Origin: a virus
Length of the DNA: 35,802 nt
Strand: one strand, 5' to 3'
IMG/VR virus record: IMGVR_UViG_3300009104_000060
Span: 1-35,802 of that record
Shown here: one piece after another, positions 1 through 35,802 of the stretch
Layout: the number at the start of each line of letters is the position of its first letter
Position numbering within the stretch: the first letter of the stretch is position 1
Translations under genes and position numbers: made by a program
The notes under the pieces: model-generated
Database searches by the model: none
What the model saw: only the letters and a program-made list of their open reading frames with translations
What the model was told of the DNA's origin: nothing

Positions 1-149
1 CCTGTTACCGTTGCGCCTGTTACATCAAGAGTTCCGTTTACGTCTAGCGTTGCACCAGATGGGATCGTGGTGGTATCACCCGAATCAGAAATCTGGAGCG
101 CCGTCCCTGTGGCAGGGCTGATCTTGTTTGTTTTTAATTCACTGCTCAT
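1..149 (-). CDS. Tail-fibre-like protein, N-terminal part (runs off left edge)
   Basis: Reading leftward from an ATG at 149, the frame is open to the window edge, so only the first 49 residues are seen. They begin MSSELKTNKISPATGTALQI and continue with Gly/Thr/Val-rich repeats around LDVNGTLDVTG. That style is typical of the N-terminal attachment segment of small phage fibre proteins. The ATG overlaps the stop of the preceding 89-residue gene as ATGA, so translation is probably coupled. The C-terminal, receptor-facing part lies outside the window, so nothing can be said about specificity. Confidence 0.6.
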   Translation of the reverse strand, partial: MSSELKTNKISPATGTALQISDSGDTTTIPSGATLDVNGTLDVTGATVT

Positions 150-415
150 GTTATTGCCTCAATCTCTGCGTCAGTCAAACCAAGATCGCGGAGTTTCTGA
201 TTTCCAGATTCTTTGTCTGCGGCTTTCTGGACTTCTTCTGCGGTTGGTTCGTATGGAGGCGCGGGTGGTCTAGCCACAAACGATCCGTTGTATGTACCGC
301 CAACGTAAGCAACGTCAGTGGCTTGTACTAACTCTCCGTCTACCGCGTATTCAGATGACCCATCCCATTCGATGATGTTTGTAACGAGGGAGTCTTTTAC
401 GATTGCGTATTTCAT
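146..415 (-). CDS. Small tail-fibre accessory protein (89 aa)
   Basis: An 89-residue protein opening MKYAIVKDSLVTNIIEWDG, a start seen in many small phage proteins encoded next to fibre genes. A proline-rich linker (RPPAPPYEP, about residues 50-58) separates an N-terminal beta-type half from a charged helical tail (about residues 59-89). The start overlaps the stop of the Gly-rich gene as TAATG, and its own stop overlaps the next fibre start. A fibre-assembly or fibre-tip role is inferred from size, layout and position. No catalytic motif is visible. Confidence 0.55.
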   Translation of the reverse strand: MKYAIVKDSLVTNIIEWDGSSEYAVDGELVQATDVAYVGGTYNGSFVARPPAPPYEPTAEEVQKAADKESGNQKLRDLGLTDAEIEAIT

Positions 416-1083
416 TATTTGTACTCCCAGACTACTACGATTCCCGGCGCTCCCGCACCAGAAGCGTAACTACTGTATCCATTACCACCACCACCGCCAT
501 ATCCAGTAGGGCTCTGCCCTGTAACATTAGCCCCACCTGTCGCCATAGAGAATGGGGTCGCACCACCTTCTCTTGTGTAGGCTCCTTTGCCGCCGGGAAT
601 ATTTATATCTCCGCCCACTCCTGTTCCCCCAGTAACATCTGCCGTACTAGAGGCAGGGTTTCCATTCCCACCATTACCTGTGATTGTGTTAGTTCCGTCA
701 GCCCATGAGGATGTACCGCCATTTGCTCCGGCCCCGGCTCCTCCAGATGTAGCCGCGCCCCCCGAACCAACTGTTATGGTTGATGTAGAAATAGCAGAAA
801 CATTCAAAAGTTTTTTAGCATAACCCCCACCCGCTCCACCTCCATAATTAGTAGATTGAGCAGAACCAGAACCTCCCGCGCCTTGAACCTCCATAATGAC
901 TTTTGTAATCCCGCTTGGACGAGTCCATGTTCCGCTAGAGGTAAAAACCTGTACTGAGGCAAGACCAGAATCAAACCCTGATGACGTTGCAGAAGCGTGT
1001 AAGGTGACTGCTGTTCCTGAACCACCCAGAGTCAGCGTGGAACCGCTTTCTTTGTCGATTGCGTTTACATTTACTGTACTCAT
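415..1083 (-). CDS. Glycine-rich tail fibre/adhesin protein
   Basis: A 222-residue protein with a short N-terminal segment (MSTVNVNAID...), then a GTWTRPSGITKVIMEVQGAGG motif at about residues 51-71, and then dense Gly/Ala/Ser runs to a C-terminal GIVVVWEYK. This is the layout of the glycine-rich domain found at the ends of many phage fibres and in bacterial surface proteins, where Gly-rich loops form a receptor-contacting tip. It is therefore a likely host-binding component. The neighbours are all small fibre proteins, and it is coupled to the genes on both sides by ATGA and TAATG overlaps. Low-complexity DNA here gives long open frames on the other strand, which I treat as shadows. Confidence 0.7.
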   Translation of the reverse strand: MSTVNVNAIDKESGSTLTLGGSGTAVTLHASATSSGFDSGLASVQVFTSSGTWTRPSGITKVIMEVQGAGGSGSAQSTNYGGGAGGGYAKKLLNVSAISTSTITVGSGGAATSGGAGAGANGGTSSWADGTNTITGNGGNGNPASSTADVTGGTGVGGDINIPGGKGAYTREGGATPFSMATGGANVTGQSPTGYGGGGGNGYSSYASGAGAPGIVVVWEYK

Positions 1084-1253
1084 ACAACCACCAATGTACC
1101 AGTTACAGTGACGGTTCCTGTCAGAGTAACTGGCCCTGCAAGTACGGCTGATTCGATGGTATGATCTCCATCAACAGTAGCCTGATGAATGAAGAACCCA
1201 TCTTTTGCGGGTTCCTGACCTATGTACTGGTTTCCATTAACTACTTCAGCCAT
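1080..1253 (-). CDS. Short fibre-cluster protein (57 aa)
   Basis: A 57-residue ORF starting MAEVVNGNQYIGQEPAKDGF and ending in a beta-prone repeat (VTLTGTVTVTGTLVVV). It fills the gap between two fibre genes exactly and overlaps the next start as ATGA. The Val/Thr alternation resembles the N-terminal strands of phage fibres. The function is unknown beyond a probable virion role. It was found by translating the gap directly, and support comes from the overlap and composition. Confidence 0.55.
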   Translation of the reverse strand: MAEVVNGNQYIGQEPAKDGFFIHQATVDGDHTIESAVLAGPVTLTGTVTVTGTLVVV

Positions 1254-1262
1254 GATTCCCCC

Positions 1263-1595
1263 TTATGTAGAAATGCTGTCTACATACGAAACCCATACAT
1301 CAAGAGATGAGCCTGTATTTGATTTAATCTTCAGGACATCTGTATTCTGCATAACAATTTTAGCCCCTCCTTGAATAAGTTCTACTGAAGAACTAGGAGG
1401 AATAGCCAAACTTTTGCAGATATGGTAGTCTGTTCCTGATCCCGTTTTGTCAATGTAGCAATCGCAAGTAACAGCAGAGGTTAAAATATTAGTAACACGA
1501 ATTCCAATTAGAGCATCGTCAGAATTGCTCGTTACCAAATTTGTTTCTCCTGTACCTACGGCTGACGCAGACGCTCGTTCAAAATCCTGTGCCAT
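1263..1595 (-). CDS. Small virion-associated protein (110 aa)
   Basis: A 110-residue protein, MAQDFERASASAVGTGETNL..., with alternating hydrophobic/polar strands and a C-terminal VWVSYVDSIST. The whole length looks like a single beta-sandwich domain (for example LIGIRVTNILTSAVTCDCYID at about residues 29-49). Small proteins of this pattern occur in phage tail or head-decoration gene runs. It has no signal peptide, membrane segment or catalytic motif. Its position between fibre genes suggests a structural role. The precise role is not recognised. Confidence 0.55.
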   Translation of the reverse strand: MAQDFERASASAVGTGETNLVTSNSDDALIGIRVTNILTSAVTCDCYIDKTGSGTDYHICKSLAIPPSSSVELIQGGAKIVMQNTDVLKIKSNTGSSLDVWVSYVDSIST

Positions 1596-1604
1596 TATAA
1601 TCCC

Positions 1605-1871
1605 CTATAAAGCAATAGCCATAGCAACTGCAAAACCTGGGCTTGCCGCTGTTACGGTTCCCCAAGAAGTGTCAGTGCCATCGTTGGTTAAATATTTACC
1701 CGACTGTCCAGAAACATTAGGAACAATAGCGGTAGTCGAAGAAGAAGGAAAGCTATTCTTTAGAACTGTTTTTACCATTCGGAGATGATCATCTCCTTCA
1801 CTAACAGGGTCAGATGCAGTGGGGTTTGAGCTATTTAATTGAGTTACCCACGATGCTGTTTCTAATGACAT
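1605..1871 (-). CDS. Tail-fibre N-terminal-domain-like protein (88 aa)
   Basis: An 88-residue protein containing DPVSEGDDHLRMVKTVLKNSFP (about residues 21-42), a recognisable motif near the N-terminus of many phage fibre proteins. The rest is Gly/Ser/Thr-rich and ends in a hydrophobic FAVAMAIAL. Full-length fibres usually carry hundreds more residues after this motif, so this looks like a stand-alone fibre attachment module whose tip is supplied by neighbouring small proteins. No disruption is visible downstream: the stop is followed directly by the next gene. Confidence 0.6.
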   Translation of the reverse strand: MSLETASWVTQLNSSNPTASDPVSEGDDHLRMVKTVLKNSFPSSSTTAIVPNVSGQSGKYLTNDGTDTSWGTVTAASPGFAVAMAIAL

Positions 1872-1879
1872 GATTCCTC

Positions 1880-2323
1880 CTACGTAAGTTCAAATATACC
1901 GCTAGTGCTAGGAGTAACGGTAAGTGTATTGTTTTGGGTTAGGTTAAACTGGGAAGTAGTAAGTCGTGACCAACATACCAACTTACCTCCTGCCTGGTAG
2001 ATTACGGCATACTTGACGTTGTTAACATCGCCTCCAGTTGCAGTCCATACACAAGCCGTAGAATCAAACCGATACTTGTTCGTAGCGGCAGATGCCCATG
2101 TACGAGCAGTAACTGATTTACCGCCAGTAGTGTACCCATTTCCATTAGCCACTTCATTAGCAAGAGAGGCTTGTGTAGATAACGCTACGTTATTAACATT
2201 TGCACTAGCCGCGCTTGTATGAAGGGCCATGTAAAACCCAGTCCCAGTGCCGTCTAGGTCAAACTGTCCGTTGCCTAGATACTCTCTGAAACTATTGTAA
2301 AAACTCCATGCTGTAGCCGCCAT
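1880..2323 (-). CDS. Phage structural protein of unknown role (147 aa)
   Basis: A 147-residue protein starting MAATAWSFYNSFREYLGNGQ. It contains a TGFYMALHTSAASANVNN segment (about residues 27-44) and a beta-rich, Thr/Asn-rich second half ending in LTVTPSTSGIFELT. Proteins with this opening (a short W/F-containing helix, then a strand ending in xMLxTS) recur in tail and fibre regions of tailed phages. The ATG follows the upstream stop directly (2324), which suggests coupling. The likely role is a virion component; no enzyme motif is visible. Confidence 0.55.
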   Translation of the reverse strand: MAATAWSFYNSFREYLGNGQFDLDGTGTGFYMALHTSAASANVNNVALSTQASLANEVANGNGYTTGGKSVTARTWASAATNKYRFDSTACVWTATGGDVNNVKYAVIYQAGGKLVCWSRLTTSQFNLTQNNTLTVTPSTSGIFELT

Positions 2324-3163
2324 TTAAGCCGCCTCCTTTAACGATTCTGGATTTTTGATAATGTGTGATATAAGTCCATCACCATGAACTATAAGGTCAT
2401 AGTTTGATCCAGTAGCGCCAACTAACTGAATAAACTCTTTTGCTTGATGATAATGGGCTACAGTACATCTGAATTGCTTCCCACCTACAACCAAATCTAT
2501 CTCTTGCTCTTTGTCATTCTCTGGCTGTTCATAAGCGTGGTGGTGATCCATGATACAACTATCGAATCCAAACACCTCAAACTTGTGAAAGCCCAATATC
2601 CTAAGTAGATGCAACGCTCTTAAAGTTACTGTAGAGCCTCCCATAATGGGAAAGAAGTCTATGTACTCTTTTCCGTATTGCGCTTGAAGAATATCAATAT
2701 TCTCTTCTTGTGTATCGCAATGCCACAACCAAACATTCCTATCCTTAAGTTTTTTAAATACTTCAGGATGGCACTGGGATGCTATAAGATATTTACAGTC
2801 ATCTCTAACTGGATCAATAAACCTATGGTTGAACTCTCTGCTGTCTAGCATCACAAAAGCAGAAGGATTAACCCCTCTTTCAATGCAATACTTATAAGTT
2901 CCATTTACCGTAATAATTGGAACGCCATCTTTCTTTCTCTTTTCAACAATGTGAAAAGTATCCTTTAAAGAAGGCCCTCCTGTAACTAAACAAACTTCAC
3001 GATCCCATTGAGTTTCGTGAGGAGTTACTTGGTTTAGTCCAAGAGAAATATTATGTTTTATATTTTTTCTAATTTCTTCTTGGTCGGCGTTTACTGCAAC
3101 AAATATATCTGGAACAGGTGTAAGTATCTGTACAGCAGGAGGGTATCCTTTAAATCCGCTCAA
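2324..3163 (-). CDS. DUF115/MptE-like Rossmann protein in tail cluster
   Basis: A 279-residue protein. CLVTGGPSLKD (about residues 58-68), a VFxxDS-like strand, GGSTVTLRALHLLRILGF (about 176-193) and FEVFGFDSC match the pattern of the DUF115/6-hydroxymethylpterin pyrophosphokinase MptE-like family. Relatives of that family act in surface glycan or flagellin-glycosylation pathways. The start is TTG at 3163: GGAG lies 8 nt upstream, the TTG overlaps the previous stop as TTGA, and no suitable ATG exists. Being set among fibre genes, it could modify fibre or host surface sugars, or be a co-opted structural protein. That role is inference; the family call is by motif. Confidence 0.7.
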   Translation of the reverse strand: MSGFKGYPPAVQILTPVPDIFVAVNADQEEIRKNIKHNISLGLNQVTPHETQWDREVCLVTGGPSLKDTFHIVEKRKKDGVPIITVNGTYKYCIERGVNPSAFVMLDSREFNHRFIDPVRDDCKYLIASQCHPEVFKKLKDRNVWLWHCDTQEENIDILQAQYGKEYIDFFPIMGGSTVTLRALHLLRILGFHKFEVFGFDSCIMDHHHAYEQPENDKEQEIDLVVGGKQFRCTVAHYHQAKEFIQLVGATGSNYDLIVHGDGLISHIIKNPESLKEAA

Positions 3164-3747
3164 GCACCAAACTCCAATCTAAGTTCAAGACCATTAGCCG
3201 CGCTACCTGAACCAATCTGATCAATGTCAAATCTAATAACATCTCCATCGTTTACAGTATTAGCAGAACCATTAATAACAGCAGCTGTAGCGGCAGTGCT
3301 GGAATCATTTTCTCCCGCATCAATAGTAAGCAAGGTGCTTAACATGTCAACTCCATTGCTTTGATTATGAATTTGAACATTTGTAGTTGATCCAGATGCA
3401 GCTGTATAAACATGTCCGCCAATAGATCTAAGTTTTAAATTATCAAAGTTGGAAGGAAGGACAATTCGCGCAATACCATCTCCAACATAAGTTGGAAGAG
3501 TATCCGCAATAACTTTAATAACTAATGTTCTATTTAAGAAACCAGTAGCATTACCAAGAATTTTTTTATTCTCGCTAGTACTTGCATCATACATTGCAAT
3601 ATAGTCGGAATTAACATCCATAGTACTTGCAACGTTAAGATTGCTGATAACTTCTAACTTATCATCATTTAGATTAGTTAGGTTACCATCCATTTCAGCG
3701 TAAGTTAATGGACTTCCTTTTGTTTCTCTTAATGTAATTGTGGCCAT
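3160..3747 (-). CDS. Tail fibre protein with ETKGSPLTYAEMDGN N-terminus
   Basis: A 195-residue protein opening MATITLRETKGSPLTYAEMD with NLTNLN soon after, a well-known N-terminal signature of phage tail fibres. The middle is beta-rich and a C-terminal domain ends in GLELRLEFGA. The length is short for a full fibre, which fits the general pattern in this cluster of several short fibre components. It overlaps the upstream TIM-barrel gene by one base (TAATG) and the downstream TTG-start gene by TTGA. Virion attachment of host-binding parts is the likely job. Confidence 0.7.
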   Translation of the reverse strand: MATITLRETKGSPLTYAEMDGNLTNLNDDKLEVISNLNVASTMDVNSDYIAMYDASTSENKKILGNATGFLNRTLVIKVIADTLPTYVGDGIARIVLPSNFDNLKLRSIGGHVYTAASGSTTNVQIHNQSNGVDMLSTLLTIDAGENDSSTAATAAVINGSANTVNDGDVIRFDIDQIGSGSAANGLELRLEFGA

Positions 3748-4769
3748 TAAAATTCAATCCTGTATGTAGCCTGTATTCTGTCCTCAGTATATCGCAAGTC
3801 ATATCTGTCAGACTGCAATCCTAGTTCATATCCATTATCACTTATCTGGAACCTTACCGTTGGTTCTTGGTTTAACATCACGAAGAGGGTTGCAACTGCG
3901 ATGCCAGACACGACTAACTCTTTCTCGTGCTCCTGATACCACTCTTTCTTTTTTTCTTTTGTCTTCCACTCTAGGGTTTGGCAAGATGTTTGCCCTCTAC
4001 CGTTTCCTGTTCCGACAACTCCTTCATACGAGCAAGCAATGTCGCCAAGTCTTTTTGCCTCTGGACTCGTTCCATTAAGGTGGTACTCAGATACGACAAC
4101 TGGTTTTCCAAAGGAAAGCGCGTTTTCAATTTGCCGCCTGAATTGTTGCTCACTAATAGAAAATCCTGTTTGAAGGTAAATTATATCTGCATCTACAATG
4201 TACTCTGCCTGTACCCCTGGAGTAAGATGCACTCCTATCGGCTTGTTTGTTTTCTTTCTGAGCTCCCCTATTAAAGTAGATACCTGTGAAGGGCTATAAT
4301 ATTCGTCACACTCAAGACAGACCACATAATGACTAACAATATCATCAACCTCAGAAACGACCTTACTTTGGTAATCAATTTGGTTTTTTAATCCTTTTTT
4401 ATACACTCCAGGGCTATCATCGCTAATCAACCAGATTACTGGTTGTATTCCCCCGATCCTAAGCCTATTAAGTCTATTCCTCCAAACTTCTCTATTTACT
4501 CCGTCAATCTTTCCAAAGTCATTCGCTGTACTTCTTGCCATAATATCAGCGTAAGTGTCTCCGACGATTCTTTTTATAACACTATCTCTCCAATTATCAT
4601 CTACCTCATTGGAAAGCCAAGACAATGTTGAATACTGCGCTCCATTTATAAGAAACGTAGATTTAAAATCAGCACTTGATACTGAAGCATACATTATTAT
4701 AAGAACAACAAAGACATAAAGTACTGTTACACCAATAGACTTTAAACAATCTTTCATAAAGTCTGTCAT
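3747..4769 (-). CDS. Membrane-anchored TIM-barrel (glycosidase-like) protein
   Basis: A 340-residue protein. Residues 13-30 form a hydrophobic segment (VTVLYVFVVLIIMYASV) and residues 285-299 a second one. Between them is a beta/alpha pattern typical of a TIM barrel: QPVIWLISDD (109-118), HYVVCLECDEYY (147-158), KPIGVHLTPG (176-185), DADIIYLQTG and KPVVVSEYHLNG (222-233). E153 at the end of one strand and E228 at the end of a later strand sit where clan GH-A glycosidases place acid/base and nucleophile. After the second hydrophobic segment comes a 40-residue beta-like tail ending in YRIEF. Role inferred: cell-wall or glycan cleavage at the membrane, or in the virion. The family is not certain. 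Confidence 0.5.
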   Translation of the reverse strand: MTDFMKDCLKSIGVTVLYVFVVLIIMYASVSSADFKSTFLINGAQYSTLSWLSNEVDDNWRDSVIKRIVGDTYADIMARSTANDFGKIDGVNREVWRNRLNRLRIGGIQPVIWLISDDSPGVYKKGLKNQIDYQSKVVSEVDDIVSHYVVCLECDEYYSPSQVSTLIGELRKKTNKPIGVHLTPGVQAEYIVDADIIYLQTGFSISEQQFRRQIENALSFGKPVVVSEYHLNGTSPEAKRLGDIACSYEGVVGTGNGRGQTSCQTLEWKTKEKKKEWYQEHEKELVVSGIAVATLFVMLNQEPTVRFQISDNGYELGLQSDRYDLRYTEDRIQATYRIEF

Positions 4770-5194
4770 CTTATAAATTGATTTGGATGCTTATCTCTTC
4801 CTTTCATTTTTACAGGGCCGGGGAGAAACCATCCTAACACCATTGGTATAACCACTACTAGAATCAGGAGCCAGCCTCCCATTTCAGTCATGGAGCCAAG
4901 TAATGTCCAGAAGTTATCTGGAGCGCATGAGCCTTCAACCATAGTAGTGCGGGACGAACCCATCCCTGCTGTCGCCACATCTGCCACAAAGGCAGTTGTC
5001 GTGGCTCCCAGTATCGGCGCAGCTACACCCCCACTCAACACAGTCCCCGCAACGGCACCCGTCCCGGCTGCTGTCGCTACTATCCCGGCTTTCTTTATTG
5101 TTCCGCATCCTACGAGGAGACAACATCCGGCGATGGTGAGCCATACATTACAGAGAGTACGATTAGAACTGCTACCACTATCGTTATGCCCCAT
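4766..5194 (-). CDS. Lipoprotein with C-terminal membrane segment
   Basis: From the ATG at 5194 the protein has 142 residues. A hydrophobic stretch ends in the lipobox-like LLVGC at about residues 26-30, then comes an Ala/Gly/Thr-rich middle (ATAAGTGAVAGTVLSGG), then a strong transmembrane segment (GGWLLILVVVIPMVLGWFLPG) and a basic tail. A GTG at 5230 in the same frame is the only upstream alternative, but a better-supported ORF in another frame occupies that DNA. The Gly/Ala-rich middle resembles glycine-zipper lipoproteins. An envelope role, possibly lysis or superinfection exclusion, is inferred from the motifs and neighbours only. Confidence 0.5.
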   Translation of the reverse strand: MGHNDSGSSSNRTLCNVWLTIAGCCLLVGCGTIKKAGIVATAAGTGAVAGTVLSGGVAAPILGATTTAFVADVATAGMGSSRTTMVEGSCAPDNFWTLLGSMTEMGGWLLILVVVIPMVLGWFLPGPVKMKGRDKHPNQFIR

Positions 5195-5232
5195 TTTGCT
5201 TTCGGACTTAATTCCTTGAACTTTTTCCACAT
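5110..5232 (-). CDS. Small transmembrane protein (40 aa) overlapping the lipoprotein gene
   Basis: The ATG at 5232 is preceded by GGAG about 8 nt upstream (AGGAGATAAATATG), the best ribosome site in this stretch. It encodes a 40-residue protein: a basic N-terminus (MWKKFKELSPKAK), one transmembrane helix (WGITIVVAVLIVLSVMY) and a short polar tail. Its last two-thirds share DNA with the start of the lipoprotein in another frame. That resembles the nested Rz/Rz1 spanin arrangement, but this protein is far too short to span the periplasm. A holin-like or regulatory membrane peptide is equally possible. Confidence 0.5.
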   Translation of the reverse strand: MWKKFKELSPKAKWGITIVVAVLIVLSVMYGSPSPDVVSS

Positions 5233-5241
5233 ATTTATCTC

Positions 5242-5544
5242 CTATATAGCAATGCTATCTCCGCATCCGCATTTCATTACATTTTCGCTTGGGTTAACTA
5301 CAAATCTTTTAGAAAATCCTTTATCTTCATAATCAAGACTACCGCCTTGTAAATAAGTCTGCGATGTCTTGTCCGCGAATCTGGTGTTGTCTCCAATGTT
5401 CAACTCTGTAGTACCTGTCGAGGTCTTCTTCTCTAAAGTTATCATAAGGCCATTGCATCCACCACCTTTTAGCCCTATTTCTAAACACTCTCCAGAGTTT
5501 AGTAATTGATTTAGTTGATTCTGCGCTGACTGTGTTATAGTCAT
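5242..5544 (-). CDS. HesB/IscA-like A-type iron-sulfur carrier
   Basis: A 100-residue protein with the A-type carrier pattern: GLKGGGCNGL places C30, and KCGCGDSIAI at the C-terminus places C92 and C94. These are the three cysteines that hold an Fe-S cluster or iron in IscA/ErpA/HesB proteins. The length is slightly under the usual 105-115. Known relatives deliver [2Fe-2S]/[4Fe-4S] clusters to apo-proteins. The gene sits in the leftward late block between membrane-protein genes, joined to DUF6356-like by an ATGA overlap, and away from the phage's metabolic genes. It is most likely an auxiliary metabolic gene; a virion or iron-carrying role is speculation. Confidence 0.9.
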   Translation of the reverse strand: MTITQSAQNQLNQLLNSGECLEIGLKGGGCNGLMITLEKKTSTGTTELNIGDNTRFADKTSQTYLQGGSLDYEDKGFSKRFVVNPSENVMKCGCGDSIAI

Positions 5545-5720
5545 CCATTTATTCTTCCTTGAATATGGGCTATTAATCTGCTTGTAGTCTTAACCATTAC
5601 GCATGGAACAAGAGCATGGATGAAAGCACAAGCACTCCCAACCAACAAACAACAAGCAAAATACATTGCCTTTCGTAAGTGTTGCAGATACGTTTCATTA
5701 ACTTCCTTTAAGTGTTTCAT
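5541..5720 (-). CDS. DUF6356-like small membrane protein
   Basis: A 59-residue protein beginning MKHLKEVNETYLQHLRKAMYF, then a hydrophobic helix (ACCLLVGSACAFIHALVPCV) and a basic amphipathic tail. The combination ETYLQHL...FIHALVPxxxxxTxSRLI matches the short DUF6356 family found in bacteria and phages, whose function is unknown. The start at 5720 is chosen because it overlaps the upstream stop as ATGA. The longer frame to 5753 has no such support. It probably sits in the inner membrane. Confidence 0.65.
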   Translation of the reverse strand: MKHLKEVNETYLQHLRKAMYFACCLLVGSACAFIHALVPCVMVKTTSRLIAHIQGRING

Positions 5721-5965
5721 TTTATTGACGCCACTACCTCGTTCCCTTCCCAATTAATTCTAAGTTCTACATCACGCTTCTCGCAAGAATACCTTGTAGT
5801 ACCATCAAGGTTGTCTTTCCAACCATTTCTTTTTAATGTTCGCTTCACCTGCAAACATCCTGCCATTCCCATGCGCTCCCACCCACTACCTGTTTCGTGG
5901 TGGCCCATGAACTCAATAACAGAACCATTCAAATAAAGCACAAGAACAATCATACTTAGTTGCAT
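5717..5965 (-). CDS. Small secreted/membrane protein (82 aa)
   Basis: An 82-residue protein with a short hydrophobic N-terminus (MQLSMIVLVLYLNGSVIEF) that may act as a signal or anchor. A soluble part follows with two cysteines (MAGCLQVKRTLKRNGW and TRYSCEKRDVELRI) that could form a disulfide. It looks like a small periplasmic protein. It is coupled on both sides (ATGA downstream, TAATG upstream). No family is recognised with confidence. Neighbouring membrane proteins make an envelope or lysis-related function plausible. Confidence 0.55.
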   Translation of the reverse strand: MQLSMIVLVLYLNGSVIEFMGHHETGSGWERMGMAGCLQVKRTLKRNGWKDNLDGTTRYSCEKRDVELRINWEGNEVVASIK

Positions 5966-6393
5966 TAATGTACTCCATTGCTTGCTTTAATTTCTGAGGT
6001 TTTATCCTTCAAAGTCTCTACATGACGCTCAAGATTTTCAATACGTTGCTTAAAGAAGTCTAATGTAAGAGCCTGTTGCTGATCGTATGGAGCCTTGCCT
6101 GTTTCTATGATACCTTGTAACTTGTCAAACTCAGAAGCTAGATGCTCAAGCAACATGAACTGTTCAGCATCCGCTGGGAGCGCTCCTAACTCTCCCCGAG
6201 GCCATTTGATTCTGAAATTTTCATTCTGTTCTACAGACTTCTGCATTAGAATCTGATTAGTCTCAAGTACGTTGAGCCTTTCTTGTAGCCCAAACCAAGC
6301 CCATGTACCTACAGCCACAGCACTTGCAAGTCCAATTAGATTCCTAAGAGGAAGTCCTACGCTTGTTTTATCAGAAACCTCAAGATCACTCAT
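5965..6393 (-). CDS. Single-pass membrane protein with coiled coil (142 aa)
   Basis: A 142-residue protein: a cytoplasmic-type N-terminus (MSDLEVSDKTSVGLPL), one transmembrane helix at about residues 17-35 (LIGLASAVAVGTWAWFGL), a Glu/Gln/Leu-rich stretch, the motif FRIKWPRGELGALPADAEQF (about 61-80), and a C-terminal coiled coil (residues 108-136, FFKQRIENLERHVETLKD). This architecture suits an inner-membrane spanin-like protein or a phage-induced membrane organiser. Relatives with the same WPRGELG motif appear in aquatic phages without assigned function. The start overlaps the upstream stop as ATGA. Confidence 0.6.
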   Translation of the reverse strand: MSDLEVSDKTSVGLPLRNLIGLASAVAVGTWAWFGLQERLNVLETNQILMQKSVEQNENFRIKWPRGELGALPADAEQFMLLEHLASEFDKLQGIIETGKAPYDQQQALTLDFFKQRIENLERHVETLKDKTSEIKASNGVH

Positions 6394-6602
6394 TTACTCA
6401 ATAGACGCTTTTCAAGAGTGTCTATCCTGTCCAGAATCCTGTCTATATGCGTATCTAATTCTCCACGACTAACATTTTTTGTAGCAAGGTCCGTTACTCT
6501 AGCGTGTAGTCTGTCTATCTGTGAGAATATTCTTTTAATAATCCATCCGCCAAGGAATAATATCACGCCCATGAGAGCATCTACCATGACAGACGGCTCC
6601 AT
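6390..6602 (-). CDS. Small transmembrane/coiled-coil protein, holin-like candidate
   Basis: A 70-residue protein. The N-terminal hydrophobic helix (MVDALMGVILFLGGWIIKRI, residues 6-25) is followed by a heptad-like amphipathic region (DRLHARVTDLATKNVSRGEL...DRILDRIDTLEKRLL). Size and topology match many phage small membrane proteins labelled holin or holin-accessory, but no unique holin motif exists to confirm this. It is overlapped by its neighbours at both ends (TAATG at 6602, ATGA at 6390-6393). No endolysin is recognisable nearby, so the holin idea rests on topology only. Confidence 0.5.
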   Translation of the reverse strand: MEPSVMVDALMGVILFLGGWIIKRIFSQIDRLHARVTDLATKNVSRGELDTHIDRILDRIDTLEKRLLSK

Positions 6603-6970
6603 TACATTTCCTCTGGAAAGTTTGGTTCAGGATTTAAAGAAATTGCCATACCGCTGGGCGACTTACCAGACCATATAATACAGGCTTGTTCTCTATCCTT
6701 GCTTTTCTTGGTAATAACTAAAGTTGATGTAGTCTTTTCTTTGTTGACAAAGTATACCAGTGTATGAGCGTTATTGGGCTCTTCCTTTAGATAGCCCATC
6801 ATTACAGGAACTTCTTTGAAGTCAGCGGCCATAACATTCATAAGGAAATCAAAAGAGTCAGCGCAGAATAATTGCATCTGCACCATTACAGGTTTAATTC
6901 CTATAGGCGGGTCTTCTTGCGCCATTATTGGAGATGAAATCAAGGCTAGTGCTAATAATAATTTTTTCAT
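6602..6970 (-). CDS. Periplasmic protein with signal peptide (122 aa)
   Basis: A clear Sec signal peptide opens the protein (MKKLLLALALISSPIMAQ, likely cleavage after AMA-like IMA at about residue 17). About 105 soluble residues follow, containing KPVMVQMQLFCADSFDFLMN and REQACIIWSGKS. The two cysteines could pair in the periplasm. It belongs to a type often found beside terminase and small membrane genes in aquatic phages, with no known function. Export to the periplasm fits a lysis or envelope-interaction role. It overlaps the 57-residue basic protein upstream as ATGA. Confidence 0.6.
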   Translation of the reverse strand: MKKLLLALALISSPIMAQEDPPIGIKPVMVQMQLFCADSFDFLMNVMAADFKEVPVMMGYLKEEPNNAHTLVYFVNKEKTTSTLVITKKSKDREQACIIWSGKSPSGMAISLNPEPNFPEEM

Positions 6971-7140
6971 AATTCATTCTCGCAGTAACCTGCATTCCAA
7001 TATAACGAATCAACATAAGGAAAAATCCCATAAGGAAATTTCCTTGGTTGTTTTTCATAGAACTTCCTGGAGTTCGTCATCTGATAAGCTAAACGCCTGG
7101 GCTTGTATGTTCTTCTTCCTATTTTTCTACTTCTCGCCAT
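6967..7140 (-). CDS. Small basic protein (57 aa)
   Basis: Translating the gap between the periplasmic-protein gene and the large terminase gives a 57-residue ORF, MARSRKIGRRTYKPRRLAYQ..., with a strongly Arg/Lys-rich first half and an aromatic second half (FPYGIFPYVDSLYWNAGYC). The ATG shares a base with the terminase stop (TAATG) and the stop overlaps the next start (ATGA), so it fits the coupled chain exactly. The basic N-terminus suggests nucleic-acid or membrane contact. The function is unknown. Confidence 0.6.
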   Translation of the reverse strand: MARSRKIGRRTYKPRRLAYQMTNSRKFYEKQPRKFPYGIFPYVDSLYWNAGYCENEL

Positions 7141-8801
7141 TAATACGCTGCCTCTGCTTCTGGCTCCAATTGTCTATAAGACCTGATAATTGGAGGTGTA
7201 GCATCCATGTCATAGATTCTAGATAAAGCATCCAAAAAGTCTGGGTGAATTGTCGGAAAAAGATTGTACTCATTATCCTTTACCCACTTTGTAAGATTAT
7301 AACCCTTACCGTTTTCATCTTTACATATAATTTTTTTGGATAAAAGAAACTCTTGTTTTTTATCCACATGTTCCATCTGCAAAGATGTTAACATTTTTTT
7401 ATCTGTTGGGTAAGGCCAAAAGAAAGAACCATCCTTTAAATCTGGTTCTAGTCTTTGTATCCTATCCCTCTTGGATTGTGATCCCCCTCCACCAACCCAG
7501 TTCAATTCATATATCGGGAAATTACTTCCCTCTATACGCATCATCTCTTGGAAATGTTCTATGTCGCTTTGTGCTCCATATCTTTCATATCCAACTTTTA
7601 CTTCCCTAACTCCAGGTGCTCGCTTCCATTTTGCTCTTAACTTTTTAAGATAATCCCATCTCTCAGAAAGGCTAAGTCTATGACATACTCCGTCAAGCAA
7701 AAACTTATTATAGTTGGCATCAACACCAACTACACACATAGCAGTTCTATTTGACTCTTTCTTTTTAGAGCTGGCAGGATCGACCATAATATACACATTC
7801 ATTGTGTATGGCCTAACCTCCCATTCTTCCCACCATTCATCTTTGAATGCTACATCGCTACCAGCAATTGGATTTAATAACTGCTGACAAGCTACTGTAT
7901 ATGTGGAAGTTGTTTTTTTAATTTCTTCCCAGCGTTCCTCTTCAAGAAATACTGGTATGCCATCCATCTGGCCATTATGAGTAGCAGTATGTATTCTAGG
8001 CTTTACCGCTGCTCTTTGTAAAATTGTTCCGTATGTATCACCATAAGAATACCTAGTTCCAGCATACTGATACCTAGGGTTATGCGTGGAGCCAAGGTTT
8101 AGGGATAACTCCCATTGTGTTGTTGTCTTTGCGATCTGTTCTGGAGTAGATACACTCTCCTGAACGACTACGTCATCATACACAATAAGACTGAAGTGCC
8201 TACCTGTAGGCTGGCCGTCTACCAAGCCATGAGCTTCAACTGTCTGCTCTTTTGGATTAGACTTTCTTTTTACGCATAAGCCTTCGTTCTCAGCCCACTT
8301 AGGAGCATATTGCTTTGGCTTCTCGTATAGTATGTCAGGATACAACCCTTGAAGTTTCTCGTTTGATTCAAGCTCCTGCATTATCTGTCTAAGGAATGGC
8401 TTGGCCTGCTTAGCAGAATAAGATAAGATACCTATTGTTATTTCTGGATTACATAGTATTTCTTGTACGCAACCAAGAAAAGTTATTATAGTACTCTTAT
8501 AGTGAAAACGCGCCCATAAATCGAGTCGCCTATCTTTTTCACTTTCGACATCACGGCATCTCTCGTACACCCACGGATGTAGCATGTCGTGACGGTTGCA
8601 TAGAAAAACGCCAAGATAATACCTGTCAAGCTGCCCAAGAGTACGAATAAAGGTATCATCAAGATTAGGATCAAGGTGACACTCAGCATATGCAGCAACC
8701 ACTTGATCGTACTCAGCAGTTTGCGCCCAACTAGCAAGAGCAATTGCTGCTTCTGCATTTTTAGTGTCGGCATATACATCTTTGGATATATCTGGGATCA
8801 C
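7140..8801 (-). CDS. terL: Terminase large subunit (packaging ATPase/nuclease)
   Basis: A 553-residue protein that pumps DNA into proheads and cuts the concatemer. ATPase half: a deviant Walker A, ARFHYKST (97-104), of the kind seen in many phage terminases with xxxH/xKST, and a Walker B LIVYDD (205-210). Nuclease half (RNase H fold): the first acidic strand VYIMVDPASS (337-345, D341), a middle GYERYG (404-409), and a C-terminal HPDFLDALSRIYD supplying the last Asp. The length is normal for the family. The start is GTG at 8801, overlapping the previous stop as GTGA. It sits two genes below the small subunit with a structural-type gene between, in the usual packaging order. Confidence 0.93.
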   Translation of the reverse strand: MIPDISKDVYADTKNAEAAIALASWAQTAEYDQVVAAYAECHLDPNLDDTFIRTLGQLDRYYLGVFLCNRHDMLHPWVYERCRDVESEKDRRLDLWARFHYKSTIITFLGCVQEILCNPEITIGILSYSAKQAKPFLRQIMQELESNEKLQGLYPDILYEKPKQYAPKWAENEGLCVKRKSNPKEQTVEAHGLVDGQPTGRHFSLIVYDDVVVQESVSTPEQIAKTTTQWELSLNLGSTHNPRYQYAGTRYSYGDTYGTILQRAAVKPRIHTATHNGQMDGIPVFLEEERWEEIKKTTSTYTVACQQLLNPIAGSDVAFKDEWWEEWEVRPYTMNVYIMVDPASSKKKESNRTAMCVVGVDANYNKFLLDGVCHRLSLSERWDYLKKLRAKWKRAPGVREVKVGYERYGAQSDIEHFQEMMRIEGSNFPIYELNWVGGGGSQSKRDRIQRLEPDLKDGSFFWPYPTDKKMLTSLQMEHVDKKQEFLLSKKIICKDENGKGYNLTKWVKDNEYNLFPTIHPDFLDALSRIYDMDATPPIIRSYRQLEPEAEAAY

Positions 8802-9079
8802 TTATCTTTTTTTACATCAGGCCCTTTAAGCTCATCAGAGAACTCGCCATCCGACACAACTTTGAACAGAATGGAACCATCCTCTTGAAGCTCTGTCCTA
8901 TACTTCGTAGGGGTAAGCTTCCATACCGTGAATTGTTCACCATTAGTTGGAATCGAGCTAAGCGCCGATTCCATCCTGTCCATTGCTGATTCGACCATTG
9001 CAAGAGGGGAACGGTGACCCGTCATACCCATCATGCGCTCAAACATCCGATCCATTGCTCTTAATTGATTTGTTACCAT
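8798..9079 (-). CDS. Small protein upstream of terL (93 aa)
   Basis: From the ATG at 9079 this is a 93-residue protein, MVTNQLRAMDRMFERMMGMT.... The N-terminal part is Met-rich and helical (about residues 1-38); the beta-type part after it includes FTVWKLTPTKYRTELQEDG, and the charged C-terminus ends KGPDVKKDK. An ATG 12 nt upstream exists, but GGAG lies just before the 9079 start (GGAGAAAAAAATG), so I prefer the shorter form. Its position between a virion-type gene and terL suggests a packaging or virion role. It is not recognised as a known family. Confidence 0.55.
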   Translation of the reverse strand: MVTNQLRAMDRMFERMMGMTGHRSPLAMVESAMDRMESALSSIPTNGEQFTVWKLTPTKYRTELQEDGSILFKVVSDGEFSDELKGPDVKKDK

Positions 9080-9123
9080 TTTTTTCTCCATTGTTACACC
9101 GTTAGTACACCTAAAAATTTTCC

Positions 9124-10371
9124 CTAGTTAGTAGGGCTCACAAACAAAGGGTTCATAGGATTCATCTGATTCCACAAATTACGAACCCATTTTAATTCTT
9201 CTGGTCTATCAAGATAGTATTGAATTTGTCTTTCAGTAAGGCCTTTCATCCAAGGCTCATCATATGCAGAAGCTGGAAGGTTATTAAGAATCTCTTCAAT
9301 AAAAGCATCGTTCCTGGCTCCAACAGAAGTTCCTCCAGCCCCTAAAGGTCCTTGTGTTGTTATTTCATGCGCCTGTCTAACAGCTTGCTCTACAAGATCA
9401 GGATTAACATTAAATCCAGCCTTTCCCAGTATCCCCTTCAAAGCCTTTCCAAGCATACCTATCGAAGTATTATTAAGAAGTCCGCCAAAAATAGTATTTA
9501 AAGCTCTTCCAAGAGGTGTAGTTTTTTCCATTGCCTCTTTCTGTAGCTTCTCTAGCCTATCAAAAATAAGTGCTCTTTGCTCTTTTGGCATACGATCTAT
9601 AGTTTCAATAGCTTTAGTATACCCAATTCTCGGGTCTCTAGACGGATGTTTAGATCGCCATCCTGATTCCCATGGAGTTAAATTATCAAAATAAGAAGCA
9701 TCCATTTCTTTTTCTTGTTGCTCTCTAGATATACTACCAATGGACGGGTCTCTAGACGGATGAGCTGACGGAGCAATCGGATCAGTATTAGTTGCACCCG
9801 GATTCGTCCTCTGCGCCCCGATTGCCACTGCTTCATTCATGGCTTGCTCTTGAAACGAGCGTGTTGGTCCAACAGGATTAGAGTCAGGAGATACTGGATC
9901 AGTATTAGATGGATCATCAAACATACCCATCGCTTCCATGTTGCTTCTTACTGAATCCGCGGTTACTCCTTCGATACTTTCAGGACCTACTGGAGCTGCG
10001 TCAGGAGATGCACCAGTCATCATAGCCTGACGCTCTCTTTCGCGCTCTCTTGCATCCATCATGGCATCAAGCTGAGACATAGTTTTTTCGCTCTCTGTCT
10101 CCCCCCAAGGATCATCATCAAGTTGAGCTGACACATGACCAAGAGCCTTAGCAATAGCTGCCTCAAAAGCTTCTATGGACATTGCTTCACCCGTACCAGG
10201 ACCGCCTGCTACATCACCTGGGTCAAAGCCCCCAAAAGCAGGAGCATCTGGGCCTAATGCTGCACCACCTACTGCTGATTCTGCTCCTGTTCCGGCAGAA
10301 CCTTCAGTAGCTGATCCACCTCCACCATGATCAGGATGTCCTCCTCCGTGAGCGCCAGCTGGTCCAGCCAT
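9124..10371 (-). CDS. Gly/Pro-rich putative virion protein (415 aa)
   Basis: A 415-residue protein in three parts. First is a Gly/Ala/His-rich low-complexity N-terminus (about residues 1-63). Second is a disordered acidic and Pro/Ser/Asn-rich middle (64-235) with repeated units such as NTDPVSPDSNPVG, NTDPIAPSAHPSRDPSIG and HPSRDPRIG. Third is a helical C-terminal region (250-415) containing a hydrophobic Gly-rich stretch (NTIFGGLLNNTSIGMLGKALKGILGKAG), ending NPMNPLFVSPTN. The hydrophobic helix and disordered N-terminus suit an internal or ejected virion protein, but no homologous family is recognised. It lies between terminase genes. An 18-bp direct repeat lies within it. Confidence 0.55.
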   Translation of the reverse strand: MAGPAGAHGGGHPDHGGGGSATEGSAGTGAESAVGGAALGPDAPAFGGFDPGDVAGGPGTGEAMSIEAFEAAIAKALGHVSAQLDDDPWGETESEKTMSQLDAMMDARERERERQAMMTGASPDAAPVGPESIEGVTADSVRSNMEAMGMFDDPSNTDPVSPDSNPVGPTRSFQEQAMNEAVAIGAQRTNPGATNTDPIAPSAHPSRDPSIGSISREQQEKEMDASYFDNLTPWESGWRSKHPSRDPRIGYTKAIETIDRMPKEQRALIFDRLEKLQKEAMEKTTPLGRALNTIFGGLLNNTSIGMLGKALKGILGKAGFNVNPDLVEQAVRQAHEITTQGPLGAGGTSVGARNDAFIEEILNNLPASAYDEPWMKGLTERQIQYYLDRPEELKWVRNLWNQMNPMNPLFVSPTN

Positions 10372-10372
10372 A

Positions 10373-10489
10373 TCAGTACCCCTTGGAAGGCTTCTTCATA
10401 ACCTTCTTGCCAGATTTCTTAGCGTATTGCTTAGCCTTCTTCATTCCAGCTTTGGTATAAGCAAATTTTTTAGTTCCTACTTTAGGCAT
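10373..10489 (-). CDS. Lys-rich micro-protein (38 aa)
   Basis: Translating the gap between two genes gives MPKVGTKKFAYTKAGMKKAK and a further 18 residues ending KKPSKGY, a 38-residue, very Lys-rich protein. Nearly identical-looking small basic proteins beginning MPKVGxKKFAYTxxG are common beside structural genes in aquatic phages. It may bind DNA or the inside of the capsid, which is inferred from charge. Its stop lies 1 nt from the start of the next gene (10371). Support comes from the recognised N-terminal pattern and exact fit in the gap. Confidence 0.7.
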   Translation of the reverse strand: MPKVGTKKFAYTKAGMKKAKQYAKKSGKKVMKKPSKGY

Positions 10490-10490
10490 A

Positions 10491-10949
10491 TTAGTTTAGA
10501 AGCTCAGGCTTCTCCTCCATGCTTTCCTGCAGCTTATCAATGATAGACTCGACATCAACTGCCTTCTTGACTTCTACTGTAGTTTTCTTAGTTTCAGTTT
10601 TGTCCACTTCCTGTTTGGAATAGGTGGAACGATAGTTAAACTTGTTGACCATCATAAAGGCATACAGGGAGGTATTAAAGGATTTGTTTTCCAGATTGTC
10701 TCTACCTACCTGAATCCAATGTGCTTCTGATGCTTGAATACCCAGCTCAACAGTACGCTGGAAATCTCCCTTCCTTTCGTCCTTGAGCCACCTGTAGAAC
10801 GTAGCTTTATGAATACCCAGAAATCTACATACCTCAACTACTGTCGCACCTCCGGCAAACATTTCAATAACCTTTTTCTTATTGGCGGTATTCCATACAC
10901 TGTTGTGTACGACAGAGCCGCCTCTACGCTTAACAGGATTTGCAGCCAT
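10491..10949 (-). CDS. terS: Terminase small subunit (HTH)
   Basis: A 152-residue protein. A basic N-terminus leads into a helix-turn-helix (VVEVCRFLGIHKATFYRWLKDE, about residues 37-58) that would recognise the packaging site. A central helical region (IQASEAHWIQVGRDNLENKS...LYAFMMVNKFNYRS) is of the kind that forms the ring oligomer, and a charged C-terminus ends EEKPELLN. The pattern of HTH followed by HWIQ/LYxFMMxNKF is a recognised small-terminase type. Its placement just downstream of the late promoter, upstream of terL, agrees. It overlaps the previous stop as TAATG. Confidence 0.85.
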   Translation of the reverse strand: MAANPVKRRGGSVVHNSVWNTANKKKVIEMFAGGATVVEVCRFLGIHKATFYRWLKDERKGDFQRTVELGIQASEAHWIQVGRDNLENKSFNTSLYAFMMVNKFNYRSTYSKQEVDKTETKKTTVEVKKAVDVESIIDKLQESMEEKPELLN

Positions 10950-11146
10950 TATTTAGTCCTAGGCTTTGATTTTCTTGCTTTAGGTGGAGAACCTTTACCT
11001 GAAGAAACTCTTCCAGAGCCTCTGCATGTGGGGCATATTTTAGTACCTGGCTTACGTCCATCACTTCCGCCGTGTTTACCGTCTCCAGGGCCTCTTCCGC
11101 TTCCTTTTCCTGGGCCCGAAGGGCCTGGTCCATAACCTTTAGGCAT
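10949..11146 (-). CDS. Gly-rich protein with one CxxC zinc-type motif (65 aa)
   Basis: A 65-residue protein: a Gly/Pro/Lys-rich N-terminus (MPKGYGPGPSGPGKGSGRGP), a single CPTCRGSGR (about residues 38-46) of the DnaJ zinc-finger repeat type, and a basic tail. One CxxC is half a zinc site, so metal binding would need a dimer. The start is chosen for the GGAGAA ribosome site about 8 nt upstream and for the TAATG overlap with terS. It is the first gene of the late transcript. A longer overlapping frame at 10930-11133 lacks these supports. Confidence 0.6.
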   Translation of the reverse strand: MPKGYGPGPSGPGKGSGRGPGDGKHGGSDGRKPGTKICPTCRGSGRVSSGKGSPPKARKSKPRTK

Positions 11147-11170
11147 TTCTGTTCTCCATAGTTGTAAGGT

Positions 11171-11238
11171 GGGGCCGTGTCAGCAGAAAGGGAGAAGGGA
11201 CCCTCTATCGAGGGGAGAGATGTGCCGACACGTGCCCC
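11171..11238 (-). promoter_or_regulatory. Strong hairpin in the late-operon leader
   Basis: An inverted repeat of 15-16 nt lies in the leader of the leftward late transcript: the left arm 11171-11185 (GGGGCCGTGTCAGCA) pairs with the right arm 11223-11238 (TGCCGACACGTGCCCC), with one bulged base and one G·U in RNA. Inside it is a second stem, CCCTC/GAGGG (11201-11205, 11210-11214). It has no U-tract, so it is not a simple terminator. Possible roles are RNA stabilisation, a put-like antitermination element, a protein-binding operator, or part of the packaging site next to terS. Confidence 0.6.
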
Positions 11239-11252
11239 GAATCTTTACTTAT

Positions 11253-11261
11253 ATTATACCA
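11253..11261 (-). promoter_or_regulatory. Extended -10 promoter for the leftward late operon
   Basis: On the minus strand the sequence reads TGGTATAAT, a perfect sigma70 extended -10 (TGnTATAAT). No good -35 lies at 17 nt; the nearest TTGAGA is too far, which is tolerable for extended -10 promoters. Transcription would begin near 11246. It would read through the leader hairpin at 11171-11238 and enter the Zn-motif gene at 11146, then terS. It is the best promoter-like match seen for the late block. Confidence 0.55.
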
Positions 11262-11303
11262 TATTGGGGGGTTCTCGTGTCTCAATTTTTAAATAGATCA
11301 ATC

Positions 11304-11543
11304 ATTTAGCATATATTTTAGCATTCTTACACAATATTTTGCTAAATGGAACTAGATATAGATAAAGAAACAGATAAAGATATATTAATATTATATATAT
11401 AATATATATTATATAGAAGTATTAATATATATATTATAATAAGGGACCCACTTACCTGTGGATAACTTTCCAATTCCCCTTTATAATCATATATTTAACC
11501 TAATATTTACCTGTGGATAAGTCTGTGGATAACTTGTGGATAA
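11304..11543. other. Candidate replication origin: iteron-like repeats, AT-rich tract and DnaA boxes
   Basis: TTTAGCAT occurs at 11305-11312 and 11317-11324, with an inverted GCTAAAT at 11341-11347. These are followed by a nearly pure A/T tract (about 11378-11442) that would melt easily. Then TGTGGATAA, the exact complement of the DnaA box TTATCCACA, occurs at 11457-11465, 11512-11520, 11524-11532 and 11535-11543. All four have the same orientation, and the last three are spaced 11-12 bp apart, about one helical turn. Position between divergent operons fits an origin. Four perfect boxes in under 90 bp is far above chance. Confidence 0.7.
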
Positions 11544-11858
11544 AAATATACCCCCAAAAAAATTTTGGGACCCTATATTTGGCCGCTAAGCCAACGGCTA
11601 TCCCATTCCATATATACCAAAACACCCTATACAGAGATACACATACCATATACCACGTATACAGATACCAAACTCTTAGCAAAACGCTAGTGTGTTGTTA
11701 GTGTCGTTTTTTTATTTATATGTATGGGGCCAGGAAGCAGGATTCCTCAACCTGGATCGAACCCAACACCCCCTCGGAGTACCTTTCCATTCCACTTTTC
11801 TCAATATTCTGTAGCCCTTTCACCCTACCATAGCAGTTTAAACTTAGACTTGAAACGA

Positions 11859-11887
11859 TTGACGCGGTTTGACGTAGACCCTAGCAT
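11859..11887 (+). promoter_or_regulatory. Possible sigma70 promoter for the rightward early region
   Basis: TTGACG at 11859-11864 is followed 17 nt later by TAGCAT (11882-11887), giving a start near 11895. A second TTGACG lies 10 nt downstream (11869-11874) but has a poor -10 match. If active, the transcript would begin at the start of the structured G+C-richer segment and reach the first early gene at 12554, leaving a leader of about 650 nt. The -10 is only 4 of 6, so this is a modest candidate. Confidence 0.35.
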
Positions 11888-11894
11888 ATGAGAC

Positions 11895-12540
11895 TATACA
11901 TATACCGGCTCGCGGTGCAGGGGCCGGGAGGGGAAACCTCTAGAAAGGGTCGCACCCGACACTCCCCACGGCGTAGGGGATTGGTAAAGCGGTAACGTCG
12001 GCGCAGGTTGGTATCTGACGACATAGACCGTAGACCTCACAAGGTCATCGCCCCATAGAGTAGGTCGCTCAGATTGTTCTGGATAGTCTAACTATCTATT
12101 CCCTCGGACAACGTGCCTTTACTGGTGCAACGTCGATTTTCCACTTGGGATATCTGAGCAACGCACACCTTACGCTATAGTCTGTAGAGTATAGTGGAGA
12201 TGGGGATGCGATGGGCCAACATGGCGCGGGAAAATGGTGTCGAGCCACCGCGTACGTGGAGAGCGTGGCAGGTGCGTAGCCTGTCTGTGCAGAACAAGCA
12301 CAAGCGTAAGCGATTCTTAAATCATGGATGACGGGATACTGGAGAGTGCTCAAGCACGAGAACCCACCAATAACAACAAGTAACGGGGAAGTAAGGTATC
12401 TTGGAAGGAAATAACCGAAAGGCAAACGCGCAAGCACCACTACCAGTGGTTTCTGATCCCCCGCAAGGGCCAGGATAGTGGTCTCATTGGAAGGTGGTTT
12501 TGAGGGATTGTGCAATCACGCTCAATCCGTTCACTACTAT
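11895..12540 (+). ncRNA. Candidate structured RNA or long structured leader
   Basis: This stretch is visibly richer in G+C than its surroundings and dense in stem-loops. Examples are TCCCC/GGGGA (about 11962-11981) with GGGAG/CTCCC (11926-11930, 11962-11966) as an alternative, GACCT/AGGTC with a CACA loop (12033-12046), GTGC/GCAC with a UCAA loop (about 12347-12358), CCC/GGG with a GCAA tetraloop (12460-12469) inside ACCACTA/TAGTGGT (12436-12442, 12476-12482), and GGATTG/CAATCC at about 12505-12528. No frame looks coding. It could be a free phage ncRNA (size similar to large phage RNAs such as GOLLD or ROOL) or the 5' leader of the first early gene. Orientation is assumed from the upstream promoter. 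Confidence 0.4.
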
Positions 12541-12553
12541 GGAGAACAAGGCT

Positions 12554-13120
12554 ATGCCTACTCAAAACTACATTGTTGCTGACAAAACCGAAGCCAAGAA
12601 ACTCAACAATTCTGCTCGTAAGTCTTTGGAGACTGCATCAGAAACGATCCAACGTGCACTCGTAAACGGTGCGCGGTTCGTGAACGAGAAGGACAAAAAA
12701 GGCGAGAGCGTTGGGAATCTGGAGATTCTGTCGCACCTCATTCGACCGATGGGGGATACTCAAACACGCGGTATGATGGTGTCATGGGTCAAATCAAACA
12801 TCGGTGCGGTATGGGATGCCGAGAACGATGGTTTCAAGGGAAAGTGCAAGGAATTCCGCGCACTGGAGATCGACTGGAGCAATCCGGACGATCCCGAATT
12901 GAAGGCGTTGATCGGCAAGCGTTGGGATCACAAACGCGCTGAGGTGTCAAAAGCCAGCATCGACTTTGTCGCGGACCTTAAGCGAATCGCAAAGCGAATC
13001 GAAAAGAATCCCGATGTCGCCCAAAAGCAGTCGATTGAGGCCCAGTATGCTTGTCAGGCACTGTTTGAAGCCTTCAAGGCGAAGCAGTTGACTGTCGCAA
13101 AGGCCAAAAAAGCGGCTTAA
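12554..13120 (+). CDS. First early protein, unknown function (188 aa)
   Basis: The start ATG at 12554 has GGAGAA 9 nt upstream; a longer frame to 12494 lacks a ribosome site. The product has 188 residues, MPTQNYIVADKTEAKKLNNS..., mostly charged and helical, with RFVNEKDKKGESVGNLEILSHL, SDL-like acidic patches and a Lys/Ala-rich C-terminus (AKQLTVAKAKKAA). There is no membrane segment or known motif. Codon use and base composition are noticeably G+C-richer than in the following early genes, matching the upstream structured segment. It is probably expressed at high level early in infection. Nucleic-acid binding is possible from the basic tail. Confidence 0.75.
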   Translation: MPTQNYIVADKTEAKKLNNSARKSLETASETIQRALVNGARFVNEKDKKGESVGNLEILSHLIRPMGDTQTRGMMVSWVKSNIGAVWDAENDGFKGKCKEFRALEIDWSNPDDPELKALIGKRWDHKRAEVSKASIDFVADLKRIAKRIEKNPDVAQKQSIEAQYACQALFEAFKAKQLTVAKAKKAA

Positions 13121-13127
13121 AGCAAAC

Positions 13128-13153
13128 GGATTGTCCTCGAAAGAGGGCAATCC
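13128..13153 (+). other. Perfect GNRA-capped hairpin after the first early gene
   Basis: GGATTGTCCTC (13128-13138) pairs with GAGGGCAATCC (13143-13153) through 11 base pairs, including one U·G, closed by a GAAA tetraloop. It lies 8 nt after the stop of the first early gene. No U-run follows, so it is more likely an mRNA 3'-end stabiliser, processing site or protein-binding site than an intrinsic terminator. The outer GGATTG/CAATCC stem repeats that of the hairpin just before the same gene. Confidence 0.65.
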
Positions 13154-13182
13154 CTCAAACCCACCCACAAAACAGGAGATAA

Positions 13183-13401
13183 ATGACCTATCACAACAAA
13201 AAAGGCCCAGGTTCTACTGAAATAGGGACTGGCGTCGACATTTCTGGCGCGAAAATAACGCTACTTGCGCCTAGAAAATACAAGGATACCCGCGTTGTCA
13301 GGCTGAGTAAGCACAAGGGGTATCAGAAACCCACTCGCTTTGCTGTTACATCAGGCAAGGCAAGGGCAAGTTATCGCCCTGCTCGTAGAAAAGGAGGCTA
13401 A
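13183..13401 (+). CDS. Small basic early protein (72 aa)
   Basis: A 72-residue protein, MTYHNKKGPGSTEIGTGVDI..., rich in Lys, Arg and Gly, ending YRPARRKGG. GGAG stands 6 nt before the ATG. A beta-prone centre (AKITLLAPRKYKDTRVVRL) with a basic tail suggests a small nucleic-acid- or ribosome-binding protein, which is inference. It is the first of three consecutive genes that start MTY with similar ribosome-site/start sequences. No family is recognised. Confidence 0.65.
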   Translation: MTYHNKKGPGSTEIGTGVDISGAKITLLAPRKYKDTRVVRLSKHKGYQKPTRFAVTSGKARASYRPARRKGG

Positions 13402-13596
13402 ATGACGTATCCTAAAGTTTGTTGTGATTGTGGAGTTGTAGTGGATGAGTCTAATTTCTTTTCAAGAAAGAGCGGGGGTTATGTGTGTGATTCCTGCTTG
13501 AATAAAAGGGCGGAAACCAAGCCGGTAGTGTGTCCGGTTTGCGGTGGAGAGGATGAGCACACTTTTGGCTCTTTGTTATGTGAAATTGGAGGTTAA
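13402..13596 (+). CDS. Small zinc-ribbon protein (64 aa)
   Basis: A 64-residue protein with three CxxC pairs: CCDCG (residues 7-11), CDSC (29-32) and CPVC (44-47). The first two pairs, about 20 residues apart, make a classical zinc ribbon; the third is separate. The ATG follows the previous stop directly (TAAATG), with GGAGG as the ribosome site. Small early zinc ribbons in phages often bind host proteins or nucleic acid, but no partner can be read from the sequence. Confidence 0.7.
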   Translation: MTYPKVCCDCGVVVDESNFFSRKSGGYVCDSCLNKRAETKPVVCPVCGGEDEHTFGSLLCEIGG

Positions 13597-13597
13597 T

Positions 13598-13945
13598 ATG
13601 ACGTACTATGAACCTCACCCTGCTCATGTGTTGGCGGGTGATGCTATTTTTGAGTCTCGTGCGAAGATAATTCGCAAGTTGTTTGACGAGGATGACTACT
13701 GTAAAAGGTGGGATTTAGCCCACGAATTAGTGGGCAAATACACTAAGCGTGAGGTCTATGCACTGGCGGATAAGTTGGATATAGGGGCAAATTCTCCTGA
13801 TCTTAGGGTAATGTGCTCAGATTTGACTGATTTTATTGCTCATCATTGCGTAACTGGGTGGGCCATAGAGGATATGTTGGCTAACCCTGCTAGTAGACTC
13901 CCGACTAGCGATGTGTGGGGTACTGAATTGTATCCCAAATGGTGA
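13598..13945 (+). CDS. Early protein, unknown function (115 aa)
   Basis: The start at 13598 is chosen because GGAGG lies 5-6 nt upstream and the ATG follows the previous stop; a frame extension to 13544 overlaps the zinc-ribbon gene without a ribosome site. The 115-residue product, MTYYEPHPAHVLAGDAIFES..., is helical and acidic, with KYTKREVYALADKLDIG and CSDLTDFIAHHCVTGWAIEDML. It has no membrane segment or catalytic signature. The ending, TSDVWGTELYPKW, is compact. It is a host-takeover-region protein by position only. Confidence 0.65.
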   Translation: MTYYEPHPAHVLAGDAIFESRAKIIRKLFDEDDYCKRWDLAHELVGKYTKREVYALADKLDIGANSPDLRVMCSDLTDFIAHHCVTGWAIEDMLANPASRLPTSDVWGTELYPKW

Positions 13946-14086
13946 CCTAGCATCCGGGGTACTCAGGGTAGGCCTGGGTGCTGAGGTGACATGGCTTACC
14001 CACTAGGGTGGTATAGGGTCTTGTCTTAACGGCTCTCAGAGGGGCTTACAGAGCGTCTCAGGGGCATAAACTGGAGGTGTTGTGCT
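13946..14086 (+). other. Short intergenic leader with hairpins
   Basis: A 141-nt gap, unusually long for this block. It contains CTCAGG/CCTGAG-type pairing within the G-rich start, ACCC(ACTA)GGGT at about 13998-14009, and repeated CTCAGAGGGG/CTCAGGGGC strings. A tiny frame (MAYPLGWYRVLS, 13991-14029) has a weak GAGGTG site before it and could be a leader peptide, but 12 codons prove nothing. GGAGGT at 14073-14078 serves the next gene. Confidence 0.4.
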
Positions 14087-14362
14087 ATGAAACTGATAGG
14101 AATATCAGAGGATGTTGCGACTCACTTGCGTATCGGTATTTTGTCGCTTGTTCTTGAGTCTTATATTCACGGTGAGAGGTATTGGCCCCAACACGGAAAC
14201 CTTTCTGAGAGGATTCCCAAACGGCAGACAGAGTATACTAGACACAGGCTTAGGATGATTGCTCTTAATTGGGTGGATGGACGTAGGTCTACTAACATAC
14301 CTAGTTGGGCATACCCTGTGCTTGAGTCTGCGGACTACACAGCACCTAAAGATTGGAGGTAG
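14087..14362 (+). CDS. Early protein, unknown function (91 aa)
   Basis: A 91-residue protein with a good ribosome site (GGAGGT, 8 nt spacing). The sequence is basic and aromatic-rich: MKLIGISEDVATHLRIGILS, then HGERYWPQHGNLSERIPKRQ and NIPSWAYPVLESADYTAPKDW. A single amphipathic helix at residues 8-27 is followed by irregular sequence. No known motif. It is the first of a run of very short, overlapping early genes (14087-15709) that look like host-takeover functions. Confidence 0.6.
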   Translation: MKLIGISEDVATHLRIGILSLVLESYIHGERYWPQHGNLSERIPKRQTEYTRHRLRMIALNWVDGRRSTNIPSWAYPVLESADYTAPKDWR

Positions 14363-14364
14363 TG

Positions 14365-14610
14365 ATGAATGATAAGGAACGTGCTCTCAATACCCAGGTT
14401 GAGATCAGGGATGGAGAGGGTTGGTACAAGGGTAGGTACATGATAGTTCGTATTGATCCCGATGGTTCTGAGCATGAGATGGTCCATTGCGCTGACAAAA
14501 AGAATGCATTGTGCTATAAGAATTATTTATTGAGTAAGATGCAGTCTGATTTGTATGGGTATCTTGCTCGTAATATGGGTAAGGGAGTTAAGTCAATCAA
14601 CAGGAGATAG
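14365..14610 (+). CDS. Early protein, unknown function (81 aa)
   Basis: The ATG at 14365 follows the previous stop and has GGAGGT just 4 nt away; the frame could extend to a TTG at 14353, which I do not favour. The 81-residue product contains an RDGEGWYKGRYMIVRIDPDGS strand pattern resembling a small beta-barrel, followed by a helix (KKNALCYKNYLLSKMQSDL). A nucleic-acid-binding fold is possible. No family is recognised. Confidence 0.6.
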   Translation: MNDKERALNTQVEIRDGEGWYKGRYMIVRIDPDGSEHEMVHCADKKNALCYKNYLLSKMQSDLYGYLARNMGKGVKSINRR

Positions 14611-14612
14611 TT

Positions 14613-14933
14613 ATGTTTACGTCTACATACAACAAGGGATTTCATATGGATTTACCCAATGGAGTGCGCGTTTCTGTGCAGTGGGGGCCAGGAAACTACT
14701 GTTCAAAACGGTACGCGGGTTCAGTAAGACTAGATATGTATATGGAACCTCTTTCGCACACTAAGTGGAGTTCTGAAACTGCTGAAGTTATGGCATGGAC
14801 TAACGAGAATCAAAGGGGAATTCGGGTTGATGGTGTTGAATATGACTCGGATGATGTTGTGATAGGCCACTTGGATGTGACTCAAGTGATTGATTTTATT
14901 AACAAAGCATCGGAGATGTTTAATGGAGAGTAA
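14613..14933 (+). CDS. Conserved phage protein, MFTSTYNKGF type (106 aa)
   Basis: A 106-residue protein starting MFTSTYNKGFHMDLPNGVRV, with SVQWGPGNYCSKR, AEVMAWTNENQ and a C-terminal VTQVIDFINKASEMFNGE. The opening, the Gln-Trp/Phe-Gly-x-Gly-Asn-Tyr-Cys motif and the late AEVxAW are shared by a widely distributed phage family of unknown function. GGAGA precedes the ATG. It lies in the early block. Its role is not known. Confidence 0.7.
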   Translation: MFTSTYNKGFHMDLPNGVRVSVQWGPGNYCSKRYAGSVRLDMYMEPLSHTKWSSETAEVMAWTNENQRGIRVDGVEYDSDDVVIGHLDVTQVIDFINKASEMFNGE

Positions 14934-15153
14934 AAAAGTTGGGTTCAAGTCGGTGTATTATGATGTGATGTTTGTGATTGGAGATCATGCATATAATTAT
15001 TTTGAATCTATCCCTTGCGTAGATGATGAACAAACATGGAAGCATGATTTTTGGTGGAAGGTATACCAGTTCTTTATTCTTAGGGGTATGCCAGATAACT
15101 GTGATATGTACTATACTTCTATACCTAATGAGGGTGCATTAAATGGAAAGTGA
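14923..15153 (+). CDS. Early protein, unknown function (76 aa)
   Basis: A 76-residue protein starting MESKKVGFKSVYYDVMFVIG inside the end of the previous gene (11-nt overlap), with GGAG in the codons just before. It is aromatic- and acid-rich (NYFESIPCVDDEQTWKHDFWWKVYQFFIL) and has no motif. A longer start at 14890 would overlap more deeply without a ribosome site. Its last codons overlap the possible micropeptide at 15143. Function unknown. Confidence 0.55.
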   Translation: MESKKVGFKSVYYDVMFVIGDHAYNYFESIPCVDDEQTWKHDFWWKVYQFFILRGMPDNCDMYYTSIPNEGALNGK

Positions 15154-15220
15154 AGCATGGCATTTAATGCCTGTTGTATTCTTTGTTGTTGTTGTGTGGT
15201 TGTTGGGTAAACTTTTATAA
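15143..15220 (+). CDS. Possible transmembrane micropeptide (25 aa)
   Basis: A 25-residue ORF, MESEAWHLMPVVFFVVVVWL followed by LGKLL: an acidic start, a helix of almost pure Val/Phe/Leu, and a Lys near the end. It begins inside the previous gene. No clear ribosome site is visible, but the stretch otherwise has no reason to be so hydrophobic. Phages often encode such single-pass peptides. Evidence is composition and tight packing only. Confidence 0.35.
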   Translation: MESEAWHLMPVVFFVVVVWLLGKLL

Positions 15221-15225
15221 GAATT

Positions 15226-15240
15226 CCGTGACTCTCACGG
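15226..15240 (+). other. Short perfect hairpin upstream of 15283 gene
   Basis: CCGTGA and TCACGG, separated by CTC, form a 6-bp perfect stem. It sits in the 62-nt gap after the micropeptide, and no U-tract follows. It may be an RNA processing or stability element, or a small operator. Confidence 0.35.
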
Positions 15241-15282
15241 ATAGGTAACGCATCAACCTTATGGTGCAAATGGAGAACTGTA

Positions 15283-15504
15283 ATGGTATTTAAATACCTA
15301 GGACGTACCTTTAACGGTGCAGAGGCAGAAGAAATGCGAGAGTTCGCTTGTGTGGTATCAGGAATGGACAAGGATGATTCTCGTAGAGCCAAACGCATCA
15401 GGAAAAAGGAGATTCTAATGACTCATGAGCAGTTAGAGAAGGAGTTATATTACCTTGAAGATGCAAACAAAACCTGGGAGGACATCAAGAATGAATGTGT
15501 ATGA
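15283..15504 (+). CDS. Early protein, unknown function (73 aa)
   Basis: A 73-residue protein with GGAGAA 6-7 nt before the ATG. The sequence MVFKYLGRTFNGAEAEEMRE... is helical and highly charged, with a basic patch (SRRAKRIRKKEIL, about residues 33-45) followed by an acidic coiled-coil-like tail (MTHEQLEKELYYLEDANKTW). Basic plus coiled-coil segments suggest binding to nucleic acid or a host protein. No family recognised. Confidence 0.55.
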   Translation: MVFKYLGRTFNGAEAEEMREFACVVSGMDKDDSRRAKRIRKKEILMTHEQLEKELYYLEDANKTWEDIKNECV

Positions 15505-15709
15505 AGATGATGAGGATATTGTCATCTCGTTTGATGACCTTATAAGTAGTGCTATGCCAGTGAAAGAGACGCATGATGGGAAAGAGGTTACAGTCTATCG
15601 ACTAGGCCCTGATGATCGTAGCCCCCACATATCATGCAACGTAGCGAAGGATAAGTGTGCTTCATTGCTTGTCATCGCATCCTATGGGCCTTCACTTTCG
15701 ATACACTGA
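15491..15709 (+). CDS. Early acidic protein, unknown function (72 aa)
   Basis: The start at 15491 has GGGAGG about 8 nt upstream and overlaps the previous stop by 14 nt. The 72-residue product, MNVYEDDEDIVISFDDLISS..., has a strongly acidic N-terminus, then a beta-type segment (GKEVTVYRLGPDDRSPHI) and two cysteines (SCNVAKDKCASL). It lies just before the MoxR gene and is probably in the same transcript. Function unknown. Confidence 0.5.
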   Translation: MNVYEDDEDIVISFDDLISSAMPVKETHDGKEVTVYRLGPDDRSPHISCNVAKDKCASLLVIASYGPSLSIH

Positions 15710-15719
15710 GGATAATATT

Positions 15720-16736
15720 ATGTCTGAAGTTACTATCACACCTAGTCAGATACCAGAAATCCTGGATGTTGCCACTAAACTGGGCATATCAACCCTGTTT
15801 ACTAGCGAGCCAGGCATTGGTAAGACTGAGATTGTGACTAAGTATGGCAATGATAACTACGGAGCAACAAAAGATGTTAGGTCATCTCAACTTGATCCGG
15901 TAGATTTGAGTGGTGTGCCAACAGTACGTGATGGGTTTACTTATTTCGCTACGCCTGCTCTGTTACCTAACGTAGATCGTGACGGTGAGCAAGGTTTGTT
16001 CATTCTTGATGAGTTTGGTGACGGATCACAAGCAACTATTGTGGCAACACAGCAGTTGATTCTTGAGAAAAGGGTAGGAAGTTATGTATTTCCAGAGGGG
16101 TGGCACATCGTAGCCATGATGAACAAGAAGGAACACGGCGGGGTTAACCGAGGGCTTCCTTATCCATTGCAAAATAGGTTCATGCATTGCATGGTTGTGC
16201 TGGATGTGCCTGAGTTGCTGAGTCACTTCACTTCTAAGGGGGTTGATCCAATCGTAACCGCATTCCTTAAACAGCATGGCAATCTTGCCCACAAACGACC
16301 TGATAAGGGTGGTTCATGGGCATACCCAACGCCTAGAACATGGGAAAAGTTGGCTCAAGTAAGGGGTACTAACCCAACTAATGCTATCAAGCGTCAACTT
16401 TACTCTGCATTAGTAGGAGAGGGTGCTGCTTCTGAATTCCTTAGTCATGAGGAGGTGGCAGATCAGGTGCCTGATCCAGAACAGGTAATCAAAGAGCCTA
16501 AGAAAGCAATGGTTCCTGAGAATCCTAGTGCTCAGTATGCTATCGCTTACTCTCTTGCTTACTGGATGAAGCCTGATAACATGAAGAACATCATGGCTTA
16601 TCTTGGTAGGTTGCCTGCTGAGTATGCTGTAACGAGTGTGACTGAGGCCAGGAAGATTACTCCTGAGATTGAGGAAGCACCTGAGTTTGTAGAGTGGGCT
16701 GTTGATAACCTGGATGTACTTGGACTTGATTCATAG
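15720..16736 (+). CDS. MoxR-family AAA+ ATPase
   Basis: A 338-residue protein. Walker A SEPGIGKT (29-36), Walker B GLFILDEFGD (92-101), sensor-1 NKKEHGG with N135, then a conserved LPxPLQNRF segment (146-154) carrying the likely arginine finger. This is the pattern of MoxR-type AAA+ ATPases, which use ATP to remodel partners that carry VWA domains. The start at 15720 has GAGGA upstream; the frame to 15657 lacks support. It is followed by the middle protein and the VWA/zincin gene with almost no spacing, so the three probably act together. The target is unknown. Confidence 0.88.
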   Translation: MSEVTITPSQIPEILDVATKLGISTLFTSEPGIGKTEIVTKYGNDNYGATKDVRSSQLDPVDLSGVPTVRDGFTYFATPALLPNVDRDGEQGLFILDEFGDGSQATIVATQQLILEKRVGSYVFPEGWHIVAMMNKKEHGGVNRGLPYPLQNRFMHCMVVLDVPELLSHFTSKGVDPIVTAFLKQHGNLAHKRPDKGGSWAYPTPRTWEKLAQVRGTNPTNAIKRQLYSALVGEGAASEFLSHEEVADQVPDPEQVIKEPKKAMVPENPSAQYAIAYSLAYWMKPDNMKNIMAYLGRLPAEYAVTSVTEARKITPEIEEAPEFVEWAVDNLDVLGLDS

Positions 16737-16744
16737 GAGATATT

Positions 16745-17674
16745 ATGCCATTATCTAAGAAAGGTATGCTGTTAAGTGTATCGCTGTCTATCCCTTCCGG
16801 ACGTAAGGTAGACAGAGATATATCGGAGAAGGTTGCCAGTGATTACAATGTAAAGGGAGGTAGTCGTGACTCTGGTAACTTTAACAAGATTACAATCTCA
16901 TCTAAATATCTTCAGCCATTTAGGAATATTAAATCCAAGATGGTTGAAGCACCAAACTCAACAATTAAAACCATGACGTTACCCTGGTTGCATGAGAGCG
17001 GTGGTGTATTTATATTACCGAACAAGAAAATCCTAGAGTTTTCAAAGGTTTGGCGTAAGCAGAAAGCCTTGTGGGATTCTGAGATACAAGCCTTAAAGAA
17101 TGGTAAGTATCAGGAGGCTCTTGATGAGGCGGAGATAAGGCTCAACAAGAAGGGTGGTATGTTCGATTCATTAGACTACCCAACAGTTGAGGAGTTCACT
17201 GATAGATTCAAGATGGAGCAGTACCTCAGACCTATTCCAGAGGAGCATAACATGGACTTGAGGGCTTCAGTTGGTGAACTTGAGGCTGAGCGGATACGCA
17301 AAGAGGTGCACGACAGCGTAGCCAAGAGCATGGAAAAGATGAAGGAACTTCTAACATCCAGGATTGAGAGCGAGATGCATGGCCTCAAAAATATACTAGC
17401 ATCCGAAAGGGTGACGGTATATGAGTCTAGGTTGGAGGGTCTTAGGAATCTAATCGACTCAATCAGTGGATTGAATTTTACTGATGACACTTTTTTGACA
17501 GACTTAGAAACCTATATGAAAGAGAATCTGTATCTCTATGCTCATGACTTGAGAGGTAATGAGACAAAACAGAAGGAGGCTTATCGACATATCAATAAGG
17601 TGATAAGTTATATTTGTAGCGAAGAAACCTTTGATCAAACGATGTCTAAACTGGACGGAACATATGGATATTGA
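16745..17674 (+). CDS. Middle protein of MoxR-VWA cassette (DUF3150-like?)
   Basis: A 309-residue protein between the ATPase and VWA genes. N-terminal half: beta/alpha (LLSVSLSIPSGRKVDRDISE, then FNKITISSKYLQPFRNIKSK). The centre contains TMTLPWLHESGGVFILPNKK. The C-terminal half is long helices rich in Glu/Lys/Leu (about 160-300). Proteins with a VDRDISEKVA-type opening between MoxR and VWA genes resemble DUF3150, which is known from similar gene trios. It likely bridges the ATPase and the VWA protein, inferred from order and the 11-nt overlap with the next gene. Confidence 0.55.
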   Translation: MPLSKKGMLLSVSLSIPSGRKVDRDISEKVASDYNVKGGSRDSGNFNKITISSKYLQPFRNIKSKMVEAPNSTIKTMTLPWLHESGGVFILPNKKILEFSKVWRKQKALWDSEIQALKNGKYQEALDEAEIRLNKKGGMFDSLDYPTVEEFTDRFKMEQYLRPIPEEHNMDLRASVGELEAERIRKEVHDSVAKSMEKMKELLTSRIESEMHGLKNILASERVTVYESRLEGLRNLIDSISGLNFTDDTFLTDLETYMKENLYLYAHDLRGNETKQKEAYRHINKVISYICSEETFDQTMSKLDGTYGY

Positions 17675-18788
17675 ACGCAAGTTACAGATAGCAAGAGCGC
17701 AATGCTTGATGGACTATCCTTTCTTTGGGCATTTGCTTTTGTCGATGCCAATCAAGGAGAACAATAGTATTCCTACGTTTGCTGTTGATGGTAAGTTTAT
17801 CTATTACAACAGTGAGTTTATTCAGACGTTAAGTATGGATGACCTCAAGTTTGTTTTAATGCATGAGACTATGCACCCTGCTTTCTTTCATCTAACAAGA
17901 CGAGGCACTCGTGAACACACGATATGGAATATGGCGGGTGATTATGTTATTAATTGGTTGCTTGTAGATAATGGAATGAAACCCCCTGCTGATGTTCTTA
18001 TTGATCAGAAGTATGATAGCGCCTGGAATACTGACATGGTGTATGATGATCTGATTAAGAACGCAAAGCGGATTACTATTAAAGGTCTTGGAGATATGCC
18101 ATGCACAGGACACTTCAAAGATGGTGAAGGTCAGAGCGAGGCAGACAAGTCAGAGACTGAGAACAAGTGGAAGACTAAAATTATTGCAGCAGCAAATGCT
18201 TGCAGTAAGAACAGAGGTACTATCCCAGGTCACTTCAAAGAACTAATCAATGAGATACGCAATCCAAAGGTAGACTGGAGAGATAAGTTATATGCTCTTG
18301 CTACTGAACCAATGAGGGATGAACATTCATGGAGGCGTCCCAATCGTAGGTTCATAGGCAAGGAATTATATCTTCCATCCATAACAAAGATTGATGGGCT
18401 GCGTAAAATTATCTTTGCGGTTGACACAAGTGGATCAATGAATACTGATCTATTGATTGAGGCTTGGTCTGAGATAGTATCAGTAGTGGAGGACTGTGAT
18501 GTCGATGAGCTTATCATTATGGATGTGGATACTGACGTTAATCATATACGAAGGTTCTCAAAGGATGATCTACCTGATGCACTAGAGGTAGTTGGCAGAG
18601 GTGGCACAGCCTTTGAGCCTGCGTTTGATTGGGTCATTGAGAACGATGAGGACCCAGCCGTACTAATATATTTCACAGATTTGTATGGTTCGTTTCCTCA
18701 ATATGATCCAGATTACCCAGTGATATGGGTAAACTATGGTGCGAAGGATACTCCGTGTCCTTTCGGTGAAGTAATAACTATTGAATAG
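17664..18788 (+). CDS. VWA protein with zincin-like HExxH domain (DUF2201-like)
   Basis: A 374-residue protein. N-terminal domain: MHETMHPAFFH places H67-E68 and H71, an HExxH zinc-protease motif, followed by AGDYVINWLL (91-100). This is the putative metallopeptidase half of DUF2201. C-terminal half: a VWA domain with MIDAS DTSGS (254-258), a later Thr in GRGGTAF and an Asp in YFTDLYG. DUF2201 proteins pair with MoxR ATPases, as here. The start at 17664 overlaps the middle-protein gene. Role: ATP-driven, metal-dependent handling or cleavage of an unknown protein target. Confidence 0.85.
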   Translation: MDIERKLQIARAQCLMDYPFFGHLLLSMPIKENNSIPTFAVDGKFIYYNSEFIQTLSMDDLKFVLMHETMHPAFFHLTRRGTREHTIWNMAGDYVINWLLVDNGMKPPADVLIDQKYDSAWNTDMVYDDLIKNAKRITIKGLGDMPCTGHFKDGEGQSEADKSETENKWKTKIIAAANACSKNRGTIPGHFKELINEIRNPKVDWRDKLYALATEPMRDEHSWRRPNRRFIGKELYLPSITKIDGLRKIIFAVDTSGSMNTDLLIEAWSEIVSVVEDCDVDELIIMDVDTDVNHIRRFSKDDLPDALEVVGRGGTAFEPAFDWVIENDEDPAVLIYFTDLYGSFPQYDPDYPVIWVNYGAKDTPCPFGEVITIE

Positions 18789-18797
18789 GAGAACAAG

Positions 18798-19676
18798 ATG
18801 TCTTTAATGCATGATGATTATAGATTTTCTACTTTTAATGATGGTCTGGATGCTGTCAAGAAACACTATGATTATGAGATTCAGATAGCCAGACTTGAGC
18901 ATGAGAACTTCTTTATAATGAGGGAGAATGATGGGTATGCTTTCAAGGCTGATATGAAGAGCAGACACTATACCGATCAGAGTCCGGAAGAAGATGATCC
19001 AATGTCAGCGCAGACTCAGATAAAATACTATGATGATGGGGATATTGAGGTAGATTTTTCTCTCGCTAGAAGCGGTAGGAGTTGGATATATAACATGGAT
19101 CAACAAATTCTATCGGTACTACCACCTAATATACACTACTATGATTGCCGAGATAAAAGATATTTTATCTACGATAAGGATGAGTCTGATGTTAGACGCA
19201 AGCATTATGAAGTAAGTAAAGTATTTGAAAAGAAAGATAATATCATCAGGTTCTGTAAGAATGGTGATGTTAAGGGTGCTAAAGAGGTTAAGCGAGGCGA
19301 GAAAAAGTTCGCTGAAGATAAACCAATGAAGGATCAGATGGATAACAAGCACTTCAAAGAGATGACTAAAGCCAGATTGGATAGTGATTTCCTTATTGAG
19401 TATAACCAATTGTATGCTACCTTTAGAGGTATAAAAACAGGTCTTTACCATATGGCTTTAGAGATGTTTCGCCCATCTAAGATGCAGGAGTATGGCGCTG
19501 CCCCAAACTCTGGCATGATCCGTAGACTACACGTTGCCAGGTTTATTAGAGACCCGAGTGAGCAAGTTAAAGCAGAGAAACTCGCGCTAAGTATTGTTGG
19601 TGATATTCCAGCCAGTTGTTTTGGGCCTAACCTAGCGAGGATGAAAGAGAGACATGACACAAACGCAACTGTTTGA
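18798..19676 (+). CDS. Companion of the MoxR-VWA cassette, unknown (292 aa)
   Basis: A 292-residue protein starting 9 nt after the VWA gene, with a GGAGAA ribosome site. The N-terminal half is acidic with beta segments (FSTFNDGLDAVKKHYDYEIQ, YYDDGDIEVDFSLARSGRSW). The middle has a basic patch (KEVKRGEKKFAEDKPMKDQM). The C-terminal half is helical (LYHMALEMFRPS, RRLHVARFIRDPSEQVKAEKL). No motif is recognised. Its tight junction with the cassette makes it a candidate fourth component. Confidence 0.6.
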   Translation: MSLMHDDYRFSTFNDGLDAVKKHYDYEIQIARLEHENFFIMRENDGYAFKADMKSRHYTDQSPEEDDPMSAQTQIKYYDDGDIEVDFSLARSGRSWIYNMDQQILSVLPPNIHYYDCRDKRYFIYDKDESDVRRKHYEVSKVFEKKDNIIRFCKNGDVKGAKEVKRGEKKFAEDKPMKDQMDNKHFKEMTKARLDSDFLIEYNQLYATFRGIKTGLYHMALEMFRPSKMQEYGAAPNSGMIRRLHVARFIRDPSEQVKAEKLALSIVGDIPASCFGPNLARMKERHDTNATV

Positions 19677-19875
19677 TAACTCAGTAGAACTTACTGAAGA
19701 GGATCATGATATACTTATGTTCTTGCTAGATGAAACATCATGTAGTATTGATGATGGTAAGGATGATACGATCATGACTGATATGACACGCCTAAGAATG
19801 AGAGGGTTCGATGTGATTCAGTGCTATGATATAATGGATAGCACTAATAATAATCCTTTCGGTTATGTAATATGA
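19654..19875 (+). CDS. Small acidic protein (73 aa)
   Basis: A 73-residue protein, MTQTQLFDNSVELTEEDHDI..., beginning inside the end of the previous gene (23-nt overlap) and ending in a 4-nt ATGA overlap with the methyltransferase start. It is acidic and helical, and the segment SIDDGKDDTIMTDMTRLR has many Asp residues. It could be a DNA mimic or a cassette accessory, which is speculation. No family recognised. Confidence 0.5.
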   Translation: MTQTQLFDNSVELTEEDHDILMFLLDETSCSIDDGKDDTIMTDMTRLRMRGFDVIQCYDIMDSTNNNPFGYVI

Positions 19876-20432
19876 AAACAATTTTATCTTTGTTTGATTA
19901 CTCTGGCGCCTGGTCTAAACCTTACAAAGATGCAGGATATGATGTAGTTCAAATGGATATAAAACATGGGCAGGATATAAGATGGACTTATCATTTAGAC
20001 AAAGAGGTTCATGGCATTCTTATGGCTCCTCCGTGTACTGCGTTTGCTGTTAGCGGAGCTCAGTACTGGAACGCTAAAGACCAGGATGGAAGGACTGTTG
20101 ATGCTGTAGCATTAATAGATGCAGCCCTAAGATTTGTTGCTTTGTATGATCCAGAATGGTGGGTGCTAGAGAATCCTGTTGGTAGATTAAGAAGATGGCT
20201 TGGACCTCCGACTCATATGTTTAATCCATGTGATTATGGTGATCCATACACCAAGAAAACTCTCTTGTGGGGTAAGTTTAATATCCCAAAAGAGAATCCA
20301 GTACCACCCCAAAAGGTATGCAAGCAGGGAAGTTGGATACAAAAGTTAGGTGGCAGTTCAGAGAGGACAAAGGAGTTAAGGAGTATGACGCCACCTGGAT
20401 TTGCTCAGGCATTTTTCGATGCCAACCCTTGA
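19872..20432 (+). CDS. Short C5 cytosine-specific DNA methyltransferase-like protein
   Basis: A 186-residue protein. The N-terminal TILSLFDYSGAWS is the SAM-binding motif I variant, MAPPCTAFAVSG holds the Pro-Cys loop (motif IV, catalytic C55), and WVLENPVGRL (97-106) is motif VI with the Glu that activates cytosine. The GxG of motif I is replaced, and the target-recognition domain of about 150 residues seen in bacterial C5 enzymes is absent. Length and motifs match short phage Dcm-like proteins. Possible jobs are methylating phage DNA against restriction, or supplying an unusual base modification. Confidence 0.72.
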   Translation: MKTILSLFDYSGAWSKPYKDAGYDVVQMDIKHGQDIRWTYHLDKEVHGILMAPPCTAFAVSGAQYWNAKDQDGRTVDAVALIDAALRFVALYDPEWWVLENPVGRLRRWLGPPTHMFNPCDYGDPYTKKTLLWGKFNIPKENPVPPQKVCKQGSWIQKLGGSSERTKELRSMTPPGFAQAFFDANP

Positions 20433-20435
20433 GTA

Positions 20436-20444
20436 TGTTATAAT
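20436..20444 (+). promoter_or_regulatory. Extended -10 promoter inside early block
   Basis: TGTTATAAT matches TGnTATAAT perfectly; no good -35 is visible. It falls in the short gap after the methyltransferase gene. The expected start is near 20451, right at the GGAG of the next gene, so the leader would be only about 12 nt. It may boost the replication genes independently of the upstream cassette. Confidence 0.4.
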
Positions 20445-20462
20445 ATATATAGGAGAAATTAA

Positions 20463-20714
20463 ATGTCTTTAGATTTAGAATACGTTGACAAACATGATTT
20501 GTCTAAAGGTTTATTGTTAAGTGTTGAGCATAATGAAAATTCTTGTGTTCTTTTATCGCAAGATAAGGTTGAAATATATCTTACTTGGGAAGAAGCAAAT
20601 GCATTGGTCTCTGTTATAATTGCTCATAGAGAAATGATGGATGCTAAGGAAAGGTTGGGAAGAATTCCTGCGATGACACCACCTGGGGTAGAGCGACCAG
20701 AAGATGTTCATTAA
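20463..20714 (+). CDS. Small protein before primase-helicase (83 aa)
   Basis: An 83-residue protein with GGAGAA 7 nt before the ATG. The N-terminal half is beta-type (LDLEYVDKHDLSKGLLLSVE, then DKVEIYLTWEEANALVSVII), and the helical part ends with a Pro-rich RIPAMTPPGVERPEDVH. The same TPPG string closes the neighbouring methyltransferase, but the two are otherwise unrelated. Function unknown; the replication-region context is the only clue. Confidence 0.6.
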   Translation: MSLDLEYVDKHDLSKGLLLSVEHNENSCVLLSQDKVEIYLTWEEANALVSVIIAHREMMDAKERLGRIPAMTPPGVERPEDVH

Positions 20715-20925
20715 ATGGGGAAAGGGATCAGCGTTTATGTTTGGTAGAATAGAGGGAGATGATACTCATAGAGTAGAGAGAAACCGTACTGCTGATAGTA
20801 AGAGATGGAAGTTTATGATATCAGATAACATTACATATAGATATGTAGACGATAGAGAATTCCATACCAAAGAAGAACTTGAAGAAGCAGTGTGTGAATG
20901 GATAAGAAACAGGAAAAAGAAATGA
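20704..20925 (+). CDS. Small basic protein (73 aa)
   Basis: A 73-residue protein, MFIKWGKGSAFMFGRIEGDD..., with a mixed beta/alpha pattern (SKRWKFMISDNITYRYVDDR) and a basic C-terminus (CEWIRNRKKK). It overlaps the previous gene by 11 nt and the primase-helicase by 28 nt. Possible nucleic-acid binding is inferred from charge. No recognised family. Confidence 0.5.
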   Translation: MFIKWGKGSAFMFGRIEGDDTHRVERNRTADSKRWKFMISDNITYRYVDDREFHTKEELEEAVCEWIRNRKKK

Positions 20926-22691
20926 AAACATTTAGTGATTTTGGTATAAAGATACCGGCTCGCAGTTCAAGTGGGCAAGTAAATACACAATGTCCAGAAT
21001 GTTCTTCTCAACGTAGAAAGAAGAAAGCACCCTGCTTGTCTGTAAACATAGACGAAGGTGTGTGGCTATGTCATCACTGTGGTTGGGCGGGAACGCTAAG
21101 CAATGGAACCAATGGAAACAATGTATCACTGCATTGGAGGAAGCCTAAGTTCACCAAGCCTGAGCCACTACCTGTTACTGCGCTTAGTCCTGAAGTTGTT
21201 AAATGGTTTGCTGATAGAGGTGTAAGTGAAACAACTCTAGAAGAGAACAAGATCAATGAGCGCAAGGTTTATATGCCACAGATAGAGGCGCTGTCTAACT
21301 CTATTGCTTTTCCATACTATAAGAACGGTGAATTAATCAACGTAAAGTATAGAGATGGGAAGAAGAACTTTCGTTTAGAGGCTGGAGCACAGCGTGGATT
21401 CTATGGCATTGATGACATTGAGGGTGATGATATACATTGTGTTATTGTTGAGGGTGAGATAGATAAGTTGTCATTATGGGAGGCAGGGATTAGAACTTGT
21501 GTGAGTGTACCAGATGGAGCACCACCTGTTAACAGTTCTGATTACTCCTCTAAGTTTGATTACTTAAATGATCCGTGGCTACACGCAGAGAAGTTTAATA
21601 ATGTTTCAAGGTTTGTCATTGCTGTTGATAACGATGAGCCAGGTGCTAAGTTAGAGAATGAATTATCCCGCAGACTAGGCAAGGATAAATGTTACAGAGT
21701 TGTGTGGCCAGAAGGATGCAAGGATGCTAACGATGTATTGGTTAAGTATGGCAAGACTGTATTGTCTGAGTGTATTGAACACGCCAAGCCATATCCAATC
21801 ATGGGCACTTACGATGCCACTAATCTATCTGATTCGATAGACAGGCTTTATGAGGGAGATATTGAGAAGGGTGTAAGCACAGGTTGGGAAACTGTCGACC
21901 CATACTATTTAGTTAGGCCGGGAGCGTTCACGGTAGTAACAGGTATACCAGGTAGTGGTAAATCTAACTGGTTGGATGCGATGATGGTTAACGTAGCAAA
22001 GAATCATGGTTGGAACTTCGGTATATTTTCCCCAGAAAATCAACCACTTGAGGATCATATGGCTAGGGTGCTAGAGAAATATGTTGGTCACCCTTTCTTC
22101 GATGGGCCTACCCCATGCATGACTAAGGAAGAACTGGAAGATGGCAAGCAGTGGCTGACCAAACACTTCACTTGGATTCTTCCTGACGATGATAAGGAGT
22201 GGTCTATTGATGTTATTTTAAATGCTGCAAAAAGGTTGGTGCTTACAAAGGGTATCCGTGGTCTTGTTATTGACCCGTGGAATGAGCTTGAACACTTGCG
22301 TAGAGATGGTCAGTCTGAGACAGAATATATTTCTGTGGCACTAAAGAGGGTGCGTCAATTTGCTAGAAAGTATGGTATACATTTATGGATTGTTGCCCAC
22401 CCTGCCAAGTTATATCGTGATAAAAATGGGAAGATTCCCATCCCAACTCCATATGATATCAGTGGCTCTGCTAGATGGAGGGATAAATCTGATAACTGTA
22501 TCACCGTATGGCGCGACATGACTGAGGAAGGAAGAGCCAATAGTATAATTCAAATTCATGTTCAGAAAGTAAGGTTCAAGCAGGATGGTATTTTAGGAAC
22601 CGGAGAATTAACTTATAACTGGAGAACTGGAACATATCATTTGCCATACAATGCTGCAAGAGAAGTTCCGCCAATAGTATTAAATGGATAA
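20898..22691 (+). CDS. Primase-helicase (T7 gp4/Twinkle-like)
   Basis: A 597-residue replication enzyme that lays primers and unwinds DNA. Zinc-binding domain: CPEC (32-35) and CHHC (58-61). TOPRIM domain: VIVEGEIDK (182-190) and FVIAVDNDEPG (239-249) supply the acidic metal ligands. Helicase RecA-like domain: Walker A TGIPGSGKS (348-356), Walker B in RGLVIDPWN, and a later WIVAHPAK segment typical of DnaB-type motif 3. Length is close to T7 gp4. The start could also be the in-frame ATG at 20922; the earlier start overlaps the upstream gene. No DNA polymerase is found in the window. Confidence 0.92.
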   Translation: MDKKQEKEMKTFSDFGIKIPARSSSGQVNTQCPECSSQRRKKKAPCLSVNIDEGVWLCHHCGWAGTLSNGTNGNNVSLHWRKPKFTKPEPLPVTALSPEVVKWFADRGVSETTLEENKINERKVYMPQIEALSNSIAFPYYKNGELINVKYRDGKKNFRLEAGAQRGFYGIDDIEGDDIHCVIVEGEIDKLSLWEAGIRTCVSVPDGAPPVNSSDYSSKFDYLNDPWLHAEKFNNVSRFVIAVDNDEPGAKLENELSRRLGKDKCYRVVWPEGCKDANDVLVKYGKTVLSECIEHAKPYPIMGTYDATNLSDSIDRLYEGDIEKGVSTGWETVDPYYLVRPGAFTVVTGIPGSGKSNWLDAMMVNVAKNHGWNFGIFSPENQPLEDHMARVLEKYVGHPFFDGPTPCMTKEELEDGKQWLTKHFTWILPDDDKEWSIDVILNAAKRLVLTKGIRGLVIDPWNELEHLRRDGQSETEYISVALKRVRQFARKYGIHLWIVAHPAKLYRDKNGKIPIPTPYDISGSARWRDKSDNCITVWRDMTEEGRANSIIQIHVQKVRFKQDGILGTGELTYNWRTGTYHLPYNAAREVPPIVLNG

Positions 22692-22995
22692 GACATGGAA
22701 AAAGTTTGAGCGCTGGGTGGGTGAATTCCTTACTGAGTTAGGAGATAAATCTAATAGGGTTCCAATCACAGGTAGGTCAAGAGGTAGTGCGCCAGATGTT
22801 ACGAGTGATCGTCTATCTATTGAATGTAAGTATCGTAAGTCAATACCTGGATGGATCAAGGAGGCAATGGAGCAAGCGGTAGCATCATCCAAGGATGGTA
22901 AAGTGCCTGTAGTTTTCATAAAAGAAAACGGCGCATCGTTTGATGATACACTTATAGTTTTTAGGGCTAAGGATTTTAGGGAGAAATTAAAATGA
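22684..22995 (+). CDS. Holliday-junction-resolvase-like PD-(D/E)XK nuclease
   Basis: A 103-residue protein. E14 (GEFLTELG), then RVPITGRSRGSAPDV with D39, and LSIECKYRKS with the E-x-K core give the PD-(D/E)XK active site. A conserved Trp/Glu helix (GWIKEAMEQAVASS) follows. Length and motif spacing match small phage/archaeal-Hjc-type resolvases, which cut branched DNA before packaging or during recombination. The gene overlaps the primase-helicase end by 8 nt, placing it with the replication genes. Confidence 0.75.
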   Translation: MDKTWKKFERWVGEFLTELGDKSNRVPITGRSRGSAPDVTSDRLSIECKYRKSIPGWIKEAMEQAVASSKDGKVPVVFIKENGASFDDTLIVFRAKDFREKLK

Positions 22996-23171
22996 ATGAA
23001 GAAGAGATCATGGAACAAACGCTGGGCTTTGAAGTTTGGGGAAAGAAAAAGAATAGCCGAGAAATGGAATTGCTTGCAACTTATAGCAAAGATAATCTTG
23101 CAGAGGCTAGGAGTTTTATATCAGGAACCAATCATGTCTTACAATATATTTTGAAAACAAATGAAGCGTGA
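22992..23171 (+). CDS. Small protein (59 aa)
   Basis: Translation of the gap gives a 59-residue ORF, MNEEEIMEQTLGFEVWGKKK..., acidic at the start, then basic and helical. It overlaps the resolvase stop as ATGA and the next gene start by 11 nt, fitting the chain exactly. No motif recognised. Its support is packing and normal codon use. Confidence 0.55.
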   Translation: MNEEEIMEQTLGFEVWGKKKNSREMELLATYSKDNLAEARSFISGTNHVLQYILKTNEA

Positions 23172-23370
23172 ATACTTTAGTCTAGCAAGAGCGATAGCAA
23201 GTGAAGATGCTCCCTGTATTCCTTGTGTTGAATACAAAAGGTGTGCTGAGAGCAGGCTCGCATGCGAATCATATAAAAACTATTACGAAACTGGAGAAAT
23301 GATGGGCGACAGGAATCCAAATAAAACAATCTACAAGAGTATATTCGATGTCGGGTTTGGAAGCACTTAA
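23161..23370 (+). CDS. Cys-containing conserved phage protein (69 aa)
   Basis: A 69-residue protein with the pattern ARAIASEDAPCIPCVEYKRC (residues 10-29) and CESYKNYYETG, that is CxxC followed by two more cysteines. This cysteine spacing and the ASEDAPCIPC opening recur in a phage family found just before zinc-binding/Q-like genes, as here. The four cysteines probably hold zinc or form disulfides. Function unknown. Confidence 0.65.
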   Translation: MKREYFSLARAIASEDAPCIPCVEYKRCAESRLACESYKNYYETGEMMGDRNPNKTIYKSIFDVGFGST

Positions 23371-23878
23371 ATATTTAACAATTAAATCTAGCTCTGTTCT
23401 TGAGCCTAGAGGTGGCCCACCTTGGGAGGATATTGCGGCAACTCTATCAAGAGCAAGCGACATAGCAGCATCTTACGGTAGGTACAAGTATTGTCTTGAA
23501 AAGAAATGGCGCAACAAATTATTGAGGCCGTTGTTTGATAATGCAATGAAACTTGAATGGCATAAATCAATAACACCAGAAGATATATTTAATACAGTAG
23601 GTTTAGCATTAGATGAGATGACCAATCCATCCATATGTCCTAAGTGCAATGGAAGAAAAGAGGTTATAATAATGGATAAACTATACAAGTGTGACTTATG
23701 CTTTGGTCTTGGCAGAAAATCTATGTCCGATAGAGCAAGAGGTATATATATAAAGAATGAAAGAAATATATTTTATAGACATATTAAATATAATTACTTT
23801 AATAATATAATACCTATGATAGAAGAATGGGAGTTAGAACTACAAAGAGTATTTAATCCATACCGGAGAGTTAAGTGA
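23348..23878 (+). CDS. Zn-finger protein, Q-like antitermination candidate
   Basis: A 176-residue protein. The N-terminal part includes SSVLEPRGGPPWEDIAATLS; the centre has CPKCNGR (97-103) and CDLCFGLGR (114-122), two CxxCxG zinc-finger halves of DnaJ/Q style; the C-terminal part is helical and basic. Late-gene antiterminators of the Q type carry such a zinc finger, and several phage genes with the RGGxPWxD opening are annotated this way. The gene lies near the end of the early block. Regulation of late transcription is plausible but unproved. Confidence 0.55.
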   Translation: MSGLEALKYLTIKSSSVLEPRGGPPWEDIAATLSRASDIAASYGRYKYCLEKKWRNKLLRPLFDNAMKLEWHKSITPEDIFNTVGLALDEMTNPSICPKCNGRKEVIIMDKLYKCDLCFGLGRKSMSDRARGIYIKNERNIFYRHIKYNYFNNIIPMIEEWELELQRVFNPYRRVK

Positions 23879-24141
23879 AGAACAAGAAGTACCTTCAATG
23901 GGTAGCGGAACAACCATGTATATACTGCGGACAAGATTCACAGGCTCACCATCTTAGAGTCCAGGCTCTTGGTGCAGGAATGGGGAAGAAAGTTCCAGAC
24001 TATTTCACATTACCGGTATGTTATAATTGCCATGCTGATTGTCACAATGGTACGATTGATAAAGAAACTCAGATGAGATGGTGCTTACAGACAATAGGCA
24101 GGGCATTTGAGTATGGTATAATAGAATGGAGGGATAAATGA
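23875..24141 (+). CDS. YbcO/HNH-like nuclease
   Basis: An 88-residue protein. CIYCGQDSQAHHLR (residues 15-28) followed by LPVCYNCHADCHNG (46-59) gives the Cys/His layout of small HNH-type nucleases related to YbcO/Ref, which cut DNA and aid recombination. The start is GTG at 23875, overlapping the previous stop (GTGA), with GGAG upstream. Neighbouring NinB and Rad52 genes support a recombination role. Confidence 0.7.
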   Translation: MKNKKYLQWVAEQPCIYCGQDSQAHHLRVQALGAGMGKKVPDYFTLPVCYNCHADCHNGTIDKETQMRWCLQTIGRAFEYGIIEWRDK

Positions 24142-24548
24142 AAACTCAACGGTTCAAGTTATATGATATACATCAGAAGAATAGATGTGTTGATTACATA
24201 AAAGAACTAAAGAATAGTTCCAAAGAACCTTATGAAGTTCTGATAAGACCATATAACAAAAAGAACCAGAGGTCTATTGACCAGAACAATAGGTACTGGC
24301 ACATTATTAGAGAGGCTGCAAATGAAATCGGGTACACCGCTAACGAGTTGCACTCCATCATGTGTGTTCAAATCCTGGGGACTAACACAGTAACCAACCT
24401 AGAAGGAGAGGCAGTAGAGGTAGCGGTACAAACATCAGGGCTTAGCGTCGAGAAGTTTGCTGAGTATATGGAAAGAGTTGAATCTGTTTTGATTGAGGCT
24501 GGATTCTATAACCCAACAACCATGAGCAGGGAGGTCAATCAGTTATGA
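24138..24548 (+). CDS. NinB-like recombination protein
   Basis: A 136-residue protein matching the NinB (Orf) recombination mediator pattern: RSIDQNNRYWHIIREAANEI (residues 45-64), then GYTANELHSIMCVQ and a C-terminal EKFAEYMERVESVLIEAGF. Lambda NinB binds single-stranded DNA and helps recombination in place of host RecFOR. It is coupled by ATGA to the YbcO-like gene and the next small gene. Length is close to lambda's. Confidence 0.75.
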   Translation: MKTQRFKLYDIHQKNRCVDYIKELKNSSKEPYEVLIRPYNKKNQRSIDQNNRYWHIIREAANEIGYTANELHSIMCVQILGTNTVTNLEGEAVEVAVQTSGLSVEKFAEYMERVESVLIEAGFYNPTTMSREVNQL

Positions 24549-24694
24549 GTTGGAGACAGCAGCAAGTAACAGAAGAAGAACAATTCAAGGAGGAATATGA
24601 AGAGTGGTTAGATAAGATGCAAAAGGACGATGAAGAAGATCATTACCGTGAGTATCTAGATTCACTTAAAAAGGAAAGGGATAAGCATGAATAA
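24545..24694 (+). CDS. Small charged coiled-coil protein (49 aa)
   Basis: A 49-residue ORF, MSWRQQQVTEEEQFKEEYEE..., almost all Glu/Lys/Gln/Asp in a helical heptad pattern. It overlaps NinB by ATGA and the Rad52-like gene by 8 nt. It fills the gap exactly. Possibly a partner of the recombination proteins; no family known. Confidence 0.55.
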   Translation: MSWRQQQVTEEEQFKEEYEEWLDKMQKDDEEDHYREYLDSLKKERDKHE

Positions 24695-25112
24695 GATAGA
24701 GATGGCATTAAAGAGACCGTTCCCTGAGTCAAAGATTCGTTGGCGTAAGGGTGGAGGCGGCGCTGAGTTAGCGTACATCACAGCTCGAGATGTAATGGAC
24801 AGGCTTGATGCGACAGTTGGGTTTGCTAACTGGCAAACAAGTTACCGATGGATTGGAGATCGTATGATCTGTAAACTATCGGTTAGAATTGATGGTGAAT
24901 GGATTACTAAATCAGATGGTGCCGATGATTCTAATATCGAAGGCGCAAAAGGAGGAATCTCAGACGCCCTCAAACGAGCAGCAGTTCTTTTTGGAATCGG
25001 CAGATACCTATACCACCCCAACGCTTTTGATCGCAATAAGAAGCCTGCTGTGTGGGCTACGCCGGAAGGTTTCGATAAACTAATGGAGAAGATAAATGAA
25101 ACCAAGAAGTAA
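24687..25112 (+). CDS. Rad52-family single-strand annealing protein
   Basis: A 141-residue protein. GGGAELAYITARDVMDRLDA (residues 23-42), FANWQTSYRWI and IEGAKGGISDALKRAAVLFG followed by IGRYLY are hallmark Rad52/22 family segments. Such proteins coat and anneal complementary single strands. The gene sits in a cluster with an exonuclease, SSB and NinB, the usual phage single-strand-annealing set. Length is typical of the compact phage version. Confidence 0.9.
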   Translation: MNKIEMALKRPFPESKIRWRKGGGGAELAYITARDVMDRLDATVGFANWQTSYRWIGDRMICKLSVRIDGEWITKSDGADDSNIEGAKGGISDALKRAAVLFGIGRYLYHPNAFDRNKKPAVWATPEGFDKLMEKINETKK

Positions 25113-25365
25113 AAACAAAAAGGAAAAAGAGTATGACAACCTGCAAGTAGAGGAGGCTAAAAATAAACTAATCAAGGAAGCAATCTCATTTGAGAATATG
25201 TTTTCAGAATGTGAAGGTGATGTATACTATAGTATGTACCGAGACTTCTCTAATTCAGTGATGCATTATGAGAGAGAGAAAGAGATAGCAGATATGCCAA
25301 AGGTTTCAGAGAACTGGGACTGGAGCGAAGGTGTAGTTGGAGAGTTTAGATATAGGGGTATCTAA
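25096..25365 (+). CDS. Small charged protein in recombination cluster (89 aa)
   Basis: An 89-residue protein with a Lys-rich N-terminus (MKPRSKNKKEKEYDNLQVEE), a central helix and an aromatic C-terminus (SENWDWSEGVVGEFRYRGI). It begins inside the Rad52-like gene (17-nt overlap) and ends in a TAATG overlap with the exonuclease. No motif. A link to annealing or exonuclease function is by position only. Confidence 0.55.
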   Translation: MKPRSKNKKEKEYDNLQVEEAKNKLIKEAISFENMFSECEGDVYYSMYRDFSNSVMHYEREKEIADMPKVSENWDWSEGVVGEFRYRGI

Positions 25366-26129
25366 TGCATTGGTATAGCAGAGAAGGCAAGCCTTGTCAT
25401 TTCGTTAAAGGAAAGAACGGAAAGACTAGAGCAACAACACTGAGAGATGCTAGGAAACATGGATGGATGCCGTCAGTTACATCTGTCCTAGATATTTTAG
25501 CAAAGCCAGGGCTTGACAATTGGAAGATCAACAAAACTATTGAGGCTGCTGCTACAGTAGATAGAAGTTTTGTTGATGCCGATGTATGGAAGGCCAAGGT
25601 TATTGAAGAGAGCAAGAAGGAAACTTTAGAAGCATCCTTCAGAGGAAGTAGGATACATGATATGTTAGAGTCCTGCTTCAAGAAAGAGTTAGAACCTACA
25701 GGAGATGACGCTAATATCTTTCATGCAGTAGATGCATTACTAAAAGTAAACTGTGGTGAACAGAACTGGAGATCAGAAGAAGTAGTATGTAATTTACAGA
25801 AAGGTTATGGTGGTATGATAGATTTGGTATCAGATGAATGGGTCATTGACTTCAAGACCAAAGAGTTCACTACTGGTAGCAAACAATTGGCATATGAATC
25901 AATGGCTTACCAATTGATCGCTTATGAAAGAGCATTGCCTGCACCACCTAAACGAATTGCTAATATATTTATTAGCGCAAACAATCCTGGAATAGTAGTA
26001 TTTCATGAATGGGATGAAGCAGACTTCAACAGATACTGGACTATATTTGAATCATCTTTAACGGTATGGAAAAATGTCAAAAAATATTGGCCAGAAAGAC
26101 ACAGTAAAGAAGAAGAATCCAGTGGCTAA
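25365..26129 (+). CDS. PD-(D/E)XK exonuclease (RecB/Cas4-like)
   Basis: A 254-residue protein. E89-to-H97 segment (FRGSRIHDMLESC) carries the conserved His of motif I, GYGGMIDLVSD (148-158) gives the Asp, and WVIDFKTKE (160-168) gives the D-x-K core. These place it in the PD-(D/E)XK family with RecB-, Cas4- and lambda-exo-like nucleases. Beside a Rad52-type annealing protein it probably resects DNA ends. Length fits phage exonucleases. Confidence 0.82.
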   Translation: MHWYSREGKPCHFVKGKNGKTRATTLRDARKHGWMPSVTSVLDILAKPGLDNWKINKTIEAAATVDRSFVDADVWKAKVIEESKKETLEASFRGSRIHDMLESCFKKELEPTGDDANIFHAVDALLKVNCGEQNWRSEEVVCNLQKGYGGMIDLVSDEWVIDFKTKEFTTGSKQLAYESMAYQLIAYERALPAPPKRIANIFISANNPGIVVFHEWDEADFNRYWTIFESSLTVWKNVKKYWPERHSKEEESSG

Positions 26130-26223
26130 ACACGCTTATAAATTTAATAAGCCTATAGTTATTCCATCTGGAAAGTTGTATAAACGAAAAAGTAAACACG
26201 GAGAAAACAATGAAGGGAATTAA
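26074..26223 (+). CDS. Small basic phage protein, NPVAKxxxKFNKP type (49 aa)
   Basis: A 49-residue ORF, MSKNIGQKDTVKKKNPVAKH..., ending in a KRKSKHGENNEGN tail. The NPVAKHAYKFNKP and basic KRKSKHG segments match a short conserved phage family (DUF7230-like) found near SSB or recombination genes. It overlaps the exonuclease end by 56 nt and the SSB start by 14 nt. DNA binding is likely from charge. Confidence 0.7.
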   Translation: MSKNIGQKDTVKKKNPVAKHAYKFNKPIVIPSGKLYKRKSKHGENNEGN

Positions 26224-26644
26224 TAAGGCAATTATCCTTGGTCATGTATGGAAAGACCCAGTCATTCGTACCACTAAGAACGACAGCAAGATTGCTCAGG
26301 TTTCTATGGTAACTGAATCAGGTTACGGAGAGTATAAGAAAGCTGACTGGCATAACGTAGTGTTCTTTGGGAAGCAGGCTGAGGTAGTAGACAACTACGT
26401 AACCAAGGGCACAAACCTGTATGTTGAGGGATCAATTGATTATCGTAAGTATACTGATAAAAGCGGTGTAGAAAAATATACAACCGACATTAAGGGATAT
26501 CAGTTGCAGATGATAAACAGTCCTGATGCATACAAGGAAGTAGAAGGATCAGCACCGGAAGGTAAGCGAGAGGTTCCAGCATCTGCTAAAGCAGAGATGG
26601 CATCTATTAGCAACCAGGTAGCTGCCGATGACATACCGTTCTAA
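26210..26644 (+). CDS. ssb: Single-stranded DNA-binding protein
   Basis: A 144-residue OB-fold protein: GINKAIILGHVWKDPVIR opening, ADWHNVVFFGKQAEVVDNYV (45-64), TKGTNLYVEGSIDYRKYTD (65-83). The acidic C-terminal tip ends ADDIPF, the conserved tail that recruits replication and repair partners. Length is slightly short of bacterial SSB because the linker is small. A GGAG ribosome site precedes the ATG. It protects ssDNA during replication and annealing. Confidence 0.95.
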   Translation: MKGINKAIILGHVWKDPVIRTTKNDSKIAQVSMVTESGYGEYKKADWHNVVFFGKQAEVVDNYVTKGTNLYVEGSIDYRKYTDKSGVEKYTTDIKGYQLQMINSPDAYKEVEGSAPEGKREVPASAKAEMASISNQVAADDIPF

Positions 26645-26843
26645 GGGAGAACCGAGAGATGAGATCATCTATTTCCTTGCAAGACATATCTATGCTAACC
26701 CAAAAGAAAAATCTGTTAAGTTTAGTTCTTGGGCTGAATGTTTCAGACACCATGCAGGATGCACTTTGCAGGAATACATGGAGTATGCTAAAGAAAATAA
26801 CCTAAAGGAAAAGTATATACATGAGCGACAAAATAGAAGTTGA
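26628..26843 (+). CDS. Small protein after SSB (71 aa)
   Basis: A 71-residue protein, MTYRSKGEPRDEIIYFLARH..., starting 17 nt inside the SSB gene and ending 23 nt inside dUTPase. It is helical and charged with WAECFRHHAGCTLQEYMEYA. The two Cys/His groups (CFRHH, C) could bind metal, but no known family fits. Confidence 0.5.
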   Translation: MTYRSKGEPRDEIIYFLARHIYANPKEKSVKFSSWAECFRHHAGCTLQEYMEYAKENNLKEKYIHERQNRS

Positions 26844-27285
26844 CTTGATGGACATTGCTTATTCCGCACCGGAAAGAGCAACCGAGTTCTCTGTTGGGTA
26901 TGATATTTACTCAGCAGAGGACCAGTGCATTAGACCATTGGATAGAAAACTTATCCGTACAGGATTTAAGTTACACCTTCCAGTAGGGATTGAAGCGCAG
27001 ATAAGAACCCGTAGCGGATTGGCAAACAAACATGGAGTATTTGTTTTAAACTCTCCAGGAACTGTTGATCCTGACTACAGGGGAGAGGTAAAGGTATTGT
27101 TATTTAACTCAGGGCCTACCCCATTTGATATTGAAAGGGGGGATAGGATTGCTCAGATGGTATTCGCTTATTACTTATCGCCAGTTATTAGCGAAGGCGC
27201 TGCAGTAAGTTACATAAGAGGTGAAGGAGGTTTTGGTAGTACAGGTATTAATGATATTAAATTGGATAAAGTGAATGAAATTTAA
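26821..27285 (+). CDS. dut: dUTPase
   Basis: A 154-residue protein with all five trimeric-dUTPase motifs: GYDIYSAED (motif I), RTRSGLANKHG (II), GTVDPDYRGE (III), RGDRIAQMV (IV) and RGEGGFGSTG (V). It hydrolyses dUTP to dUMP, keeping uracil out of DNA and feeding thymidylate synthesis. Length is normal. It is followed by the ribonucleotide reductase with an 11-nt overlap, forming a nucleotide-supply pair. Confidence 0.96.
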   Translation: MSDKIEVDLMDIAYSAPERATEFSVGYDIYSAEDQCIRPLDRKLIRTGFKLHLPVGIEAQIRTRSGLANKHGVFVLNSPGTVDPDYRGEVKVLLFNSGPTPFDIERGDRIAQMVFAYYLSPVISEGAAVSYIRGEGGFGSTGINDIKLDKVNEI

Positions 27286-28912
27286 AACACAACTTGGTGA
27301 AGATATATTTAAAAATAAATATGCATCTACTGAATACGAGACATGGAGCGATAAAGCTCATGCTGTAGTCAACAGTGTATGCGGTGACTTCAATGGAACC
27401 AAGAACAATCTAATGGAAAAGACTGACAGGGATCAACTGGCTCAGTACATTGCAGACTTTAAGTTTGTTCCAGGGGGTCGCTATCTATGGTACGCAGGAA
27501 GAGATGCTAGGTTTTATAACAACTGCTACCTTCTAAGACTTGAGGAGGATTCAAGAGAAGAATGGGCTGGAGTTACGCAACGAGCAATGTCATGTCTTAT
27601 GACAGGAGGAGGGATAGGTGTAGATATATCCAGAGCAAGACCATCTGGCCGGAGATTAAAAAGAACAGGTGGTGTAGCTTCTGGCCCCATTCCTCTACTA
27701 TACACTTTAAACGAGGTTGGTAGAAACGTAATGCAGGGAGGTAGTCGAAGGTCTGCACTGTATGGCAGTATGAACTGGCAGCATGAGGATGCACCAGCTT
27801 TGCTTAAAGCAAAGAACTGGCATGACCTTAATGTTGGAGACACCACTATTGCCGAACTAAAAAAGGCAGACTTTAATTTCCCTGCTCCATTAGATATGAT
27901 GAACATATCTCTTAACTATGATGATGCATGGCTAAAGGATCAGATGAATCCTGTGTTTGTAGAGAATGTAAAGCAAGCCATGATGACAGGAGAACCTGGG
28001 TTCTCATTTAACTTTGGAGATAAACAAAATGAAACACTTAGGAATGCTTGCACGGAGATTACGAGTGAGGATGATAGTGATGTCTGTAACCTTGGTTCTG
28101 TTAATCTGGCAAACATTGAAACAATTGAAGAGTTTAGCGATGTGGTTAATCTCGCTAGTAAGTTCTTGGTATGTGGGCTTATCAGAGCACAAGTACCGTT
28201 TGAAAAAATAGCCAAGGTCCGTAGACAAAACAGTCGTATCGGCCTTGGACTTATGGGAATGCATGAGTGGTTGCTTAAACGTGACTCACGATATGAAATG
28301 ACTGATGAACTTAAACAATGGATGAAGGTATATGAACGAGAAAGCAAACGATCCGCTGACCAGCATTGCGACAGACTTTTTCTCAAACGTCCTAAAGGCT
28401 ACAGAGCAATCGCTCCGACAGGGACTATTAGCATCCTCGCCGGGACGACCTCTGGAGTGGAGCCAATCTACGCCGTGGCATACCGCAGGCGCTACCTTAC
28501 AGATGGAACACGATGGAAGCATCAATTTGTCGTTGACGGTACGGCCCAAGCTTTAATCGACGGAGGTATTGATCCTAATAAGATTGAGTCTGCTGTTGAC
28601 CTGGCATCTGATCCAGAACGCAGGATTAAATTCCAATACGAACTACAGAAATATGTAGATCATGCTATTAGCAGCACCATTAATCTTCCAGCATGGGGAA
28701 CAGAACTAAATGGAGAGCATACTGTGGATAAATATGCTACTACTATTGCTAAGTATGCTAGTGGACTACGCGGTCTGACTGTGTACCCTGATGGAGCTAG
28801 AGGCGGTCAACCAATTACATCAGTACCTTACGAGGAAGCTCATGCTAAGCGTGGTGTTATCTATGAAGACAACTCAGAAGAGCAATGCCTTAGCGGGGTA
28901 TGTGGTATATAA
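27275..28912 (+). CDS. nrdJ: Class II (adenosylcobalamin-dependent) ribonucleotide reductase
   Basis: A 545-residue protein. VPGGRYLWYAGR (65-76), NNCYLLRLEEDSREEW (82-97, with C84), NACTE (257-261, active-site Asn-Cys-Glu), CNLGSVNLA (271-279), APTGTISILAGTTSGVEP and a C-terminal CLSGVC redox pair match monomeric class II enzymes. It makes deoxynucleotides using B12, so no small radical subunit or activase is needed, and none is seen. It depends on host cobalamin. Length fits the short phage version. Confidence 0.9.
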   Translation: MKFKTQLGEDIFKNKYASTEYETWSDKAHAVVNSVCGDFNGTKNNLMEKTDRDQLAQYIADFKFVPGGRYLWYAGRDARFYNNCYLLRLEEDSREEWAGVTQRAMSCLMTGGGIGVDISRARPSGRRLKRTGGVASGPIPLLYTLNEVGRNVMQGGSRRSALYGSMNWQHEDAPALLKAKNWHDLNVGDTTIAELKKADFNFPAPLDMMNISLNYDDAWLKDQMNPVFVENVKQAMMTGEPGFSFNFGDKQNETLRNACTEITSEDDSDVCNLGSVNLANIETIEEFSDVVNLASKFLVCGLIRAQVPFEKIAKVRRQNSRIGLGLMGMHEWLLKRDSRYEMTDELKQWMKVYERESKRSADQHCDRLFLKRPKGYRAIAPTGTISILAGTTSGVEPIYAVAYRRRYLTDGTRWKHQFVVDGTAQALIDGGIDPNKIESAVDLASDPERRIKFQYELQKYVDHAISSTINLPAWGTELNGEHTVDKYATTIAKYASGLRGLTVYPDGARGGQPITSVPYEEAHAKRGVIYEDNSEEQCLSGVCGI

Positions 28913-28930
28913 ATATAATGGAGAAGCAGA

Positions 28931-29725
28931 GTGAAAGGGAAGAAAAATCTATTAGTAATACCGGATTGTCACGCAGCACCTGAGTATGATAACGATAGGT
29001 TCACTGCATTAGGTAACTTCATAGTAGCTGAGCAGCCAGATATTATTGTATGCTTGGGAGACTTTGGCGATATGCCTAGTCTCTCATCATACGATAAGGG
29101 AACTAAAGGGTTTGAGGGTAGGAGATACAAGAAGGACGTAGACTCTATACTAGATGCCCAGGATAAATTGTTTGCTCCTATTAAGAAGTTCAATGAGAAC
29201 AAAAGAAAAAGAAAGGAGAAACAATACAAACCTAAAATGCATATGTGTTTAGGTAATCATGAGGATAGAATAGACAGAGCAATTAACTCTGCTCCTGAGC
29301 TTGACGGCGCTATCTCAATGAAGGACCTACACTATGAAAAGAATGGATGGAAGATCACTCCATTTAAGGGATGCTTATCCCTGGAGGGAATAAACTTCTC
29401 CCATTACTTTACATCTGGTGTAGCAGGAAGACCTATTAGTTCAGCACACATTGGCCATCAATTAGTTTCTAAGCTGCACTGCTCAGCGGTGCAAGGACAT
29501 TCTCACTTGTATAATCACGCAGAACAAACACGACCAGACGGTCAAAAGATATTCGGGCTAAGCGCAGGATGCTTTTCTCACCCACACTACTCGGAGAGTT
29601 GGTGTAGAGATACTGAATACAATTGGTGGAGGGGAGTTGTTACTTTAAACGGACTAGATGGAGAGGGATATTATGATGACATACATGCTGTAACTCAGCG
29701 CAAACTATTGAGGGATTACACATGA
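28931..29725 (+). CDS. Calcineurin-like metallophosphoesterase
   Basis: A 264-residue protein with LLVIPDCHAAP (residues 7-17; D-x-H), VCLGDFGDMPS (40-50; GD), MCLGNHEDR (105-113; GNHE) and VQGHSHLYNH (GH-x-H), the full metal-site set of the calcineurin-like family. The substrate is unknown; phage relatives cleave nucleic-acid or cyclic phosphates. The start is GTG at 28931 with GGAG upstream. It lies at the end of the nucleotide/replication genes. Confidence 0.88.
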   Translation: MKGKKNLLVIPDCHAAPEYDNDRFTALGNFIVAEQPDIIVCLGDFGDMPSLSSYDKGTKGFEGRRYKKDVDSILDAQDKLFAPIKKFNENKRKRKEKQYKPKMHMCLGNHEDRIDRAINSAPELDGAISMKDLHYEKNGWKITPFKGCLSLEGINFSHYFTSGVAGRPISSAHIGHQLVSKLHCSAVQGHSHLYNHAEQTRPDGQKIFGLSAGCFSHPHYSESWCRDTEYNWWRGVVTLNGLDGEGYYDDIHAVTQRKLLRDYT

Positions 29726-29889
29726 CAGAAAAGCAGCTAAAGCCGTGCCCATTCTGTGGAGAAGAAGCAGTAATAGCAGACATATTATTAGGATGCCCAG
29801 AATGTTTAGTTACATTTTCTTTTTTACCTAACAACAAAGAACAAATAAAAACGGCTATTGATAAATGGAACACTAGATATGCTGGGTGA
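29722..29889 (+). CDS. Lar-like zinc ribbon (restriction alleviation family)
   Basis: A 55-residue ORF, MTEKQLKPCPFCGEEAVIAD..., with CPFC (9-12), CPEC (25-28) and the closing AIDKWNTR. LKPCPFCG...WNTR is the signature of the Lar restriction-alleviation zinc-ribbon family. Rac-prophage Lar modulates EcoKI, reducing restriction of unmodified DNA. It overlaps the phosphoesterase stop as ATGA. Many family members are untested, so anti-restriction activity is likely but not proven. Confidence 0.78.
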   Translation: MTEKQLKPCPFCGEEAVIADILLGCPECLVTFSFLPNNKEQIKTAIDKWNTRYAG

Positions 29890-29962
29890 TGTATTTAAGA
29901 TAATACTTTTTTACATATCCTATATCTTGCTAGCTGGTTTTATAGTTTTTCTCTTTAATTGA
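29879..29962 (+). CDS. Possible transmembrane micropeptide at end of early block (27 aa)
   Basis: A 27-residue ORF, MLGDVFKIILFYISYILLAG followed by FIVFLFN, almost entirely one hydrophobic helix. It starts inside the Lar-like gene and ends just before the terminator at 29967, overlapping the 3' end of the opposing gene. The composition is strongly membrane-like. No family known and no independent ribosome site seen. Confidence 0.4.
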   Translation: MLGDVFKIILFYISYILLAGFIVFLFN

Positions 29963-30222
29963 TTCCTATCCCCCCCTTTAATTAGGGGGGATATTTTTTT
30001 TATACATCCAGGAGGGATAACAGTAAACCCAAACCACTCGCCCTTCTCATCTTTGGTAGTTGCTATACGTACTTCATCATCATTATTATTAATTAAATAT
30101 CCATATGACCAGAAGGTTGGCAACTTAGTATCTTCATACCTTTCCCATCCGGCAGTAGAAATTATATCCTGCCATTCAACTTCAACATAATCTATTGCAG
30201 GGCCTGAGCTTTTTCTGCCCAT
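29920..30222 (-). CDS. Conserved phage protein, unknown (100 aa)
   Basis: A 100-residue protein. VEWQDIISTAGWERYEDTKL (residues 14-33), PTFWSYGYLINNNDDEVRIA (34-53) and GEWFGFTVIPPGCIKKI (61-77) follow a pattern shared by many small phage proteins: a W-containing start, a C-T-x-GxL strand and a final FPxGCVxxI. The C-terminal 20 residues are basic. It follows the giant protein on the same strand, overlapping its stop. The terminator of the opposing transcript lies in its last codons. Confidence 0.7.
   Translation of the reverse strand: MGRKSSGPAIDYVEVEWQDIISTAGWERYEDTKLPTFWSYGYLINNNDDEVRIATTKDEKGEWFGFTVIPPGCIKKISPLIKGGDRNQLKRKTIKPASKI
29967..30001 (+). terminator. Strong intrinsic terminator at the convergent junction
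   Basis: TATCCCCCC (29967-29975) pairs with GGGGGGATA (29985-29993) over 9 bp around a loop CTTTAATTA. It is followed by eight T residues (29994-30001), so it terminates the rightward early transcript. No T-run follows on the other strand, so it should not stop the leftward genes efficiently. Confidence 0.9.
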
Positions 30223-33200
30223 TCCATTATCTCCAAATATTTTTGTGTAGCAAATTTATTATACTCATCATATAACTCTTGTCTTTTTTCTTCTGTTAGA
30301 TTTGGATCAGACATAACTTTCTCTGCTCTTTTCATAATATCAGTAAGTTCTTTTTGAGTCCAATACGCTTTATTCTGCATCTCGTAATCACCTATCTTTA
30401 TGGTATTTATACCAAACCAAGATAGCCACGCATCAAGCTCACCATACTTTGTAAATCCATCCTTACCTATATTACCCTCAATAATATCATAAGCATACAT
30501 GGTTTTCCACAGAGGACCTCCTCCTGATGCAATATCCCCCGCTCTATTTCTTGGCATAAGCATCGGCGGTATCATGTACGATGCCATAAACATCATAATA
30601 TCCTGGGCCTGCTGATGAGGTGTATCGTTCTCATTCCATACAGGCTGACCAGTAAATGGATCGACATTCTGCAATCCACCTAGCAACCCTTGAACAGGAC
30701 CTCCTAACACGCCAATAGTTTTTACAGCTTCTCCGATTTCTAGATTTGCTAAGTCCCTAGCGACAGAGAAATGAGCGCCCCAAGGCAAGAAGTAACTCAT
30801 ATCAAATGCCACCCACTTACCATTGTCATCTTTGTATGGCAAGAAGAAAACATTACCATTATTTTCTGCATACTCTGGAAGGAATGCCTTTAATGCTTCA
30901 ACATCTTCTTCATCAAGCTCATCAAACTGAGACATTAATACTTCTGCCATAACAAATGGAAGTGCTAAGTATTTTCCTGTAGCAATAGGATGCTTCTTAA
31001 CATTCCTAATCATTTGAGTTAAAGCTTTAGCATTAAACGTAATGAAGGGGGAGCCAAGAGGCATGGAGCGCAAGGTTCTTATTAAGGGAGACACGTTGCT
31101 ATAGTCTAGCAATGCCTCGTTTGCCTCCATAGCAGCGTCTGATTCATTGTATCCTTGGTTCTCCATAAGGTCTATAATCTTAGCAATCTTAAATAACACT
31201 TCCGTCTTTTGATACAGCCTACCAAATACGTTCGCATTATCCATAAAGATTTTTAGCTTTGACCAGGTCTGCATCCCAGCAATATCTTTAGTTGCTTTAG
31301 CGAACTCTTTGTCTATTCTTCCAAGCTCTTCAGATGCAAAAGTAGTTTGTTCAATACCATACTTCCTTGCTATCTGCATATACTTTCCGTTATTAACAAT
31401 GTTATCCATCGCATTATTAAGAACACTTGGTATCCTCCAGATAGGAACTCCAGAAGCATTTAAGAAAATAGTATTAGATATAGCGTTTCTTGCCTGAGCA
31501 GGAACCTGCATTGGAACGTGTGTATATTTAAATGCTTTTTGAACTCTGGTAAATAAATGTAGTATTGAATTCAACACTTCATTCTGAGACGAGATTGCTC
31601 CCTGCTGAGTTATATCATCCCAAATAATCTTATCTACCCACAGACCTTGCATCCCGCCGTAACGCACAGACTTAGGAATACGCTTGTACTTCCTTGTGTC
31701 AGCATTCTTTATCTCTGGATACTTGGCAATTACCTTGTCAATCTTATTGGCAAATGCTTCCTGCTTTTTAGCATCATCAATCTGACCTCCCTCTCTCAGT
31801 ATAGCAGCCCTCTGACGTATCTCTCCAGAAAGATTCTTAAAGTATACTGTCGTACCTGATACACCATCTATCTCTACTACCTGATTAGGAAGAACCCAGC
31901 CAACATTAGCTGGATCACTTGCTATGTAGTTTAAGTAGTTGATGGTAGCTAAGTCGCTACCTACCATAGAGATATATCTTGAAGCAAGATAAGCAGGGTC
32001 TTTTATTCTACCTGATACCAGGTCCTCAATAAAAGATTCCTCGTCTTTTCTGGCTCTGGTATAGCCCATGCTTCCCGGCATGTACCCTGTTCCTAACCTA
32101 TCCTGCCCACTCTGAACGTACTTCAAGTAAACTCTAGGCAAGTACTGCCCTTTCAATTCCTCATATTGCTCTTCCTTTAAGACGCCAGCATCTACAGCAT
32201 CCTGACCAAGCCTTTCGATTTGATCTTTAGCCTTTACTGCGGCCTCTCTTATGGTCATTGTCGATTGATTTTTAGGCCCAGGTTTAGTGCCGCGCAACAC
32301 GGATTCGAACGGAGCGTACTCAATCTTCCTGTTCGGAAGCGCATCAGGACTTGCTCCTCGGGTCTCAAAGAATTTAGTTAGAGCTTCCTTCTCTTTCTTT
32401 CCTTTGACGTTAGCTAGCACATCATGCAGAATCCTGCCGAAGTTATGAGCCTCTTCTTTCTTACCTTTCATAAGCATGGCTTGCTTTTCAAGAAGCCTAT
32501 ACCCTTCAAGGGTCATCTTAGGTTCGATGTATTTCTGGATCATCTTGAATCCAGACAAGAGAGAGCTTCTACCTTTCTCAGCCCACTGAGTATTCTCTAC
32601 CACTTCCTTGGTTATGCGCCTACCTCTGCTTTCAGATATTGCAGGCTGTCCTTCTCTAAACCCAAGCGAAGTAGCATTCTTAAATTGCCCATCTTCAAGA
32701 AGGATATATCCTGTAGAAAATACGTCTTCATACATATTAGTATACTTAATAGAATCATACCCAGCATCTAATATAGCTTTTCTAATTTCACTAGCAAAAG
32801 TAGTTCTTCCTACCTCTTGTTCCTTGCCGTAAATTTTTAGTACTTTCTTTGTATCAGTCCAGTCTGTTATTATATTTAATATCCTCTCCCCAAGAGGACC
32901 ATCTAAACCATCATGGAATAATAGGTCTTGATCTTCTATAGCATTCCTCCAAGCGACAGGGATATTCCACTTCCCAACATCAGGCAACTCTAAAGGATTT
33001 TTTATTTTTATATACCCGGCATATGGAACAGGCTTTGGCGCACCTGATTTTACTGCCGCTACAGCCGCAGCTTCTAACGTTCCCACTTGTAAACCGATCT
33101 CAGTCTTCTCAATAACTGGAGCAGTCCAAGCAAAAGGACTTGCATGCCATACCTTATCCTTCACTAAAGAATCTTTTAGGAATTCATATTTCTTTTTGCT

Positions 33201-35802
33201 TGAGTACCTTTGGCGTAGCTTATCATTATCCGGGTCTCTTAATGCTTCAGAAGGAACCTTACCTACAGCGTACTGGATAAGACTTGTTATATCATTTACG
33301 TCTACTTCAGGTTCCGCATTAGTATCAAAAGGCTTAGTGATCTTTTTAAAGAAGTTAACAAATGCCTTGGTAATTCTATCCCAAAGAGTCGGTTTGATAT
33401 CTGCTGCTTTGAACTGTATTACATGAGCAAGAACCTCTTCCCATAACACACTGTTTTTTTCATGCCTTACATACGTACCATCTGACTTCTTTACAGCAGG
33501 AGGGCCTATAACAGGAGGATACTTTCTATTCTTGGTATAGTTTAAGATAACTTGATTAACAGCTTCCTGCACTACCTCATCCCCATCCCTGTTTAACTTG
33601 TACAGTTGGTCAAGGATTTGATCGAACTCTCTGCCAGAGAATATACGCTTGCCGTAGTGCACACCAATCTCATGCAAGATAAGACCTCTAGCATCGTTGG
33701 TATTATTGGCAATGTTATCAGAGATAAAGATTATCTTTGCATCTGTCTCATCTACAAAGGCATTCGTTTCTGTTGAGATTTTCTTGTATCTATTTGAAAG
33801 ATTTCTAACTTCAGCAAGGGTTAGTATTTTAATAAACCCTGTCTCCATCATACGCCTTGTTGCCTTCTTTCCCCAGATACTATTCATCTGAGATAGCAAA
33901 GCATTGCTTGCCTGTATTGGAGAATCAAATCCTTTAACGGGATTCCTTGATCTTGATTCTTTTATATCATCCCAACCAAGATCGTAATCTTCTCTTAGCC
34001 CACGTAGATCAGCAGAACGGATCGTCGAAGGGTCCTCTTTTACTTTAGCAAGTAAAAAGTCACGCTCATCTGTAATGGATGGTATATCTTCAGCAACAGC
34101 TTCTTCAGTTGCCCACTCAAGTATCTGAGCAGCAAATTCTTTTTTGGTTTTGTGTGATTTGAATTGGAAGGAATCTTCCTGAGACGCTATTGCTTTAGCT
34201 AGCTCCCTTAGATCAGAGAGCGACATGCCCCCTTTAGCCGGGGTGTTATTGAGTATCTCTGCTACAACATCAGTTTCTTCAGCCTCTACTAAATCCCTAA
34301 GTACGATGTAGTCTTCTTTTATTTGACCAACAAGATTAGCCCTTTCATCTACAGATTCTTCTTCTGTTTCTTCTAGGGTTTCAACTAATTCTTGACGGCT
34401 CTCTGATTCAAGAGCATCAGTATCAAAATCATAATCATTTGGGTCTTTAGCAAACACAAATACATCTGACCCAATAATGTTCTCAGCTTTGATAGCATCT
34501 GATTTTGTAAGCCAATCCCCCTCATGACCAAGCCTATCTAATGGCGAACCTCCCTCGTCAATATCCCAAGAACCATCATCAGCAAACGAAACAATAGAAA
34601 TTTTCCCTGTTTCATGGGCCTCGTAAAACTCCCACTCCATATGAGAGCCCCATCTTGTTGCATCTTTTAAGTTATTAAATGCATAGATATTTCCAGGAGT
34701 ACCAAGTCGCTTATCGCCTTCTCGTGTAACCCAATTAGACAGCATCTTCTTGCCACCAAATGGAAGTATACCCTCTTCTTTAAGGGCCTCCACATTTTCT
34801 GTAAGAGTCACATGGTATAAAACATCTTCAGCAAGTAATTCCTGGTACTCAGGTAATGTGCCTATTTTCTCTCTTTCAGAATCTTTTTCCTGCACATAAG
34901 CGGTAGCTTCTTTTAAGGTAGGTAGAGTAACATCCCATTCCCAGTTATGATCGTCATAATAATCAGGGTCTTCTACCTTAGAGATGTATACTTTCCATTC
35001 GCCTGCTTCAGTCTTTGATGCTTTGTACCTTACGCCATCCTCTGTAGTAAGCTCATACTCACCATTAGATACTTTATTGGTCGTTACTTTTTTTTTTAAA
35101 TCGTCGTAAGCTGCTGCTTGAGCATCTATACCTTGAGCATCTTCTGCTTCAGCTGCTCTGGTTTCTTGTACTTGATCTAATGCATCCATGCCTGACGCTT
35201 CAAGAACGCCACGATCTTCTAGTATATCAATCCATTCATTCAAGGCTTCGGTTGAAGACTTAGGCATTGCAACTCTAACTGCTTCTTGCTTTAAAGCTTT
35301 CCTCTGTTTCTTTAGGTCATTAAGGGTTGCTACTTCTCCAGAAGTTTTTTCCTTTCCTTCAAGTCTTGCTATTTCTTTTTCAAGAGCAGCATTTCTAGCG
35401 CCAAATTCTTTTGCAGTTTCATCTCTTACCGCAATGAGATCAATCTTTTTATTCTTTGCTTGCTCAGTAAGGAACTCAAGAAACAGTGGCGATTCAGAGC
35501 GAATAGAGTCTGCAATTATCTGAGCTTGATCTACATTAGGAACGCTAAATAAAACAATCTCCCCATCTCTGCCTGGATAAGTAACGGAGATATCGTACCC
35601 TTCTGAATCCTCAGCTTTTGATAGTTCATAGTTACCTTTAATTTCAACATTAGGCTTGCTAGCAGCCGATGTCTTTTTAGGGGCTACCCATTCTGACCAT
35701 GCAAAGTTAAAAGGTGAAAGCGGTTTAGGCTGTCTTGCTTTTGGTGCTTGCTTAGCTGCTTCTCTTTTGACTCTAGCTTGCGCTTCTATATCTTTCTTGC
35801 CA
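30192..35802 (-). CDS. Giant polyvalent virion protein (partial; open at right edge)
   Basis: The reading frame has no stop from the window edge to 30192, so the protein is at least 1869 residues and its N-terminus is missing; the Met at 35267 is internal. Counting from the edge: a coiled-coil-like region (about 80-240); an ART-like domain with YHVTLTENVEALKEEGILP and YAFNNLKDATRWG (about 328-400); a zincin HEIGVH (710-715) with a downstream EEVLAHVIQ (about 788); a second ART-PolyVal-like domain with KVWHASPF, AGYDSIKYTN (about 883-1043); and a long helical C-terminus of LPD38 style. Such polyvalent proteins are packaged and injected with DNA to modify the host. Structural genes probably continue past the edge. 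Confidence 0.82.
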   Translation of the reverse strand, partial: GKKDIEAQARVKREAAKQAPKARQPKPLSPFNFAWSEWVAPKKTSAASKPNVEIKGNYELSKAEDSEGYDISVTYPGRDGEIVLFSVPNVDQAQIIADSIRSESPLFLEFLTEQAKNKKIDLIAVRDETAKEFGARNAALEKEIARLEGKEKTSGEVATLNDLKKQRKALKQEAVRVAMPKSSTEALNEWIDILEDRGVLEASGMDALDQVQETRAAEAEDAQGIDAQAAAYDDLKKKVTTNKVSNGEYELTTEDGVRYKASKTEAGEWKVYISKVEDPDYYDDHNWEWDVTLPTLKEATAYVQEKDSEREKIGTLPEYQELLAEDVLYHVTLTENVEALKEEGILPFGGKKMLSNWVTREGDKRLGTPGNIYAFNNLKDATRWGSHMEWEFYEAHETGKISIVSFADDGSWDIDEGGSPLDRLGHEGDWLTKSDAIKAENIIGSDVFVFAKDPNDYDFDTDALESESRQELVETLEETEEESVDERANLVGQIKEDYIVLRDLVEAEETDVVAEILNNTPAKGGMSLSDLRELAKAIASQEDSFQFKSHKTKKEFAAQILEWATEEAVAEDIPSITDERDFLLAKVKEDPSTIRSADLRGLREDYDLGWDDIKESRSRNPVKGFDSPIQASNALLSQMNSIWGKKATRRMMETGFIKILTLAEVRNLSNRYKKISTETNAFVDETDAKIIFISDNIANNTNDARGLILHEIGVHYGKRIFSGREFDQILDQLYKLNRDGDEVVQEAVNQVILNYTKNRKYPPVIGPPAVKKSDGTYVRHEKNSVLWEEVLAHVIQFKAADIKPTLWDRITKAFVNFFKKITKPFDTNAEPEVDVNDITSLIQYAVGKVPSEALRDPDNDKLRQRYSSKKKYEFLKDSLVKDKVWHASPFAWTAPVIEKTEIGLQVGTLEAAAVAAVKSGAPKPVPYAGYIKIKNPLELPDVGKWNIPVAWRNAIEDQDLLFHDGLDGPLGERILNIITDWTDTKKVLKIYGKEQEVGRTTFASEIRKAILDAGYDSIKYTNMYEDVFSTGYILLEDGQFKNATSLGFREGQPAISESRGRRITKEVVENTQWAEKGRSSLLSGFKMIQKYIEPKMTLEGYRLLEKQAMLMKGKKEEAHNFGRILHDVLANVKGKKEKEALTKFFETRGASPDALPNRKIEYAPFESVLRGTKPGPKNQSTMTIREAAVKAKDQIERLGQDAVDAGVLKEEQYEELKGQYLPRVYLKYVQSGQDRLGTGYMPGSMGYTRARKDEESFIEDLVSGRIKDPAYLASRYISMVGSDLATINYLNYIASDPANVGWVLPNQVVEIDGVSGTTVYFKNLSGEIRQRAAILREGGQIDDAKKQEAFANKIDKVIAKYPEIKNADTRKYKRIPKSVRYGGMQGLWVDKIIWDDITQQGAISSQNEVLNSILHLFTRVQKAFKYTHVPMQVPAQARNAISNTIFLNASGVPIWRIPSVLNNAMDNIVNNGKYMQIARKYGIEQTTFASEELGRIDKEFAKATKDIAGMQTWSKLKIFMDNANVFGRLYQKTEVLFKIAKIIDLMENQGYNESDAAMEANEALLDYSNVSPLIRTLRSMPLGSPFITFNAKALTQMIRNVKKHPIATGKYLALPFVMAEVLMSQFDELDEEDVEALKAFLPEYAENNGNVFFLPYKDDNGKWVAFDMSYFLPWGAHFSVARDLANLEIGEAVKTIGVLGGPVQGLLGGLQNVDPFTGQPVWNENDTPHQQAQDIMMFMASYMIPPMLMPRNRAGDIASGGGPLWKTMYAYDIIEGNIGKDGFTKYGELDAWLSWFGINTIKIGDYEMQNKAYWTQKELTDIMKRAEKVMSDPNLTEEKRQELYDEYNKFATQKYLEIMEWAEKAQALQ

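Follow-up and report, generated by a model that had tools for sequence, protein, structure and literature searches.

Neither long structured leaders nor early transcripts processed by RNase III are new kinds of RNA, and the duplexes that RNase III cuts, as in rRNA stalks and the early-gene processing sites of T7, are near-perfect helices of ~20 bp. The put-like elements, which modify host RNA polymerase, are about 70 nt long. Annotations of early podophage transcripts usually list nothing but genes, and comparison now shows that a leader of 400-650 nt stands before or near a gene of the phrog_1448 family in many phages. Among the phages inspected, such a leader usually lies ahead of the early genes, often immediately in front of phrog_1448. 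This family is an early gene in Autographiviridae and Zobellviridae-like phages (phiKMV ORF3, PP2_002, GAP227_02 and others). Among Autographiviridae, a non-coding stretch of ~400-650 nt with host-type promoters precedes phrog_1448 directly in the Melnykvirinae, and in phiKMV and IME271 the leader precedes one or two small genes and then phrog_1448. A literature search that took in few subscription papers returned no description of such a leader or of the conserved core that we report below. Within the literature searched, neither a covarying stalk that surrounds an entire protein gene nor a pseudoknot-bearing class of Autographiviridae leaders appears to have been described.

The sequence studied here is a 35.8-kb IMG/VR virus record (IMGVR_UViG_3300009104_000060), all 35,802 nt of which we call the window. 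The virus is podophage-like, with divergent operons: terminase and structural genes lie to the left on the minus strand, early and replication genes to the right on the plus strand, and between them an A/T-rich stretch with DnaA-box-like repeats is followed by the segment of interest, 11895-12540. Several of these repeats (TGTGGATAA) are found in the A/T-rich stretch at 11400-11560, near the cumulative GC-skew minimum, and are kept in relatives; this stretch is a possible replication origin. At its start, the left operon has a conserved element (11167-11240, minus strand) that reads GGGGCacGUGUC...GACACgGCCCC with an inner CCCTCgatAGAGGG hairpin, and an identical 22-mer is found in six relatives. 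Just 5' of the leader promoter, a conserved element at 11726-11785 has a tRNA T-arm-like stretch, GGTTCGATCC, on the minus strand and in relatives forms a hairpin around CAGGATTCC..CCTGGATCG; ARAGORN finds no tRNA there. A candidate IS605-orfB-I RNA at 11579-11728 (minus strand) was rejected, its score being 17.8 bits against the 94.2 required (E 0.58). Far to the right, a 1691-aa reading frame at 30192-35267 (minus strand) has no PHROG match.

A sequence-only reading had described 11895-12540 as a G+C-rich, stem-loop-dense segment without a plausible gene. It is indeed G+C-rich (52.6% against 41.7% for the whole window, with 0.3% of 646-nt windows equally so), but the contrast claimed with A/T-rich flanks holds on the left only (34% G+C) and is one-sided, because the right flank, a gene, also has 50.5% G+C. 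The longest open frame has 139 codons and lies on the minus strand (12096-12515); frames as long arise in 18 of 300 shuffles, and we rejected it as a gene on account of its near-chance length and its lack of any family or PHROG match. In agreement with the earlier claim, the segment most likely makes no protein. The promoter proposed at its left end, TTGACG-N17-TAGCAT, is present and is the sole promoter-like site in the region, but the match is no better than chance, with 1.9 such sites expected. Transcription from it would begin near 11893-11896. In Autographiviridae, annotated host-type promoters are found at the equivalent place. The coordinates of the features are collected in Table 1.

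Table 1. Features of the putative early leader and of the gene and helix that follow it in the window.
Feature	Position	Strand	Basis
Sigma70-like promoter TTGACG-N17-TAGCAT (putative)	11859..11887	+	9/12 consensus matches
Structured non-coding leader RNA, about 600 nt	11895..12492	+	No coding frame; equivalent leaders elsewhere; covarying helices in L008/L048/L052 leaders
Hairpin GACCT-CACA-AGGTC	12033..12046	+	Sequence
Hairpin ACCACTA/TAGTGGT closing inner CCC-GCAA-GGG	12436..12482	+	Sequence and minimum-energy fold
Stalk 5' arm GGTGGTTTTGAGGGATTGT	12493..12511	+	Duplex -29.1 kcal/mol
Alternative local hairpin competing with stalk (predicted)	12493..12538	+	-17.8 kcal/mol; equivalents in L003, L006, L008, L048, L052
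phrog_1448-family early protein of unknown function, 188 aa	12554..13120	+	GGAG 9 nt upstream of probable start
Downstream hairpin GGATTGTCCTC-GAAA-GAGGGCAATCC directly after stop codon	13128..13153	+	Equivalents post-stop in all relatives tested
Stalk 3' arm GCAATCCCTCAAACCCACC	13147..13165	+	Pairs with 12493..12511 around phrog_1448 gene

The individual stems singled out by eye are real as sequence: the CACA-looped stem is present, and the GCAA tetraloop (12460-12469) sits within the ACCACTA/TAGTGGT helix, whose arms at 12436-12442 and 12476-12482 give the claimed 7-bp closure. The claim of unusual stem density was not confirmed beyond chance. The whole-fold z-score of the plus strand is -0.35 or -1.35, and the mean local z-score of the segment, -0.5, equals the value in coding regions. 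Short stems are in mild excess (11 against 6.0 in shuffles, 14/300), an excess similar to that in the coding regions of the window. Since the plus strand folds no better than shuffled sequence, stem density judged by eye cannot serve as evidence alone. Folding-energy z-scores, both whole-segment and sliding, are at chance here and are uninformative also for leaders that have covariation support. The proposal of a structured phage RNA thus gains nothing from folding energy and draws its support from comparison with relatives.

Eight IMG/VR loci share the neighbouring ATPase gene (75-95% protein identity). In the relatives that reach the region, the DNA can be aligned with that of the window as far as about 11787 and, for most, once more from about 13956, these flanks being mostly 80-93% identical. 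The intervening 11788-13955 is largely unalignable, and its layout is the same: a non-coding leader, a phrog_1448-family gene, and short genes or a non-coding stretch. The phrog_1448 proteins of the relatives are only 25-26% identical to that of the window, and because this lies far below the flanks, the leader and the gene look like a cassette, fast-evolving or exchanged as a unit. Protein searches of viral and genome contigs found no close relatives of the window's own phrog_1448 protein or of its next gene. The phrog_1448 gene of the window probably starts at 12554, where the spacing of the GGAG matches the arrangement in relatives; an in-frame ATG is also found at 12539. An AlphaFold model of the protein is all-helical and of low confidence (pLDDT 51). 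In two relatives (L006 4835-5215 and L003 5624-6253), a further non-coding stretch of ~700 nt after the phrog_1448 gene contains repeated hairpins with the loop CUGAGUAU (GUCCUGAGUAUGAC), several of them followed by (T)AAACTGCTC, whose stems covary by eye.

No alignable homologue of window 11895-12492 was found, either in a DNA search against phages or by alignment with the leaders of L008, L048 and L052, and for this reason no helix within it is backed by covariation. The leaders of L008, L048/L050 and L052/L053 are alignable with one another over some 600 nt, and RNAalifold places 124 pairs in them, 31 with compensatory changes. In nine selected helices of the L008/L048/L052 leaders, 18 of 55 pairs are changed on both sides and 96% of cells are paired (0/500 shuffles), a count inflated because the helices were themselves chosen from a structure predicted on these few sequences. 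Sliding the partner strand gave 0-2 double-sided changes, far below 18.

The same clade shares a long-range helix of 18-23 bp that encloses the phrog_1448 gene in all six members tested (the window, L003, L006, L008, L048 and L052). Its arms lie 27-38 nt 5' of the annotated start, or 42 nt in the window if the gene begins at 12554, and 23-26 nt 3' of the stop. The RNA feature of the window accordingly reaches ~12511, with a partner arm at 13147-13165. In each of the six loci the complementarity score was reached by 0 of 300 shuffles. The sequence of the arms varies among lineages and complementarity is kept; when the arms, picked for complementarity, are aligned, 7 of 13 pairs are changed on both sides and none is broken. 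The strongest evidence for the stalk is its constant location together with the fresh cases L048 and L052, which were fetched after the pattern had been noticed. The minimum-energy folds of five of the six loci contain the stalk, and that of the window does not. Because each arm also pairs in a local hairpin, stalk and local hairpins are mutually exclusive. A group I or group II intron with an internal ORF was considered owing to the stalk and rejected, there being no match to an Rfam intron model; that only 17 nt separate the 3' arm from the next gene speaks further against it.

Outside the clade, phages with annotated early promoters also have a non-coding leader at the place equivalent to that of the window, and for Autographiviridae we modelled an 88-nt core from nine leaders (models R1-R3). 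It consists of an H-type pseudoknot (strand a, GCUGA, P1, strand b, an A-rich loop, UGAGC) followed by hairpins P2 and P3, and 12 of its 19 pairs are changed on both sides (0/500 shuffles). The model matched leaders outside its build set at the expected place, those of IME271 (3.5e-11), SeaP1, LKD16, phiKMV, ISAO8, Vib526, SnaP-R1 and Kc318, and after one round also those of GAP227 and EspYZU13; with a later model the IME271 match reached an E of about 1e-17. Six whole phage genomes were each matched once, in the leader. The core loci are L017, L018, L020, L023, L025-L030 and L032-L039, comprising Autographiviridae leaders and that of Vibrio phage IME271. Models R1-R3 gave no significant match in the window or in the leaders of L003, L006, L008 and L048-L053, and none in VpV262 or PA11; a scan of the window with a hand-made pseudoknot descriptor gave no convincing candidate. 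The window leader is nonetheless the positional equivalent of the Autographiviridae early leaders, lying between a promoter, here a consensus match only, and early genes that include phrog_1448.

By sequence comparison, then, the non-coding status of the segment, the conserved position of the leader, the covarying stalk and the covarying helices of the clade leaders are supported. Among the three identities that had been left open (a member of GOLLD or ROOL, a new class, or a long leader), the long leader fares best, since relatives and characterised phages hold a promoter-proximal non-coding early leader at the same position. We regard the segment as the 5' leader of a phage early transcript, comprising a sigma70-type leader RNA and an rRNA-like stalk around the first gene, with a probability of about 0.6. 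Host RNA polymerase would probably start at the sigma70-type promoter and make a structured non-coding RNA of about 600 nt before transcribing the phrog_1448-family gene, the first of the early genes, around which a stalk of about 18 bp would close. Cutting of the stalk by RNase III, or another double-strand-specific step, would release the leader RNA and a one-gene message. A covarying flanking duplex of ~20 bp, as expected of an RNase III-processed early leader, is present. Exchange between stalk and local hairpins could also serve as a switch that turns on processing or decay once transcription and translation of the gene have taken place. By analogy with known duplexes of this kind, the stalk probably serves in processing by RNase III or as a switch. 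We propose only tentatively, and with some doubt, that Autographiviridae and Zobellviridae-like podophages share a single, widespread and undescribed class of early-leader RNA, to which the window leader would belong as a far-diverged member. In this view the class has kept its position ahead of the early genes while its sequence turned over almost completely, and in this clade it is joined to a bistable stalk that surrounds the first early gene.

Several of these observations could be read otherwise. The leader might be a separate, large non-coding RNA that acts in trans, for instance through a host factor that it binds, with the stalk merely trimming it from the message. Its length near 600 nt would suit this, as would the Autographiviridae leaders, which have turned over almost all of their sequence and yet kept a structured core, present once per genome where found. 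Moreover, the leader is not tied to one message, because one or two short genes can intervene before phrog_1448. We nevertheless consider action in trans unlikely, as a location between early promoter and early genes suits a cis role and a scan of the region found no terminator-like site after the leader. A cis role of another sort, modification of host RNA polymerase for read-through of the early region (antitermination, like the HK022 put RNAs), would fit a promoter-proximal location where the early transcription unit begins, seen in two phage families, and the compact fold with a pseudoknot core in Autographiviridae; put-like elements are, however, far shorter than the 500-650 nt seen here, and we hold this to be quite improbable.

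The segment might also be no functional RNA at all, but a spacer or genome-terminus region that evolves fast and is maintained for its role as DNA, for example as an origin or in packaging. The adjoining A/T-rich region has its DnaA-box-like repeats at the GC-skew minimum, the terminal repeat of VpV262 sits just before the VpV262 leader, the leader, or the point just before it, is where the L014 and L015 contigs stop, and folding energy is at chance level. Against this stand the covariation of the stalk and of the leader helices in the clade and the covarying core in the equivalent Autographiviridae leaders, in view of which we judge a mere spacer very unlikely. The suggestion that the segment belongs to GOLLD or ROOL, which had size and phage setting in its favour, is refuted at the level of the Rfam 15 models: at the gathering score and at E<=10 the window contains no match to these covariance models or to any other family, and no tRNA or tmRNA was found in it, near the segment or elsewhere. 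Its probability is practically negligible. Rfam likewise gave no match in the leaders of relatives and Autographiviridae that were searched (L026-L039 lay outside the scan).

In comparison with known systems, GOLLD and ROOL resemble the window segment as large RNAs in phage genomes and differ from it in their covariance models, their tRNA context and its early-leader position. The Autographiviridae leaders (phiKMV, LKD16, Pectobacterium PP2, Cronobacter GAP227, Aeromonas Atoyac23 and others) are like that of the window in their ~400-650 nt, their upstream host-type promoter and the phrog_1448 gene downstream; they carry the pseudoknot core, whereas the window and its clade match no core model, and the ORF-spanning stalk of the clade is at chance level in those Autographiviridae tested. 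The Zobellviridae VpV262 and PA11 and the unclassified Vibrio phage IME271 share with the window an early region that diverges from the terminase genes on the opposite strand, and a long non-coding stretch ahead of the early genes; IME271 has the Autographiviridae-type core, which was not detected in VpV262, PA11 or the window. The carriers of an early leader include such model phages as phiKMV, and Rfam 15 has no entry for its core. Should the leader govern processing or host functions as infection begins, culturable phages would allow a direct test. A covarying helix that encloses an entire protein-coding gene is unusual and likewise directly testable. The RNase III stalks of rRNA and the RNase III sites of T7 early genes resemble the window stalk in being long duplexes that flank a unit of a polycistronic transcript; the T7 sites are local hairpins, whereas the arms in the window stand on either side of one protein-coding gene, where cleavage is predicted.
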